A DNA stretch of 64,000 bases, from contig JACQZQ010000027.1 in assembly GCA_016213785.1 (NCBI GenBank), forward strand, positions 1 to 64,000, read 5' to 3'. Shown here one piece after another: positions 1 to 64,000 of the stretch. The notes under the pieces were generated by a model, which saw only the letters and a program-made list of their open reading frames with translations, was not told the DNA's origin and did not search any database. The stretch's first letter is position 1, and each line of letters starts with the position of its first letter. The stretch comes from Acidobacteriota bacterium. GTDB lineage: Bacteria; Acidobacteriota; Blastocatellia; Chloracidobacteriales; JADJPF01. The position numbers and the translations under genes were made by a program.

Positions 1-106
1 TGTAAGTTTATCACTGCTACCATTTTTCTTACACCCTCTTTGTTAATTTTCTTTAGGTAAACAGTTATCCTTCTTTCTTGCAATCTTTACTTCCGTTAAA
101 CTTGGC

Positions 107-520
107 TTATAAATTAGTCATAAACGGGTATTGCTCCCGTGGTAATGGGTCAGGAAATCTCATTTCATAAAGCTGGCGAACAACTTTTAGTCGTTGAATA
201 GGGTCAGAGAAAAGTCTTGCTTGTTGAAGTAGAGATTGAGATGAACGAGTTTCTCCCATTCCTTGAGCGTAAAAACGTACACTAGCTTCACCCACCCAAA
301 TAATTAGGCACCCATTATCAGCTAAGGTTTTTACTGCTGCGTGAGTAATATTTGTTCCTGGCCCTAGTAGTAATGTATTAAGTGAAGCACAAGGAACTAA
401 GGTTTTGCCATGTGCATCATGAAAAGCTATGGCTAAAGATTCTTGGTCAATACGTTGGTGTTCAACATATAAAAAGCTCATACTATCACGTAGTTTAGGT
501 AAAATATGAAGGTCTTTCAT
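107..520 (-). pseudogene. cas1: Cas1e N-terminal fragment (truncated CRISPR integrase)
   Basis: The product matches the start of type I-E Cas1 (LHILPKLRDS, YVEHQRIDQE, LLGPGTNITHAA, YAQGMGETRSS), the integrase subunit of the Cas1-Cas2 spacer-acquisition complex. It stops after about 137 residues, whereas the family is about 300. The whole helical C-terminal domain with the catalytic Glu, His and Asp is missing; the break falls just before the usual LRG-EG segment that carries the Glu. I chose the ATG at 520 because GGAG lies a few bases upstream; the longer reading needs a TTG. After the stop, the 106 bases to the window edge do not clearly resume Cas1 in any frame. A new ATG at 23 has a GAGGG about 10 bases upstream. 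An insertion or deletion junction at about 107, or a split gene continuing past the edge, could explain this. Integrase activity from this fragment alone is not expected. Confidence 0.75.
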
Positions 521-620
521 AAATATCTCCAAGTTAATGAATAGGATAGAGACAATATTTAGTTGTCAAAGAACAGAGAAGTTAAGAGGAGCATTAAATA
601 CTCCTCATTTTTAAGTTTGG

Positions 621-1346
621 TTAATTAGCGACGTTTGCAGAAGCGATAGAAAGTAGCCCAAACCCATAGCTTTTGCCTGAGCCAATACCGTTGCACAAAG
701 TTTGTTGAAAAACTTCTGTGTTTGTAATTTCTAAGACTCCTTGGAATAATACAGCGCCAAAAGTAAGTTTTTGGAGTTCGTTATTATTTCCACGCCAGCC
801 AATGTCTTTAGCTATAGGTTGTGAATCTAGGTTAAATAAATTGGTTTCTGATTTAAGAGAGAGTAGGCGAAAGCCGCCTATTTTAGCTTTGCGTTTTAAC
901 CAATCGATTTGCTCAGATTCTTTTTGTAACTCTATTCGCTTACCATTACTTTTTTGACCACTTGCTTTGGATTTTGTTTCAATCTTACGTGTAGGATTAG
1001 CACGTAGTCTAAAAACTAAGCGCATACCTGTTTTTAGTTGCTTAAAGACTTCTGCTACAGGTTTACAAGCTGGATTTTGGGCTTCTAGGTTTTCTGCTAA
1101 ATAGCCTTTTGGTAGAGCTTCCCAGTTTGGAATTGTATGGGATTGAACTAGTATAACTACTTCTCCTGTATGGTTATTTATTTCCAGTCGGTAAAGTAGG
1201 CCAAATTGAGCACGTGCACCTAGATTAGGGGTTTTGTCTATTTGTGGAAAAGCTCGCAGTATAGTGCAATGTAAATACTGACAATCAGACAAATCTTTTT
1301 GTACTTGGCGGCTACGGGGATTTAAGATTAATCGGGATAAATACAT
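621..1346 (-). CDS. cas6e: Cas6e (CasE/Cse3) pre-crRNA endoribonuclease
   Basis: The 241-residue protein is the type I-E crRNA maturation nuclease, which cuts at the 3' base of the repeat hairpin and stays in Cascade. It opens with the ferredoxin-like strand MYLSRLILNPRS. The catalytic His is at residue 26 (YLHCTILRAFP), the same position as in the Thermus enzyme. It ends with the glycine-rich RNA-binding loop GIGSGKSYGFGLLSIA at about residues 219-234. Length is normal. The start codon abuts the cas5e stop with no gap, and its GGAGG lies inside the cas5e end, so the two are translationally coupled. The crRNA-like unit at 8861-8952 keeps a hairpin followed by an eight-base GTGAACCG handle, which is the kind of product this enzyme makes. 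Confidence 0.95.
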   Translation of the reverse strand: MYLSRLILNPRSRQVQKDLSDCQYLHCTILRAFPQIDKTPNLGARAQFGLLYRLEINNHTGEVVILVQSHTIPNWEALPKGYLAENLEAQNPACKPVAEVFKQLKTGMRLVFRLRANPTRKIETKSKASGQKSNGKRIELQKESEQIDWLKRKAKIGGFRLLSLKSETNLFNLDSQPIAKDIGWRGNNNELQKLTFGAVLFQGVLEITNTEVFQQTLCNGIGSGKSYGFGLLSIASANVAN

Positions 1347-2072
1347 TTAATTACCTCCAACAATTATTGGCACAACTTCTAAAAATTTTACACGGCGAAT
1401 AGTAAAATGCCTTTCTAGAAAGGAGATAGGGACATCTTGACGTATTTGAGCATGTTGATTTTCGGCATCTTCAATTACATCAATAATCACTTGTAATTTA
1501 TCTGGGAGTTTTTCACGAGAGTATAGATTTAATTCTTTCTCCCAAGGATATTTTTCTATAGTTTCTTGTAAAGGAGTATCTTTTAAGCCATCAGGAATAT
1601 AAACAGGTAGAGCAGGAACAAAGGCTTTACGACCTAGACAAAGTTGCCATTTAGGATGGGCGAGAGCATAACTTAAGCGTTCCAATAGTTCTTGGTTGCT
1701 GCTTTCTAACCCAACCAAAAAATTAGCATCACTTAAGTAGAAACGCTCAGACACTACAGTTCCTCTACTTTTAGCATCAGCTTTAATAACTCCATAGTCA
1801 TCTGTTTTACGGTGTGTACCGCCTGCTGTGTGAAAATCACGTTTCACTTTTCCAGGGCGGTCAACCCTTACAGCCATTTTTAGGCTAGTTAGTTCAAGCA
1901 ATGTTGGAAAACCGTCTCCCTCTTTTTCTTGGCGAGGTTTGCCTAAAGCAGCACATAAAAGCCCAACAACACCGCTTTTAGAAGGCTCTAAGCCTGTATC
2001 ACGAATAGAGAAGCGGCTTTGTGTTCCCCAAGATTGCATTGGGCCAGCTAATCGTATTAGTAATGTACCCAT
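1347..2072 (-). CDS. cas5e: Cas5e (CasD) Cascade subunit
   Basis: This Cascade subunit binds the 5' handle of the crRNA and joins Cas8e to the Cas7 backbone. The N-terminus MGTLLIRLAGPMQSWG followed by a Gly-rich stretch near SKSGVVGLLCAALG is typical of Cas5 in type I-E. I placed the start at 2072 rather than at the ATG at 2096 because GGAGG sits 7 bases before the former, giving 241 residues, and family members begin at this point. The gene lies between cas7e and cas6e in the standard order, 29 bases after cas7e and directly joined to cas6e. No damaged region is seen. Confidence 0.93.
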   Translation of the reverse strand: MGTLLIRLAGPMQSWGTQSRFSIRDTGLEPSKSGVVGLLCAALGKPRQEKEGDGFPTLLELTSLKMAVRVDRPGKVKRDFHTAGGTHRKTDDYGVIKADAKSRGTVVSERFYLSDANFLVGLESSNQELLERLSYALAHPKWQLCLGRKAFVPALPVYIPDGLKDTPLQETIEKYPWEKELNLYSREKLPDKLQVIIDVIEDAENQHAQIRQDVPISFLERHFTIRRVKFLEVVPIIVGGN

Positions 2073-2101
2073 TTTATAACCTCCAGTTAGTTGCAAATGA
2101 T

Positions 2102-3298
2102 TTATCCATTTCCTGTTATTTGCCCCATTATTTGATCAATTAATGTGTTAAGGCTGCTAGATTGTGCATTGGATAAAGTTGGGTTTAGATTTTCAGGTAA
2201 ATCTAGAGAAATAAACCACTTACCAATAATCTCATCATCACCATAGATGTTTACTAACTTAGCCCAATAATCCGTTAACTTTTTAACTGATTCTGTAGCT
2301 AAATCATTAGAATTTTGTTTGACATAAACAGGTTTTAGAAATGCATTTGCTAAAGACCAAAGTCCAGACTTACGTAGTACAACTAAAACAAAAGAAGGGG
2401 GGTTTTGTGCAGCCATGCTATTTTGTTTACCCGTAGGAATAGCTTTAACCGAAGCTTTAACAAAGGCTTGAATGGCTTTTAAGGTTAAATCTTCATCGTC
2501 ACTTAAATTATGTTTTAGCTGATTTAAGTCTATGTTTGCATAGCGATAGAAGCAAGCAGAGTTAAATTCTACAGTGCCAAGCATTCCTGCACCTTGGTCG
2601 TCTGAATTTGTGACTATATCGTCTACAGCAGTAAAAAAATCAAACTCTGTATTAACTTTATGTGTAGAAATAGCGTGAGCAACTTGGCAAGCAGCATCAA
2701 TATTTTTATCTGGTAGGCTTGCTAGCATGCGTCCAAATAAAGCTAAGTCTACAGCTTTGCCGCCATCCATTAAGTTGAGCATCCCATTAGTAATTTCTTT
2801 TGGAATAGGATCTTTAGCTTCGGAAGAGTCTTTGTCTTTTTTGCCCTTTTTGCTTGCTGCTTCTGGTTTTGCTGGGGTTTCATTGGAAGCGAGTTTTTCT
2901 AAAGTTTCCCAATTTTCTAAGCAAAGCGACACCATACGATTAATTTCGTCATTTCCTAAAAAAAGCAAAACATCGGTTAAATTTTTTTCTTTTAGTTTAG
3001 CAATCGTTTTAACAACAGTTTCAGCCACTAGTGAAGCTTGATCAGTTGGTTTTCCAGTTTTTTCCAGTTTTGTGGATAGTTCTTGAACTAACCTTTTAGT
3101 GCGAACAGCTAAATTGTTAGCAGGAATTATATTTGTTAATGTCTTTCTAAAAGCCTCTCTAACAGCGCGTTTTAGGCATTGGCTAGAGATACGAGCACGG
3201 CGAAATCCGCCAAAGTCACAATCTTTAGGTGCATTAGTGTCATCACGGTTTAAGTTAGATGGGGCAAAATTTTGAATTAAATGCATTTCTATAAACAT
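2102..3298 (-). CDS. cas7e: Cas7e (CasC/Cse4) Cascade backbone subunit
   Basis: Six copies of this protein coat the crRNA spacer in Cascade. They kink it every sixth nucleotide, so that position is not paired with target DNA. The protein has the family start (MHLIQNFAPSNLNRDDTNAPKD, then FGGFRRARISSQCLKRA) and the later motif VDLALFGRMLAS. At 398 residues it is slightly longer than the E. coli protein. The extra length may be the low-complexity charged insert near residues 145-165 (KPEAASKKGKKDKDSSEAKD). AGGAGG lies about 8 bases before the ATG. The sixth-position rule matters for the element upstream of cas3. Confidence 0.95.
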   Translation of the reverse strand: MFIEMHLIQNFAPSNLNRDDTNAPKDCDFGGFRRARISSQCLKRAVREAFRKTLTNIIPANNLAVRTKRLVQELSTKLEKTGKPTDQASLVAETVVKTIAKLKEKNLTDVLLFLGNDEINRMVSLCLENWETLEKLASNETPAKPEAASKKGKKDKDSSEAKDPIPKEITNGMLNLMDGGKAVDLALFGRMLASLPDKNIDAACQVAHAISTHKVNTEFDFFTAVDDIVTNSDDQGAGMLGTVEFNSACFYRYANIDLNQLKHNLSDDEDLTLKAIQAFVKASVKAIPTGKQNSMAAQNPPSFVLVVLRKSGLWSLANAFLKPVYVKQNSNDLATESVKKLTDYWAKLVNIYGDDEIIGKWFISLDLPENLNPTLSNAQSSSLNTLIDQIMGQITGNG

Positions 3299-3316
3299 AA
3301 AAGTTTCCTCCTAGGA

Positions 3317-3904
3317 TTAACTGTTAGATTCAAGTTGATTTTCAGGTTGATTTTCAGAGTCGTTGCTTTGGTTACTTTGACTACTCCAAAAAGCCTTTGC
3401 CCAATAGCGTTGAACAAAGCGTTCATCACTATCCCAGTTATTTAAGTCCCTAAGTAGTTGTAGCCAATCTATGGCTATATCTTTAGATTTAAGTAAACTG
3501 ACTATATGGCGAAGATGATTTGGTAGATCTTCTTTGCGGCAATTTAAGAGAGCTACAAAACGTTTTTCTATGCTGCCGCTATCATCTTTTAGCTTTGCAA
3601 AAGAAGCGCCTAAATTGTTTTTTAGAGGAGATTTATCACCATCAAGCCAGCTAATTTGGTGTAGTGCAAAAAGAGATGCTACTAAATAATAATCATCTGC
3701 AAGACGGTCACTTTCTGAGCTAGTAAAAGGAACAATATAAGGATGCACTTCTGTTGCTTCACTAGGGTTTTTGCCCAAGCCACGTCTTAATCTTGCTAGT
3801 GCTGCACGGTCAGGTTTTTTACCATTTTTGTCATCAGCTAGTTTTTGTAAAAAGCTAATAAATTCTTCTTTTTTTTGCGAAGTAGATTTATTTGGTTCTG
3901 TCAT
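3317..3904 (-). CDS. cse2: Cse2/CasB (Cas11e) Cascade small subunit
   Basis: The small helical subunit of type I-E Cascade, present as a dimer that stabilises the displaced DNA strand. It is recognised by position between cse1 and cas7e and by family features: ARLRRGLGKNPSEA near residues 38-52, then a central HQISWLDG segment and RFVALLNCRKEDLPNHLRHIV. The length of 195 residues fits the family (about 160-200). The acidic and Gln/Asn-rich tail is likely disordered. An AGGAGG lies only 4 bases before the ATG. It is co-transcribed with its neighbours, 18 bases ahead of cas7e. Confidence 0.9.
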   Translation of the reverse strand: MTEPNKSTSQKKEEFISFLQKLADDKNGKKPDRAALARLRRGLGKNPSEATEVHPYIVPFTSSESDRLADDYYLVASLFALHQISWLDGDKSPLKNNLGASFAKLKDDSGSIEKRFVALLNCRKEDLPNHLRHIVSLLKSKDIAIDWLQLLRDLNNWDSDERFVQRYWAKAFWSSQSNQSNDSENQPENQLESNS

Positions 3905-3958
3905 TTGACCTCCTAAATTTTATAAATTTTGGTCTGATAACTAAAAACTTTCAGTTGT

Positions 3959-5527
3959 TTATGCTGATTGGTCTTTGGTCTTTTTCAAGTAAGGGCTTAG
4001 GGCAATATTAATATCTTTAGAAAAAGCATCTTCCACTTTGGCAACAGCTTTTAAGTTGTGGCTAGAAGTGTCTAAGCTTTTAGTAATGGATAAAAATGTG
4101 TTGGTAGCAGCTTTTTTAAGTACTCCTGCCCATTGTTTTAATTCATTCTGTCCATAAATAATGTCTTGGTTGTCGTCAAGCTCTTGATCTTCAGGGAGAT
4201 TAACAAGTAAGGTCTTAAAAGGTGGTTCAAGCTGTGCCCAATATTGGGTTGCTCCTCCAAAATGAGTTACTAGGTTTTTAACGTCTTTAGAATCAGGTTT
4301 TCGGCCTTCTTTTTGATCAGAGGTAGATGCAATCAGGAGTTCAGCTAATTTATTAAGGTGAGAGTTGATTTTCCAGGCTACATTTTCAGCTAATTTAATA
4401 GCTTGTTCTAATTTGTCTAAAAGTTCTTTGTTCTTTTCGTCTAAGTAATCTACTGGAACAGGTAATCGCTCTTGCCGCCAAAATTTTATTACTGTGGAAG
4501 GTGGTTTTAGAAATTGACCTATTACTTGTATTTGGTAAAGTCGCCTTTTTTCTAAAACGTCATTGTATGTAAGGGTCGCGATGTGATTTAGTGCTAGAGG
4601 GAGCTTATTAGAGGTTTTAGAAGATAAGCTAAATAAAGTTTGGCTGTCGCGCCAGACAGCTTTATCTTCTTGTAATTTCCAAAGTAACCAACCTTCTTGT
4701 TTATCTGGATAATACACACACATTGGATCAATAAAGTCTTCTTTTAGCGATAAGCCTTGAGCAAAAAAGCAGGTTTTTGCAAACTCTCCAGGAAATACAT
4801 ATAAGGAACGGCTCTGCAAAGTTAAGTAGTCTAATGCTCCCAATGGCGAGATTCCTTCTTTTGGTTCCCACAGCTTTTCTTGTTCCCAAATAGGCTTGTC
4901 TTCAAGAGTTTGGAATGGTAGTTGGTAGAAATTTAGCAAATTTAGAAGTAAAGTTTGGAAAAGATTGTCTCCTTGAACTAACACTATTGCTCCTACTGTC
5001 CAGGGTGCATTTTTGGTATGCAAAGTTTCACTTTTACCTGCCGAAACTGCAAATGCTTGGCTAGTTAGTAACCATTGTGTTGCTAGGGAAAGAGAAATAG
5101 GGTTTTCTTCGTCATCCCAACTATGTTCAAACCACCTAGCTGCATTACCTGCTGTAAATCCCCAGCCTAGTTTTTTGGTGGAAAAAGAGTTTTTTCTAGG
5201 TTGGCTGGATTGGTAAAAAGGCCATTCTGAGTGGAACAAATCAAAACGGTCGTGCCACTTGTCAAAATAATCTTTTATGGTTTCTTGGCAAAAATTTTGT
5301 TTTTTCCAATGCTTTTCCCACTCGTCTAGGCTTTTGAAAGGAAAATTGCGGTAAACAACGGCCAAAAGCAAGCGGTATAAAGCCACTGTGACTATAGGCG
5401 ATTGAGCAAAAATTTCTTGAATTTCATGTGCTTTAGTCAGAGTTTCTTTTAAGTTGAGTTCTTGCTGACTGCCATCGGCCATAATACAAGGAATCCAAGG
5501 CTTGTCAATTAAGTTAAATGAATACAT
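3959..5527 (-). CDS. cse1: Cas8e (CasA/Cse1) Cascade large subunit
   Basis: The large subunit reads the PAM, opens the DNA and recruits Cas3. The N-terminus YSFNLIDKPWIPCIMADGS is the family hallmark, and the middle has the conserved segments HSEWPFYQSSQ and AVSAGKSETLHTKNAPWTVGA. At 522 residues the length is normal, ending in the helical bundle domain (about residues 370-520). The gene is 18 bases downstream of cas3 and 54 bases ahead of cse2. Nothing looks broken, so PAM-dependent target binding should be intact, which is required for the self-directed regulation proposed at 8861-9040. Confidence 0.93.
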   Translation of the reverse strand: MYSFNLIDKPWIPCIMADGSQQELNLKETLTKAHEIQEIFAQSPIVTVALYRLLLAVVYRNFPFKSLDEWEKHWKKQNFCQETIKDYFDKWHDRFDLFHSEWPFYQSSQPRKNSFSTKKLGWGFTAGNAARWFEHSWDDEENPISLSLATQWLLTSQAFAVSAGKSETLHTKNAPWTVGAIVLVQGDNLFQTLLLNLLNFYQLPFQTLEDKPIWEQEKLWEPKEGISPLGALDYLTLQSRSLYVFPGEFAKTCFFAQGLSLKEDFIDPMCVYYPDKQEGWLLWKLQEDKAVWRDSQTLFSLSSKTSNKLPLALNHIATLTYNDVLEKRRLYQIQVIGQFLKPPSTVIKFWRQERLPVPVDYLDEKNKELLDKLEQAIKLAENVAWKINSHLNKLAELLIASTSDQKEGRKPDSKDVKNLVTHFGGATQYWAQLEPPFKTLLVNLPEDQELDDNQDIIYGQNELKQWAGVLKKAATNTFLSITKSLDTSSHNLKAVAKVEDAFSKDINIALSPYLKKTKDQSA

Positions 5528-5545
5528 AAAGTTAAGCTCCTAAAC

Positions 5546-8374
5546 TTAGCATTTTTTTAGACTGTTAATTACAATTCCAAGTTCTTCATCTAAAACGATT
5601 TCATAATTTGCCGTTGGACTTTCCCAACGACTAGAATTATTTAGTTTTATTAATCGGTGATTACGTAAGAGTGCTGATTTTTGCCAACCTTCAAGCACAG
5701 ATTGTTTTAGTAATTCGTGAACTAAGCCTTTGTGCTGTAAGTTTAAGGAATGTGCAAGAAAAAGCTTTGTTTCTTCCAAATTGGGTATGTGCTTTTCATC
5801 AATAAATTTACATTGGTCAGGCGTTAAAAGCACAATGGGGATAGAAGGCTCAGTTAAACGGGTTAGGGCTTGAAACTTTGGGTTAAGTTCTGGTTGGTCT
5901 TCTTTAAGGTCTTTGTAGCATTTTTCCAAAATATCATCTTTATCTTTTGGAGATGGAATTATCACGTCTTTAGCTAAAGTTTGATGGTTATGTAACTCTT
6001 TGATTTGCTCTTCTTTAGTAGACTTCCAGACTCCTTGTAATTGGGCGCTTAAGGTAGTAGGGCAGGGTAAATCTTGGTCATAAGCCGATTCTATTAAGTT
6101 TTCTATATCATTAGGAATTTGTATTTGAGAACAGTTAATCAAGCTTAACCAAGTTCGTAACAAAATATGTAGGTCATAAATTTTTTCTGTTGCATAGTCA
6201 AATTTAGGAACATTTTCAGATATTTCTGGCCGACAAATCCATAGAGTTGGAGTTGCTAAACTACTTAAACGGGAGCGTTTATGGCGATGTAATCGGCCTG
6301 AACGCTGTAAAACTAAATCAATAGGGGCAATGTCTGTTACCATCAAATCAAAATCTAAGTCTAAACTTTGCTCTATAACTTGAGTGGCAACTATCACTGC
6401 ACGGTTAGGACGATTGGGATTTATAACTTCATTATTTTCAGGATTTTTACCAAACAGTGCTAAAGCTTTCGTTTCTCTAACATCCCGATCTTTAAAGAAA
6501 TAACGTGCATGGAAGAGATGTAACTCACTATTAGCAAAAAAATTTTTTAGCTCTTTATAAACCTCTTGAGCGCGGGCTACGGTGTTACAAATAACTGCTG
6601 CACAACCTCCATCAGCTAAAGCTTTTGATAGTTTTTCTCCTAATTCAAATTTTTCTTCAGGATGTTTTGGTAGTAGACCATTAACCCAATCAATTGTTAA
6701 AGTCCGTCTAATTTGTTCTGAAACCGCTATGGTTTGGCTATTAAGCTCTGTTTTTGTTGCCCAACTAATACAAGGATAGCTTTGATTTAATTTACTAGTA
6801 TCAGCAGCAGTATCTGTTAAGTTTAATCCTCGATAATATGCTGCAAGTAAAGCATTACGGCGTGACTTTGGTAATGTGGCAGAAAGTAAAATAACAGGAG
6901 AACCTAAAACAGCTAGCCATTCTAACAATCGTTCTAGAAGCTGTGACATATAAACATCATAGGCATGAACTTCATCAATGATTACAACTTTGTGTGACAG
7001 CCCAAAAAGCCTTACAAAAACATGACGTGTTTGTAGTATGGCTAAAAGAGCTTGATCAACTGTGCCTACACCAAAAGGAGCGAGTAAGCCACGTTTACGA
7101 TGAGTAAACCATTCTGCCGCTATAACGTTCATTTCATGAGCACAACAATTTTTATCATCATCACTATAAACGCCATCTAGATGAAAAATTTTTTCTGCTC
7201 TTTCTTTCATTAAGCGAAATTCAGCAGATAAGGATGAATGCCCATGAAGTAGTTGTAAATGAACAGGCTGAGCAGGATAACGAGCTTCTAAAAATAGTTT
7301 GGTTCTATAAAACATTTGATTGCTGGTGGCTTGGGTAGGAAGTGCAATGTAAAAGCCTCTTGGCCCTGGCATAACACCAAATTTATCAGCAAGATATAAT
7401 GCTGCTTCGGTTTTACCTTCTCCCATAGGTGCTTCAACAATCACTATCGAAGGGGAGTCAAGTTTTTCTGCAAGGTTTATTGTTGCATTTTGGAGTGGGC
7501 GAAGGTTCTCTATTTTTGGAAAGAGATCAGAAAAACCTGATGGCTCACTTGCTTGTGACCAACCTAGCCAACCTAGTTTATTTAGCGCCTCACAGGCTTG
7601 TTTTTCAGCTTTTTGTAGGTAGGCTTGAATATCAAAACTAGGAAGTTGATTAAACTGTGTATAGTCTTGGATTTGATAGTGGAAGAAATCGCTATTTGAT
7701 CCTATCCAATCTGCTACAGAAACCAGTCCAGCAACAATCATTGAAATAGCATTGTCTGTTTTTTCAAGTTCTTGAGATATTGGTAACTCGTTTAGCTTAA
7801 AAAGAGCAATTAACAATTTAACAAACTCGTTTCTTACCTTTATCCAAGGGGTTTTTCCTGCTCCATCTGACCGGTAATTTTGCTGTAGTTCTAAACTAGT
7901 TGGGAAAGTTCCATGATGGCCTCCAATAACTTTTGCGATCTGGCACGCTAATTTTTTATTTATGTTAAGCTCCTGTTTTAATATATTGGGTAGCTCACCT
8001 GCTGTAACTCGACCATGAGGAATATCACTAGGTTTGATTCCAATTGGAGGTTGCCCCATATTTATCAAGTCAAATAAATGTTTAGCCTCGGGTCTTAATT
8101 GAAAAGCAGGGGAGGCTTTCCCAAGGTCATGTAAGGCTGCAAGAAACATTATCCATTGTTCTGTTTGTTCTAAAGTTAAGCCAAAAGCTTTAGTAATACG
8201 TTCTCTAGCAATAATGGAAAATGTTAGTCTCCAAAGCTCTCTAGTTGCTGCTGCAACATCAAGCATATGGCAAATAAGCGGATGAAATTGATTTAAGTTA
8301 GTGTTGTCTTTATCGTGGGGAAGTTTTGCCCAAAAACGAAAAATATTATCTGTATTAAGATTAAGTTCAGCCAT
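5546..8374 (-). CDS. cas3: Cas3 HD nuclease-helicase of type I-E
   Basis: Cas3 is recruited by target-bound Cascade to nick, unwind and degrade DNA. The order is an HD nuclease domain (about 20-250: HPLICHMLD near 31-39, LHDLGK near 81-86, GGHHG near 151-155, VADWIGS near 220), then an SF2 helicase. In the helicase, Walker A MGEGKTEAAL is near 317-326, DEVH near 467-470, then SATLP and QRSGRLHRH. A C-terminal domain follows. The length of 942 residues is normal and all catalytic motifs are present. AGGAG precedes the ATG. A weak promoter could start with TTGACC at 8447-8452, just inside the end of the upstream small ORF. Otherwise transcription may come from the strong promoter at 8973-9000. 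Confidence 0.96.
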   Translation of the reverse strand: MAELNLNTDNIFRFWAKLPHDKDNTNLNQFHPLICHMLDVAAATRELWRLTFSIIARERITKAFGLTLEQTEQWIMFLAALHDLGKASPAFQLRPEAKHLFDLINMGQPPIGIKPSDIPHGRVTAGELPNILKQELNINKKLACQIAKVIGGHHGTFPTSLELQQNYRSDGAGKTPWIKVRNEFVKLLIALFKLNELPISQELEKTDNAISMIVAGLVSVADWIGSNSDFFHYQIQDYTQFNQLPSFDIQAYLQKAEKQACEALNKLGWLGWSQASEPSGFSDLFPKIENLRPLQNATINLAEKLDSPSIVIVEAPMGEGKTEAALYLADKFGVMPGPRGFYIALPTQATSNQMFYRTKLFLEARYPAQPVHLQLLHGHSSLSAEFRLMKERAEKIFHLDGVYSDDDKNCCAHEMNVIAAEWFTHRKRGLLAPFGVGTVDQALLAILQTRHVFVRLFGLSHKVVIIDEVHAYDVYMSQLLERLLEWLAVLGSPVILLSATLPKSRRNALLAAYYRGLNLTDTAADTSKLNQSYPCISWATKTELNSQTIAVSEQIRRTLTIDWVNGLLPKHPEEKFELGEKLSKALADGGCAAVICNTVARAQEVYKELKNFFANSELHLFHARYFFKDRDVRETKALALFGKNPENNEVINPNRPNRAVIVATQVIEQSLDLDFDLMVTDIAPIDLVLQRSGRLHRHKRSRLSSLATPTLWICRPEISENVPKFDYATEKIYDLHILLRTWLSLINCSQIQIPNDIENLIESAYDQDLPCPTTLSAQLQGVWKSTKEEQIKELHNHQTLAKDVIIPSPKDKDDILEKCYKDLKEDQPELNPKFQALTRLTEPSIPIVLLTPDQCKFIDEKHIPNLEETKLFLAHSLNLQHKGLVHELLKQSVLEGWQKSALLRNHRLIKLNNSSRWESPTANYEIVLDEELGIVINSLKKC

Positions 8375-8448
8375 AAATAAAACTCCTAGAATGTGTTGAG
8401 AGAGTTTATTGATAAAACTCCAGCATTTTTTTTATTTCTGTGTAAGGG

Positions 8449-8613
8449 TCAAATAGGTTGTTGTACAGATTTTGTTGACCGCCTAGGTTTTTTGATTTTT
8501 CTTGTGCTAAAACCTATTGTAAAAACAATAAGATAGCCTTGGCCCCTAAAAAATTTTCTTACCAAGGTGCCACCCATGTAAATGACCACTACAGTTATTA
8601 GTAAAACTGACAT
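8449..8613 (-). CDS. small hydrophobic/basic protein between crRNA-like element and cas3
   Basis: This 54-codon reading frame starts with ATG behind AAGGAG at an 8-base spacing, a strong ribosome site. The product has a hydrophobic N-terminus (MSVLLITVVVIYMGGTLV), a basic FFRG joint, a second hydrophobic stretch (YLIVFTIGF) and a strongly basic tail (RKIKKPRRSTK). It is not a recognised Cas protein. It is oriented like the cas genes and ends 74 bases before cas3. Hydrophobic-plus-basic design is common among membrane-acting small toxins but also among harmless small membrane proteins, so function is open. Position beside a crRNA-like element invites comparison with CreT toxins. The good Shine-Dalgarno and clean frame make translation likely. 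Confidence 0.6.
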   Translation of the reverse strand: MSVLLITVVVIYMGGTLVRKFFRGQGYLIVFTIGFSTRKIKKPRRSTKSVQQPI

Positions 8614-8672
8614 AATTTCTCCTTATTATTATTTAGAAATAAAGAATGGGTTTAGGATAACAACTTCGGAAT

Positions 8673-8753
8673 AAAAAGGTTGAATTTAGACAAGGTTTAA
8701 TTTATTTTAGGTTTATACATTTTTTTATTCATGCTTGTCTTTTCAACTTTTTG
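8673..8753. repeat. imperfect long inverted repeat upstream of the small ORF
   Basis: The left arm at about 8673-8695 (AAAAAGG, TTGAA, AGACAAG) is mirrored by the right arm at about 8734-8753 (CTTGTCT, TTCAA, CTTTTT), with roughly 38 bases between. It lies between the terminator-like hairpin at 8786-8829 and the small ORF. It could fold in a read-through transcript of either strand and affect translation or termination, or be an operator. Confidence 0.5.
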
Positions 8754-8785
8754 TTCTGATAAGCTATGTAATTAAAATTTAAGTT

Positions 8786-8835
8786 GCCTTCTTATAAAAA
8801 ACATAAGCATATTTTGTAAGAAGGCTTTTATTTTG
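8786..8835. terminator. strong hairpin, likely terminator/attenuator after the crRNA-like unit
   Basis: GCCTTCTTA (8786-8794) pairs perfectly with TAAGAAGGC (8817-8825). The stem extends through A-T pairs to about 13-14 bp. On the plus strand a T-rich run TTTTATTTT follows; on the minus strand the following run is less U-rich (AACTTAAATTTT). It would end a short minus-strand transcript from 8973-9000 after the repeat-spacer-repeat, or partially attenuate read-through to the small ORF and cas3. Confidence 0.6.
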
Positions 8836-8860
8836 TAAAGCTTACCTACAAAAGTGCGAA

Positions 8861-8952
8861 CAATTCACCCCCACAAAACGTGGGGATATTCAATCAAATT
8901 TGAGAATTTGAGAAACGAGAAACCGGTTCACCCCTAAAAAATAGGGAACGCA
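8861..8952 (-). CRISPR. degenerate repeat-spacer-repeat unit (crRNA-like RNA, CreR/CreA-like)
   Basis: Two type I-E-like repeats, read on the minus strand, flank a 34-base spacer-like segment. The first, at 8924-8952, ends in GGGGTGAACCG. The second, at 8861-8889, ends in GGGGGTGAATTG. Both keep a hairpin with different stems: CCCTA/TAGGG in the first and CCCCAC/GTGGGG in the second. So the fold is retained while the sequence differs; they share about 16 of 29 positions, mostly in the 3' half. The eight-base GTGAACCG handle left by Cas6e cleavage is in place before the spacer (8890-8923). Only one spacer exists, and it sits upstream of cas3, not beside cas1-cas2 where I-E arrays normally grow. 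This resembles the crRNA-resembling RNAs CreA/CreR rather than an immune array. A decayed two-repeat array is the alternative. Confidence 0.72.
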
Positions 8953-8972
8953 TAATGTTTTTGCTTAACCAA

Positions 8973-9000
8973 ACTATAACAGTTATCATTTAGCTGTCAA
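8973..9000 (-). promoter_or_regulatory. consensus sigma-70 promoter for the crRNA-like RNA
   Basis: On the minus strand a perfect -35 TTGACA (9000-8995) is followed by a 16-base spacer and a -10 TATAGT (8978-8973). The predicted start near 8966 lies about 14 bases before the first degenerate repeat at 8952. It points toward the crRNA-like unit, small ORF and cas3. Its -35 box is 5 bases from the end of the self-matching site at 9006-9037. Confidence 0.75.
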
Positions 9001-9005
9001 GAGTT

Positions 9006-9040
9006 TTCGGCAGGTGAGAATTTGAGAAACGCGAAACCTT
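9006..9040 (-). promoter_or_regulatory. self-target (protospacer plus AAG PAM) of the crRNA-like spacer
   Basis: Read on the minus strand, AAG (9040-9038) is followed by a segment matching the crRNA-like spacer at positions 1-23 except position 6. The other nine of a 32-base protospacer (9014-9006) are almost all mismatched. AAG is a standard I-E PAM, and position 6 is one of the bases flipped out in Cascade. Cascade should bind but form an incomplete R-loop. The site ends 5 bases before the TTGACA box at 8995-9000 and 16 bases before the DUF2071 start at 9053. Confidence 0.7.
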
Positions 9041-9052
9041 AAAATTTATTTA

Positions 9053-9775
9053 ATGCCAAGTAACCCACTTACAATGGTTGGACATATTGACCGTTGCTGG
9101 CTTTTTACTTATCAAACGCCAGTTGATGATGTAAAAGATTTGCTGCCTAAAAATCTGTCTTTAGTTACTTACCAAAATTATGCTTTTTGGAATGTGGTGA
9201 TTTCTCATATCCAAGCTATGAGGCCAAAATATACACCTAAGATTTTTGGACTAGATTATTGGCATATAGCTTATCGACTATATGTTAAATTCCAGCCTCT
9301 TAATGGAGAGACAATCGAAGGGCTTTATTTTTTACATAGTGATTCTAATAGCAGTTTAATTAACCTAGCTGGTAACTTATTGACAAACTTTAATTTACAC
9401 CCTGCTAGCATAGAAATTAAAGAGCAAAATCAAACCCTAGAAATTGAAATTAAATCATCCTCTACGCCTGCAAAAATAGTTTTAGAACCAAATATAGAGG
9501 CTAGATTGCCCGCTCACTCTGCTTTTTCTTCTCTAGAAATGGCAGGCAATTTTCTAAAATATAAACCTAATGGAATAGCAATTAATTCTGATGGCAGTGC
9601 TAATGTAATTCATATAACACGATGTGAAGAAAATTGGTGCTATCAATTAATAGAAGTAAAATCAGCTGAATGGACTTTTTTTAAGGACAAAAATATTAAA
9701 CCTGAGGTTTGTTATCAAGTTGAGCCTATTGATTATCAATGGAACCAAGGAAAAAATTATAAAATAGTTTTGTAG
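9053..9775 (+). CDS. DUF2071 (YqjF-like) family protein
   Basis: This 240-residue protein resembles the DUF2071 family, beta-rich and related to acetoacetate decarboxylase-like folds, with no settled function. Visible family features are an early RCWLFTYQTPVDDVKDLLPKNL segment, a central WHIAYRLYVKF strand, and a late CYQVEPIDYQW end. There is no signal peptide. No good ribosome site precedes the ATG at 9053, so the true start may be the ATG at 9074 or elsewhere. The gene is divergent from the crRNA-like element. A possible plus-strand promoter (TTGCTT at 8961, TATCAT at 8984) would place the self-target site within its 5' leader, so Cascade bound there could also impede it. Confidence 0.75.
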   Translation: MPSNPLTMVGHIDRCWLFTYQTPVDDVKDLLPKNLSLVTYQNYAFWNVVISHIQAMRPKYTPKIFGLDYWHIAYRLYVKFQPLNGETIEGLYFLHSDSNSSLINLAGNLLTNFNLHPASIEIKEQNQTLEIEIKSSSTPAKIVLEPNIEARLPAHSAFSSLEMAGNFLKYKPNGIAINSDGSANVIHITRCEENWCYQLIEVKSAEWTFFKDKNIKPEVCYQVEPIDYQWNQGKNYKIVL

Positions 9776-9791
9776 AAATTATCCAAAAAAT

Positions 9792-10376
9792 CTATATTAA
9801 GTCATATCCTACTTTTTTTAATAATTTTCTAAGTAAGGGTACTGGTAAACCTACGACATTAAGATAATTTCCTTCAATTTCTTCAACAAATAAACTGCCA
9901 TAACCTTGTATTGCATAAGCACCTGCTTTATCAAAAGGCTCATTAGTTTCAAGATACCAATCAATTTCATTTTTTGTTAATAGGCTAAATTTTACTTGTG
10001 TTTGACAGATATCCACTTCTATTTTACTGCTAAAAGTATTAATAACAGCAACACCTGTTAATACTTCGTGCCAGTTGCCAGAAAGGAGTTCAAGCATTTT
10101 TCTTGCATCGTCTTTACTAGAAGGTTTACCTAAAACCCTATTTTTATAAAGCACAATGGTGTCTGCCCCAACCACAATGCTATTAGGCAAGTTTTTTGCA
10201 ACATCCTGAGCTTTATCTTTTGCTAGGCGGAAAACATAATCTTTGGGCGACTCACTAGCAAGCTGTAATTCGCTGATTTGGCTGGGGATAATATTAAGCT
10301 CTTTATAAAATAGGCTTAGAATCTCTTGACGACGAGGAGAAGTTGAAGCTAATACAAGCCTTAAATTTTTTTCCAT
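9792..10376 (-). CDS. maf: Maf-like nucleoside triphosphate pyrophosphatase
   Basis: The 194-residue protein hydrolyses non-canonical or modified nucleoside triphosphates to monophosphates. The family signature LVLASTSPRRQEIL is at residues 6-19, and VVGADTIV, VLGKP and the later conserved PFDKAGAYAIQGYG are present. Length is typical. It is convergent with the DUF2071 gene, with 16 bases between the two stops. No clear terminator is seen in that gap. Confidence 0.93.
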   Translation of the reverse strand: MEKNLRLVLASTSPRRQEILSLFYKELNIIPSQISELQLASESPKDYVFRLAKDKAQDVAKNLPNSIVVGADTIVLYKNRVLGKPSSKDDARKMLELLSGNWHEVLTGVAVINTFSSKIEVDICQTQVKFSLLTKNEIDWYLETNEPFDKAGAYAIQGYGSLFVEEIEGNYLNVVGLPVPLLRKLLKKVGYDLI

Positions 10377-10468
10377 ATTTTGCTTAAAAATTAATTAATA
10401 GTTTCTCTAAAAATATTAGAATAACTATGCTTAAAAATAATAAAAAATAATAAAAACACATCTAAAAA

Positions 10469-10924
10469 CTAGTTTTTTCTTGGCTCTATTTCAACTACTG
10501 TTACCTCACGGCCATTTATAATTTTTTTATGTCCAGTTAAATCTACTGGGCCTGCACTTGGTCTAGGGTTTGCTGGTTCAATAGACGCATTATCAAAAGT
10601 AGTTGTTTTTCTCTTAGATGATCGGGAGGATTTAGTTTTAGATGATGATGTTTTAGCCTTTTCTGCTTTAGCTATAGACTCTTCACGTTTTTTAGCTACT
10701 GCTATGGCTTTCTTTTCAGCCCTTTTTTCAGCCGCACGCTCACGTTTTTCAGCCGCTTTATTTCGTTGCTCTATTTTCTTTAACTCTTTCATTCCAGGAA
10801 TAGTTTTACTTGATGAGCTTTTGCTAGTAGTAATAGGGCTATTTGCCCCTTCTACTTGTGCTTGTGTGTAATTAGCTGATAATAAAATCGTTAAACATAA
10901 AACTACTATAAATGTTTTTTTCAT
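10469..10924 (-). CDS. small secreted Lys/Arg/Glu/Ser-rich protein
   Basis: I start this protein at the ATG at 10924, behind AAGGT, because it gives a clean signal peptide (MKKTFIVVLCLTILLSANYTQAQ, about 23 residues). The mature part is about 128 residues. It has a central charged helix rich in K, E, R and A (likely a short coiled coil), a serine/lysine-rich stretch, and a C-terminus with DLTGHKKIINGREVTVVEIEP that looks like a small beta unit. I recognise no family. A role as a periplasmic or surface structural protein is only a guess. Confidence 0.65.
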   Translation of the reverse strand: MKKTFIVVLCLTILLSANYTQAQVEGANSPITTSKSSSSKTIPGMKELKKIEQRNKAAEKRERAAEKRAEKKAIAVAKKREESIAKAEKAKTSSSKTKSSRSSKRKTTTFDNASIEPANPRPSAGPVDLTGHKKIINGREVTVVEIEPRKN

Positions 10925-11199
10925 GCTAGTTACCTTATGATTTATAGATTTTTGATGGTGTAACTCTAAGAATAACACATAGATAATAAGATTTTAATCT
11001 TTTATATTTAATCCCTATCAAAATAAAGTAGTTCAAACAACCTAGATTTCTACTAATTAACTAGTTGACCAAATAAAAATAACCTAGTAGAGTTAATGTT
11101 TTTCTTAAGTAATATAAAAATTTTTCTATGCCCCATAGGGATACTTGATAGTAACTTAGGATAATAAAGGGTTTATCCTGAAATTAAAAGCTTACTTTT

Positions 11200-12327
11200 A
11201 TGCAAAGAGATCTTAGTTTAGATAGTTTTCGTGGCCTATGTCTAGCTGTTATGACAATAGATCACTTAGTACTTCCTTTAAGTAGTTATACTCTTAATAC
11301 TCTAGGTTTTATCAGCGCAGCAGAGTTTTTTGTTTTTCTCTCAGGCTATATTGCAGGCATTGTATATACAAAAATTAAAATAAATTACGGTAGTAGTGGA
11401 CTTTGGCAAGCTGCAATAAACCGTGCAAAAAGCATCTATTTAGCACATATCATAGTCTTTTTGTTGATTTTTATAACTGGGCTTAAAAGCAATGTTTTCC
11501 TAACAGCTTGGAAATCAAATATTTTTAATTTTTCAGATCCTTTAATGTTTAATGACCCTAAACTTGGCTTATTTCTAGGGTTATTGCTTCTTTACCAACC
11601 AACATTTTTAGATATTCTTCCTCTTTATTTTGTCTTTTTACTTTTAACCCCAATAATTCTAGAACAATTGCTTAAAAATCGTCATTTAAGGGTTTTATTT
11701 ATTAGCCTAGGTTTTTGGCTAACTGCTCAATTTGGTGTTTTAGGGCTATTTAGTGGAGCTATATCTAAATTCCTACCTATTTTCTTAGGTGGTTTTGATA
11801 TACTAGCTTGGCAAATAATTTTTGTTTTAGGTCTTTATATTGGCTTCTTAAAATATCAAGGCTTAGATCTAAACTCTTTATTAAACAAGAAATTACTAGC
11901 TTTATCTTTTAGTTTAGTAGTGGCCTTTTTTTTAGTTCGTCATGATATAGTAAATCTAACTCTTACAACAAATAGCGATATTTTTTCTAAAGAAAAATTA
12001 GGATTATTAAGGCTAATTAACTTTGCAGCTATTGTCTACTTACTTGGTGCAGTAAAATCATACTTTGGTAAATTCTTAGAATTACAATGGTTAAGTCAAT
12101 TAGGCCAACACTCTCTACACGTCTATGCTTTTCATGTAGGGATGATTTTTCTACTTGCACCATTAACTCTTGAAATTAACTCTTTACCTAATTTCTTAGG
12201 GCTTTTTGTTACCTTTCTTATAGTGCTAAGTCTAAGTATCCCTGCTAAAATTCATCAACTTTATCGCAATTATAGTCAAGAGAATCTTGATTCTATTAAA
12301 GATGATGCATATAGTATTAAAGCTTAA
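11200..12327 (+). CDS. OpgC-like membrane acyltransferase
   Basis: A polytopic membrane protein (375 residues, about ten hydrophobic segments) that begins with the OpgC/acyltransferase-type motif RDLSLDSFRGLCLAVMTIDH followed by FISAAEFFVFLSGYIAGIVY. OpgC proteins transfer succinyl or similar groups to periplasmic glucans; the substrate here is unknown. No membrane-derived glucan synthesis genes are nearby. A short inverted repeat AGGATAA/TTATCCT lies at 11158-11179, just before the gene, and could be an operator. The next gene starts 32 bases downstream and is probably in the same transcript. Confidence 0.85.
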   Translation: MQRDLSLDSFRGLCLAVMTIDHLVLPLSSYTLNTLGFISAAEFFVFLSGYIAGIVYTKIKINYGSSGLWQAAINRAKSIYLAHIIVFLLIFITGLKSNVFLTAWKSNIFNFSDPLMFNDPKLGLFLGLLLLYQPTFLDILPLYFVFLLLTPIILEQLLKNRHLRVLFISLGFWLTAQFGVLGLFSGAISKFLPIFLGGFDILAWQIIFVLGLYIGFLKYQGLDLNSLLNKKLLALSFSLVVAFFLVRHDIVNLTLTTNSDIFSKEKLGLLRLINFAAIVYLLGAVKSYFGKFLELQWLSQLGQHSLHVYAFHVGMIFLLAPLTLEINSLPNFLGLFVTFLIVLSLSIPAKIHQLYRNYSQENLDSIKDDAYSIKA

Positions 12328-12359
12328 GTCTGATAATAAAAATGGTGAGTTATTAAACT

Positions 12360-13175
12360 ATGAGTTTTAAGTTATTGTTGAAGCTAGTTTTACCTATTTT
12401 AGTTATTTTTCTTACAACTAATTTAACGCTTGCCCAAAAAGTAGAGACAGGTTTTCTTAATCGCACTTTAACGCTTGATAAAAAAACTTATCGCTACCAA
12501 GTCTATGTTCCACAAAACTATACCAAAGCTAAGAAATGGTCTGTAATACTTTTTCTTCATGGTAGAGATGAGCGTGGACAAGATGGTCTACTACAAACAG
12601 ATGTAGGTCTTGCTAGCTCTATTCGTCGCTATGTAGAGCGTTTTCCTGTTATAGTAGTTTTTCCTCAATGCCCAATTGATTCACATTGGACACAACCCGA
12701 GGCAGGCAAACAAGCCTTAAAAGCACTAGATAAAACTATTGGAGAATTTAATATAGATCTAAATAAAGTTTACTTAACAGGAATTTCTATGGGAGGGGCT
12801 GGAACCTGGTATTTAGCGGCTGATAATCCAAATAAGTTTGCTGCTATTGCTCCAGTTTGTGCTTGGGTTATTCCACCTGCAAATATAAGCTCACTGCCTA
12901 AATTACCCGAAATGGTGACTAAAATTAAACAAGAAAAAGATCCCTACTTAGCAATGGCTAAACTTATAGGAAAGACCCCTGTTTGGCTATTTCATGGAGA
13001 AGAAGACCAAGTAGTTTCTGTTAGCGAATCTCAAAAAATGGTTGAAGCCTTTAAGACATTAGAGCTTGAAGTAAAATATACAGAATATCCCAATATAGGC
13101 CATAATTCTTGGGATCAAGCCTATAGCGAAAGTGATTTTCTTAGCTGGCTACTATCATATAGTCTAAATAAGTAA
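12360..13175 (+). CDS. secreted alpha/beta-hydrolase (prolyl oligopeptidase/esterase type)
   Basis: The 271-residue protein has a signal peptide ending near LAQ at residue 26, followed by an alpha/beta-hydrolase domain. The oxyanion/early motif LFLHGRDERGQDG, the nucleophile elbow GISMGGAGTW (Ser), the late FHGEEDQVV with the acid, and IGHNSWDQAY with the catalytic His are all visible. This pattern is that of secreted esterases of the dienelactone hydrolase/PHB-depolymerase-like class. The substrate is unknown, with a sugar or polymer ester likely. It follows the OpgC-like gene by 32 bases, so the two may both deal with acyl esters of envelope or extracellular glycans. Confidence 0.85.
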   Translation: MSFKLLLKLVLPILVIFLTTNLTLAQKVETGFLNRTLTLDKKTYRYQVYVPQNYTKAKKWSVILFLHGRDERGQDGLLQTDVGLASSIRRYVERFPVIVVFPQCPIDSHWTQPEAGKQALKALDKTIGEFNIDLNKVYLTGISMGGAGTWYLAADNPNKFAAIAPVCAWVIPPANISSLPKLPEMVTKIKQEKDPYLAMAKLIGKTPVWLFHGEEDQVVSVSESQKMVEAFKTLELEVKYTEYPNIGHNSWDQAYSESDFLSWLLSYSLNK

Positions 13176-13458
13176 CAATATTATCAACAAGTTTCAAAAA
13201 CCTTCCATATTTCAGCTAAATTTCAGCCAAAAAAGTTAAAAAATTTGTATGTATTTTTTATGTTTTTTCGTCAATAGAACATAATAATAAATAGACAATA
13301 ATCAGGCTTTTATGGTAAATACATCAAATCATTTAATTGAAAGTAATTACATTTTTTTCATTCCAATCTTTTATACTCGTATTTTTTAAGTAGCTATAAT
13401 CTTACGCATATTTTTACTGTGTTTCTAATAGTATTTTCGTCAGTAGAAGTGGGAGAAA

Positions 13459-16400
13459 ATGAAAAATTTTTCAGTTAAGTATTTACTACTAGCTAGTAGC
13501 TTACTGTTATTAGCTTTTCTGGCTTTATTTACTATTAAAATTTGGTATCCAAAAACTCAAGGAAATGCAGATCTTGCTGAACTAATAAAATTAGTAGGTA
13601 ATTCTAGAATCACTGAAGCACGTCTTTCAGGAGGCTTTGCCTATGCACCTTATAAGCCGCTACCAAAAACCGAAAAGAGAAAATACTCTGATTTTGAATT
13701 AACTAAAGGTTCTGGAAAAAGGCTAATTTCAGAGAGCATTGTTTTATCAAACGATGAAATTAAAAAAGATGAAATGGTTGAAGATTTAGAGGTGGGGAAG
13801 GCCACTGTAAAATCAAGTAAACGAGGTATTGAGAGTATAGATTATCAAAACCTGATAAACATAGATTTATCATCACAATTTCCTAATTTGATAGAAGGAA
13901 CATTTTTTAGAGGAGAACCTAAACAGGAATATAGTTTTTCTAATAAAGGGCTAAAAATAACACAAATAAAGGATTTCGAGCTTGTCCGAGCAAAAATCGT
14001 TATTGCAGATAGAAAGAATACTTTAGAAACTACCCATGCTCTAGCCTTAGTTTATGCGATAGAGGGTAATTTTAAAGAAGCAATAGCAAAGCTAGAAAAA
14101 GCTAATGCTGAAGAGTGTTCTAATCCATATATATTAAATGATTTAGCCGTAGCTTATTTCAATTATGCGCACGAAAAAGAAGATCTTTTACATATGATAA
14201 AAGCTTTGTCTGTAATTGACAAAGCCTTAGCCAAAAATAAGAAAATAGAAGAAGTGCTTTTTAATCGAGCATTAATTTTAGGAAGCTTACAACTAACCGA
14301 AGCTGAAAAGGCTTGGAATGATTATCTTAAGCTAGAAAAAGATGTTAATTGGCGTAAAGAGGCACAAAATCACCTTGTAATAATAAAAGCTCCAACGCTT
14401 CCTGAGTTATGGGTAAAAGAGCGTAAGACATTAGAGAAGGCAGTAATAGATAAAAACACAGAATTAGCCAAAAAAATAATCAATAAATTTCCTCATTTTG
14501 CACGAATGCAGGCAATAAATGAATTAATTCCTGCTTGGGGAGAAGCTTATCTTCAAGAGAGCTATATTGAGAGTATGCAATCTGTTGAAATAGCAAAGTT
14601 TATAGGAGAAAGTCTCCAAATTATTCATAATGACAATTTAGTTTATGACATAGTTTACACTATAAATACTTCACTAGAGCAAAGTAACACCGAGCAAACA
14701 AAGAAATTAGCTAATGCATACATAGCCCACAAACAAGGAGAGCATTTAACTGAAACGGGCCAAGTTGACCAAGCAGAAGCATCACTTCTCAAAGCAAAAA
14801 AGCTATTTGTTGAATGCAGAGATTTAGCTGGAAAGACATTAACTGATATTCAATTAGCACGCATTTATGTTTTTAGAGCTAATTTTCCTATTGCCTTGGA
14901 CGTTATTACCAAGTTTCGCAAGGTTGCAGAAGACAAACAATACCTATATGTTTTGGGTCGTTCTTGGCTTACATATGGTCGGATTCAGCATAAATTATTT
15001 GAGCCACAAAAAGCATTAGAGGCATTAAAAGTAGCTGAGAAATATTTTAAGGAGATAGGGGATTATAATGAAATTTTAAATACTTATTCTCTTTTGGCTA
15101 TTGTACATGAGCAGATAGGGTTATTAGAAGGATTTTGGGAAAGTTGTTACAAAGCTTTTAAGTTAATGAGAGAAGTAAATAATGCTACCTATAAAATTAC
15201 TATAAATAATTTTATTACAGAGCGCTTATTTGAGCGAAATACACTAAATATCTCTTTATATTTTCTTGATCAGTCTTTTTATCTTTGCCAAAAATCTAAA
15301 GCTATCACAGATTTATTTTCTGTTCTGTGTTTTCGTGCTCAAGCTAACTACAAACTAGGTAATAAAAATACTGCATATGATGATATAAACCGCGCTAAAG
15401 CTTGTGTCAATCTGTCTTCTGAAGAGTCCGTGAAAATTGGATTTGAACAATATATTGCAGTTCTTGAAGGGGCTTTTAGTCTTTTTGAAGAACCAAAAAA
15501 AGCCATAAGTTTGTACAATGTTGCTTTAGCTAGCAGTTATGGAGAATTTGAAAAATATGAGCTTGTAAGCATTTATTTATCAAGAGCAAAAGCTTACATT
15601 TTGATTGGTGAATATGATAAAGCTGAAAAAGATTTGGAAAGTAGTATCAAAGAATATGAGCGAGTGCGTAATTCTTTTCCATTTGAAAAGGAACGAGTAA
15701 GTTTTTTAGAGCAAGTTCTGTCGTCATATGATGAAATGATTTTGTTTCAAATGGAAAAACGCAAAAGAGCAGATTTAGCTTTTTATTATAATGAGGCCAA
15801 AAGAACTCGTGCTCTTTTAGATCTAATAGCAATTAACCAAAAAATTAATCATTCTACTAGCTTAGAATTAACAGTAAGCAAGCTAGCACCTTATAGCTTA
15901 AGGGATATTCAGAGCAAAATACCTGAGAATACTGTAGTAGTTGAATATGCTTTTTTGGAAAGAAAATTACTTATTTGGCTAGTTGAACGAAACGATTCTA
16001 AATTTTTTCAAGTTGAAGTAGACCAAAATTTACTAGAAAAAGACATTAAAAACTTTCGTGATGCAATAGACAGAAACTTGTTAAAAAATGAGCTAACTTC
16101 TTTCTCTGCACCATTATTTGAGAAGCTAATAAAGCCCATTTTAATGCTAATACCTAAAGAAACTAGAGTAGTAATAGTGCCAGATAAAATTTTATATGAA
16201 GTACCTTTTACTGCACTAATTAATTCGTCAACTAATAATTTTTTGATAGAGGATTTTGTAATAACAATAGTTCCAAGCTCAACAATATTTATTACTTCCC
16301 TACAACAAAATAAGCAATTAAGTAAAATTAAAACACCAAAAATCTTATTAGTGGGTAATCCGGCCTTTGATCGCAAAAGGTTTCCTAGACTAGGTAATTT

Positions 16401-16977
16401 GCTGCATTCTGAAAAAGAAGTTGATAGTATTGCAAAATTATACCCAAAAGATGCGATAGTTTTTAAAAATAAGACAGCTACTAAAAAAGTTTTTTTAGAT
16501 TTCGCTCCAAAATCCAACATAATCCATTTTGCCGGTCATGCCATTGCAAATCTAGAAACACCTCTTTCTTCAGAGCTTATTTTTGCTAAAAATGAGTTTG
16601 AAGAGTTCAATGATAGTTCTTTAAGAGCTTATGAGTTGTATGATTTGCATTTAACACAAACACAACTAGTAGTGCTTGCAGGCTGTAATACTGCAAAAGG
16701 ACAGCGTTTGCAAAGTGAAGGCGTTATAAGTATTACCAGACCATTTCTGGCTAGCAATGTTCCTGCTGTAATAGCAAGTTTATGGGAGGCAGATGATTGG
16801 GCTTCAGAAGTACTATTTTCCAGCTTTTATAAAAATATAGTTTCTGGCAAAGATGCTGGCGCTGCTTTACGAAATGCTCAGTTAGATTTGATTAATAGTA
16901 GTGATTCTAAGCAACAACAACCTAAAAAATGGGCAGTTTTCACCTTATTTGGAGGTGTTAATCAAAAAGAGAAATAG
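13459..16977 (+). CDS. TPR-CHAT caspase-like protein with N-terminal membrane anchor
   Basis: A 1172-residue protein. A signal or anchor helix at residues 9-28 (LLLASSLLLLAFLALFTIKIW) is followed by a 120-residue linker, many TPR-like helical repeats (about 190-770), and a C-terminal CHAT protease domain (about 840-1165). The CHAT dyad is intact: His1027 in HFAGHA and Cys1076 in LVVLAGCNTAKG. The later ASLWEADD and FSSFYKNIVSGKDAGAALRNAQ segments are typical. The TPRs probably sense a partner and the CHAT domain cleaves a protein. It is followed by an unknown protein and a subtilase in the same direction, which suggests a proteolytic cascade, as in other bacterial CHAT systems. The N-terminus places at least part of it outside the cytoplasm or at the membrane. 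Confidence 0.9.
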   Translation: MKNFSVKYLLLASSLLLLAFLALFTIKIWYPKTQGNADLAELIKLVGNSRITEARLSGGFAYAPYKPLPKTEKRKYSDFELTKGSGKRLISESIVLSNDEIKKDEMVEDLEVGKATVKSSKRGIESIDYQNLINIDLSSQFPNLIEGTFFRGEPKQEYSFSNKGLKITQIKDFELVRAKIVIADRKNTLETTHALALVYAIEGNFKEAIAKLEKANAEECSNPYILNDLAVAYFNYAHEKEDLLHMIKALSVIDKALAKNKKIEEVLFNRALILGSLQLTEAEKAWNDYLKLEKDVNWRKEAQNHLVIIKAPTLPELWVKERKTLEKAVIDKNTELAKKIINKFPHFARMQAINELIPAWGEAYLQESYIESMQSVEIAKFIGESLQIIHNDNLVYDIVYTINTSLEQSNTEQTKKLANAYIAHKQGEHLTETGQVDQAEASLLKAKKLFVECRDLAGKTLTDIQLARIYVFRANFPIALDVITKFRKVAEDKQYLYVLGRSWLTYGRIQHKLFEPQKALEALKVAEKYFKEIGDYNEILNTYSLLAIVHEQIGLLEGFWESCYKAFKLMREVNNATYKITINNFITERLFERNTLNISLYFLDQSFYLCQKSKAITDLFSVLCFRAQANYKLGNKNTAYDDINRAKACVNLSSEESVKIGFEQYIAVLEGAFSLFEEPKKAISLYNVALASSYGEFEKYELVSIYLSRAKAYILIGEYDKAEKDLESSIKEYERVRNSFPFEKERVSFLEQVLSSYDEMILFQMEKRKRADLAFYYNEAKRTRALLDLIAINQKINHSTSLELTVSKLAPYSLRDIQSKIPENTVVVEYAFLERKLLIWLVERNDSKFFQVEVDQNLLEKDIKNFRDAIDRNLLKNELTSFSAPLFEKLIKPILMLIPKETRVVIVPDKILYEVPFTALINSSTNNFLIEDFVITIVPSSTIFITSLQQNKQLSKIKTPKILLVGNPAFDRKRFPRLGNLLHSEKEVDSIAKLYPKDAIVFKNKTATKKVFLDFAPKSNIIHFAGHAIANLETPLSSELIFAKNEFEEFNDSSLRAYELYDLHLTQTQLVVLAGCNTAKGQRLQSEGVISITRPFLASNVPAVIASLWEADDWASEVLFSSFYKNIVSGKDAGAALRNAQLDLINSSDSKQQQPKKWAVFTLFGGVNQKEK

Positions 16978-16992
16978 TCTATAACATAGCCT

Positions 16993-17022
16993 TAATTATC
17001 CCTAATTATCCCTAATTATCCC
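16993..17022. repeat. three tandem copies of a 10-base unit
   Basis: TAATTATCCC is repeated three times exactly between the CHAT gene and the next gene, followed by a partial copy (TAAATT). It ends about 20 bases before the AGGAGG of the downstream gene. It could be a protein-binding site or simple slippage; nothing pairs with it nearby. Confidence 0.8.
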
Positions 17023-17054
17023 TAAATTTTAGAATACCTAAGGAGGAAGAGAAA

Positions 17055-18008
17055 ATGGTATACAAAATGAATATATCTTTTGAGGGGCTTTTTGCCTTTG
17101 TTTCTAACGAAGAAACTAAAGTTATGGTTGTGCTTGTTATTGATGCCCGTAAGCCAGAGCCTTCTAAGAAGGGGAAGCGTTTCTTAGTTCATGTGCCTTC
17201 AGTACAAGTTAATGTAGATGATTTAGTGCCAAAACAAGGAGTGAATCCATTAGATTCAGATTATATCTTAAGCCTTAAAGAACAGTCGAATTTTGAGTTT
17301 TTTAGGCGATACATTGATAAACAGGATAATACTGTTAGAGAGGCTGTTTGGCCTTTAGATAAAGATCTGATCTATATTAATCCCACTACTTCGCCAAAAG
17401 GGGTAACTTTAGCTGTAGCACCTGATCTTGAAGAACGCATTCCTACAATGAAATATATCTATCGAGAAACTCCTAATCCTGAAGTTATAGTCGATTCTAA
17501 CTGTCTTAATCCGCCTCTTGATCCACGGCTTGTTGCTAAAATGCGATTTAATTCAGGGATAGTTAAGGCTGTAGAACCTTTAGATCATAAATTTGAGTTT
17601 TACCCCGGCGACCCAGATATAAGCAAAGAATATCATCGAAAAGTAGTAGTGGAATTGGAATTTGAGCAGGATACTGTTGAATTAGGGCACTTAAGTGACC
17701 CAAATGACGATCTAAAAAACCCTAAATCAGAATTTACAAAGGTGTTTACAATTAAGTTAAGCCAAGAAAAAACAGTGGAAATTAAGGTTCAAAATCTACC
17801 TCCTAATTTGCAAGATGTATTTGACTATAATCCTGTAGAAGATTTTTTACCAGAATATGACTTTGAGTTAGTTTATGAAGTTGTTAATAGTATTCCTGAG
17901 GAAGGGATAAAAGTTCCTAGAAAAATTCCTAACGCTGGGGAAAATTTACTTAGTAGTGATAGACAGATGTGTGGGCATGCACTCTTTTTTACTACTGAAA
18001 ACATTTAA
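17055..18008 (+). CDS. unknown protein linked to CHAT protease and subtilase
   Basis: I do not recognise this 317-residue protein. It has no signal peptide, no membrane segment and no cysteine-rich motif. It is acidic and rich in proline and alternating hydrophobic residues, so mostly beta structure is expected. Landmarks are ISFEGLFAFV near the start, FLVHVPSVQVN, and VVVELEFEQDTVELG. AGGAGG lies 8 bases before the ATG. It sits 77 bases after the CHAT gene and 93 bases before the subtilase. Its location between two proteases makes it a candidate substrate, adaptor or inhibitor; that is inference from position only. Confidence 0.8.
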   Translation: MVYKMNISFEGLFAFVSNEETKVMVVLVIDARKPEPSKKGKRFLVHVPSVQVNVDDLVPKQGVNPLDSDYILSLKEQSNFEFFRRYIDKQDNTVREAVWPLDKDLIYINPTTSPKGVTLAVAPDLEERIPTMKYIYRETPNPEVIVDSNCLNPPLDPRLVAKMRFNSGIVKAVEPLDHKFEFYPGDPDISKEYHRKVVVELEFEQDTVELGHLSDPNDDLKNPKSEFTKVFTIKLSQEKTVEIKVQNLPPNLQDVFDYNPVEDFLPEYDFELVYEVVNSIPEEGIKVPRKIPNAGENLLSSDRQMCGHALFFTTENI

Positions 18009-18101
18009 CTCGCACTTTGCTAAAACGGTAACAATGGTTTATTCCCTTTAACTTTCAAGACAAATTGGAACAGTAAAGCACATAGAAAGGTTGGTTTGTC
18101 A

Positions 18102-19733
18102 ATGGCTACAGATAGTACTAATCAATGTCATTTTTATGATAAACAAAGAGAGCCGCTATCTCATAAGGAAAATTCTGTGGTGATAAGGTGCTGCTCTAAA
18201 GCGAAAGAAGAAGGCATCTCACAAACAAGAAACTTTATAAAAAATAAATGTAGCTCCTTAAACCCATCAACAGAATTTTCATCTTTCCCTGATGATAAGT
18301 TTCATTTTTATAATAGAGCAGAAAAAAAACCTTTGGAAAAAGACAAAAATAAGGAGACAGAACAATCTTTGGAAAAAGACTTTTCCTCAATCAAAAATGA
18401 AAATAAGGAGACAGTAAAAGAAATATTAGAGAAGGTTTATCGTAGTAAAAACGGTGACTGGATGATTCTTGCTAATCGGATAGTGTGTAAATATAAATCA
18501 GACACATCCCAAGAAAGTATAGAAAAAATAAATAAAAGGTTTTCCTTAAAGAAGGTAAAAGAATTAAAGTTTTTGGAAAAAACCTTTTTACTGGAGATTT
18601 CAGAAACCCGTAGCACCAGTAGCTCAAATGCTGTTGAGATATGTGATAAGCTTTCAAAAGAAGAATGTGTTAGTTATGCACACCCTGATTGGATAGAACG
18701 TATTAATCTGCATAGTGCTGCACCTAGCCCCCAAAGCGATTTGCCCACAAATGAGCCTTGGTATTTAAAGAAAATAAAAGCTCAAGAAGCTTGGAAAGAA
18801 CTTGAAGGTGTCAGTTTAAGCAATGTAAAAATTGCTATTATTGATGAAGGTTTTTATATTGGGCATGAAGACTTAAAAGAAAAAGTAATTGATTCAATAG
18901 ATCTTGATAACGGTGATAATGACCCTTCAGGTAGTTTTTCACATGGTACTTCTTGTGCTGGTGTAGCTGTTAGAACAGACGGTGGGTTGGGTAGCTTAGG
19001 CATTGCCCCTAATTGTCAAATTATTCCTATAAAAGCTTCTCTAGATTGGTTTACAGGACAATATCAACTTGCAGAAGCACTACTCTATGCTTTTGAAAAA
19101 GGGGCAGATATAATTAGTTGTAGCTTTGGTAAAGATGAGTGGGAATTACTACCTGTTTTGAAAGATGCCATTGATAAAGTGACTAATGATGGGCGTGGCG
19201 GTCGAGGCTGTCTAGTTTTTTGGGCAGGTGGTGAACAAGGAGGAACCATAGACAAAAATGAAATTGCCACTTGTGAAAATGTTATTGCTGTAGGATCTAC
19301 AAGGCCAAGAGGTGGCGATTTGGAAGATGGTAGAACTATAACTAGCCCACAGGGTAAGGGTTTAGATCTTGTTGCACCTGGGACAGGAATTATTACTCTT
19401 GCTAAGAGAGAAGATGGAGACTCTAATTTACATAAGTCAGGACTATATAGATATTTTAATGGCACTTCTGCTGCAACTCCCTTGGTTGCAGGGGTAGCAG
19501 CTTTAATTCTAGGAGTGAACCCTAAGCTTACAAGAGAAGAAGTTCAAGATATATTGTTTGAGACTGCGGACAAGATTGGAAAAGACATTACTCGTTATAA
19601 GCCGGTTGACGGAGACCGCAGAAGATTGCGCAATGATAAATACGGATATGGACGAGTTAATGCTTTAAAAGCTGTGAAAAAAGCCATAAACACTACAGCA
19701 ACCAAAAAAATTATAATTACTAAAAAACTGTGA
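18102..19733 (+). CDS. subtilisin-like serine protease (S8), oxyanion Asn replaced
   Basis: The 543-residue protein has an N-terminal non-catalytic region of about 210 residues, rich in Lys, Glu and Ser and including a likely inhibitor-type prodomain (about 105-200). A subtilase domain follows. The catalytic triad is Asp248 (IAIIDEGF), His281 (SHGTSCAGV) and Ser456 (NGTSAATPLVAGV). Where subtilases usually have AAGN with the oxyanion-hole Asn, this one reads WAGGEQGG, so Gly377 replaces the Asn. No signal peptide is visible, so it is probably cytoplasmic. I use the ATG at 18102; the longer reading starts with TTG. Third gene of the CHAT set; it could be activated by CHAT cleavage of its prodomain. 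Confidence 0.9.
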   Translation: MATDSTNQCHFYDKQREPLSHKENSVVIRCCSKAKEEGISQTRNFIKNKCSSLNPSTEFSSFPDDKFHFYNRAEKKPLEKDKNKETEQSLEKDFSSIKNENKETVKEILEKVYRSKNGDWMILANRIVCKYKSDTSQESIEKINKRFSLKKVKELKFLEKTFLLEISETRSTSSSNAVEICDKLSKEECVSYAHPDWIERINLHSAAPSPQSDLPTNEPWYLKKIKAQEAWKELEGVSLSNVKIAIIDEGFYIGHEDLKEKVIDSIDLDNGDNDPSGSFSHGTSCAGVAVRTDGGLGSLGIAPNCQIIPIKASLDWFTGQYQLAEALLYAFEKGADIISCSFGKDEWELLPVLKDAIDKVTNDGRGGRGCLVFWAGGEQGGTIDKNEIATCENVIAVGSTRPRGGDLEDGRTITSPQGKGLDLVAPGTGIITLAKREDGDSNLHKSGLYRYFNGTSAATPLVAGVAALILGVNPKLTREEVQDILFETADKIGKDITRYKPVDGDRRRLRNDKYGYGRVNALKAVKKAINTTATKKIIITKKL

Positions 19734-19772
19734 CAACCAAAAAATTGTTTGCTAAAAGCTCAAGATAACAAG

Positions 19773-19800
19773 GAGCTTATTTTAATTTTATAAGCTCTTT
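19773..19800. terminator. hairpin terminator between convergent genes
   Basis: GAGCTTAT (19773-19780) pairs with ATAAGCTC (19790-19797), followed by TTT on the plus strand and preceded by AAGG. It lies between the ends of the subtilase and the fibronectin lipoprotein genes and can serve both strands. Confidence 0.65.
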
Positions 19801-19802
19801 AC

Positions 19803-20924
19803 TTATTGCACCGCTTCAACCTCAGTGCCTTCGCTTGGCAAGCTTTCGTTGTTACTTAAGTCTAGGGCTGTAATAAAGTAAACGTAAGTCTTGCCTATTT
19901 GGGCACGTTCATCTCTAAAGGTTGTTGCTGCAATTGCTGATGGGGTTAGCTTTGTCCATTCGCTACGAGGGGCATCTTTCTTTTCTGCTCGGTAAATAAA
20001 ATAGCCTCGTAGGTCTTTTTCTGTGTTTGCAGGCCAAAATAGGCTAACTAGTCCTGCTGCTGCGGCTCCTGTTACATTTGAAGGTGCAATGGGTGCAAAT
20101 GTGTCTTTGGCTTTAACTAAAATCTCTTTAGAGTCAGGGCTTTCTATAGATGCATTTTTGCCTGAGGATACAGAACGGATTATGTAAAAATAATTATTGC
20201 CAAACTTAAATTGTTTGTCTTCAAAGCTAGTTGATGTAATTAATCCACTATTGATTGGTTGGTCGGAAAAAGCACCATCTTTGGAACGGCGATAAATATT
20301 ATAACCTAAGATATTTGCTGGCTGAGTTTCATCTAGGTTTGCTGCTGGTGCTGACCAAGTAAGTTTAATTGCCTCTTGAGTTAGCTCTGTAGCGGGGTTT
20401 TCTGGTGCTTTAGCTATAGCAGTTGTGGGTTCAACTAAGACATAGTTGGAAAGAGGCAGCGATGCACCTGAGAAATTAGTGTAGCGAATGGCATAACGAT
20501 AGCGCAGTGTGCTATTTAAGTTACCTGCTGGTAGGGTATCAGTAAAAAACAGTGTATTCGCTTCTGCATCACTAATATCTTTACTAGGAATTGTAGCTAT
20601 TACACGTGCTTCTTCTAAAAATTTTTCTTCGGGCAGTCTTAGGGGAGTGTCTGTTGTTTCATCACGCCTTAAAATCTCTGCGCGAGAGACTTTAGAGTTT
20701 TGCATTGCAATAACACCAGGCTTAGGCCAGGTAAGTATCAGATTTGTTCCTCGTTGACGGGCTTGGAGCATTTCTGGCACTAAGGCTTTATACTTTATTG
20801 GTGGTAAGGGTGGGCCTACACGTCCACAACCAGCAATAATGATAGCTGAAAAAGCAATTACAAATATCCAGCATAAGCGCTGGAAAAAGGATTTTTTAGA
20901 GTATATAACGGCTAAGGTCTTCAT
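19803..20924 (-). CDS. lipoprotein with fibronectin type III repeats
   Basis: The 373-residue protein has a long lipoprotein signal with the lipobox IIIAGC and acylated Cys near residue 33, then [12 protein letters not shown]. Three fibronectin type III-like domains follow (about 45-160, 165-270, 275-370), shown by repeated [23 protein letters not shown] and GYFIYRAEK strands with Trp/Pro landmarks. It is likely an envelope protein in the outer or inner membrane leaflet, with a binding or scaffolding role. Its start lies inside the end of hslU (29-base overlap), so the two are translationally coupled although functionally unrelated. Confidence 0.85.
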
Positions 20925-22281
20925 TTTCTACAATACTTGATAGCATTTTCCTAACGTAGTCTTGGTTAATAACTTGTTTTTTTTCTGGTAAATCTGAGCC
21001 TTCAAAGGAAATCTCATCTAAGAGTTTTTCCATTACGGTATGTAGTCGTCTAGCTCCTATGTTTTCAGTAGATTTATTTACAGAGTATGCAAAATCAGCA
21101 ATTGTTTCAATAGCATCTTCTGTAAATTCTAGACAAATACCTTCGGTTTGTAGAAGCGCAGTATACTGCCTAATTAAAGAGTTTTTAGGCTCAGTTAAAA
21201 TTCTCTTAAAATCGTCTTTAGTAAGTGGATCTAAGTTAACACGGATGGGGAAACGCCCTTGAAGTTCAGGAATTAAGTCTGAGGGTTTAGCTACATGAAA
21301 AGCTCCTGCGGCGATGAATAAAACATGGTCAGTTCGTACCATTCCATATTTTGTATTAACTGTAGTTCCTTCAATAATTGGGAGTAAGTCGCGTTGTACG
21401 CCTTCGCGAGAGACTTCTGGCCCGTGTGCGCCTTCGCGGCCAGCGATTTTGTCTATTTCATCAAGAAAAACAATTCCTGAATTTTCTACACGTTCTAGAG
21501 CGACTCGTGAAACTGAGTCCATGTCGATTAAATTTTGTTCTTCTTCAGAGATTAGATACTCTAAAGCTTCTTCTACAGGCATTTTACGCTTAGTTGAGCG
21601 TCCACCAGAAAAAAGCCCTGGAATCATATCTTTTATGTTTATATCCATTTCCTCGATGCCTTGAGGGGTAATAATTTCAATCCCACTAGGTAAACCCCGT
21701 TCTTTGACTTCTAGTTCAATTAGGCGGCTATTAAGTTTTCCATCTCTAAGTTGTTGACGAAGTTTTTCTCTAGTACGTTGAAATTGATCATTATTATTTT
21801 CTGAAGCTGAAGAGTCATCAGGTTTTGGAGGAAGTAGTATATCTAATATTCTTTCTTCAGCGTTAAATTCGGCTTTATCGGCAACTTCATCAATTTTTTC
21901 TTCTCTAACAAGGTCAATAGCAATTTCTACTAGGTCGCGGACAATTGATTCAACATCACGACCGACATAGCCGACTTCTGTAAATTTTGAGGCTTCTACT
22001 TTTAGGAAAGGTGAGCCTGAGAGACGAGCAAGGCGGCGGGCAATTTCTGTTTTACCTACGCCGGTTGAGCCTATCATAATGATATTTTTAGGAATAACAT
22101 CTTGGGCTAAATCAAGAGGTAGTTTTTGGCGACGAACTCTATTTCTAAGGGCAATAGCTACGGCTCTTTTGGCAGCGCGTTGACCAACTACATGTTTATC
22201 AAGTTCTGCAACAATTTGTTTAGGGGTTAAATCGTCTAAGTTAGGTGGAGGAGCTACTTCCCCTGAAAGATAAATTACCAT
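20896..22281 (-). CDS. hslU: HslU ATPase subunit of the HslVU protease
   Basis: AAA+ unfoldase that feeds proteins to HslV. Walker [10 protein letters not shown] is at about 71-79, Walker B is in VFLDEIDKI, the I-domain lies between, and a sensor region [12 protein letters not shown] lies near the C-terminus. The pore motif GYVGRDVE is conserved. The 461 residues end in LSRYIL; the C-terminal tail of HslU inserts into HslV to open it. It follows hslV by 26 bases in the standard order. Confidence 0.97.
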
Positions 22282-22307
22282 GTTTCCTCATTAATTAGTT
22301 CTCAGAA

Positions 22308-22877
22308 TTATAGTTCTTCAACTACCAAGCTATCATTAGTATAAATACAAATACTTGCTGCAATTTTCATTGCTTCAGTTGCAATTTCCCGGGCAGAAAG
22401 TTGCGAATGTGTTGCTAAGGCTCTAGCAGCAGCTAAAGCAAATGCTCCTCCAGAACCTATAGCCATAATACCATCTTCAGGTTCAATTAAATCACCTGTT
22501 CCTGAAATCACTAAAGATGTTTTTTCATCGGCTACTAAAAGTAGTGCTTCTAGGTTACGTAGGTATTTATCTGTGCGCCAATCCTTAGCCATTTCTACTG
22601 CGGCGCGGCTAAGTTGACCATGATATTGTTCTAGTTTTGATTCAAAACGGCCAAAAAGCGCAAATGCGTCTGCTGTTGAGCCTGCAAAACCTACTAAAAC
22701 TTTGTCATTATAAAGTCTACGTACTTTACGAGCATTTGATTTCATCACAGTATTACCTAAGGTAACTTGTCCATCAGCAGCCATTACAATGTTATGGCCT
22801 TGGCGTACTGATAATACCGTAGTTGAGCGGATCTTATTAGTATCATTTTTTTTAGTTTTAGCAAGTTTATTATTCAC
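22308..22877 (-). CDS. hslV: HslV protease subunit with N-terminal propeptide
   Basis: A proteasome-like threonine protease that partners HslU. The domain starts [20 protein letters not shown], and [29 protein letters not shown] and [13 protein letters not shown] are all conserved. Here the nucleophile Thr (residue 19 or 20) is preceded by about 18 residues rich in Lys and Asn. Many HslV proteins begin directly with Met-Thr. I see no usable start codon nearer the Thr, so the propeptide must be removed, as is known for some other HslV/CodW proteins. The mature length of about 171 residues is normal. Confidence 0.95.
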
Positions 22878-22901
22878 AAAATAGCCTTAAAATAATGGAT
22901 T

Positions 22902-23222
22902 TTAATCTTTATCTTTTGAACCATCTGAGCTATCAGCATCGATAGTTAATAGTTCATCTAATTCATTGCAAGGTGTAGAGCTTAAGATTTCGTAAAGCGT
23001 TGGAGCTATTGCTTTAGAAACATTTCCTGTGGGCAGTAATACTATACGAACGTGTAATTTTTGACCACGTTTTTTTAATGTTAGAGTATCGCCTATTTTA
23101 ACTTCGCGGCCTGCTTTAGCTGGAATATCATTGATTAAAACAGCACCAGCGCGGCAAATTTCTGCTGCAACAGTACGACGAAGTACCAGACGACTTAGTT
23201 TTAAGAAAAGATCAAGTCTCAT
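22902..23222 (-). CDS. S4-domain RNA-binding protein (Hsp15/RqcP-like)
   Basis: A 106-residue protein whose first 65 residues form an S4 RNA-binding domain: MRLDLFLKLSRLVLRRTVAAEICRAGAVLINDIPAKAGREVKIGD. Small S4 proteins of this type bind tRNA-blocked 50S subunits in ribosome rescue (Hsp15, RqcP). The C-terminal 40 residues end in an acidic Ser/Asp tail. It lies 24 bases before hslV and 83 bases after the surA-like gene, so it is part of the same protein quality-control transcript. Confidence 0.85.
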   Translation of the reverse strand: MRLDLFLKLSRLVLRRTVAAEICRAGAVLINDIPAKAGREVKIGDTLTLKKRGQKLHVRIVLLPTGNVSKAIAPTLYEILSSTPCNELDELLTIDADSSDGSKDKD

Positions 23223-23305
23223 AAATTATATAAAATAGCCCAAGATTTTTGGCAATTAACCCAGTCATTTGCTGGGCATTTGTGGCTGGTTGCTTGTGGC
23301 TGAGT

Positions 23306-24316
23306 TTAGTTTGCTTCACTAGTTTTCCTATAATTTTCAGCTACTTTAATATAAGACTTTTCTTTTAGCTTCTTAAAGTATTCAGGTAGTTGATTTTGTC
23401 CTTTTTCAAAAGCTACTTGTTCAGCTATTTGTGCTTCTACTTGGGTAAAATCAACAAGCCCTGCTGGTTTATGTTCGTTAAGACGAATGATTTGAAACCC
23501 TTTATCAATTTTAATTGGGTCAGAAACATCCCCAGCTTTCATTGTTTCTACTAGCTTACGTAAATACTCTATTAAATCGCTATCCTTAAAAGCAGGGAGT
23601 TCCCCAGCCTTTTCTGTAGATTTACGTTTTGGATCAGAATAGAGCTTATTTAAGTCACCAAAGGCTTTGCCTGCACGAGCATCGGCCACTATTTGTTTAG
23701 CTAAAGCTGAGGCTTCGGCTTCAGAGCGATTTTCTAAAGAAACAAAAATTTCGCTTAATTTATATTCTCCAGGAACCTTAAAGAGTTCAGCATGGGATTC
23801 ATACCAAGCTTTTTTTTCATCGACGGTTACTTTTTCATAGATTGGGCTAAAAATTTCACGAAAAAGAATTGCACGGCGCTGAGCATCATTACGGAAGGAT
23901 TTACGGAGGTCTTCTATATCAATACCTTGGGTTTTTAAGATTTCTGGTAATTCGCTTAAAGGTATAGGAGGGTTAAATTGTTGGCAAAGCCTAACAAATG
24001 ATTGATTAACTTCGGCTTCTACATCAATGGCTAGCTCTGTAGCGCGTTGACTAATTAATTTATCTTCAATTAAAATATCTAAGAGTTTGTCCACACCTTT
24101 TTTATATTCTTCATCAGCTTTTGCTTGGTCATTATTATTTTTTTCTAAAAGCTCTTTTCTGTAAGCTTCTTGAGCTTTAAGAAGGCTGGAACGAGTAATA
24201 ATATCAGTATTAACACGAGCTACAGTTTCATCAACTAACTGTGGTTCTTGGGCAAAAACTGGAAAAGTAAATAGGGCAAAAAGTATTACAATAAAAAAAA
24301 TCCGATTAAATTTCAT
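23306..24316 (-). CDS. periplasmic peptidyl-prolyl isomerase / SurA-like chaperone
   Basis: The 336-residue protein has a signal peptide (MKFNRIFFIVILFALFTFPVFAQ), a SurA-type N-terminal helical chaperone region (about 30-170, starting VDETVARVNTDIITRSSLLK), and one parvulin domain (about 180-290). The parvulin domain is shown by KLSEIFVS, AGKAFGDLNKLYS and GDVSDPIKIDKGFQIIRLNE. It assists folding of exported and outer-membrane proteins. E. coli SurA has two parvulin domains; here one is visible. It is 138 bases downstream of mfd and in the same direction. Confidence 0.88.
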   Translation of the reverse strand: MKFNRIFFIVILFALFTFPVFAQEPQLVDETVARVNTDIITRSSLLKAQEAYRKELLEKNNNDQAKADEEYKKGVDKLLDILIEDKLISQRATELAIDVEAEVNQSFVRLCQQFNPPIPLSELPEILKTQGIDIEDLRKSFRNDAQRRAILFREIFSPIYEKVTVDEKKAWYESHAELFKVPGEYKLSEIFVSLENRSEAEASALAKQIVADARAGKAFGDLNKLYSDPKRKSTEKAGELPAFKDSDLIEYLRKLVETMKAGDVSDPIKIDKGFQIIRLNEHKPAGLVDFTQVEAQIAEQVAFEKGQNQLPEYFKKLKEKSYIKVAENYRKTSEAN

Positions 24317-24454
24317 AATTTGTAAACTCCATAAACTGCTAATCAGATGTAGAAAATCAACTGCCTTATGATTTAAAGGTTAATTGGAATAAGGCCAATA
24401 AGGCATTGATTAATTTAAGTTAAGTTAGATGCTTATTTTTAATAAGCTGTTAGT

Positions 24455-27400
24455 TTATGTTGGCTTGGCAAATTTGCGCAAGAGATTTTCGATTGTTAAA
24501 AACAAAGCTTCATCACTAATTTCACTTATAAGTTTAATCTTTAGTACGCCTGATGGTGAAAAACTTGCGTCTTTATTGGTTCCAACAAACTCTATAAGCT
24601 TATTAGGCTCTATTTTGGCATTTTCTTTCCATTTGATATTTAAGTACTTTTGCTCACGATCAATAGAAACTATTCCTAAATTATTTGCAAAAGCTCTTAG
24701 TTTAGAATAGTGAAATAAATTTTCTACTGAATCAGGTCGTCTACCATAACGATCGACTAATTCTTCAGCAATACTAGAACGTTCCTGCTCATTATTAGCT
24801 GAAGAAATACGCTTATAAGTACGTAGTCTTTGCCCAGTATCAGAAATATAATCTTCTGGAATACGGATGTCTACACCAAGGTTAATTGCTACATTGGTAT
24901 CGTCTTCAATTGGTTGGCCTCTTAGCTCCTGAACAGTGCGTTCAAGCATTTGACAATAGAGATCAAAACCTATTGAATCAATATGTCCAGATTGTTGACC
25001 TCCAAGTAAATTTCCGGCCCCTCTAAGTTCTAAATCTAGAGCAGCAATACGAAATCCTGAACCTAGATCAGAGAACTCACGAATTGCAGCAAGGCGTCTT
25101 CTAGCAATGGGCGTTAATGTTTGTTCTGAAGGTACTAGCAAATAAGCGTAAGCACGACGATTAGAACGTCCTACACGTCCACGCAGTTGATAAAGCTGAG
25201 AAAGCCCATAGTGATCAGCGTGATCAATAATAATAGTATTTGCTAAGGGTATATCAATACCGTTTTCAATAATAGTAGTAGCAACTAATATATCTGTCTC
25301 ATGTTGGATAAACTTCATCATAACGTCTTCTAAAGCGGTTTCATTTAACTGTCCATGTCCAACACCAACTCTAGCTTTAGGGACAAGCTTTTTAATTAAA
25401 TCAGCAATTGAGTAAATAGTTTCTACTCGGTTATGAACAAAGAAAATTTGCCCATTTCGTTGAAGTTCCATTTCTATAGCGCTACGAATTACACCTTCAT
25501 TAAATTGTACTACGTGAGTTTGCACAGCTAAGCGGTCTGATGGTGGGGTTTCAATTACAGACATATCTCTAAGCCCTGCTAAAGACATATTTAGAGTACG
25601 AGGAATAGGTGTAGCTGACATAGTTAAAACATCTACGCGACGGCGCATTTGTTTAAGCTTTTCCTTATGACCAACCCCAAAGCGTTGCTCTTCGTCAACT
25701 ATAACTAACCCTAAGGATTTAAACTGAATGTCTTTTGAAAGAAGGCGATGAGTTCCTACTACAATATCAACCTTACCTTCTGCAAGTCGTGAAACAGTTT
25801 CTTTTTGCTCTTTAGCTGAACGAAATCGAGAGAGCAGTTCAATTGTTATAGGAAAAGAAGCAAAACGCTGTTGGAAAGTTTTATAATGCTGATAGGCTAA
25901 AACTGTAGTAGGGGCTAAGACAGCAATTTGCTTTCCATCTGAAACTACCTTAAATGCTGCTCTCATTGCTACTTCGGTCTTACCAAAACCTACATCACCG
26001 CAAAGTAGTCTATCCATAGGTGTTTCAGAGTGCAGATCTGTTTTTATATCTTCTACTGCTGCATCTTGATCTGGCGTAAGTTGATACTCAAATGCATCTT
26101 CAAATTCTTGTTGCCAGGGGCTATCGTCGCTAAATGGTGAACGCTTAACAAGCTTACGCTCTGCATAAAGCTTAAGTAACTCTTCAGCCATATCTCGCAT
26201 TGCTTTTTTAACACGAGATTTAGTTTTTTGCCAATTAAGCCCACCTAACTTGTCTAGTGAGGGTCTAGAGACGTTTTCAGCACTAGCAAATTTTTGTACT
26301 AAGTCAAGTCGCTCTACAGGAACATAAAGTTTTGTTCCTTCTGCATAGGTAAGCAACATAAATTCACGTTTAGTTGTTGGGCTAACTTGCATCTGTTGTA
26401 AACCTTGAAATTGTCCTATTCCATGATCTACGTGGACTACATAATCACCAGGTTTTAAGTCTCGAAAGTCTGATAAAAATGCGCTAAGTTGAGTTCTTTT
26501 GCGTCGTGTTTGTGATTGGCGGAAATCTGAACTAGCCGCTTCGTCAAAAATATCTGTTTCTATTAAAAGTCTTAGCTTAGTATCTGGTAGCTCACATCCA
26601 TTAGAAAGCTTACCTAAGGTTACAATAATTTCTTGAGAACTTGATGAAATAGAATGGGTTAACTCAGGTCTTAATTCTGCACGGACAGAATAATCCCTTA
26701 AGATTTCTACTACACGTTCAGCTACACCTAAACTAGGCATAACTAAAACGCTAGACTCACCTGCTTGTTGCCATTTAGTTAGATTATGGGTTAAATCTGG
26801 GATTCGACCGTGATAGCGTTGAGTAGATTGAGAGCGAATCCTATGTTCTGCTGCACAAGCTTCAACAGGGAAAAGGAAAAGAGTCCTTATATTTTGTTGT
26901 TCTGTTTCAAACTGAGTATCTATTTGAGCCGCTTCTAAGCCTAATAAACGTAGTTCTAGTCTTTGGCGATGATCTAGGCGAGAACGCAAGCCTTCAACTG
27001 TCATAAAAAGTTTTTCTGGTGTTAAAGCTAAACTTCCAGCTTCATCAACTAAATGATAAGTTTCATTAAATTTTGCATAAAGTTTGTTTAACTCTAAATC
27101 TATTTCGGCTGGTTCATCGACTATTACTAAAGGGTTTCGCAAATAGTCAAAAAGAGATGATTCTAAAGGGTTTAATAAAGGAAATAAATATTCCCAGCTT
27201 TCAAAAGTTGTTCCACTTTCGGCGGAAAGCAAGAGGTCTGAAAGCTCTTTTTGATATTGAGGTGCTTTCCAAAAGTCTTTAGCAGCACGAGCAAAACGGC
27301 GTAACCCTTCAGCACTAGCTGATTGGGTACGCATAGGAACTAGTCGCACCCCTTCAAGTCTTTCTTTAGAACGTTGAGTATCTGGGTCAAAAGTACGGAT

Positions 27401-28078
27401 TGATTCCAGAGTATCTCCAAAAAACTCCATTCTAAGCGGGTCGCTATAATTAGGAGAAAAAACATCCAAAATACCACCACGTAAACTATATGAACCTATT
27501 GAGTTAATAGGGTCTTCTCTTAAGTAACCATTAGCAGATAGCATATCAACTATTAAATCAGGAGGGCAATCTTCGCCGGATTTTAGCTGAATACTTAGAT
27601 TTAACATTTGTTTAGGCGAAGGAGTTCGCTCTATAAGAGTACGTGCTGGAGTTATAAGCAATTCTCCTCCACCACGAGCTAGGGTATCTAGGGCAAAGGC
27701 TCGCTTTTGTTCTACTTCAGGGTGGGGAGAAAGTCCTTGATAAGGGTTAACTTCTGCTACAGGTAAGGTTATTATTGTTTCAGGTTTTAAGCGTTTTGCT
27801 GATGAGCTTTCCTCCTTAGAGCCTTGGCGTAGGGCCTGATAAAAAAACTTAAGGTCACGCTCTAGGGTTTCTAATTCGTTATTGCTTCGCACAATAGTTA
27901 GTATGGGACGAGCAAGTTCTTTATTTAAGGCAGCAATAAGGAATGCTTTAGCTGAGCCTGTTAAACCGCTTACAGCAAGAGGTTTTTGGCTGGTTTTTAG
28001 GTCATTTAATAACCTACGAAAACTTGTACTTGTAATAAAATTAGTTAGAGGTGTTATTACTGCTAGTTTGGTGTTCAT
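24455..28078 (-). CDS. mfd: transcription-repair coupling factor Mfd
   Basis: Mfd removes stalled RNA polymerase and recruits UvrA. About 1207 residues, with the UvrB-like N-terminal module, the RNA polymerase-interacting CarD-like domain ([20 protein letters not shown]), and RecG-like helicase motifs [36 protein letters not shown] and [16 protein letters not shown]. The C-terminal TRCF domain starts near [17 protein letters not shown] start at the ATG at 28078 rather than 28132, since the extra residues are not family-like. Either way it overlaps the end of rfaE2 (38 bases with the chosen start). Confidence 0.96.
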
Positions 28079-28559
28079 TACTATTATGATACCTAGATAA
28101 AATTCTCGTAATAATATCTGTAGTAGAAGCACCGTCTACATAAGGTAAAGAGTAAACTTTTCCTCCATTTGCTTCTACTTCTTGGCGGCCAACAATTTTA
28201 TCAATTGACCAATCACCGCCTTTTACTAATACATCTGGCAAGAGTGTAGAAATTATTTTATGTGGAGTTTCCTCATCAAAAATAGTCACATAACTAACCA
28301 TTTCTAGTGCTGCTAAAACTGTTGCTCGTTCTGTTTCAAATAAAATAGGACGCAAAGGGCCTTTAATACGTTGGATTGAAGCATCGCTATTAATTGCTAT
28401 TACTAATAGATCTCCTAGGGCACGAGCTTGTTTTAAGTAGCTAATGTGTCCTGGATGAATTAAATCAAAACAGCCATTAGTAAAGACTATACGTTGATTA
28501 TTAGCTTTAGCTTTTTGACAATTATTTGAGAGTTGTTTAAGTGAAAGAATTTTTTCCAT
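28041..28559 (-). CDS. rfaE2: D-glycero-beta-D-manno-heptose 1-phosphate adenylyltransferase
   Basis: The 172-residue enzyme makes ADP-heptose for the LPS inner core. It has the nucleotidyltransferase signature [21 protein letters not shown] (HxGH) and the family-specific [18 protein letters not shown] and DGASTTDII. In many bacteria this domain is fused to the kinase domain (HldE); here it is a separate RfaE2-type protein. It is evidence for an LPS-bearing outer membrane. The first gene of the run rfaE2-mfd-surA-S4-hslVU; its stop lies inside mfd. Confidence 0.95.
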
Positions 28560-28676
28560 AAAAACAAATCAATCTACAACTTTCCTTATTTATCGGCAAG
28601 TATCTTGTGCATTTTGCGTCTATCCTAAATGTTTAAAGATTTTTTATAAAATAATTTTAGATAAAGGATAAAAACT

Positions 28677-29393
28677 ATGTTTAAGTTACTTACGCTGATA
28701 TTTTTGCTATGTTTTGTTAGTCTTCCTACTTACGCAGCAGCGCCTTGGAATCAAGAAGGCCAATTTCAAACTGCTATTGTAGTCGATACAGGGCTTTCGG
28801 TTCTTAGAAAGTCTCCAGACATTACTTCTACGGCCTTACGTCGTTTGAGAATAGGAAGAAAGATTTTTATTATTTCTACAACCAAAAATCAAGGGCTTAA
28901 GTACTATTTTGTAGCAGTAACCCGAAGAACAAGAGGTTATATAGATGCATCTGCTTTAATTAATCCTTCTTGGCAAGGCGAAGATGTTAGATTAATGCGT
29001 TTAATTGAAAATGCAGAGGGTGTAGACAAAATTATTTTATCTCAAACCTTAGTTAAATATTTTCCAAAATCTCGCTTTTGTCCTGATGCACTTTTAGCAG
29101 AAGGTGAAACTGCTGAACAAATAGCTAAAGAGCTTTCAAAACGCACTTCTAGGGCTTCTTTTCATCAACTTGATCCAGAGCTTGAACCAGAAAAATACTT
29201 GCTTAATTACTCTGGGCTAGATAAATATAGTCGTTTAGGAGTGAATTTTTTTATAGACTCGATAGAAAAATCCTATCGCTATAATGGAACAGCTTATAAA
29301 AAAATACTTAGCCGCTACCCTAAAAGCCAAGCCGCTTTACTTGCTAAAGAAAAACTAGAAATTGTGTTAGTAAATAATAAAATTTCCAATTAA
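28677..29393 (+). CDS. secreted SH3-like domain protein
   Basis: The 238-residue protein has a signal peptide (MFKLLTLIFLLCFVSLPTYAAA) and an SH3-like domain at about 32-105 (AIVVDTGLSVLRKSPD, ALRRLRIGRKIFIIS, RRTRGYIDASALI). A helical C-terminal half has two sets of PKSR/YPKSQAALLA-type segments that resemble tetratricopeptide or Sel1-like ends. Bacterial SH3 domains often bind cell-wall peptides, so a periplasmic role is likely. It is divergent from rfaE2 and convergent with the retron reverse transcriptase. Confidence 0.75.
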   Translation: MFKLLTLIFLLCFVSLPTYAAAPWNQEGQFQTAIVVDTGLSVLRKSPDITSTALRRLRIGRKIFIISTTKNQGLKYYFVAVTRRTRGYIDASALINPSWQGEDVRLMRLIENAEGVDKIILSQTLVKYFPKSRFCPDALLAEGETAEQIAKELSKRTSRASFHQLDPELEPEKYLLNYSGLDKYSRLGVNFFIDSIEKSYRYNGTAYKKILSRYPKSQAALLAKEKLEIVLVNNKISN

Positions 29394-29408
29394 TTTAAAA
29401 ATAAAGAG

Positions 29409-29436
29409 TTAGTCTAGAGACATATTTCTAGACTAA
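29409..29436. terminator. bidirectional hairpin terminator between SH3 gene and retron RT
   Basis: TTAGTCTAGA (29409-29418) pairs perfectly with TCTAGACTAA (29427-29436) around an 8-base loop. An A-rich run lies to the left and AATAATTT to the right. The right arm overlaps the stop codon of the reverse transcriptase gene. It can end both convergent transcripts. Confidence 0.75.
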
Positions 29437-30989
29437 AATAATTTCCACCATTTTTTGTTAGTTTTATTTTCTGTTGTCTTTTGAGTTTCAACTTTATTTT
29501 CTGTTGATGTAACAGGTAAAGTTGATAGAGTTGATACATTTGGCTGAACTTCTGATGGAGACGACAGTTTTCTTTTCCACTCAGGCACCCAATTGTATTT
29601 TTGAATAATAGATTTTACTTTGGATTTTAGTAGTCGTCCTTTTTCAGGATTTACCATAAAAACAAAATTAGCAAACCCTTGTATTGCAGCAATTACATCA
29701 GGAGTATGTCCCCAACGTTTGCCTTCTGGCCCATCTTTTTCAATTTGATAAAGTGTAGCTCTAAATTTCTTAAGTGTTTTTTTAGAAATATTTAGTTTTT
29801 TATTAACTACAACTCCTGTAACTTCCTGCTGTCGGCCTTTACGAAGAACTCTAGTTTTTTCTGAATTAACAGTCAAACCTTCGTGTTTAACTATATCGTG
29901 TGCTTTATTTAAGATATTACAAATATTGCGAGAGAACTCACCCTTAGTTGAAAAAGTTAAGTCATCTGCATAGCGGGTATAAGTAAAACCCAATTCTTTA
30001 GCAGCTTCTGTTAAGCGTTTATCCAATCGTCTACAAAGTATGTTGGTTAGTGCAGGGCTAGTTGGAGCACCTTGGGGAAGGTGTCTAGCGCTAGTTGCTA
30101 CATAGTAAGTTTGATTATCTAGGGAAACTTCTTCTACTGTAGGTTCTGTACAAATTAGAGCAAAAATTGTTGCTGCTAGTTCAGAATAACCTAGAGACTT
30201 AAATAAACCTTTAATTCTTTTATATGAAATAGAAGGAAAGAAGTCTTTTAGGTCAATATTAACAAGCACTTCAGCCCCAATGTGAGGTTTAGCATTACTA
30301 ACAATTGAATGCTGAGTACAAAACCCATGTGCTGCATCATGGAGTTTTACTTTCTCTAAAATATTATGCAAAATCCAGTTTTGAGCAGACTTTAATCGTG
30401 GCATAGGTGCAGAAATAGTTCTTTCACCACCTGTTTTTTTAGGGATCTTAAAACGAACATAGTGAGTTTTAGTACTGGTTTTACGGGAAAAAGCTAGAAA
30501 ACGCAGTGCGCCAATGGAGATACTCATTGCAGTTGCAATTTCTGAAGCATTTGAATATTTAGGCAAATTATAGCTTTTAAGCCTTTCCTCATTAGATTCT
30601 TTATTATTAAGCCCAGAAGAAACACCTTGACCTAGATAAATAATGTCTTGTTTTTTCTTTTCTTTCCAAGCTTCTGCTCTTTCTTTACGTTCACGCTCAT
30701 GGCGTTCTTTAGTTTCTTGTCGTTTACGTTTAGACTCCTCCATTCGTTTTTTACGTAGCTCTTTAAGCATTTTTTCTTCATTACCCAAATGACGGTTTTG
30801 GGTGTGAAGTTCATTAAGTTGTCTACTTATTTCACCACGACGGCGGATTTCATCAGCAGGATCTTGTGGAATTTGTCCTTCAGCAGGCCAAAATCCAAAT
30901 CTAATCATTTCTTCTAAAATAAATTCCTCTTTAGAAGTCTTACGGATTCTTTCGTAGAGTTCTTGGCGAGTTCTAGGACGTTCTGACAT
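29433..30989 (-). CDS. retron reverse transcriptase with long N-terminal extension
   Basis: A 518-residue reverse transcriptase. Residues 1-150 form a very charged helical extension (Lys/Glu/Arg-rich coiled coil at about 60-115). The catalytic domain covers about 150-470: GGERTISAP, the retron motif NAKPH (232-236), NIDLKDFFPSI, LPQGAPTSPALTN, YADD (340-343) and the retron VTG motif (390-392). A Ser/Thr-rich tail follows. NAxxH and VTG together distinguish retron enzymes from group II intron and DGR enzymes. The length and N-terminal extension recall myxobacterial retrons such as Mx162. I start at the ATG at 30989 behind GGAG; the longer reading begins with TTG. The four msr-msd-like RNAs lie directly upstream on the same strand. 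No effector gene is clearly attached. Confidence 0.93.
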   Translation of the reverse strand: MSERPRTRQELYERIRKTSKEEFILEEMIRFGFWPAEGQIPQDPADEIRRRGEISRQLNELHTQNRHLGNEEKMLKELRKKRMEESKRKRQETKERHERERKERAEAWKEKKKQDIIYLGQGVSSGLNNKESNEERLKSYNLPKYSNASEIATAMSISIGALRFLAFSRKTSTKTHYVRFKIPKKTGGERTISAPMPRLKSAQNWILHNILEKVKLHDAAHGFCTQHSIVSNAKPHIGAEVLVNIDLKDFFPSISYKRIKGLFKSLGYSELAATIFALICTEPTVEEVSLDNQTYYVATSARHLPQGAPTSPALTNILCRRLDKRLTEAAKELGFTYTRYADDLTFSTKGEFSRNICNILNKAHDIVKHEGLTVNSEKTRVLRKGRQQEVTGVVVNKKLNISKKTLKKFRATLYQIEKDGPEGKRWGHTPDVIAAIQGFANFVFMVNPEKGRLLKSKVKSIIQKYNWVPEWKRKLSSPSEVQPNVSTLSTLPVTSTENKVETQKTTENKTNKKWWKLF

Positions 30990-31082
30990 TTTATTTATCT
31001 CCAAAGGTTACAAATTAAAGAAAACCCTTTTACTAGCGCATTTAATTATTTAGAACTAACTAAAAGAGTTAAGTTGTTAAGA

Positions 31083-31295
31083 GTAGAGACTCCTTCGAAA
31101 AGTTCTAAGGACTAGGCTTGCTCAACTCGACGACCGAGCAACGACGGTGCTCGTTTTGGATTTACAGAATATTCACAGCAAAATGAGCACCGTCGTTAGC
31201 TCGGTCAAAATGAAGAGCAGACTAGTGAAGCGTGATGAAACTACCGACAAGGAAAGCGATCCACTTTCCAGATTGCAAGGAAAAGTCGTCTCTAC
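31083..31295 (-). ncRNA. retron msr-msd RNA, copy 1 (nearest the RT)
   Basis: Read on the minus strand, the ends pair: GTAGAGAC (31295-31288) with GTCTCTAC (31090-31083), the a1/a2 stem. An msr-like part follows with a GGAAAG/CTTTCC hairpin. The long msd hairpin spans 31132-31206, with outer stem GACCGAGC/GCTCGGTC and inner stem CGACGGTGCTC paired with its complement. The arms are joined by a tip whose core resembles the other copies. A TATAAT-like box lies at 31316-31321, just before it. The RT start is about 95 bases downstream. Confidence 0.88.
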
Positions 31296-31326
31296 TCCTG
31301 TAACAAACTTAAAGTATTATAACGAG

Positions 31327-31555
31327 TTTGGCTAAAATGAGTGACCTTCGAAAAGTTCTAAGGACTAGGCTTGCTCAACTCGATGCCCGAGCAAGGCCAG
31401 GCGCGGATTTAGATTTATAAAATCCTCACCGAAATCCGCGCCTGGCCTTAGCTCGGGCAATAGTGAAGAGCAGACTAGTGAAGCATGACAGAACTACCGA
31501 CAAGGAAAGCGATCCACCTTCCAGATTGCAAGGAAAAGCCTTCATTTTAGCCAAA
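31327..31555 (-). ncRNA. retron msr-msd RNA, copy 2
   Basis: The end stem is 14 bp and perfect: TTTGGCTAAAATGA (minus strand 31555-31542) with its complement at 31327-31340, unlike any other copy. The msd hairpin spans 31385-31458, with outer stem GCCCGAGC and inner arm AGGCCAGGCGCGGATTT. The msr hairpin reads GGAAGG/CTTTCC with one G-U pair. A perfect TATAAT (31564-31559, minus) ends 4 bases before the a1 end, so the copy may have its own promoter. Confidence 0.88.
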
Positions 31556-31590
31556 GCTATTATAAAACCTTTGTTTCTTAAGCTAATTAT

Positions 31591-31815
31591 CCTAAAGTAT
31601 CCTTCGAAAAGCTCTAAGGACTAGGCTTGCTCAACTCGACGCACTAGCAATACTAGTATCGTCTTTTGATTTATAGAATCTACACAGAAAAGGCGATACT
31701 AGTATTAGCTAGTGCAAAATGAAGAGCAGACTAGTGAAGCATGATGAAACTACCGACAAGAAAGGCGATACACCTTTCAGATTGCAAGGAAAAGCCTACT
31801 CTAAGATACTTAAAG
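31591..31815 (-). ncRNA. retron msr-msd RNA, copy 3
   Basis: The end stem is at least 7 bp (GATACTT at 31805-31811 with AAGTATC at 31595-31601). The msd hairpin spans 31641-31715, with outer stem GCACTAGC/GCTAGTGC and inner arm ATACTAGTATCG. The msr hairpin is GAAAGG/CCTTTC, a compensated change against GGAAAG/CTTTCC of copies 1 and 4. The tip keeps the GATT-TAT-AATC mini-hairpin. Confidence 0.87.
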
Positions 31816-31846
31816 AAACAAATATAAACTTAATAATTTGAGCAAA

Positions 31847-32060
31847 TTGCAAGAATATCTTCGAAAAACTCTAAGGACTAGACTTGCTCAACTCGACGCA
31901 CTAGCAACGAAAGCCTTTTCTTTAGATTTATAAAATCCACACTGAAAGAAAAGGCTTTCGTTAGCTAGTGCAAAATGAAGAGCAGACTAGTGAAGCATGA
32001 TGAAACTACCGACAAGGAAAGCGATCCACTTTCCAGATTGCAAGGTTCTTTTGCCTGCTG
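31847..32060 (-). ncRNA. retron msr-msd RNA, copy 4 (farthest from the RT)
   Basis: The msd hairpin spans 31898-31971. Its outer stem GCACTAGC is the same as in copy 3, but the inner arm ACGAAAGCCTTTTCTTT differs. The msr hairpin is GGAAAG/CTTTCC. The end stem is the weakest of the four: GCAAGAA near 31848-31854 pairs with TTCTT-TTGC near 32046-32054 only with a bulge. A candidate promoter lies directly upstream at 32071-32098. Confidence 0.82.
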
Positions 32061-32070
32061 AAATGCCCAA

Positions 32071-32098
32071 ATAATTAAGGTAAAACTTAAATTGACAA
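32071..32098 (-). promoter_or_regulatory. candidate promoter for the retron RNA array
   Basis: On the minus strand, TTGTCA (32098-32093), 16 bases, then AATTAT (32076-32071) form a moderate sigma-70-like promoter with a predicted start near 32064. This is just before copy 4, so one transcript could cover all four RNAs and the RT. Confidence 0.5.
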
Positions 32099-32135
32099 AG
32101 AACATTTAAGGTTAACAAAAATTTTCTTAAGAGAT

Positions 32136-33785
32136 TTACACCCTACTTCTTTGGCGACTATGTTGCATACGTAGTGCTAAGATATGTTCACAAGGGCCGC
32201 GAAAGAGCTTGTTTTGTTGATGCCAATAACAATCACACATTGCACGAACAATTCGTTCATCTTTATCTATTGATACCATATTGTTATAGGTCTTACTTTT
32301 ATCTTTTACAGTACCTAAAACATTTAATGCACCTAATAAGTCTTGTTCAAGGTTAGTTATTTTTACTGCATTTTGACTTAAAAAACTAGTAGCGCTTTCT
32401 TCGCGAGGATTAGCAAATCTAAGTTTATCCATTGGCAAAGGCTCGCGGCTAAGTTCGCGTACTCGATAGACATCTTTATTTAAGTCATAAATTGCACGTC
32501 CTGCTTGAGTATAAGCCCCTAAAGCCCCTAATATAACACTTCGATCCATTCCTAAACGACGGGCTAAAGAGTCAGTTTTTTCAACCCAATTTTCTTTTAA
32601 TGCGTCAAATACTCGGCGTTTGGTAAAATCATCCACATCAGCACGAGGTGCCATTAAATCAAAATTACCTGCTGTAGACCAGTCATTAGCTGTCCAACCA
32701 GATAAACCTAGTGTAAAGGACATATTACCTAAATCAGCTACATAAAATGAAGGTAAGCCTGTACCAAGTAAATGAACTGTAAATTTTTTTGCTACGGGGA
32801 TTAATCTTTCTAAAATAAGTATTCTGCGTCTGCCCCAAACCCTAATTGTAGATGCATTATTTCCTTGATAAATAGAGCGAGGACAAACTACTTCTATTTC
32901 CCAAGGTTCAAAAACTACTTTAATAGGTTCATTTGGTTTTAGGATATAGCGAAGACTTCTTGGGCCTAGGATCTCTTTATGTCTACGTAAAACAAAACAC
33001 AGGTTATAAACATCCATTGGGTGTAGTGTAAAAGATGTTGTAGGTAAAGACATTGCTGAGCTTACTTGTAAAAATCCTCTAACCCAAGTATCAGGTAAGT
33101 CAATTTTAACCTCTTTGTAATCATCTTCACCTTGAGTTTTAACTTCAAACCCTGATGGATCGACTTCAAAACGGGTAGTTTTATAGCTACGAATCTTTTG
33201 AAACTCGTTATAGAGTGCGGCAGAGTAATCAATATTGGTAGTACCACAAGAAAACTCGTTAATATTTTTAAAAACTTCGTAGCTTGTTCCTAAACGGCCA
33301 TAAGAAGCTTCATCTTGGCTAAAGCATTCAAAAAAAACCTCATCAGGATGTACCGTAATTACAGGATCAAGCACAAACCAAACATCTCGTTCTTTTTCAT
33401 AAATATAGTTAAAGTATTTTTGCCGAGCATTATAAAAAGGCGCAAATCGGTCACTTTGTTGTTTATGTAAAGTATTAAGTTCTGCTTGTAGGACTTTGAT
33501 TTGTTCAATAACGTCTTTACGTTGAGCAGCAAGGAGTTGTATATCAATTTTATCTCGCTCAGCAGCCCATTCTTTATAAACGCTTTTATCTTTAGGTTTA
33601 AATCTTAGGTCAGAAACTACTACATTATGTAAAGCGCTAATAGCTTCACGAAACTCAACATTTTTTGCAAGTTCTCCTCTAAAATAAGTTGGTTCGCGTT
33701 TTGTATCAGGAGAAAAAGACATTCTAGTTTGGTTAGCTTGGCTATTTACCTGAGAATTGTTTTTATATGAATAATTAAATTCCAC
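32136..33785 (-). CDS. SWIM zinc-finger protein (YehQ-like)
   Basis: A 549-residue protein ending in a SWIM zinc finger with the CxC...CxH pattern: CDC, then GPCEHILALRM in the last 35 residues. SWIM fingers bind DNA or protein. The body is unrecognised apart from some similarity in layout to E. coli YehQ. I choose the GTG at 33785, because GGAGGT lies 5 bases upstream inside the end of the WGR-HEAT gene and the stop of that gene overlaps by 11 bases. The reading from the upstream ATG at 33890 lacks such a site. It is coupled to its upstream neighbour; together they look like one complex. Confidence 0.75.
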   Translation of the reverse strand: MEFNYSYKNNSQVNSQANQTRMSFSPDTKREPTYFRGELAKNVEFREAISALHNVVVSDLRFKPKDKSVYKEWAAERDKIDIQLLAAQRKDVIEQIKVLQAELNTLHKQQSDRFAPFYNARQKYFNYIYEKERDVWFVLDPVITVHPDEVFFECFSQDEASYGRLGTSYEVFKNINEFSCGTTNIDYSAALYNEFQKIRSYKTTRFEVDPSGFEVKTQGEDDYKEVKIDLPDTWVRGFLQVSSAMSLPTTSFTLHPMDVYNLCFVLRRHKEILGPRSLRYILKPNEPIKVVFEPWEIEVVCPRSIYQGNNASTIRVWGRRRILILERLIPVAKKFTVHLLGTGLPSFYVADLGNMSFTLGLSGWTANDWSTAGNFDLMAPRADVDDFTKRRVFDALKENWVEKTDSLARRLGMDRSVILGALGAYTQAGRAIYDLNKDVYRVRELSREPLPMDKLRFANPREESATSFLSQNAVKITNLEQDLLGALNVLGTVKDKSKTYNNMVSIDKDERIVRAMCDCYWHQQNKLFRGPCEHILALRMQHSRQRSRV

Positions 33786-36700
33786 GACGAACCTCCAAAG
33801 ACTTAACTTTAATAGGTAATATGACTTGTGGGTAAGTTTGGTGAATTTTAAGCATTGCTTCAATGCTACGTGCTCTGTCTGTGATAGCAATAGTTACAGA
33901 TTGTCTAGTTAGGATTTCTGCTACTACTTCTGCTGAATTAATATCTTTTTGTGCCTCTTGTTCTAGGAAATTTAAGACTCTTTCTTTAGCAAAATGTGCT
34001 TTATTAATTGCTGCAAGTACTCTAATAAAATAAGGTGCTAACTCTTTGAGTCGCTGAGCATTATTAGAAGCATATTCTTCTAAATAGTTAGTAACAAAAA
34101 GCTGCATATTATGCGAAGGATGTTCGCTTAATTTCATTAAATAGTCAGGCCCAGATTCACTAGAGAAGTATTTTAAGATCATATCCCGACCAAATTTTTG
34201 TACATCTAAACGAGTGCTATCACAAATACTTACTAAAATTACAGGGGTAAAATGCTCTGATGTAAAATGTAAGTCAAAGATCTTAAACCAATTTTGTCTT
34301 TCTTCATCCCATTTACAGTCAAGAAAACGAATAGACATAGCCATTTCTTCGGCACTATTTTGAAAACGAGAAATAGCATTTTTGAAAAGCTCTTGAGATG
34401 CAATTCTTACAGCTTGGAGTTCATTATTAGAAAGTGCTATAAGCTCTTCCGTTTTATAGTGATTAGCCCATTGAGGATTGGCTTGTAAGATTATTCCAGC
34501 CATTTCTTGTGCTACGGCTGAAGGAGATTTTGTTAGTTTTAATACTAAATCCCACTCTAGGGTTTTTAATACAATATTAAGTTCACTTCTTAGTAAATTA
34601 ACTATATAAGAATGAAGTTTAGGTATAGCTTCAATGGCTAGTAGTTTATCTATTAAAGTTAAGCCCAATTTTTGACCAAACTCATTGCTAATATGTGCTA
34701 GACGACCAACTATAGGACGAACAGAATTTCTAATATCTGCTAAGGTGTGAAGACATAGAGAAAGTAGTAAAGATTCTTTTGAAAGTAAAGACTCGTCTGA
34801 TAATTGACCTAACAATCTAACCCCAATACCACGCATAGGTTCATAAGGAGAATTCATTAGAGAAAATATAAGGCTTTCTGGTAGTGAGTTAGCTTTAACT
34901 TGGTGATTTAATAAGATATTACCACCTAATTCTTGAACTTCTAGAATTGGGTTAGCTAAAAGTTTAAGTATAATATCTAGGTCTAAAGATACTAAGAGAT
35001 AAGCAAAGTTCTTAAATATAGTATCAGCAATATCTTTAGCTTCTTCTGCTACATTTTGATTTGTATGATCGGCTTTAAGAGTAAGTAAATAGTTGATTAA
35101 GCGTGTACTTAAGTCTTGGGCTAGAGTATCGCTAAAGACACAAGAACGCAAGAAGTTACTAGCAAAGATACGAGTTTCTCTTTGAGGGCTAGTTATAAGG
35201 GAAACTATAAAGTCTTTATTTTTTGAAAAGTTATGGCGGTTTTCATCAATCCAGCTATAAGCTTGAGCACGTGCTGGTTGAAATGAGCTATTGGCTAAGG
35301 CTAGGACTAGTTGATAATCAGGGTTAGCAGGGTTATATCTAGCTTTTGATAGATCAAAACCTAATTCTGCTGTTATAGAATAAGGTCTAGATAGAAGCAT
35401 TAGTAAGACTTCTATATCAAGTTCTGAACAAAATTCTTTACAAGAGCGAAGTGCTTTAACAGCAAAATGATGGACAACTTGACAATTACTTTCTGAGAGT
35501 AAATGAAGTAGCCCAGTAGGGACGCTTTCCCAGAGTTTTGGAAAAGATTCCTCGCGAACATTTGGTTCTGCTTCACCAGGTTTATAGTTTGGACGACAAC
35601 GCCATCTATCACGTGCAGGTGATGGCATATAACGAGTACTATTACCATAAAGAATATGATTAAAAGCTAAATAATTAGCATATTTATCATAACGAGTATA
35701 TTTATAGCTTCTGGTTTGCCAATCATAAAAACTATTTTCACGTGCAGGTTGAGCATCTTTATCAGAAAATGCTAATAATATTCCTACAGCCATTTTTACA
35801 TAATCAGTATTTCCTAAGTCCGCTAGTCGTTTTAGTGTTCTCCATATACGTTTACGAAAATACATTCGGGTGCTATTACTATAGGCAATACGCGAATCTT
35901 TATTACGTAAAGAGCTTTTATTAATATTTTCATACGTACCATTTACGATTATATAAACGGTTTTTGAATATTTGCTAGAGGTAAACATTTCTTGTTCTTT
36001 TTCAAAGCGATAAGCAAGTATTCCAAAAACTTCTGCATCGTGGCGATATTCTGCTGCCTTAAATATATGTCTTAGACGTTGAAAGTAATTAGGTTTTAAT
36101 GGGCAAGTACGCAGAATTTCTAGTAAAGCAGGTCTAACATATTCATTATCAATTAAATAAATCATTTCTAAAACTTCAAATTTAGAGTAATGATCTGTTT
36201 TAAGGTAACTTCTAAGTTGATGAGAAAACTTTTCTGATGAGCCGCTACGAGCAGAATCACGCAGTTCAGCAGGGAGACGTTCAATCATATCGTTGCGAAA
36301 TTCTTTTTGTGTTTCTTCATCAGAGAGTTTTAGTAATGCCTCAGCAGCAATACGACGAACTGAGTCGCTACTTCCAATATCTCCATAAAGACGACCTAAT
36401 GATGAAACAGCAGTTTCATCCCCACACCAGCCAAGTGACCAAGCAATACAATAATCTCTTAAACTAGTACCATTACCAATTAAATTTATTAAAAATGGGG
36501 TAGCTTCGCGAATTTTAAGTTCTCCAGCACGCCATATTACACGCTCTATAGGCCATTTAGGTTTTTTACCAGTAGCTCTAAAACTAGCTAAATGGTTTAG
36601 TACAGCCTGACTACGTGGATCTGCTAGGGTTGGTATAGGAACATTACTTCTTACAGGTGCAACTAATGGGTTTTGTTTAGGGCTAACAGGTGCTTGAGGG

Positions 36701-36939
36701 ATAGTTTCGCTATAGCCTTTTTTAACTTTTTCATTAACTAGTTCTGAAAATAGGCGTTGAGCTTGGGTTAATGGTACTGCACTCGTAGTTTTAGTTCCTT
36801 CCTTAAGGGTTGAGCCACGACGACCATAACGGAAATTGACTAAATAGCGGCCTGGACTAACTTCACAAAGGTCAACTTCATAAACTTTGTCAGAACTACC
36901 TTCGCGGTAATAAAGGGTTGTTTGTCTAATTAGTTTCAT
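33775..36939 (-). CDS. WGR domain plus HEAT-like repeat protein (YehI/MolR-like)
   Basis: A 1054-residue protein that begins with a WGR domain (1-80: LYYREGSSDKVYEVDL, YLVNFRYGRRGS, KVKKGYSE), then a linker and a very long helical repeat region. The HEAT-like repeats are seen in PFLINLIGNG, ALLEILRTC, ALAHIS and SIEAMLKIHQTYP. WGR domains occur in PARP-type proteins, where they bind DNA or the polymer, and in the E. coli yeh/molR cluster. No enzymatic motif was found. It starts 5 bases after the stop of the WGR-propeller gene and runs into the SWIM gene. Confidence 0.8.
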   Translation of the reverse strand: MKLIRQTTLYYREGSSDKVYEVDLCEVSPGRYLVNFRYGRRGSTLKEGTKTTSAVPLTQAQRLFSELVNEKVKKGYSETIPQAPVSPKQNPLVAPVRSNVPIPTLADPRSQAVLNHLASFRATGKKPKWPIERVIWRAGELKIREATPFLINLIGNGTSLRDYCIAWSLGWCGDETAVSSLGRLYGDIGSSDSVRRIAAEALLKLSDEETQKEFRNDMIERLPAELRDSARSGSSEKFSHQLRSYLKTDHYSKFEVLEMIYLIDNEYVRPALLEILRTCPLKPNYFQRLRHIFKAAEYRHDAEVFGILAYRFEKEQEMFTSSKYSKTVYIIVNGTYENINKSSLRNKDSRIAYSNSTRMYFRKRIWRTLKRLADLGNTDYVKMAVGILLAFSDKDAQPARENSFYDWQTRSYKYTRYDKYANYLAFNHILYGNSTRYMPSPARDRWRCRPNYKPGEAEPNVREESFPKLWESVPTGLLHLLSESNCQVVHHFAVKALRSCKEFCSELDIEVLLMLLSRPYSITAELGFDLSKARYNPANPDYQLVLALANSSFQPARAQAYSWIDENRHNFSKNKDFIVSLITSPQRETRIFASNFLRSCVFSDTLAQDLSTRLINYLLTLKADHTNQNVAEEAKDIADTIFKNFAYLLVSLDLDIILKLLANPILEVQELGGNILLNHQVKANSLPESLIFSLMNSPYEPMRGIGVRLLGQLSDESLLSKESLLLSLCLHTLADIRNSVRPIVGRLAHISNEFGQKLGLTLIDKLLAIEAIPKLHSYIVNLLRSELNIVLKTLEWDLVLKLTKSPSAVAQEMAGIILQANPQWANHYKTEELIALSNNELQAVRIASQELFKNAISRFQNSAEEMAMSIRFLDCKWDEERQNWFKIFDLHFTSEHFTPVILVSICDSTRLDVQKFGRDMILKYFSSESGPDYLMKLSEHPSHNMQLFVTNYLEEYASNNAQRLKELAPYFIRVLAAINKAHFAKERVLNFLEQEAQKDINSAEVVAEILTRQSVTIAITDRARSIEAMLKIHQTYPQVILPIKVKSLEVRRGI

Positions 36940-36944
36940 GATGA

Positions 36945-38435
36945 TTAGTTGCTCAACTTTCTAATATTACCAAAAGCTCTATAAAAACTACCATTTTTTG
37001 ATTGGCGAATTTCATCAACTAAGTAGCGTGCACCTTCTTGACGAATACCTTTAGGGAATTGACAGTTCCAATTATGGTTATAACCTGCGGAAATAACGCG
37101 CATTCTTAGGTCTTTACCTTGGCGGAAACATTCAACCATTATTCCTCTACTTTGATCAGATGTTGTTTCTAGGCTTGTTGCAGAAATTTCAGTTACAGCA
37201 GGGGCTGTAAAGGTAGTAGTTTTTGGTAAAGAACCTTTTTGAGCTAAAGCAATGGCACTTTCACTTACATCTACACAAGCTAGAAAACCATGATGAGTAA
37301 CAATATAAAGACGGTCTTGATAAAACTGCATTGATTGGGGTGCACCGCATTCAGTAGCTAGTTTCCAGAGTCTTGTGCCATCTTCGCTAAAACAGTAAAT
37401 AGAGTTTAAGTCTCCAGCAAAAACATATTTTCCATTTTCTGCTGTAGCACAAGAATAAATTGTACGATCACAAACATAAGTATGGAGAAGTTCGCCTTTT
37501 TTGCTAAAAGCATGGATTTTACCTTTATCTGTACAAGCATAAACAGCAGACTCTTCTTGCCAACCAAAATTTACCATTCCATCACTTGATTTTTCCCAAA
37601 TAAACTTGCCATCTTCCCAGTCATACATTGTTACGCCTTTACTATGACCGTGATAGATACCTATTTCATCACAGCGAACCATCCAACCTCTATAACCACT
37701 GCTTTTTTTAGTCCATTGTGATTCATCTTCATGATTAAATGTTGTGACATTACCATTAGCATCTGCAACTGTTAGAATTGCATCCCAAATGTCTATCCAA
37801 TAAATGTCTACATTTTCGGCGATTTCATAAGCAATTCTAGGAGTTTTGCCACTAAGATCATAAACATTACCATCATCACAACCAGCATAAAGCCAATCAG
37901 TATCTGCAACTATACATTTTACGCCTTCAGGGAGCTTAAATTTAGCGTGAATTTCGCCATTATGATTGAGGGCAAAAATTTTTCCTGCTTCATTTCCTAC
38001 CCAACAAAGATTATTACTAACAAAAATACCTAAAGCACTTGCTCTTGTGTCAAATTTCCATAAAAGAGGAGCAGGGTTGTTTTTAACTACCACATCTGGG
38101 GCAGGGATAGTATTTACTGTGTTAGATGAACTACGTTTTTTGCTACTAGTTATAGTGTTAGTTGTTGAGTCTTCTTCTATTATACGACGGGTAACAGGGC
38201 GTTTTTTTCTTACTCCTTCAATAGCCTGAGTATAGCCTTTTTTAAGTTTTTCATTTATTTTTTTTTGTGCTTCTTGTCTAGCTTTTTCTGTTGTAGGAAA
38301 ACTTGATGTTTGATTTTGGCCTGGGTCTCCAATTCGTCCATAGCGAACAAAAAGTTGTGTCCCATTAAGGGTTATTTCATAAAACTTATGTGATGTTTTT
38401 TCAGAAAGCTCTAAATAAGTTTTTTCTTCGGCCAT
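36945..38435 (-). CDS. WGR domain plus beta-propeller protein
   Basis: A 496-residue protein with an N-terminal WGR domain (1-75: YLELSEKTSHKFYEITLNGTQLFVRYGRIGDPGQ, KLKKGYTQA) and a C-terminal PQQ/WD-type beta-propeller (about 125-400). The propeller shows repeated blades such as CIVADTDWLYAGCDDGNVYDLSGK, AILTVADANGNVTTFN, AVYACTDKGKIHAFSKKGELL and YVFAGDLNSIYCFSEDGTRLW. The WGR domain here keeps the RYGRIG core well. The first of three co-directional genes with WGR-HEAT and SWIM; the shared domain suggests that both WGR proteins dock on the same ligand. Confidence 0.85.
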   Translation of the reverse strand: MAEEKTYLELSEKTSHKFYEITLNGTQLFVRYGRIGDPGQNQTSSFPTTEKARQEAQKKINEKLKKGYTQAIEGVRKKRPVTRRIIEEDSTTNTITSSKKRSSSNTVNTIPAPDVVVKNNPAPLLWKFDTRASALGIFVSNNLCWVGNEAGKIFALNHNGEIHAKFKLPEGVKCIVADTDWLYAGCDDGNVYDLSGKTPRIAYEIAENVDIYWIDIWDAILTVADANGNVTTFNHEDESQWTKKSSGYRGWMVRCDEIGIYHGHSKGVTMYDWEDGKFIWEKSSDGMVNFGWQEESAVYACTDKGKIHAFSKKGELLHTYVCDRTIYSCATAENGKYVFAGDLNSIYCFSEDGTRLWKLATECGAPQSMQFYQDRLYIVTHHGFLACVDVSESAIALAQKGSLPKTTTFTAPAVTEISATSLETTSDQSRGIMVECFRQGKDLRMRVISAGYNHNWNCQFPKGIRQEGARYLVDEIRQSKNGSFYRAFGNIRKLSN

Positions 38436-38616
38436 GGTGTTTCCTAGAGTAAGATTATTTATAGCAAATAAGATATTTAATTTAGGTGAAACACTTTTAT
38501 ATCATCAAGGCGAAACAAAGTATAGCGAAATATGAACGAAGCGTCAAGAGTTTTTATCGAATTTTAGGTGAAATAACTAAAGAGGGCAAAAATATGAGCA
38601 AGTGCTAGATTTATTT

Positions 38617-38647
38617 AAAAGGGTAGAAGTGAAACTTCTACCCTTTT
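38617..38647 (-). terminator. rho-independent terminator after the GH63-like gene
   Basis: AAAAGGGTAGAAG (38617-38629) pairs with CTTCTACCCTTTT (38635-38647), a 13-bp perfect stem with a 5-base loop. On the minus strand it is followed by TTTTAAAT. It lies 8 bases downstream of the glycosidase stop. Confidence 0.9.
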
Positions 38648-38655
38648 ACTACTTA

Positions 38656-41325
38656 TTATTTTCTCCATTCGTCAATTAGAGAGGCAATTAAACCTGTCCA
38701 ACCTGTTTGGTGGGCAGCACCTAAGCCTTCTCCAGTATCGCCATGGAAATATTCATAGAAATGTAAATAATCTCGCCAATGAGGATCGTTTTGGAATTTC
38801 TCTATCCTTCCATAAATTTGACGAGTACCTTTCTCATTGCGAGTAAACATCTTTATCATTCGATTAGCAATTTCTTCTGACATTTTATCTAAAGTAAGTT
38901 CTCTTCCGTCAGGGCCTTTTACAGTAAAATTCTCTCCATAAGCTTTTCCAAGTTTACGTAAGGATTCAATGAGTAAGAAAGAAGTTGGGAACCAAATTGG
39001 GCCACGCCAGTTAGAGTTACCGCCTTTGATCTTACAATCTGCTTCGGCAGGTTCATAACGGACTTCACTTCTACCAAAAACAAAGGGGTGTTCTTCGTGG
39101 AATTTAGAAAGACTACGGATACCCCAATCAGATAAAAATTCATTAGGGTCTAGAATACGTTGTAGTAAGCCCCGTAATTGATCTTCATTAACAATTGCTA
39201 GGATATGAACATCTTTACCATCGCGATTAACTGTATAGCAACAGCGTTGGACTACATCTTGACGGTTTTCTAAGAACCAGTTTAAGTTAGTGGTAAATTC
39301 CTTAAATGGTTCAATCCAATCAACTTCTATACGTTCAATAGCATAGATAGGAATTACACCTACAAGTGAACGAACGCGGAATTTATGAAATGAGCCATCG
39401 GGATAGCGAAGTACATCATAGAAAAATCCATCTTTTTCATCCCAAAGTGAGTAGGAGCGACCGCCCATTTTTTTCATTGCAGCGCCTACATAAATATAAT
39501 GCTGGAAGAATTTAGTTGCTAAGCTTTCATAGACTTGATTTTCTTTTGCTAGCTCTAAAGCAATTCGCATAAGGTTTAGACAATACATTCCCATCCAACC
39601 AGTAGCATCAGATTGTTCTAGCACTACGCCACCAGGAAGTTTTTCACTACGATCAATTACAGTAATATTATCTAAGCCAAGAAATCCGCCTTCAAAAACA
39701 TTATTGCCTTCAGAGTCAACTTTATTAATCCACCAAGCAAAATTAATTAGTAATTTATGGAAACATTTTTCTAGAAAAGCACGATCCTCTTTTCCAGTTC
39801 TAACTCTTTCCATATTGTAAACACGCCAACATGCCCAAGCCATTACAGGAGGGTTTAAGTCAGAAAATTCCCATTCATAGGCAGGGATTTGACCATTGGG
39901 GTGTTGGAATTGTTCAAAAAGCATAAACCAAAGTTGCTCTTTAGCAAAATCAGGGTCTACAAGGGCTAGCGCTACACAATGAAAGGCTAAGTCCCAAGCT
40001 GCAAACCAAGGATATTCCCATTTATCAGGCATTGAAAGGATACGCATAGAATTTAAGTGTAACCAATGCTGATTGCGTATTTTCCATCGAGAATCAGGAG
40101 GCGGATATTTTGCATTATCGCCTTCTAACCAACGTCTAATATCAATTAAATAGATTTGCTTAGTCCAAAGCATACCGGCTAGGGCTTGTCGTTGCACTCG
40201 TTTTTCGTCTTCAGTAGCACTTTTAGGATGGACGGTTGAATAGAATTCATCACATTCATTTTTACGTTGATTAACAATAGAATCAAACTTTTCTAAAGGG
40301 TTATCCAATTTTTCTGGACTTAAGCGAAGACGGATGACTATGGAAGATTTAGCAGGAACAGTTTTTTTATAGTGGAGACAGCTTTTAGTACCAGTTTTAT
40401 TAGGGTTAATAGCTTTTTCATTCCCATAAACAATATATTCGTGGAAAGCGTCTTTAAAATATTTTCTTTCTGTATAAGAGTTTGGGCCATAAACCTTTTT
40501 CATATTGGTTTCATTATCAGTAAAAATTGGCTCAATATCAGCATCAGCATAAAGATAACGAGGGCCAAGATTATAGGTAAATGGTAGGTTTTTAACCATT
40601 TGTGCTTGAGAATCATCTGCAACAATTGAGCTAAAGCCTTTACCAGAATGGCCTACTTTAATAGTAGGTTCACTACTGTAATTTTCACCCCAAGCCCAAG
40701 TATTGCGAAACCATAAATGAGGTAAAATATGAAGGGGAGCATCTTCTGAAGCACGATTAAAGACTTCAATACGGATATAAATATCTTCTTTATCAGCTTT
40801 AGCATATTCAACAAAAACATCAAAATATTTATCTTCATCAAAAATGCCTGTATCTAAAAGTTCGTATTCTGGGCCACTACCCTGACGGCGTTGATTCTCC
40901 TCTATTAATTCCCAGTAAGGATAAGTAGCTTGAGGGTATTTATAAAGATACTTCATATAGGAATGAGTAGGGGTACTATCTAAATAGAAATAGTATTCTT
41001 TTACATCTTCGCCATGGTTGCCTTCACTAGGCACAACGCCATAGGCGCGTTCTTTTAAGATAGGATCATGTCCATTCCAAAGGGCAAGAGCAAAAACAAG
41101 TAACTGATAACGATCACAAATACCTGCAAGTCCATCTTCACCCCATCGATAAGCTTTACTACGTGCTTTATCATGAGGAAGATATTCCCAAGCGTTGCCA
41201 TCAGGGCTGTAGTCTTCTCTGACTGTGCCCCAAGCTCGTTCGCTCACATATGGCCCCCAACGTCGCCAAGATGATTGGCCTTCGGGTTTTGCTTTTAATC
41301 TATTATGTTCAGCAGTTGTTGACAT
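38656..41325 (-). CDS. GH63-like glycoside hydrolase
   Basis: An 889-residue protein with an N-terminal beta-sandwich region and a C-terminal (alpha/alpha)6 barrel of the GH63 type. Landmarks are [20 protein letters not shown] at the start, the barrel motif [29 protein letters not shown] (which carries the likely acid Asp), [22 protein letters not shown], and [21 protein letters not shown]63 enzymes act on alpha-glucosides, mannosylglycerate or glucosylglycerate. There is no signal peptide, so a cytoplasmic compatible-solute or storage-sugar role is likely. The exact substrate cannot be read from sequence. Confidence 0.85.
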
Positions 41326-41528
41326 AGTGGTTTGGCCTCATTTGTGTGAAGTTCCCTGGATTTGGGTGAGCGCTAGATATGCGCACAATGGGCTAATATA
41401 AGGTAGGCTAAGTTTTATCGCAAGTGTGTAAGGCAATGTTCTGAAAAAAGTTTTTAATTTTTTGAAAATAGAGGGTTTATGAAGAGCTTAAATAGAGAAA
41501 TAATAATAAAAATAGGTTCTTAATATTC

Positions 41529-41558
41529 TAGGAAAGAAAAATGTTTTTTTCTTTCCTA
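41529..41558 (-). terminator. hairpin after the PilM gene
   Basis: TAGGAAAGAAAAA (41529-41541) pairs with TTTTTCTTTCCTA (about 41545-41557). It lies about 24 bases downstream of the pilM stop, at the end of the secretion operon. The following minus-strand run is only moderately U-rich. Confidence 0.5.
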
Positions 41559-41580
41559 AGAGGAACTTCTTTAGCAATAT

Positions 41581-42531
41581 TTAGCTATAAGCAAGTGCTG
41601 CCAGTCCAGCAGCAGCAGCAACTTGATTAAATTGAAAGCTACTATCACTAACACTTAATCCAAGTTCTGTTGGTTTGATAACATTGAATTTTGTATCTGC
41701 TAAAGCATCAGCAAATGTTCTAGTAGTAAGTTCTATTTGGTTTTGATCTCCAATAACTAATAAGTTTAGTGGGGTTAAATTAGTGGCAAGCGAGATTTTT
41801 TCTTGATAGTAAGTAGCAAGACGGTAAATTTCACTTTCAAGATCTTCTGGGCCACACTCTCTAAGACGAATCATTAAAGGGTCATCTCCACGAAAAGCAA
41901 CAGAAGAAAATCCCCAAACATTATGACTTACTAAAAGCTTATCACCTAGGTTTTTATTGCGCATTAACCAAGAAGCTTCACAAATATGTCTTGGTAAAAT
42001 TAATCCAGCTTGCCAACCTAATTGTTCAAACACTCTTTCATATTCTTTCATAACACTATCTTCTACAACAGTTACTAAACATCTTGGAAGCCCTGAGGAT
42101 GCATTAGAGAGTTGTTGATGAGAAATTCTTAAACGTGACATAGGAAGGCTAACAAGTCTTTCTACTTTCCAAGCTATCATTTGATTTAATTCTTCTTGAG
42201 TTTGGGGTTTGGTGTCTAGATTAATTACTACTGTACGAGCTACTTCTTCTGGTAGGGCTATTGACCAACGCTTTTGACCTGCAAGCCCAGCCCTTGCTAT
42301 AGTTTGTTTAAGCACATCTACTAGGGAGCGAATTTCAGCAATATTTGAGGTGCTAAAATCGGGTCTAAATAATGCTTTAGGTAGAAAGGCGCTAGCAACT
42401 TGTTCAGCAGAAAACTGTCCGCGCCTTTTTTTTAGCTTAAGTAAAACTCCTTGACCATCAATAAAAGCTAAAGCTACTTTAGGTAGACTTGGAGAAGTTA
42501 AAAATTGCCAAATAGAAGATAATAGAAACAT
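41581..42531 (-). CDS. PilM-like (GspL/SHS2) assembly protein
   Basis: A 316-residue actin-like protein of the PilM/GspL class: PKVALAFIDGQGVLLKL at the start, WSIALPEEVARTVVINL, and a late FADALADTKFNVIKP. It has no clear C-terminal membrane segment, so it is more like PilM than full-length GspL. It links the cytoplasmic ATPase to the inner-membrane platform. Last gene of the secretion/pilus operon, 71 bases after the pseudopilin. Confidence 0.78.
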   Translation of the reverse strand: MFLLSSIWQFLTSPSLPKVALAFIDGQGVLLKLKKRRGQFSAEQVASAFLPKALFRPDFSTSNIAEIRSLVDVLKQTIARAGLAGQKRWSIALPEEVARTVVINLDTKPQTQEELNQMIAWKVERLVSLPMSRLRISHQQLSNASSGLPRCLVTVVEDSVMKEYERVFEQLGWQAGLILPRHICEASWLMRNKNLGDKLLVSHNVWGFSSVAFRGDDPLMIRLRECGPEDLESEIYRLATYYQEKISLATNLTPLNLLVIGDQNQIELTTRTFADALADTKFNVIKPTELGLSVSDSSFQFNQVAAAAGLAALAYS

Positions 42532-42602
42532 AATAAACCTTTCAAAAGTAGGTTATTTATACCTGAGAATCTATAAATAGGTTGATTACTGGGTGGATTT
42601 AA

Positions 42603-43019
42603 TCAGAAGTCCTTATAAGCAACTCCATTGCTTGATATTCCTTCTGCATTGGAAAAAACATTTTTTATACCTTTTTTTCCACTTCGGCTAACGGGCTGGT
42701 CTTCTATTTCTACCTGCCAATCCTTCTGACCTGTTATAGGATCTGTAGGGATTTCACGAATATATTGAGCTTTAACTAAATCATCTAGTGATTGAGGTGC
42801 TTCTTCTTTGTCAAGTGTATATTTATCAACAGAATCGCGTAACTTAAATAGAGTATCTTTAAGAGTCACTTCTTTAGCATTGCGCATAGTAGTTTGGAAA
42901 ACAGGAACAACTAAAGTAGCTAGAACAAGTATTATAGAAATTACTACTACTAATTCTATTAATGTAAAACCTTTATTTTTTGAGTTTTGATTAAGCTTAC
43001 TTATTAATAATTGCCACAT
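42603..43019 (-). CDS. type II secretion pseudopilin
   Basis: I start at the ATG at 43019, giving 138 residues. The leader MWQLLISKLNQNSKNKG is followed by the prepilin peptidase site G/FTLIEL and the helix VVVISIILVLATLVVPVF. The mature part has EVTLKDTLFKLRDSVDKYTLDKEEAPQSLDDLV and IPTDPITGQKDWQV, as in GspG-type major pseudopilins. The longer reading from 43124 runs through the end of the upstream gene and is not credible. The gene is 4 bases after the other pseudopilin. Confidence 0.88.
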   Translation of the reverse strand: MWQLLISKLNQNSKNKGFTLIELVVVISIILVLATLVVPVFQTTMRNAKEVTLKDTLFKLRDSVDKYTLDKEEAPQSLDDLVKAQYIREIPTDPITGQKDWQVEIEDQPVSRSGKKGIKNVFSNAEGISSNGVAYKDF

Positions 43020-43023
43020 AAAT

Positions 43024-43539
43024 TTACCATTCTCTATATTTAGTCCCATTAAGACCGACTTCATTACTTTTAGAATAAACATCAAAAACATCTTCATCAT
43101 TAGTAGACTGAGAATCAGGGTCATCTGTAGAAGAGCGAGTACCCCATTCAGCTAAGCCTGTATTAGGGTCAACGGGAATACGTCTTAAAAAGCGGAGTTT
43201 TTTATCATCAACTCTATTAGAGGGTGTAAATCCTTTAGCAAGGATTTCTAGGTTCCTTGGATATCCTGAAGGGGTGCGTTCCTGTATTGGAACTAATTGT
43301 CCTGGAGGAAGAGTTGAGTCACTATAACGTTTATAAGCATCTATTGCTGTTCGCAGTTCGCGCAAAGCTCGTCGTAACTCAATTTCGCGGTTGCGCTTAA
43401 CGGTGTTATAAGCTAAAGGTAGCGTACTAGAAACAAGTATAGCCAAAATAGCTAATGTAATAATTAGCTCTAATAGGCTTAAACCTTTGCTTTTAGCAGA
43501 TTGTTTGCTTGAGAGGAACTTAAGTAGTTTTATAGTCAT
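43024..43539 (-). CDS. type II secretion pseudopilin (GspG-like)
   Basis: A 171-residue prepilin: the basic leader with KSKG, then LSLLELIITLAILAILVSSTLPLAYN. Position +5 is Glu as required. The mature part has EIELRRALRELRTAIDAYKRYSDS, LEILAKGF and LRRIPVDPNTGLAEWGTRS, the typical GspG layout. It and the following gene are likely paralogues that build a short pseudopilus. It is 67 bases downstream of the secretin gene. Confidence 0.9.
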   Translation of the reverse strand: MTIKLLKFLSSKQSAKSKGLSLLELIITLAILAILVSSTLPLAYNTVKRNREIELRRALRELRTAIDAYKRYSDSTLPPGQLVPIQERTPSGYPRNLEILAKGFTPSNRVDDKKLRFLRRIPVDPNTGLAEWGTRSSTDDPDSQSTNDEDVFDVYSKSNEVGLNGTKYREW

Positions 43540-43606
43540 AAATTTAAATTGCGTGTTATGAAAATTACCTAAAAAGTAGGTTTTGCTAAGAATTTATTTT
43601 TGACGT

Positions 43607-46186
43607 TTATTCATCGTCTTCATCATCACCCTCATCATCACCCTCATCGCCATTACCATTATTATTGCCATTGCCATTATTATTGCCATTAGCTTGAACT
43701 TTTTGTACATCAATATTTTGGTTTACTAAGCTAATGGGAAGGATTTGAGCATTATTTCCAAGTAATTGAGCTTCGCTAATAACTAAATCGGCAGAACCAG
43801 GAGCAATTGCTTCAAAATATATTAGAGCAAGTTGACCAGAAGCATCTACAGGAGGAGCGTTTGAAGGTCGCCTAATACTTAGATTTACTACATCTCCAAG
43901 TTCATTAAAATTAAACTCAGACCTTGCTCCATTAAAACTCATTAAGCCACCATCTTGAGCTACTTTAAGTTTTAGTACAGAAGGATTAAATCGTAGCGAT
44001 AAATTAGCTTCAGAGAGTTTAATATTATTTGAACTAAGAACAATGCCAACAAGCCCAACTTGACCAGGTTTAATTTGTGGGTTAACTACTCTTGCCATTA
44101 CAGTAATAGGAGAAAAGGACGCTTGATTATTTTCTTCTACTGGAATATCAGGTTCAATATTGCTTCCAGAACTGCTCTCTATAGGGGGTGCTGGAGGTGG
44201 ATTAGAAACTGGATTACTTGGTGTAGGTGGTTGATTTGGTTTAACAGTATTATTTGGTAGAGATTGATTAATAGACTGATTTCTTGTTGGTGTTAAAAGT
44301 GGGTTTCCTGCTGGATTAGGAGGGGCAGAAGATTGTTGATTTACTTGAGGCGTTGTTAAGTTATTATTTGGTTCTTCAAGCAGGTCTTCATAGGCTGCTT
44401 TAGCCACAATTTCTTCTAAAGTAAGAGTTGCACCAAAAGAAGTAGAGTTACCATTTGGGCCAACAACTTTAAGGTCTGAGTCGCTAACATATGGAGCGCG
44501 TAAAACATGAGGGGTTATTGTAATAACAATGTTTGTTGCCATAGAATCATTCTTAGGTGTAGCAAAAAATCTACCTGCAATAGGAATAAAGCTAAGAAGG
44601 GGAATTCCTGCCGCACTCTCACTTTTATCTATACGCATTACACTAGCAACAATACCTGTTTCACCTTCTTTAATACGTGCTACTCCTTTTACTTTTCGTT
44701 GATTAAAGGTTGGGTTATCTTGTTGACCTCTTCTAGTTGTTCCTTGTGTTGCTTGAACTACGCTACTAGATTCAATGGATAATTTCATTTGAACATATTC
44801 ATTAAGAACTTGAGGCGTTAACTCTATATTAAGACCTACGTTTTCATACTGGATCTGTTCTACACCACCAATACCACCTAGAACGGATTGGGATGTTTGA
44901 GTTCCTTGACCACCTGTTGTTACAACATTACCTGTAGGAATGGTTGCTGTACGGATAGGAACACGTGAGCCAATATTTACAGATCCTGCTTCATTTTCAA
45001 ATGCTCGTATTTGTGTAGAAGCTACTAATTTTCCAACACTTTTACTTTGTAAAAAGCTAAATGTGCTTGAAGGTGTGACAATACCAGTATTTAAGCCAGT
45101 AAATACTCCAGGTAAAGTGCTTCTACGTAAAGCCCCATCTCCTGCAAAATTACCAAGACCAGCTAAAACACCTGCATCAAATTGATTACCTATTTGCAAC
45201 ATATTTCTATCATTTACTTCATATAGATTTACATCTAAAACAACCTCTGATTGGGCTTTATCTACTTTTTCTAACAAAGTTTCTATTAAGGCAAGATTAT
45301 CTTTAGTATCGCGGACAACTAAGGCATTTAAGTTTTTAATAGGGATAATTTGTTTGCTGCCTACAGCCTGTTGAAGTACTTTAGCCGCATCATCTAAGAC
45401 GGAATTTCTAATATAGAAAGTCTTAACATAAAGGTCTTCATATCTTTGGCGATTAGCTAATGCATCAGCAAAAACTAAAATAGTTCGTCTGTCTAACTGA
45501 GCATAGCTTAAGCGCTGAGTATTAAAGAAAATATCTAATGCTTTTGGAGCACTAACATCTTTTAGTAGAAATCTAGCTTTTTTGGCTTCTAGGAGTTTTA
45601 CTATATTTTCTTCATAAACCACATTAAGCCCTTTTGGGCCACATTGTGATGCTATTGTGTTGATAATAGATGTTACTGAAGCTTCGGTAGAAAACTCAAA
45701 ATCTTGTTTGCGAAACTTAGTATTTGCAAGCGCAATCTCTTTAGTAGATAAGCTACTGCTTATACTAGTCTTTTTTAGGTCATTTGGATTAGAATCTTGA
45801 TCCCTGTTAATACCTAATTTATCTAACATAAGCTTCATACGGCTAAGAGCCATTTCATTAGTATTATCATAGCTATAGGCTTGGCGAAATGCTTGATAAG
45901 CGCCTTCATGATCGCCTTGTTCTGCTAAAACTTTACCTCTTTCCATAAAGCTTAGAGATGCATTAGATAATGCACGTAAAAAGTGGAGTTTATATTCAGG
46001 GTTACTAGGATCTTCACTTAATGCAAGTGCATATTGCTCTGCTGCTAAATCCCATTGCTGGGCGGCTTCAAATTTACGGCCTTTTCTAAATTGTTTTCCT
46101 CCTCCTCCGGCTAATGCAATGGGTGCAAAAAGTGCCATAATAAGTACAACTGCCATAATGCGTTGAATGATACAGTATTTTTTCAT
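43607..46186 (-). CDS. secretin (GspD/PilQ-like) with TPR and cohesin-like domains
   Basis: An 859-residue outer-membrane channel. It has a signal peptide (ending near ALAGGGG), a TPR-like region (about 30-125), an STN/N0-type domain (about 165-235: VTSIINTIASQCGPKGLNVVYEENI), N1/N3 modules, and the secretin core. In the core, VPIRTATIP, VGLNIELTPQV, the SAAGIPLLSFIPIAGRFF signature and NIVITITPHVL are seen. A Pro/Asn-rich linker and a cohesin-like beta-domain (about 685-825: QVGLVGIVLSSNNIKLSEANLSLRFNPSVLKLKV) follow. It ends in an Asn-Gly/Asp-Glu repeat tail. The added cohesin-like domain is unusual for a model GspD. Confidence 0.92.
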   Translation of the reverse strand: MKKYCIIQRIMAVVLIMALFAPIALAGGGGKQFRKGRKFEAAQQWDLAAEQYALALSEDPSNPEYKLHFLRALSNASLSFMERGKVLAEQGDHEGAYQAFRQAYSYDNTNEMALSRMKLMLDKLGINRDQDSNPNDLKKTSISSSLSTKEIALANTKFRKQDFEFSTEASVTSIINTIASQCGPKGLNVVYEENIVKLLEAKKARFLLKDVSAPKALDIFFNTQRLSYAQLDRRTILVFADALANRQRYEDLYVKTFYIRNSVLDDAAKVLQQAVGSKQIIPIKNLNALVVRDTKDNLALIETLLEKVDKAQSEVVLDVNLYEVNDRNMLQIGNQFDAGVLAGLGNFAGDGALRRSTLPGVFTGLNTGIVTPSSTFSFLQSKSVGKLVASTQIRAFENEAGSVNIGSRVPIRTATIPTGNVVTTGGQGTQTSQSVLGGIGGVEQIQYENVGLNIELTPQVLNEYVQMKLSIESSSVVQATQGTTRRGQQDNPTFNQRKVKGVARIKEGETGIVASVMRIDKSESAAGIPLLSFIPIAGRFFATPKNDSMATNIVITITPHVLRAPYVSDSDLKVVGPNGNSTSFGATLTLEEIVAKAAYEDLLEEPNNNLTTPQVNQQSSAPPNPAGNPLLTPTRNQSINQSLPNNTVKPNQPPTPSNPVSNPPPAPPIESSSGSNIEPDIPVEENNQASFSPITVMARVVNPQIKPGQVGLVGIVLSSNNIKLSEANLSLRFNPSVLKLKVAQDGGLMSFNGARSEFNFNELGDVVNLSIRRPSNAPPVDASGQLALIYFEAIAPGSADLVISEAQLLGNNAQILPISLVNQNIDVQKVQANGNNNGNGNNNGNGDEGDDEGDDEDDE
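43610..43690. repeat. microsatellite-like repeat coding the acidic/Asn-Gly tail
   Basis: Short CATCATCACC and CCATTATTATTG units repeat in tandem across the last 25 or so codons of the secretin gene. They encode NGNNNGNGNNNGNG and DEGDDEGDDEDDE. The unit is in phase with codons, so length change would not shift the frame. Confidence 0.8.
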
Positions 46187-46296
46187 ACACTAAAACTCCA
46201 CTTGAATAGTTAGATATTTGGGCTAATAAATTAGTATTTGTTATAAATTTACAAGTTTTCACGTCATAGGGAAAGCTAAGTTCCAAAAACTAAGGA

Positions 46297-47952
46297 TTAT
46301 TCTACGAAAGTTACCCGGTTAATTTCGCGTAAAGTTGAAATACCACGAAAAACTTTCTTTACAGCAGACTCGCGTAAACTAGTTAAACCTTCTTCTCTAG
46401 CCGCACGACGCACTTCTGAGCCAGGACGACGGGCTAAAATAAGTTCTCTTATATTATCTGTTACATCTAATAGCTCATGAATAGAAGTTCTACCACGATA
46501 ACCAGTAAAATGACACTCTTCACAACCAACATGCTCATAAAAAACTTGATTACGGTATTTATCAGGGTTTAAGGCGGATTCAATTAACTCCTGATCGGTT
46601 GGTTTATGAGTACGCTTACATTTACTACATAGTATTCTTACTAAACGTTGTGCTAGTACGCAGTTAAGAGAGCTAATAAAATTGTATGGTTCAACTCCCA
46701 TGTTAAGGAACCGACCAATTACGTCAATAACATTATTTGCGTGTACAGTAGTAAAAACTAAGTGACCAGTAAGTGCTGATTGAATGGCTATTTGAGCCGT
46801 TTCTGAGTCACGAATTTCGCCCACCATTATCTTATCAGGGTCATGGCGCAAAATAGAACGTAGTCCACGAGCAAAAGTTAAACCTTTCTTTTCATTTACT
46901 GGGATTTGAGTAATACCGCGTAATTGATATTCTACAGGGTCTTCAATAGTAATAATTTTATCTTCTTCGTTACGAATTTCATTTAGAGCACCATAAAGTG
47001 TTGTGGTTTTACCTGAACCTGTAGGGCCTGTAACCAAGACCATTCCATAAGGTTCAGTAATAAAGCGACGAAAACGACGCAAATCTTCTGGCTCAAAACC
47101 AACTACTTCTAGATTTAACTCCTTAAAAGATTCATTTATTTGTTCTTTATCCAAAATACGGATAACTGCATCTTCTCCGTGTATTGCTGGAATGATTGAG
47201 ACACGAAAGTCAATTAATCGTCCTCTTAGACGTACACGAAAGCGACCATCTTGAGGAACACGGCGTTCGGCTATGTCTAATTCAGACATTACTTTAATAC
47301 GAGAAATAATTGTTTGATGGTGTTGTATATCAATAGGGTCTACTGCTTTATAAAGTGCTCCATCAATACGATATTTAACATTTACTGAAGTATCTCCTGT
47401 TTCAATATGAATATCTGAAACTCGGCGCTCTAAAGCATTAAGAACAATAGTGTTAACTAATTTGATAATAGGAGATGTTTCTTCTGTTAGTCTTGCAAGG
47501 TCTAGTTCTGTTTCGCCTTGTTCTGTTTCCTTTATAAGCATCATTTCTAGGGATTGTGTAGCATCTTGTAAGACTCTTTGAGCAGCATTTTCCCCACGTT
47601 TTAATGTATGTTCTATTGCTGCGCGAGTAGCTACCACAGTTCTAATCTTAGTTTTTAATTTTGAGGCTAGCTCATCAATCAGATCTAAGTTAGTTGGATC
47701 AGATATAGCAATTACTAGAGCATCAATTTCGCGTTTAATTGGAACAAAAGCATTATTTATCATTAAATTAACAGGCATACTGTTAAGCAAATCATGGTCT
47801 AGCTGATGGCTTGTAAGATCAATATATGGAAGTCTATAACGTCTTGCTAACTCTCTAGCTTCTTGTTGCTCTACATTCATCCTATTATCTTCAGGACGAA
47901 GTGGGACTGTTTCCTTACTTGGGCTACTTGTTTGTTCTGCAACTTTTGACAT
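46297..47952 (-). CDS. gspE: GspE/PilB secretion ATPase
   Basis: The 551-residue ATPase powers pseudopilus assembly. It has an N-terminal GspE-N domain (about 30-160), Walker A GPTGSGKTTTLYG at about 309-321, the Asp box ITIEDPVEYQL, Walker B KIMVGEIRDSETA, and His box ALTGHLVFTTVH. A four-cysteine zinc site (CSKC and CEEC) follows at about 445-485. Length and motifs are complete. Between the GspF gene upstream and the secretin downstream. Confidence 0.95.
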   Translation of the reverse strand: MSKVAEQTSSPSKETVPLRPEDNRMNVEQQEARELARRYRLPYIDLTSHQLDHDLLNSMPVNLMINNAFVPIKREIDALVIAISDPTNLDLIDELASKLKTKIRTVVATRAAIEHTLKRGENAAQRVLQDATQSLEMMLIKETEQGETELDLARLTEETSPIIKLVNTIVLNALERRVSDIHIETGDTSVNVKYRIDGALYKAVDPIDIQHHQTIISRIKVMSELDIAERRVPQDGRFRVRLRGRLIDFRVSIIPAIHGEDAVIRILDKEQINESFKELNLEVVGFEPEDLRRFRRFITEPYGMVLVTGPTGSGKTTTLYGALNEIRNEEDKIITIEDPVEYQLRGITQIPVNEKKGLTFARGLRSILRHDPDKIMVGEIRDSETAQIAIQSALTGHLVFTTVHANNVIDVIGRFLNMGVEPYNFISSLNCVLAQRLVRILCSKCKRTHKPTDQELIESALNPDKYRNQVFYEHVGCEECHFTGYRGRTSIHELLDVTDNIRELILARRPGSEVRRAAREEGLTSLRESAVKKVFRGISTLREINRVTFVE

Positions 47953-47988
47953 AAAACTCCTAAAAATTTTAACTAATTAACCAACTAA

Positions 47989-49200
47989 TTAATGGGATTG
48001 GCCTTTCATTAATTCCAAAATAGGTAAATACATTGCTAGTAGTATTGTCATTACTACAGTTCCCATAACTACTAAAATAACTGGTTCGATTAAAGCTGTT
48101 AAACTAGTGATTCTTACATCAAGCTCTGCATCAAAAAAATTAGCCACTTCATCTAACATTTCTCTTAAAGAACCTGATTTTTCGCCTACCCCAATCATAT
48201 CTATTGCAAGCGGTGGTAGCCAACCACTTTCATTTAAGCATTCTGTAAAAGCTTGTCCAGAACGCAGTTTAACAATAATAGCTAAAGTTGTATTTCTTAA
48301 GTAACGGTTTGTTACAGACTCACTAGCAATTTCAAATGACTCAAGTAAAGTTATACCTCCAGCAAGCAAAGTTGCAAGGCTACGGCATAATTGTGCTGTA
48401 GTGTGTTGGCGAATTAGATCACCTAGAATAGGTAATTTAAGTATCCATTCATCTAGCTTATTGCGTCCTTGTTCGGTACGCCGCCAAATCAAAATTGCTA
48501 CTAGCCCAATTAACAAAGGAGGGGCGATAATAAATAGGTTTTCTCTAATAGTAGTAGCTGTTCCTACTACTACTTCAGTTATCCAAGGTAGCTTGTTATT
48601 ACTACTTTCATAAAGGGTAGCAAATTTAGGGATAACATAGGTTGTCATCAAAATAATTAAACCAATTGATGCTGTAATTAAGATTACTGGATAAATTAAG
48701 GTTTTCTTTAATTTTCTACGAAGTTCTGTAATAGTTTTTGTATATGCAACATAGCGAAGTAATACATTATCTAGATCACCAGATCTTTCGCCTGCTAGAA
48801 TTGATGCAGTATAAAGACGGGGGAATATATCGCTATGCGCTGCAAAGGCTTCTGAAAGGACTGTTCCGCCTCGAATACGTCTTTCAACGTCTTCTAAGAC
48901 ACCCTTAAAATAGCTCGCCTTTTGTCTATTAAGTAAAATACCTATAGCTTGTAATATTGGCAATCCTGCTCGCAACATAGCTGAAAGTTGTTGGTTAAAG
49001 ATTAAAAATTCATCAATACTAAATTTTGTTAAGGTAATATTTTTGGAGAGTATTCCTTGATCACTAGGTTTTGCAATGGAAAAAATTTTATAACCTTCGC
49101 GTTCTAATCTAGTACGTAATTCAGCCATTGCTTCAGCTTCATAATTACGTGTTACTACTTCTCCATTAGGAGTTCCAAGACGACATACAAATTCTGGCAT
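47989..49200 (-). CDS. gspF: GspF/PilC inner-membrane platform protein
   Basis: The 403-residue protein has two GspF domains and three membrane segments (about 168-190, 218-238, 370-392). Conserved features are FNQQLSAMLRAGLPILQAI, LAGERSGDLDNVLLRY, LCRSLATLLAGGITLLESFEIASE and MIGVGEKSGSLREMLDEVA. First gene of the secretion operon; 36 bases before gspE. The upstream 275 bases hold its promoter region but I cannot point to clear boxes. Confidence 0.95.
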   Translation of the reverse strand: MPEFVCRLGTPNGEVVTRNYEAEAMAELRTRLEREGYKIFSIAKPSDQGILSKNITLTKFSIDEFLIFNQQLSAMLRAGLPILQAIGILLNRQKASYFKGVLEDVERRIRGGTVLSEAFAAHSDIFPRLYTASILAGERSGDLDNVLLRYVAYTKTITELRRKLKKTLIYPVILITASIGLIILMTTYVIPKFATLYESSNNKLPWITEVVVGTATTIRENLFIIAPPLLIGLVAILIWRRTEQGRNKLDEWILKLPILGDLIRQHTTAQLCRSLATLLAGGITLLESFEIASESVTNRYLRNTTLAIIVKLRSGQAFTECLNESGWLPPLAIDMIGVGEKSGSLREMLDEVANFFDAELDVRITSLTALIEPVILVVMGTVVMTILLAMYLPILELMKGQSH

Positions 49201-49389
49201 ATTATTTATTCAATTTATGAGAGTTAATAGAAATAAAGATTATTCTATTTTAGTTTAATAAACCTTCTATTTATAACATAAATAGGCATATTTGGCTATC
49301 AGCACAAATAGAAGAAGTTTTAATAACTTGCTATCAGTTATTTTGATCATTTGACACGCAAGACTTAAAAAAAGGTTCCAAAAAGAAGC

Positions 49390-49416
49390 AAAGCCCAAAG
49401 ACTTATCTTTGAGCTT
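49390..49416 (-). terminator. hairpin terminator after the DUF1439-like lipoprotein
   Basis: AAAGC and CAAAGA (49390-49401) pair with TCTTTG and GCTTT (49406-49416), with one mismatch in the stem. On the minus strand it is followed by TGCTTCTTTTT. It lies about 60 bases past the lipoprotein stop. Confidence 0.55.
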
Positions 49417-49475
49417 TAGTTAATTTATCAATTGTCTAAAAATAAACCAAAAGAGTTAAAAAAGTTAAGTAAACT

Positions 49476-50183
49476 TTATAAACCAAGCTCAATAAAGACC
49501 TTACCATTTTTTACTGTAACAGATTTTAGAAATGGGGAAACAGCCTTTTCTAACTCAGTTTTGTTTTCTAGTGGAATAGGTTGTTGTGCAAATTTTTCAG
49601 TTAAAGCCTCTCTGGCTATATCTGTAAGTGGTTGGTTAAAAGCATCTGGCAATTGTGCTACGTCTAGTTTGGTAACTTTAGGATTACTTAAACGAATGCT
49701 TTTAGTTGCAGGATCGTAAATGATAGTGGCAAAAACGGTTACAGTGCCAGTAAATCGCAGCTTTGGAGCAGGTGGAGGCGAAGGTGCTTTTGTAGGTGGC
49801 AGTTTGGCCGCAGGTTTAGCTATAGGCAGTGCTTTTGGCCCTGGGCCAGGTAGGGCAGGTTTTTTTATCTCAGGTTTTCTTTCAGGTGCTTCAATAGGAA
49901 GATTTGCTGGTAAAGCAGGTTTTCCTTCAGGTGCAGTAGGTTCTGCTACTACATTAACTTGAACTCCTATTTGATCTTTTCCCTCTTCAAGAATTACTGT
50001 AGGGTTACTTAATGTCATCTCTAGCGGTGCTTTATCTTTAGGAGGGGTCATAGGAAATTTTTCCCCTAACTTCTTTTGTATCTCTTCTTTAGGCATTTCA
50101 ATAGTTATAGAAAGGTTTTTTGAACATGCTGCTAATGTAAAAAGAACAAAAATTAACAAAATTTTGGTGTAGTGTCGTGCCAT
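49476..50183 (-). CDS. lipoprotein, DUF1439 (YceB)-like with Pro/Ala-rich insert
   Basis: The 235-residue protein has a signal and the lipobox TLAAC (Cys near 20). The mature part looks like DUF1439: LSITIEMPKEEIQKKLGEKFPM, then MTLSNPTVILEEGKDQIGVQVNV, FTGTVTVFATIIYDP and FIELGL at the end. A Pro/Ala/Lys-rich stretch of about 50 residues (about 85-140) is inserted between two beta strands. DUF1439 proteins are outer-membrane lipoproteins of unclear role. The insert may be a flexible spacer that crosses the periplasm. Confidence 0.75.
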   Translation of the reverse strand: MARHYTKILLIFVLFTLAACSKNLSITIEMPKEEIQKKLGEKFPMTPPKDKAPLEMTLSNPTVILEEGKDQIGVQVNVVAEPTAPEGKPALPANLPIEAPERKPEIKKPALPGPGPKALPIAKPAAKLPPTKAPSPPPAPKLRFTGTVTVFATIIYDPATKSIRLSNPKVTKLDVAQLPDAFNQPLTDIAREALTEKFAQQPIPLENKTELEKAVSPFLKSVTVKNGKVFIELGL

Positions 50184-50375
50184 AAATTATTTTCTCCAAA
50201 TAAATTTAAATTGTCTTAAGTAAAATGACTGATAATATGATTTTCTTGTGATTTAAGTAAGACTAAGCTTAAGTATAAGCATTAGCAATGCTTATTTTTG
50301 CGTTTGATAAGTAAGGCGGAAGAGTTATAAAAACAAGACAAAATATTTCCGGGTTTTTCTATTTAAATTTTTAAC

Positions 50376-51650
50376 TTACAATTTTTTACTAAAATGAATA
50401 TTTTCCTTTTCATCCCCAAAATAAACCTTTGTTTCTAAACAAGGGGTTTGGGCTACTATTTTACCGTTTTTGATTACCCAAAGGGCTTGGGGCATTAAAC
50501 GTAAAACATCAAACTCATCATAAGCATCAAGCACTACTAGATCGGCTATATTTCCTTGAGCTATTCCATAATTATTGATATTTAACGCTTTAGCATTATT
50601 ATAGGTAATCATATCTAAGACAGAAGTTTGCTCACTACGTCCACTCATTTGGCACATATGGAGTAAAACAAAAGCCGCTTGAAGCATTTGCCCTCGTCCC
50701 AGCGGATACCAAGGATCCATAATGGAATCATGTCCTATTCCTACATTAACTCCAGCACTTAAAAGCTCTTTAACTCTTGTTAGTCCTCTACGTTTAGGGT
50801 AAGTGTCAAACCGACCTTGTAGAATGGCATTATCTAAAGGATTTGCAATTACAGAGATTCCTGAATGTGCTACTAAACGAATTAGCTTAAATGCATAAGC
50901 ATTGTTATAGGAATGCATTGCAGTTGTGTGTCCTGCTAGAGTTTTTTCTCCAAAATTATAGCGAATTGCTAAAGCGCAAACATGTTCTAAAAACCTAGAC
51001 TCTTCATCATCTGTTTCATCACAATGAATATCAATTTTACGGTCATATTTAGCTGCTAACTCAAAAACTATTTCTAACTGACGAATACCATCTTCTCTTG
51101 TCCATTCAAAATGAGGAATCCCACCAACACAGTCTGCTCCAAGCTTAAGCGATTCTTCTAGCAATTCTACACCGCGAGGAAAACATAAAACACCTTCTTG
51201 TGGAAATGCAACAATTTGTATGTTAGCAAAATTTTTAAAATCTTCTTTAATTTTAAGTAGTGCTCTAAGTGCAACAAAGCTTTCATCGCAAGTATCAACG
51301 TGTGTACGAATATTAATAGTGCCTTGAGCAACTGACCATTTTATTGCTTGGGCTGCTCTTTGATAAACATCTTCAAACGTTAGCTCTTTTTTTCTTTCAC
51401 TCCAAATTTGAATGCCTTCTAATAGAGTTCCTGACTCATTATGTCGTGGATGACCTGCTGTAAGAACAGCATCAAGATGTACATGAGGATCTGAAAAGGC
51501 AGGTAGAACTATTGCACCAGCTAAATCTAATTCTTTATCATTTTTTTCTTTTATTTTAGGTTCAATTAATTCAATAACTCCATTTTTTATTGCAATATCA
51601 ACAAAACTTTTAGTATTACGTAGTAAACAATTACGTAAAATCAAATCCAT
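50376..51650 (-). CDS. codA: cytosine deaminase-like amidohydrolase
   Basis: The 424-residue metal-dependent deaminase closely follows E. coli CodA. The metal ligands are in DPHVHLD and IDIHCDETDDE; GGIPHFEWTREDGIRQLE, GHTTAMHSYNNAY, NPLDNAILQGRFDTYPKRRGLTRVKELL and GHDSIMDPWYPLGRGQML are also present. CodA converts cytosine to uracil in pyrimidine salvage. Related enzymes act on isoguanine or creatinine, so the exact substrate is not certain. No permease codB is seen. It is 22 bases downstream of a small membrane protein gene. Confidence 0.88.
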   Translation of the reverse strand: MDLILRNCLLRNTKSFVDIAIKNGVIELIEPKIKEKNDKELDLAGAIVLPAFSDPHVHLDAVLTAGHPRHNESGTLLEGIQIWSERKKELTFEDVYQRAAQAIKWSVAQGTINIRTHVDTCDESFVALRALLKIKEDFKNFANIQIVAFPQEGVLCFPRGVELLEESLKLGADCVGGIPHFEWTREDGIRQLEIVFELAAKYDRKIDIHCDETDDEESRFLEHVCALAIRYNFGEKTLAGHTTAMHSYNNAYAFKLIRLVAHSGISVIANPLDNAILQGRFDTYPKRRGLTRVKELLSAGVNVGIGHDSIMDPWYPLGRGQMLQAAFVLLHMCQMSGRSEQTSVLDMITYNNAKALNINNYGIAQGNIADLVVLDAYDEFDVLRLMPQALWVIKNGKIVAQTPCLETKVYFGDEKENIHFSKKL

Positions 51651-51672
51651 ATGTATTTCCTATATTTAATAT

Positions 51673-51798
51673 TTATATAACTCCAAATTTTTTTGCTATT
51701 ACAAAAGCTACAAAAGCTAAAGCTATAATAGTTGCTAACCAAGGATGTTTCCCCATTGGACATTTTGGTGTATTTTCTTGAGTATCAATAGATGGCAT
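51673..51798 (-). CDS. 41-residue single-pass membrane protein
   Basis: A small ORF with AGGAG 8 bases before the ATG at 51798. The product is a hydrophilic N-terminus (MPSIDTQENTPKCPMGKHPW) followed by one membrane helix (LATIIALAFVAFVIAKKFGVI). Starting at 51864 would give 63 residues and overlap sbcC, so I prefer the shorter form. It lies between sbcC and codA in the same direction. The function is unknown. Confidence 0.6.
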   Translation of the reverse strand: MPSIDTQENTPKCPMGKHPWLATIIALAFVAFVIAKKFGVI

Positions 51799-51835
51799 AA
51801 CATTTTCTCCTAAATTATTTGAAAAAATATTTATT

Positions 51836-54800
51836 TTAACGATTCCAATTATGTTCAACTTCAATTAACCCATCTATTCCTTTATAAATATGGTAACGAT
51901 TAGCAAATTCCCAACAAACATCTTCTTGATGAGATACGATAATGATTCTGCCACCATGTAAAATTTCTTCACTTAAGCGTCGTAGCTCATTTACAAGTAA
52001 TGCTCGGTTAATTTCGTCTAATGCACCAAACCCTTCATCAATTACAAGGGTATCTACAGCACGACCACCAGATATTGATTGACCAATTGCGATTGCTAAG
52101 CTAATTGCAACACGGAATTTTTCTCCACCACTTAAATATTCAAAAGGTCTTAATGGTGATTTAGGTTGACTTAAATCACGTGCTAAAATTTCTAATTCTG
52201 TTCCCTGATTATTTTCTTGTAAATCAATTTGCCAAATCCCATTACTTAATCTTCTCAAAGTCGTATTAGCATGTTTTTTGATTTTTTCTTGTGCTGCTTG
52301 AATAATCTTTGCTTGCAATCCACGTTTACCAAATGTTGTAGAGAGTTTTGAGTAATAAATTACTTCTTTTTCTGCTTTATCACGTAAAATTTTTAAATCT
52401 AAGTAATTTTTTCTTTGATTCTCTAGTTCAATAAGTTTACGTTTAGCTTGATCTAGTTCATTTTGAATATTTAATTCATAATCACTAGCTTTATAATATT
52501 CCTTTTCTACTTCTGACACTAAGCAGCGATATTCAAGAGGGATTTTATCTAATTGTTCTTCTAATAATTTGATTGCACCTACTGATTGGTGAATACGTGT
52601 TTGTGCAATAGTTAATTCTTTAAATTTATGTTCGATTTCAGATAATAAAATAACTTCATTCTTTAATTCTATAAATATATTTTCATCTAAAATTGCTTTA
52701 TGAGAAAGAAAGTTATTAGGTAAATTTTTTTCTTGTTTATTTATATCATTATTTAGTTGCTGCTTACGGCGTTCAATTTCAGATAACTTATACTCTATAA
52801 TTGTTAATTGATTTTGTAAATTATTATATTGATTTTCATATTCTAGGATATTTGATTTTAATTGTAAGTTATTTTTTTCTATAGTTAATTTATTATTATT
52901 TAATAATATAATATTATTTTTAATCTCTTGTTCTTCTCTTAAGAATTCTTGACGCATTTGAGATGATAAAATAGGTAATAAAGCAAGTTGAGCTTCAAAT
53001 GCTAATATTGTTGTGAAAATATTAGCAGTAATTCGTTTTGCTTCGTTTAATTCTTGCCATTCTATCAATATTGGTTCTAAATTTTTTAATTGTTTAGAAG
53101 AAGTATTAATATCAACCCCATTAAGCTGTAGTTTTAATTGTGTTAATAGCTTTTCTTGTTCAGCTAAAATATTATGATAAGTATTGTTAATGGTTGTAGT
53201 TTCAACTATTGAATTTTCAAGGTGTATTTTATTGTCTAATAAAATATTTATTTGTGTTTCAGTCGTATTTTTCTCACTTATTAGAAATTTTATTTTATCT
53301 TCTAAATTTTTCTGTTGATCTAATAAAAAATTCAGTTCTTGCTGCCAATATTGAGTTTTATGAGCTAAACGTTCTTGAATATCAGAAATTATTAAAGAAT
53401 TGCCACAAATTGGACAATCTGTATTATGCTCTAAAAAGTTGTCATCTATGATTTTGCTGTTTGTAACATTTACTTTAATAATATAGTCTTGTAGGTTTAT
53501 TTGGTATTTACTTATTTCTTCTATAAAGTTTTTACATTGTGTTTGTAATATTTCATAATCAGAAAGTAATTGAATTTTTTCATTTTGTAAGTTTAACAAT
53601 TGATTTTCTGCGTTTATTATTATTTCTTTACTATTATTAATAATAAGTTCTAGTTGTTTTATTTGTTCTAATATTGGTAATAATTGTTTTAACTTATTAT
53701 AGAGATCAAATTTTTCTGTAATTTCAATTTCACGGCTAAGAATAGTTTGATAGGGAACAAGCTTTTCTTCTTCTAAGTGAAGAATTTTTTCAAGTTTAAT
53801 AATTTGTTGTAAATCTTTTAACTTATTTGTGATATGTTGCTCATATAAAATATTCTTGTTTAATTCTATTTCAGTATTTGAAAGTTTTTCTTGGCTATTA
53901 TTTAGTAAAACTTTAGCACTATTTAGTTTTTCAGTTATATTAGAGAATTGATTTTTGATAGTTTCTAAATCTAGGTTAATGGAAGAATATTCTTTTTCTT
54001 CTATGTTAAGTTGGTGGCGAGTTTGCCAAAGGTTTTCTAGTTGTAACAAAAATATTTTTAACTGATGGTAGTGTTCAGTCTCATTTTGAATGTTTACAGC
54101 ATCTAAAATTATTTGGCTATCAAGTTGATGTTGGGCTTTTTTCTCAGCAATTTGAGTTTCTAAATCAAATGCGCGTTTACTTTCAGTTAGAGCAAATTTT
54201 TTTTGATCTACAAGTTCTCTAGCCTTAAAAACTTTATCTTCTAATTGAATAATTAACTCATTTTGAGTTTTTATTTCTATTTCTGTTACTTCTGGGATTT
54301 TATCTAAAGTTTTTTGATGATTATCTTGGTTTTTGCTCCAAATATTTTTTTGTGTATTGGCTGATTCTCCTAGTCGGCGATAAAACTCTAGATCTAATAA
54401 TTCTATCAAACAATCTTTACGCTCAGTTGGTTTAGATTTTAAGAATGCATCTGACTCACCTTGACGTAACACTACAGCAGAAATAAAAGTTTGATAACTC
54501 ATACGAAGATTTTTTGTTACCCAATCTTCTATGGCATTTGTAGTTTCTGGCTCAGCTTTCCACTCTTGACCATCCCATTGACGAACCATTCCCCAAACTT
54601 TTGTACGAGACTGCCTGCTAATTGTGCGTTGGATTAAGTATTGTTTTCCTGCAAGTTCAATTTCTAAGTTTATTTCGGCCTTTTCAGCTTTATCATTAAT
54701 TAGTCGCTCAAAATTGGTTTTCCCTCCTCGATGTTCCTTAAAGAGTGCAAAGGTAATAGCATCAAAAATAGCGCTTTTTCCTGCTCCATTTGGCCCATAA

Positions 54801-54913
54801 ATTAGCCAAAGAGGAGATTTTCTAAAGTCAATTTCTATGGGAATAATGTCTGAGCCTTTTTTTTGCCCATAATGGCTTAAGAACCCTTTAAGTTCAATTC
54901 TTTGCAAGAGCAT
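51836..54913 (-). CDS. sbcC: SbcC (Rad50-like) ATPase of the SbcCD nuclease
   Basis: The 1025-residue SMC-like ATPase. Walker A YGPNGAGKSAIFDAITF is at 39-55, long coiled coils follow, the zinc hook CPIC is near residues 500-503, then the second coil, the signature YLSGGEKFRVAISLAIA and Walker B DTLVIDEGFGALDE. With SbcD it cuts DNA hairpins and blocked ends. The gene overlaps sbcD by 20 bases. The coiled-coil coding part is very A+T-rich. All key motifs are intact. Confidence 0.96.
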   Translation of the reverse strand: MLLQRIELKGFLSHYGQKKGSDIIPIEIDFRKSPLWLIYGPNGAGKSAIFDAITFALFKEHRGGKTNFERLINDKAEKAEINLEIELAGKQYLIQRTISRQSRTKVWGMVRQWDGQEWKAEPETTNAIEDWVTKNLRMSYQTFISAVVLRQGESDAFLKSKPTERKDCLIELLDLEFYRRLGESANTQKNIWSKNQDNHQKTLDKIPEVTEIEIKTQNELIIQLEDKVFKARELVDQKKFALTESKRAFDLETQIAEKKAQHQLDSQIILDAVNIQNETEHYHQLKIFLLQLENLWQTRHQLNIEEKEYSSINLDLETIKNQFSNITEKLNSAKVLLNNSQEKLSNTEIELNKNILYEQHITNKLKDLQQIIKLEKILHLEEEKLVPYQTILSREIEITEKFDLYNKLKQLLPILEQIKQLELIINNSKEIIINAENQLLNLQNEKIQLLSDYEILQTQCKNFIEEISKYQINLQDYIIKVNVTNSKIIDDNFLEHNTDCPICGNSLIISDIQERLAHKTQYWQQELNFLLDQQKNLEDKIKFLISEKNTTETQINILLDNKIHLENSIVETTTINNTYHNILAEQEKLLTQLKLQLNGVDINTSSKQLKNLEPILIEWQELNEAKRITANIFTTILAFEAQLALLPILSSQMRQEFLREEQEIKNNIILLNNNKLTIEKNNLQLKSNILEYENQYNNLQNQLTIIEYKLSEIERRKQQLNNDINKQEKNLPNNFLSHKAILDENIFIELKNEVILLSEIEHKFKELTIAQTRIHQSVGAIKLLEEQLDKIPLEYRCLVSEVEKEYYKASDYELNIQNELDQAKRKLIELENQRKNYLDLKILRDKAEKEVIYYSKLSTTFGKRGLQAKIIQAAQEKIKKHANTTLRRLSNGIWQIDLQENNQGTELEILARDLSQPKSPLRPFEYLSGGEKFRVAISLAIAIGQSISGGRAVDTLVIDEGFGALDEINRALLVNELRRLSEEILHGGRIIIVSHQEDVCWEFANRYHIYKGIDGLIEVEHNWNR

Positions 54914-56072
54914 TGTTTACCTCCTGCATAAGTAATTTTGCTCTATCTTCTAATGCTAAAAGGTCAGGATCTTCAAAATGTTTTTCATAAAGATAGTCTA
55001 AGACGGTTTTAGCATAGTCTTGAGGGGTTTTAGTTACCTCTCTTGTGCTTAAAATGGGCTGATTGCTAATACAAATTACATCTAAACAACGTAAGGAAAA
55101 CTTATCTACTAACTCTTTTACTCTTCTTTGAACCGCAATAGGTTCGTCATCTATCTCACAATCGATATTTAGGCGAAAAAAAGATTCTCTTAAGTCTGGA
55201 TAAAGTGCTAGTAAGCTATCTAATTCTAAAGCATTTATGGAAATATCATAGAAAGGAGTTACAGGCAAAGGAAGTTTAGTAATATTAGCTATTCTGGTAG
55301 ATGGGATTTCGACTAGTAATACAAATTTATCATCATCTCGCTCGCCCATATCCATTCTTTCCATACTTCCGCTATAGTAGCAAGGGATTTTATGAGGGAT
55401 TTTTTGACACTGATGAATATGCCCTAGGCCGATATAGGTTAAATTAGGGGCAAAAGGGAGAGAATTTCTTTCCATTAAAATACCTTCATCATAATTTACT
55501 TCTTTTTCACTATGACTAATTACCCCAGAAATACTTAAGTGAGCAAAAAGGGTTGCAGGTAAATTAGGGTCTAAACTTGCAAGTAAAGTGTCTACTAGTT
55601 CAGCATAAGCTTTACTTAAAACAGCATTACGGTTTTTTGCTCCGCTAGCCTCTATTTTATAAGGTTCAAGTAGTTCTGGGATGTTTGGATAAGGAACAAT
55701 AACAAATTGTATATTATTAATCGTGATAACTTCGCTTTTATCAATAATATAAATTTGATCGCGTTGCTTTTCTTCTACGCTTAAAAGCGCTCGCATCATA
55801 TAAAAATGTTCTTTATCATCGTGATTACCTGGAAAGATCAGCACTTTTAAGCCACGTTTAATATAAGGTGAGAGGATTTTAGCTAGAGTTTTAGTAGATT
55901 CAAGCATATTTCTACGTACAAAAACATCACCAGCTACAACTAATAAATCTACTTTATGCTCTTGTGCTAGCTCACAAATTCGTTCAACTTGAGTAAAAAG
56001 CTCTTTTGCCCTGTCATGTTGACCACGAAGTGCTGCCCCTAAATGCCAATCAGAAGTGTGAAGGATACGCAT
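54894..56072 (-). CDS. sbcD: SbcD (Mre11-like) nuclease
   Basis: The 392-residue metallophosphoesterase subunit: HTSDWHLGAAL at 5-15, VVAGDVFVRRN, FPGNHDD, HLSISG and GLGHIHQCQ give the metal-binding residues. A C-terminal domain (about 280-390) contacts SbcC. It overlaps sbcC by 20 bases, and 15 bases separate it from the upstream TPR-like gene. Active with SbcC on hairpins and double-strand ends. Confidence 0.96.
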   Translation of the reverse strand: MRILHTSDWHLGAALRGQHDRAKELFTQVERICELAQEHKVDLLVVAGDVFVRRNMLESTKTLAKILSPYIKRGLKVLIFPGNHDDKEHFYMMRALLSVEEKQRDQIYIIDKSEVITINNIQFVIVPYPNIPELLEPYKIEASGAKNRNAVLSKAYAELVDTLLASLDPNLPATLFAHLSISGVISHSEKEVNYDEGILMERNSLPFAPNLTYIGLGHIHQCQKIPHKIPCYYSGSMERMDMGERDDDKFVLLVEIPSTRIANITKLPLPVTPFYDISINALELDSLLALYPDLRESFFRLNIDCEIDDEPIAVQRRVKELVDKFSLRCLDVICISNQPILSTREVTKTPQDYAKTVLDYLYEKHFEDPDLLALEDRAKLLMQEVNNALAKN

Positions 56073-56087
56073 ATTAAGTATAGATGC

Positions 56088-56777
56088 TTATTCAGAAACA
56101 GATTCATTTGTTCCTGCTAATGTGTGAGCAATATTTATAGTTTGAGAAAGGTCAACTATTTGCCTTGCTTGGTCAAGCCGAGTTTTTAAGATTTTTGTTA
56201 CTTGATGATGGGGTGCAAGACTATCTAATACTTGGCAAGTTTGTGCAACATCATCCCATTTATTTACAGCACAATAATAAAGCCCAATTACACCCCAAAA
56301 ACTAATTACTTCTGCAATATGATATTTCTTTCTTTTTGGATAAAGAGAAAATAGATCAAACTTATTTTCAAACACTTGCTCAAATTCTACTACTTTATCT
56401 TGCTTAAGTAAATACTGTCCATAAGTTAATTTAGCAAATAAATAGTCAGGATGTCTTTGATAATTTTCTAACATCATTGCATCAGATTTTTCTTCATCTC
56501 CAAGAAGTGTATAGGCGACATATAAATAATTACCTAATACAGGTACGGCAGGGTATTTTTCTTTTAAGGCTGATAATTCTTCTACAACTTGTTGAGGATT
56601 TTTTTGAATTAAAGCATAAAGCTGATTAACACGCTCTCTATCGTTTTGAGGGAGGGTTTTAAGGCTTTCATCTTCAACAGGTTCATGGCTAATTTCATAA
56701 TTAGGAAGGGGTTTTGGTTTTAATTTGTTTTTTAAGTCAAACGGACTAGGTTTTTTACGAAATTTCTTATTGCTCAT
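56088..56777 (-). CDS. TPR-like helical protein upstream of sbcD
   Basis: A 229-residue protein with a basic, proline-rich N-terminus (about 1-40) and a helical body with TPR-like pairs (NQLYALIQKNPQQVVEELSALKEKYP, LFAKLTYGQYLLKQDKVVEF, ISFWGVIGLYYCAVNKWDD). There is no signal peptide or membrane segment. Function is unknown. It is the first gene of the run toward sbcD and sbcC, so a link to DNA repair is possible but unproven. Confidence 0.75.
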   Translation of the reverse strand: MSNKKFRKKPSPFDLKNKLKPKPLPNYEISHEPVEDESLKTLPQNDRERVNQLYALIQKNPQQVVEELSALKEKYPAVPVLGNYLYVAYTLLGDEEKSDAMMLENYQRHPDYLFAKLTYGQYLLKQDKVVEFEQVFENKFDLFSLYPKRKKYHIAEVISFWGVIGLYYCAVNKWDDVAQTCQVLDSLAPHHQVTKILKTRLDQARQIVDLSQTINIAHTLAGTNESVSE

Positions 56778-56996
56778 AGATTGATGTCACCTATCAATAT
56801 TTTTATAAATATTAAAGTTCACCTATTTTACACAAAGCTTAAGATGACATCACCCTATGTTAGAAAAATTAGTTTTACGTTTTTAAGTAATATAAATAAA
56901 AACACTAGCATAAATGGCAGTGTTTATAGGATCTTTTTGCAAATATTTTATTTTGCAAAAACTAGCAGTAATACCATTAATTTGTTATACAATTTT

Positions 56997-57725
56997 TTAG
57001 GTATTGAATATTTTTCCATTTACAAAAGGTAAAACTGCTGATTTAGTTCCTAACGCTAGAGTCTTAAATAACTCAGCCGTTTCTTGACTAATATTAGTGC
57101 GTAAGAATAAAATAGTAACTAGAAGATCTCCCCCGGGTAATAGACTACCAAAACCTACTACAGATTTAATTTTATAAGGGGTTACAAATTCTTTTTGAGC
57201 CGGTATATAAGGGCTTCCTAGAGCATCAGCTATGTAAAAAACATTGTATAGCTTTTCGCTAGTGTCTACTATAAGTGATGAGTCTGATTTTATTATAGAA
57301 TTAATTTCTATTCCAAGTTGTTTGATTAGTTGAGAGATCATAGGTAGTCTACTGATAACAAGTTCACTAGGCAAAGGAATGGTTTTATGCCCAAGAGAAA
57401 GTTTTCTTGAATTCCAATTAGTTTGTTCACCCGCAGTTGCTAGTAGCGTTAGACAACGAGTACTAGACTCTTTAGGGAAATTAGTTAATAGCGAATCAGC
57501 AAATGTGCGTAAGTCTATATCTAGATCAGTATATGGAATGGTTTTGTAAATACGAACTAAAGCACAAGCTTTTTTATTTGTTTGGCTATCAATAAATTGG
57601 CTATAAAAATACCTTACCATTTTATCTGCTACATCTTCCATACTGCTAGCATTTTTATTTATATCTCTTAAGCCGTTACGACAACTGATAATATCGCTAA
57701 TAGTAAGTCTATTTATATCGTGCAT
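56997..57725 (-). CDS. hypothetical protein, possibly GAF-like sensor
   Basis: A 242-residue protein I do not firmly recognise. The C-terminal half reads VGFGSLLPGGDLLVTILFLRTNISQETAELFKTLALGTKSAVLPFV and the middle FYIADALGSPYIPAQKEFVTPYKIKSV, a layout like a GAF-type sensor domain. No kinase, DNA-binding or membrane segment is seen. It stands alone on the minus strand, with 219 and 278 bases of non-coding DNA on its two sides. Confidence 0.6.
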   Translation of the reverse strand: MHDINRLTISDIISCRNGLRDINKNASSMEDVADKMVRYFYSQFIDSQTNKKACALVRIYKTIPYTDLDIDLRTFADSLLTNFPKESSTRCLTLLATAGEQTNWNSRKLSLGHKTIPLPSELVISRLPMISQLIKQLGIEINSIIKSDSSLIVDTSEKLYNVFYIADALGSPYIPAQKEFVTPYKIKSVVGFGSLLPGGDLLVTILFLRTNISQETAELFKTLALGTKSAVLPFVNGKIFNT

Positions 57726-58003
57726 ACTTAACTCCTTATTACAGAAAAATTAAAAAAAGTGTCATTATTATAAGAGTAGTTCCTCTAGTAATCTAGATAG
57801 GCGAAAATTTTTTAGCATGAGTTTATTATTATAGGTATATTGTTGATAGTTGTAGCGCTAAATAATCTAAAAAGAAGTGAGTTATAAAAAAACTATATCA
57901 TAGAATATCATTACTTATCTATTCTAATAATAAAAAATTAATGAAAAGTTAATGAAAAATATAGGTATTTTAGTAGCGTTATGTATTTAACTAAGGAAGT
58001 ATT

Positions 58004-58579
58004 CTAGTTGTAGTTTAGCAACTTACTGCTTACTGCTTTATAAGTTCCAAAGAGCCAATCAATAAAGGGTGAAGTTACACCAAAACGTAAATTTGATGAT
58101 TGATGATGATGTAGCATATGATACTTCTTTAAGTACTTTAGGATAGCAATTTTTGGTGTGTGGTGATGTGCTTGATAGTGTAGTAACTCGTAGCAAAAAT
58201 AACCAATAATTAAGCCTAGAAAAAGATAGCTCATTATTTGCCAACTGCCAGTTATTGCCCAAGTTAATAAGCAATAAAGCAAAGCAATAGGTGCACTAGT
58301 ATAAAGACTAGAAAATAGTGAATCTAATGCTTTAGGGTTTTCATGATGAGCTAAATGCATTCTATAAACTAATTGTTTAGTAGTAGGGGTTTTTGCTTTA
58401 TAATGAAAGAAAAATCTATGCAATCCATATTCTAAAAACATCCAGCTAACTATCCCAACTATAGCTAACAAAGCTATTTGAAAGAGTGAGTAATTTTTAT
58501 ATAGGCTTGCTTTTATTGCTAGGCTAGCAGCAATAATACTATAAAAATAGAACGGAAAAAATTCTTTCCAGTAATTCAT
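58004..58579 (-). CDS. fatty-acid hydroxylase / sterol desaturase family protein
   Basis: The 191-residue membrane enzyme has the di-iron histidine clusters HRFFFH, HLAHHE, HYQAHHH and HMLHHH, with membrane segments at about 14-50 and 90-135. This set belongs to the fatty-acid hydroxylase superfamily, which inserts oxygen or double bonds into lipids. The palindrome CCTACTAGTAGG at 58670-58681 lies about 90 bases upstream, and a similar site lies before the nearby tetR gene, so TetR-type control of membrane lipid change is likely. Confidence 0.87.
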   Translation of the reverse strand: MNYWKEFFPFYFYSIIAASLAIKASLYKNYSLFQIALLAIVGIVSWMFLEYGLHRFFFHYKAKTPTTKQLVYRMHLAHHENPKALDSLFSSLYTSAPIALLYCLLTWAITGSWQIMSYLFLGLIIGYFCYELLHYQAHHHTPKIAILKYLKKYHMLHHHQSSNLRFGVTSPFIDWLFGTYKAVSSKLLNYN

Positions 58580-58669
58580 ATAAAACTCCTAACTTACAAA
58601 AGATAAACATAAAAGTCTACCTAAGAAAACTCCTAAATTTTAAGGTGAGAAGGGTGTTATTAATATTTG

Positions 58670-58681
58670 CCTACTAGTAGG
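58670..58681. promoter_or_regulatory. perfect 12-bp palindrome upstream of the hydroxylase gene
   Basis: CCTACTAGTAGG is a perfect palindrome, with looser symmetry on either side. It shares the core TAC(C/T)AGTA(A/G)G with the site at 59690-59705 before the tetR gene. A candidate operator for that regulator. Confidence 0.6.
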
Positions 58682-58742
58682 TAAATAAAAGATTCAAAAA
58701 AAATACTTTAGGTTGCAAAAAAAGTTATAGCTTAAAAATAGC

Positions 58743-59066
58743 TTAAAAAAGGCGAAATGGCCCAGACATCATTTTTATAAATCCAGGAATTGCAGATAGG
58801 GAAATAACCATTATTATATTAGAAAGTGCACCTAGTAATATACCTTTAGCTATATCTTTGTTATTTGTAGATTTAATATATCTAGTTATTAAGGCTATTA
58901 TAAGTTCCATAAGTGTTATAATAGCTGCACCTATCAGAAAAGCGAAGTAACCAAGAAATTGATTTTTTAGTATAAGAACCATTAAACCTAGTAAACATGA
59001 ATTAGTGATTATTACAGGGATTGCAGTATTTTTTATGGCATTTTCTTCTAACAAACTTTTTTTCAT
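58743..59066 (-). CDS. small integral membrane protein
   Basis: A 107-residue protein with about three or four hydrophobic helices (about 15-35, 38-62, 75-95). It resembles loosely the small ATP synthase I-type proteins but I cannot claim that. It starts 2 bases after the tetR stop, so it is in the tetR transcript. Function is unknown. Confidence 0.6.
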   Translation of the reverse strand: MKKSLLEENAIKNTAIPVIITNSCLLGLMVLILKNQFLGYFAFLIGAAIITLMELIIALITRYIKSTNNKDIAKGILLGALSNIIMVISLSAIPGFIKMMSGPFRLF

Positions 59067-59068
59067 GG

Positions 59069-59689
59069 CTAGCCTACTTTCTTTTTAGCTGAAGCTTTAA
59101 TACCGGTTAGTAAAATCTCTGTTAGTGCTTTTGCTCTATCAAGAGAAAGAAATTCAGGGGTTTTGTGCATTTTCAAGTAAGACATGATGTTGATTATAAT
59201 GGTTCCTTGAAGTGCAAGTGCCACTTCGCCTGCATCAATTTGTTTTAATTCTTTAGAAGCAATTCCTCTTTCAATAATTGAGCGGAAAAATTCATAATCT
59301 CTTGTATGTAAAGCCTTTAAGTCTAATGGTTTATCTTCTGGTAGAGCAAAAGTTAAAGCTATTACAAAGCGTACAAGATCTGGTTCTTCTAAGCAAAAAG
59401 AGAAATCAGCCGCAATTACTTGATATATTTGCTCTTCTATTGAGGCTTTAGGCTCTACTGCACAGAAGCGTTCTTGATAACAGCGTTCATACGCATCTTC
59501 AACTAAAGCTGCAAATAAACCCTCTTTATTCTTAAAATGATAATAGACTGTAGGTTTAGTTACTGTAGTTGCACCAACTATGTCATTAATTGATGATGCT
59601 GCATAACCTTTTCTCATAAACTGCTGACGAGCTATAGCAAGAATATGTGCTTTAGTTTCTTTTGGGTCTTGACCTTTAATTTTTGGCAT
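59069..59689 (-). CDS. TetR-family transcriptional regulator
   Basis: A 206-residue regulator beginning MPKIKGQDPKETKAHILAIARQQFMRKGYAASSINDIVGATTVTKPTVYYHFKNKEGLF, the classic TetR helix-turn-helix (about 12-58), followed by an all-helical ligand domain. I start at the ATG at 59689; the longer reading from 59803 has a non-family N-terminus. The site at 59690-59705 lies immediately before the start, so it may repress itself. Its operator-like sequence recurs before the fatty-acid hydroxylase gene, which suggests a lipid ligand. Confidence 0.9.
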   Translation of the reverse strand: MPKIKGQDPKETKAHILAIARQQFMRKGYAASSINDIVGATTVTKPTVYYHFKNKEGLFAALVEDAYERCYQERFCAVEPKASIEEQIYQVIAADFSFCLEEPDLVRFVIALTFALPEDKPLDLKALHTRDYEFFRSIIERGIASKELKQIDAGEVALALQGTIIINIMSYLKMHKTPEFLSLDRAKALTEILLTGIKASAKKKVG

Positions 59690-59705
59690 ATACCAGTAAG
59701 TATAT
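59690..59705. promoter_or_regulatory. candidate TetR operator over the tetR start
   Basis: ATACCAGTAAGTAT (59690-59703) has inverted ends (ATAC/GTAT) and shares TAC-AGTA-G with the palindrome at 58670-58681. It abuts the tetR start codon, a normal place for autorepression. Confidence 0.5.
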
Positions 59706-59865
59706 AAATTATTTTTTATATTGCAACCTAAGTTAGAGTAAAAGTTAGGATAAAAACTAGAGATTTGTTTCGGGAAAATTGGATAACAAAAACTTTTTCT
59801 CAAGAGTAAAATCGCTTTGCAAAAAACAATTAATTAACTGAAAAAAATATTAAGGAATAACACAG

Positions 59866-60921
59866 ATGCATTTTATTCAGGGATTGACTTTTGATGATGT
59901 TTTACTGATTCCTAATTATAACGGTATTCGTTCACGCCAAGATGTTACTACTGCTGTAGATATGGCAAATAAAAAGCTAGAGATACCTGTTATTAGCTCT
60001 AATATGGATACTATTACAGGGCTAGCAATGGCTAATTGTATGGCTTCTTTAGGGGGACTAGGTATTTTACATAGATTTATGACAATAGAGCAAAATATTG
60101 AAGAGTTCCGCCAAGTAGAAAATAAATCTATGGTAGGGGTATCAATTGGAGTTGGGGAGGCTGCCTTAGAACGTGCTGAGGCTCTTATTGCTGTTGGGGC
60201 CGAAATTATTTGCGTAGATGTAGCTCATGGTCATGCTAAGTTAGTAAATCAAACCATCAAAAACTTACGTAGAAAATATAAAGGCAACATTGTTATAATT
60301 GCTGGAAATGTAGCAACTTATGCGGGTGCTGACTATTTAGCTGCTGCTGGGGCAGATGTTATTAAAGTTGGTATTGGTGGTGGGTCTGTTTGTACTACTC
60401 GTATTAAAACAGGATTTGGAGTGCCTCAACTCTCGGCTATTATGATGTGTCGTCAAGTTGATCGTTCGTTAATTGCTGATGGTGGAATTCGTACTCCTGG
60501 CGATGCAGTAAAAGCACTAGCCGCAGGTGCAGATTTTGTAATGTTAGGTGGAATGCTTGCAGGTACAGAAGAAACTCCTGGAGAGGTCAAAACCCTTATG
60601 AATAGTGGTAAAGAGACGAGAGTGAAAATCTTTCGTGGCATGGCTTCACGAGAAGCCCAAGAAGATTTTATGGGTTCTATGGGTGAATGGAAAACTGCTG
60701 AAGGTATTGCTATAGAAGTTCCTATACGAGGTTCTGCTGTAGATGTAATTCGTGATTTAATGGGCGGAATCCGTTCAGGAATGACTTATTGTGGTGCTGC
60801 AACAATTAAAGATTTACAGCGTAAAGCTCAGTTTATGACCATCACTCCAGCAGGTGCTCGTGAAAGTTCCCCTCATGCTATGGAAAGACTTGCTGTTTCA
60901 GGTGATGGAAAGAAAGACTAA
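59866..60921 (+). CDS. GMP reductase / CBS-less IMP dehydrogenase family enzyme
   Basis: A 351-residue TIM-barrel enzyme. It has FDDVLLIPNYNGIRSRQDV, VISSNMDTITGLAMA, the catalytic Cys loop GIGGGSVCTTRIKTGFGVPQLSAI, DGGIRTPGDAVKALAAGADFVMLGGMLAGTEE and a C-terminal GGIRSGMTYCGA. No CBS domains are inserted, and the length equals E. coli GuaC (about 347). GuaC reduces GMP to IMP; a CBS-deleted IMPDH would do the reverse oxidation. I lean to GMP reductase because the CTTR-KTGFG-PQLSAI loop and length fit it better. AAGGA lies before the ATG. Confidence 0.85.
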   Translation: MHFIQGLTFDDVLLIPNYNGIRSRQDVTTAVDMANKKLEIPVISSNMDTITGLAMANCMASLGGLGILHRFMTIEQNIEEFRQVENKSMVGVSIGVGEAALERAEALIAVGAEIICVDVAHGHAKLVNQTIKNLRRKYKGNIVIIAGNVATYAGADYLAAAGADVIKVGIGGGSVCTTRIKTGFGVPQLSAIMMCRQVDRSLIADGGIRTPGDAVKALAAGADFVMLGGMLAGTEETPGEVKTLMNSGKETRVKIFRGMASREAQEDFMGSMGEWKTAEGIAIEVPIRGSAVDVIRDLMGGIRSGMTYCGAATIKDLQRKAQFMTITPAGARESSPHAMERLAVSGDGKKD

Positions 60922-60944
60922 ACTTAAATTTTAGGAAAAATTTA

Positions 60945-61385
60945 ATGAAAGAAATTCTAGGGGTTTTACTAGCTACTATATTTGCAATACTTGGACTTAT
61001 GCATACTTATTGGGCTTTAGGAGGAATGCAAGTTTCTGAGACTTTTATTCCAAGTGTTAATGGAAAACAGGTTTTTACCCCATCTCCTTTTCTTACTATA
61101 CTAGTTGCTCTAGCTTTATTTATGGCTATGTTGGTGATTTTAGGGCAAGTTGGTTTTTTAGGTTCATTTATCTCTAAAAAACTTTTCTATTTTGGAACAG
61201 CTACTATTTCACTAGTGTTTTTTCTTAGAAGCATAGGAGAATTTCGCCTAGTAGGATTTTTTAAAAAAATTACTGATACAAAGTTTGCTTATTGGGATAC
61301 TTGGGTATTTTCTCCTTTATGTCTTTTAATTTCTATTATGTCTTTTCTACTTTTATTAGAACTAACAAAAAAATCTGCAATATAA
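60945..61385 (+). CDS. DUF3995 membrane protein
   Basis: A 146-residue membrane protein with four hydrophobic segments and the family start LGLMHTYWALGG. No function is known for DUF3995. It lies 23 bases after the GMP reductase-like gene and probably shares its transcript. It ends before the convergent metallophosphoesterase. Confidence 0.75.
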   Translation: MKEILGVLLATIFAILGLMHTYWALGGMQVSETFIPSVNGKQVFTPSPFLTILVALALFMAMLVILGQVGFLGSFISKKLFYFGTATISLVFFLRSIGEFRLVGFFKKITDTKFAYWDTWVFSPLCLLISIMSFLLLLELTKKSAI

Positions 61386-61418
61386 ACTAGAAATAAGTTA
61401 CATTTCTTAAGTGATTAC

Positions 61419-62099
61419 TTATAAATTTTCTTCTGTAGGTAATGGAAATTTATCTGTAGCCATTACCTGATTATCTTTAATGTCATAGAACTGAATAAAC
61501 TTTTCTTGAAAGTTTGCAATTAGAAAACAGGGAAATTGTGTGTTTATAAGGGTTCCAGCATTAATAATTGTAAGTGGGTCAAATCGCCTAACCATTCTAT
61601 AATGTGTATGTCCATTAATTATAAATTTATAGCGTCTTTCCATTATTAAACGTAGTAATGCTAGATTAGAATCTAGTGCTACACCATAATCTCTGGGCCA
61701 AACTCCTACCATATCATTTTCACCTAATCCATGACAGAGCAAGAGTTTACCTGCAACCGTATCAAATTCTCTAATTTTAGGTAGTTGGTTAATAAACAGC
61801 CTAGATTTTTTACTTAAGTCATTTTGATTTGTAGCATTAGGTAGCCCAAGATTTTGACCTTTTAAGATCCATCTTTCATGATTGCCTGCAATGGTTAAGA
61901 CTCTATAATTTTGTAAAAGCTCCAAACATTCTTCTACTTCCTCAAGTGTTTTGCCATCAACAATATCTCCAACAGACATTATGTAATCTAGCTTAGCTTG
62001 AGTAAGAAAGTCTAAAGCGAGTTTTAAGTTTTGAGACTCGCCATGAATATCACCTATTGCTCCAACCTGCTCCAAGATTTGCTTATTTGCCATAGTCAT
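61419..62099 (-). CDS. calcineurin-type metallophosphoesterase
   Basis: A 226-residue phosphoesterase with the metal motifs GDIHGE near 16-21, VGDIVDG, AGNHERW and NGHTHYRM. The layout resembles small YfcE-like or bacterial Ser/Thr phosphatase-like enzymes. The substrate is unknown. It is divergent from the downstream-lying hypothetical gene at 62178. Confidence 0.87.
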   Translation of the reverse strand: MTMANKQILEQVGAIGDIHGESQNLKLALDFLTQAKLDYIMSVGDIVDGKTLEEVEECLELLQNYRVLTIAGNHERWILKGQNLGLPNATNQNDLSKKSRLFINQLPKIREFDTVAGKLLLCHGLGENDMVGVWPRDYGVALDSNLALLRLIMERRYKFIINGHTHYRMVRRFDPLTIINAGTLINTQFPCFLIANFQEKFIQFYDIKDNQVMATDKFPLPTEENL

Positions 62100-62177
62100 T
62101 TATAATAGTCTTCCCTATTAGAAATTTATCCTTAAAATTTATTTATAAAATGTAGATTTAAGAAAAGTAGAGGCCAT

Positions 62178-62705
62178 ATGCTATCTAAAAAAACTAATAA
62201 AAATAATATAAGTGTTGCAGATTATAGCAAAGCACTTTATCAACTTGCCCTTGGTGCAGCGGCTAAAGCTCAAGAAGAACTCCAAAAACCGGCAAGTTTA
62301 GCTGAATATAAACAAAATATTGCTGACTCAACCTTAGGGCTACTTGCATCAGGCTTATGGTTAACAATTCATGTTGGGCAAAAAAGCATCTTTCGTGTAG
62401 AGGTTCGGGAACGCTGTAGACAAGCTTTAATAGAAGAATTTCTTAAGCATATTGAAGAGGTTTCTTCTGGACAATGCAATAAAGAAGAATTAAAACAATA
62501 CTTAAAAGACTTATTTGCTATTTATGACGATGCTTGGAAAAATAAGCAAGAACCAGGTAATATTTGGTGGTTAGCTGAAGCGATGGCTAGAGAAATACTT
62601 AATGCTCAAGATGTTCCAGAAATAGCTACTGTAATTATGCTAGGCGAAGTTGAATCAACCCTGGCTCTAGGCGCACGTTTAGCTCAGCAATATATTGTCT
62701 ATTAA
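62178..62705 (+). CDS. hypothetical helical protein
   Basis: A 175-residue protein, all-helical in appearance, with no signal peptide or membrane helix. ADYSKALYQLALGAAAKAQEEL, VRERCRQALIEEFLKHIEEV and VEVRERC are recognisable landmarks but not a known family to me. It precedes ettA by 88 bases. Confidence 0.65.
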   Translation: MLSKKTNKNNISVADYSKALYQLALGAAAKAQEELQKPASLAEYKQNIADSTLGLLASGLWLTIHVGQKSIFRVEVRERCRQALIEEFLKHIEEVSSGQCNKEELKQYLKDLFAIYDDAWKNKQEPGNIWWLAEAMAREILNAQDVPEIATVIMLGEVESTLALGARLAQQYIVY

Positions 62706-62793
62706 TTCTAGCTTTACATAACATTATGTTTTTGATTTTCTAAATTTTCTAAATTTCTCTAAATTTATTTTCTTGGAGGTAATATTCTTAGTT

Positions 62794-64000
62794 ATGAGCA
62801 CTGTACCAAATAAAGTAATTTATTCAATGGTCGGATTAAGTAAGTATTATGATAAAAAAGCTGTGCTTAAGGATATCTATTTATCATATTTTTATGGGGC
62901 AAAAATAGGTGTAATAGGCTTAAATGGTTCAGGAAAAAGCTCTTTGCTAAGAATTATGGCGGGTGTTGATACTAATTTTCTTGGTGAAGTTGTACTTTCA
63001 GCAGGCTACACTGTAGGCTTTCTAGAACAAGAACCTAAACTTGATGATAGTAAAACAGTTAGAGAAATTGTTGAAGAAGCTGTTAAGGAAACAGTAGACC
63101 TACTAAAAGAATATGATGAAATTAATGAAAAATTTGGCGAATCAATGACTGATGATGAAATGGACAAGCTTTTAGAACGTCAGGGTAAAGTCCAAGAACG
63201 TCTTGAAGCACTAGATGCTTGGGAACTAGATAGTCGTTTAGAAATGGCTATGGATGCTTTACGTTGTCCTTCAGGGGATACACTTGTAAAAGTGCTTTCA
63301 GGTGGTGAGTGTCGCCGTGTAGCGCTTTGTCGCTTGCTACTACAAAAGCCTGATATACTACTTTTAGATGAACCTACAAACCATCTTGATGCTGAATCAG
63401 TCGCTTGGCTAGAACAACATTTACAAAAATATGCAGGGACAGTAATTGCTGTAACTCACGATCGGTATTTTCTAGATAATGTTGCAGGGTGGATTCTTGA
63501 ACTAGATAGAGGCCAAGGTATTCCTTGGAAAGGCAATTATTCCTCTTGGCTTGAGCAAAAACAAAATCGCTTAAAACAAGAAGAAAAGACTGAATCCCAA
63601 CGTCAAAAGACTTTAGAACGCGAACTTGAATGGATCAGAATGGCTCCCAAAGCACGTCAAGCTAAGAGTAAAGCACGTATTAAAGCCTATGAAAATCTAT
63701 TAAGCCAAGAGACAGAAAAACACGCTCAAGAGCTAGAAATCTATATTCCCCCCGGCCCAAGATTAGGTAAAGTTGTTATTGAAGCTGAAAATATTAGTAA
63801 AGGTTATGGAGAAAAACTGTTAATTGATAACCTATCTTTTGCCTTACCTCCTGGTGGAATTGTTGGAGTTATTGGAGGAAATGGAGCTGGTAAAACTACT
63901 TTGTTTCGTATGATTACAAACCAAGAAACTCCTGATAAAGGCACGATTCGAATTGGTGAGACTGTAAAGCTAGGCTATGTAGATCAAAGTCGAGATTCCT
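62794..64000 (+). CDS. ettA: EttA ABC-F translation factor (runs off the right edge)
   Basis: An ABC-F protein that gates the ribosome in response to ADP/ATP. The first ABC domain has Walker A GLNGSGKSS (near 47-55), the signature LSGGECRRVALCRLLLQ and Walker B ILLLDEPTNHLD; the interdomain linker is rich in Lys/Arg (KQNRLKQEEKTES, APKARQAKSKARIKAYENLL) as in EttA. The second domain begins with Walker A GGNGAGKTT. The window ends about 400 residues in, of about 555. GGAGG lies about 13 bases before the ATG, a long spacing. Confidence 0.92.
   Translation, partial: MSTVPNKVIYSMVGLSKYYDKKAVLKDIYLSYFYGAKIGVIGLNGSGKSSLLRIMAGVDTNFLGEVVLSAGYTVGFLEQEPKLDDSKTVREIVEEAVKETVDLLKEYDEINEKFGESMTDDEMDKLLERQGKVQERLEALDAWELDSRLEMAMDALRCPSGDTLVKVLSGGECRRVALCRLLLQKPDILLLDEPTNHLDAESVAWLEQHLQKYAGTVIAVTHDRYFLDNVAGWILELDRGQGIPWKGNYSSWLEQKQNRLKQEEKTESQRQKTLERELEWIRMAPKARQAKSKARIKAYENLLSQETEKHAQELEIYIPPGPRLGKVVIEAENISKGYGEKLLIDNLSFALPPGGIVGVIGGNGAGKTTLFRMITNQETPDKGTIRIGETVKLGYVDQSRDS

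Follow-up and report, generated by a model that had tools for sequence, protein, structure and literature searches.

Upstream of the type I-E cas operon of this acidobacterium, two degenerate repeats enclose a spacer that matches an AAG-flanked site close by. The evidence moderately favours a model in which the RNA of this mini-CRISPR resembles a crRNA and belongs to the CreR/CreA class; guided by it, Cascade would repress a neighbouring promoter. Coordinates refer to the window, the 64,000-nucleotide stretch of DNA that was analysed (Table 1).

The preliminary description had reported that positions 1-23 of the spacer match 9037-9015, 114 bp away, except at position 6, that AAG lies directly beside position 1, and that the nine PAM-distal bases (24-32) are almost all mismatched. 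Alignment reproduced each of these points: guide and target differ at positions 6, 24, 25 and 27-32, with agreement at 22/23 bases over positions 1-23 and at 1/9 over positions 24-32. As a direct repeat, the two copies (8901-8924 and 9015-9038) extend over 24 nt with 96% identity and a spacing of 114 bp. A chance match of this quality had been called very unlikely, and this was borne out when the 678-bp intergenic region was dinucleotide-shuffled 300 times: the best 23-mer match averaged 14.0 and never exceeded 17/23; the binomial probability of a 22/23 match is approximately 2e-11 per site. The genome-wide search that had been proposed returned no better match in the organism's own 6.4-Mb assembly: with up to 3 mismatches allowed the guide matches only the spacer and target sites, and AAG followed by guide positions 1-5 and 7-11 occurs once, at the target. 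The boundary between matched and mismatched bases is sharp, unlike the outcome of uniform drift (P ~7e-6 for at most 1 of the 9 mismatches falling within the first 23 positions). A lone mismatch falling at position 6, one of 23 positions, carries little weight in isolation, but the same position is mismatched in two further mini-CRISPRs (L080 and L120).

Table 1. Features of the mini-CRISPR locus and the adjoining genes (window coordinates).
Feature	Position	Strand	Details
Spacer (guide), 32 nt	8923-8892	minus	GTTTCTCGTTTCTCAAATTCTCAAATTTGATT
Target, protospacer positions 1-23	9037-9015	minus	22/23 identical to guide, mismatch at 6
Full 32-nt target stretch	9037-9006	minus	GTTTCGCGTTTCTCAAATTCTCACCTGCCGAA
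AAG PAM	9040-9038	minus	adjoins protospacer position 1
psiR1, degenerate I-E repeat	8924-8951	minus	GCGTTCCCTATTTTTTAGGGGTGAACCG; hairpin retained; 8-nt handle GTGAACCG
psiR2, degenerate I-E repeat	8861-8891	minus	GAATATCCCCACGTTTTGTGGGGGTGAATTG; handle GTGAATTG
Sigma70-type promoter	9000-8973	minus	TTGACA-16-TATAGT with TG extended -10, 11/12; consensus match only
Candidate divergent promoter	8961-8989	plus	TTGCTT-17-TATCAT, 8/12, weak; found by eye, below promoter-scan threshold
Candidate mini-ORF	9022-9042	plus	TTG AGA AAC GCG AAA CCT TAA; AGGTGA at 9012-9017; within target; creT-like candidate
54-aa ORF	8449-8613	minus	hydrophobic, basic tail; AAGGAG ahead (good Shine-Dalgarno); between mini-CRISPR and cas3
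WYL-regulator gene remnant (3' end)	8407-8439	minus	29/33 versus the WYL gene that precedes cas3 in G001
DUF2071 gene	9053-9775	plus	second gene of an operon in G001
cas3	5546-8374	minus	HDLGK, GEGKT and DEVH motifs (HD and helicase)
cse1/casA	3959-5527	minus	
cse2/casB	3317-3904	minus	
cas7/cse4/casC	2102-3298	minus	
cas5e/casD	1347-2096	minus	
cas6e/cse3	621-1346	minus	
cas1e N-terminal half	107-532	minus	interrupted by IS, near contig edge

Both repeats have diverged in sequence from the true array repeat, yet each retains the stem and the 8-nt handle; in the psiR1 stem, a C-G pair is replaced by U-A. The 90-nt mini-CRISPR RNA is predicted to fold better than its shuffled counterparts (z -2.4). 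The locus shows three features of a CreR: a mini-CRISPR with a pair of degenerate repeats stands beside a cas operon, the PAM-flanked partial complementarity includes positions 1-5 and 7-11, and the genome itself supplies the matching effector, Cascade with Cas6. The sigma70-type promoter is the strongest of the intergenic region and lies ~20 bp ahead of psiR1. Since a promoter scan of the minus strand between psiR1 and cas3 revealed no other strong promoter and no clear terminator, it may serve the 54-aa ORF and the cas operon as well as the mini-CRISPR. The distal end of the target (9006) falls ~5 bp upstream of its -35 element. The candidate divergent promoter overlaps it on the opposite strand. 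Relative to the mini-CRISPR's own promoter the target is upstream, and relative to the weaker divergent candidate it is downstream. An Rfam search returned only a sub-threshold match to PrrF (E 0.21), and that identity was rejected. Between the mini-CRISPR and the 54-aa ORF there is also an inverted repeat (GCCTTCTTA / TAAGAAGGC, ~8783-8822, loop ~22 nt), and in plus-strand orientation TTTTATTTTG comes after it.

Downstream of the mini-CRISPR, the minus strand carries an intact cas3-cse1-cse2-cas7-cas5-cas6 operon. The C-terminal half of cas1e is found together with cas2 and the CRISPR array on a second contig, C83 (L055; G000:C83 9931-10370), and both cas1 breakpoints carry an inverted repeat GGGAGCAATACCCGTTTAT and the common sequence CATTACCAC (target duplication); the IS within cas1e is probably also the cause of the contig break. 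The C83 array contains four exact repeats ATCATCCCCACGCCTGTGGGGGTAAACCG and spacers of 32 nt, the same length as that of the mini-CRISPR. The gene set, the 29-nt repeats and the 32-nt spacers are those of a type I-E system, with cas1 interrupted by the IS. Judged from its genes, interference looks intact and adaptation broken. A second cas1, complete and accompanied by a CRISPR-like array of 74-nt period, is located at G000:C103 67120-67980 (L051), and a CRISPR system of a different kind therefore seems to coexist in this genome. Elsewhere in the window, positions 31091-32045 hold a tandem array of a 256-bp unit in 3.8 copies.

For transcription, processing, binding, repression and the identity of the regulated promoter, we infer the following course. 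Cas6e would trim the mini-CRISPR RNA to a guide with the handle GUGAACCG, which would load into the cell's own Cascade, and the guided complex would bind the AAG-flanked target beside the sigma70-type promoter. In one haloarchaeal CreA, positions 1-5 and 7-11 are needed and sufficient, with positions 6 and 12 dispensable (PMC8501985), while six PAM-distal mismatches block R-loop locking, the step before Cas3 recruitment (PMC9718816). Because eight of the nine distal positions are mismatched here, binding without attack is the expected outcome: with pairing ending at base 23, neither R-loop locking nor Cas3 recruitment should follow, and the complex would stay in place as a repressor. Reviews describe CreRs that repress cas promoters in types I-B, I-E and V-A (PMC13131331, PMC12737573). 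Repression here would most likely fall on the promoter of creR itself. That promoter is the best candidate for the small ORF and the downstream cas genes as well. The result would be a negative feedback that strengthens as more Cascade is free and weakens once crRNAs or anti-CRISPRs engage it.

The core of the earlier proposal, a site suited to Cascade binding but not to attack by Cas3, agrees with every point that could be tested. A guide made for binding is supported by the intact Cascade genes, the right PAM, a mismatch at a tolerated position and nine largely mismatched distal bases, by the failure to find a protospacer in viral, plasmid or other genomic sequence, and by the same design in two independent I-E loci. 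Several points argue against the repression model. The target lies outside the -10 and -35 elements of any candidate cas-gene promoter, such that repression would need steric overlap with upstream RNA polymerase contacts, and the cas promoter is itself a candidate assignment. Moreover, 22/23 is longer than needed, as the published CreAs that were consulted pair over 10-17 bases.

For comparison, 80 cas3 loci from a set that spans 84,980 species were combined with 16 class-level regions, giving 96 cas3-upstream regions screened besides the window. The screen sought a repeat-like handle and then a guide that agrees at positions 1-5 and 7-11 with a site next to AAG; positions 6 and 12 were left free, and a single mismatch at either is therefore not surprising. 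With AAG, four loci matched (the window, L059, L080 from Thermomicrobiales and L120 from Ktedonobacterales), compared with 0 or 1 for other triplets and one match in 10 runs with shuffled guides. L059 was set aside as an ordinary array with similar spacers. A target-first screen had also pointed to L080 and L120; its further match, L061, was likely false and was removed by the stricter screen. When the 80 loci were searched for repeat-pair hairpins upstream of cas3, L059 and L100 proved to hold real arrays and L080 a degenerate pair; the first repeat pattern used for screening had been too loose, and its output was noise.

In L080 and L120, both in Chloroflexota genomes, a degenerate I-E mini-CRISPR has a partial match, flanked by AAG, at the strongest cas3-facing promoter, a screen result for which ~0.1 matches would be expected by chance. 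In L080 (mini-CRISPR about 5365-5440, minus strand; target near 5654), CTATAgTCTCTgCT pairs with a site just past an 11/12 promoter facing cas3, and in L120 (mini-CRISPR 5289-5371, plus strand; target near 5495), GAGGTgTTGGTgCAA pairs with a site that has its PAM within the -35 element of a 10/12 cas3-facing promoter. The paired lengths are 14 and 15 nt, respectively (mismatches at positions 6 and 12 allowed). Both guides are mismatched at positions 6 and 12, and none of the three mini-CRISPRs pairs at position 6. As judged from their sequences, natural guides of this design occur at candidate cas-facing promoters in related I-E systems. The model gains no support from guide-target co-variation, as a search of 58 relatives for the same element gave no DNA match and no close relative has an orthologous mini-CRISPR.

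The history of the locus was reconstructed by comparison with G001, a sister genome and the only one of the same genus, in which a WYL regulator precedes cas3 (the two cas3s are 64% identical). Only the last WYL codons are left in the window, where the mini-CRISPR and the 54-aa ORF occupy the place. Since WYL genes at 54-57% identity also stand ahead of cas3 in several related loci, the regulator is probably ancestral to the locus and was lost here. Replacement of WYL by CreR as a general rule was rejected because L120 has both, which counts against WYL loss as a general condition of the model. On the other side of the mini-CRISPR, homology to G001 begins at 9051, marking the end of the inserted cas cassette. 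The DUF2071 gene of G001 follows a membrane-protein gene after a gap of 10 nt, and a close relative of the latter is found in this genome on C83, beyond the CRISPR array. From these positions, together with that of DUF2071 at 9053, it follows that the cas cassette is inserted into an operon that is intact in G001. The target is located inside the cassette, at its very end, and the DUF2071 gene beyond it is conserved (dN/dS ~0.09 versus G001).

The main alternative, which we consider unlikely, is an addiction module resembling CreTA or CrePA. Here guide and Cascade would repress a divergent plus-strand transcript (start near 8996) carrying the mini-ORF, and loss of Cascade would release a toxin. 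The I-F CreTA of Acinetobacter has the same layout, with a Shine-Dalgarno-preceded mini-ORF divergent from creA, a target downstream of the creT promoter, 17/20 bases paired and position 6 unpaired (PMC10097628). In the window, a plus transcript would carry the target in its 5' portion, a position suited to a roadblock; the combination of Shine-Dalgarno and mini-ORF, looked for post hoc, arises in 0.3% of shuffles of 8996-9052, and the GCG codon of the mini-ORF is rare here (2.2 per 1000 codons). However, the plus promoter is weak, the mini-ORF sits inside the target itself, unlike in Acinetobacter, and no toxin is recognisable. In a less likely variant, the guide would repress the gene of the 54-aa hydrophobic protein (8613-8449). 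This ORF belongs to no known family, no convincing relative of it was found, and its identity as a known toxin was rejected. The more specific proposal of an I-E addiction module, with a 22/23 guide in the ancestral WYL place holding down either a divergent mini-ORF toxin or the 54-aa protein, is quite unlikely. The creR/cas transcript and the divergent mini-ORF/DUF2071 transcript are both candidates for the regulated transcript, with the creR promoter the more likely.

It is also doubtful that the element is a relic, that is, a self spacer taken from adjacent DNA and tolerated after its distal end had changed, with decaying repeats and no regulatory role. Spacer acquisition would account for the AAG and for the 24-nt identity that includes the PAM G, and the degenerate repeats and broken cas1 are in keeping with such an origin. 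The preliminary description had argued that simple duplication would not be expected to place the PAM correctly; acquisition of a spacer from self DNA, in contrast, would do so, and the PAM alone is therefore not proof of regulation. However, neutral decay would not erode 8/9 distal bases and leave 22/23 proximal ones in place (the P of ~7e-6 given above), nor would it preserve the hairpins, the handle and a strong promoter, and independent loci share the design.

That the 24-bp direct repeats are protein operator sites or a plain local duplication, with an incidental resemblance to CRISPR, is very improbable: the two copies do flank a promoter, 114 bp apart, but one lies exactly between two I-E-like hairpins, with handle and spacer length as they should be, the PAM beside the other is correct, and no third genomic copy was found at up to 3 mismatches. 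A defensive spacer of the ordinary kind, directed at a phage or plasmid, as the location between repeats might suggest, is scarcely credible and was rejected, as the repeats differ from the array repeat, the element stands alone with its own promoter, and no foreign protospacer was detected in viral contigs (searched with patterns tolerant at every sixth base) or in phage or plasmid records.

The phenomenon had initially been presented without saying that its kind is known, and that kind is already known as CreR/CreA. Like the CreRs of types I-B, I-E and V-A (PMC12737573, PMC13131331), the element is a mini-CRISPR beside a cas operon with its own promoter, a PAM-flanked partial match to the neighbouring promoter region and its own Cascade available. 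It differs in its match of 22/23, compared with 14-15 nt in the parallel loci L080 and L120, and in a target that lies upstream of the mini-CRISPR's own promoter, the strongest cas-facing candidate, rather than at a proven cas promoter. With the CreA of CreTA (Haloarcula I-B, PMC8501985; Acinetobacter I-F, PMC10097628) it shares two degenerate repeats, a site beside the cas operon and a seed paired at positions 1-5 and 7-11 with position 6 unpaired, and with the Acinetobacter system also the divergent layout; unlike CreTA, it has no recognisable toxin, pairs over a longer stretch and belongs to type I-E. The Francisella scaRNA/Cas9 system (named in PMC9458426) is similar in that a CRISPR-derived small RNA directs an effector to repress transcription via a partial match, but that system is type II, with another RNA and other target genes.

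The element is thus best described as a member of the CreR/CreA class, unusual for its long match and the placement of its target. These results would extend natural Cascade-based repression to the I-E system of a probably uncultured acidobacterium, together with two I-E cases in Chloroflexota, and they provide an example of a protein regulator beside cas genes that was lost where a guide now stands. The broken cas1 would also protect the cell from priming at the partly matched self site. The natural match is unusually long (22/23), yet it ends before a full R-loop. Should it be functional, it would be a natural measure of how much pairing with the host chromosome is tolerated in the presence of an active Cas3 system.
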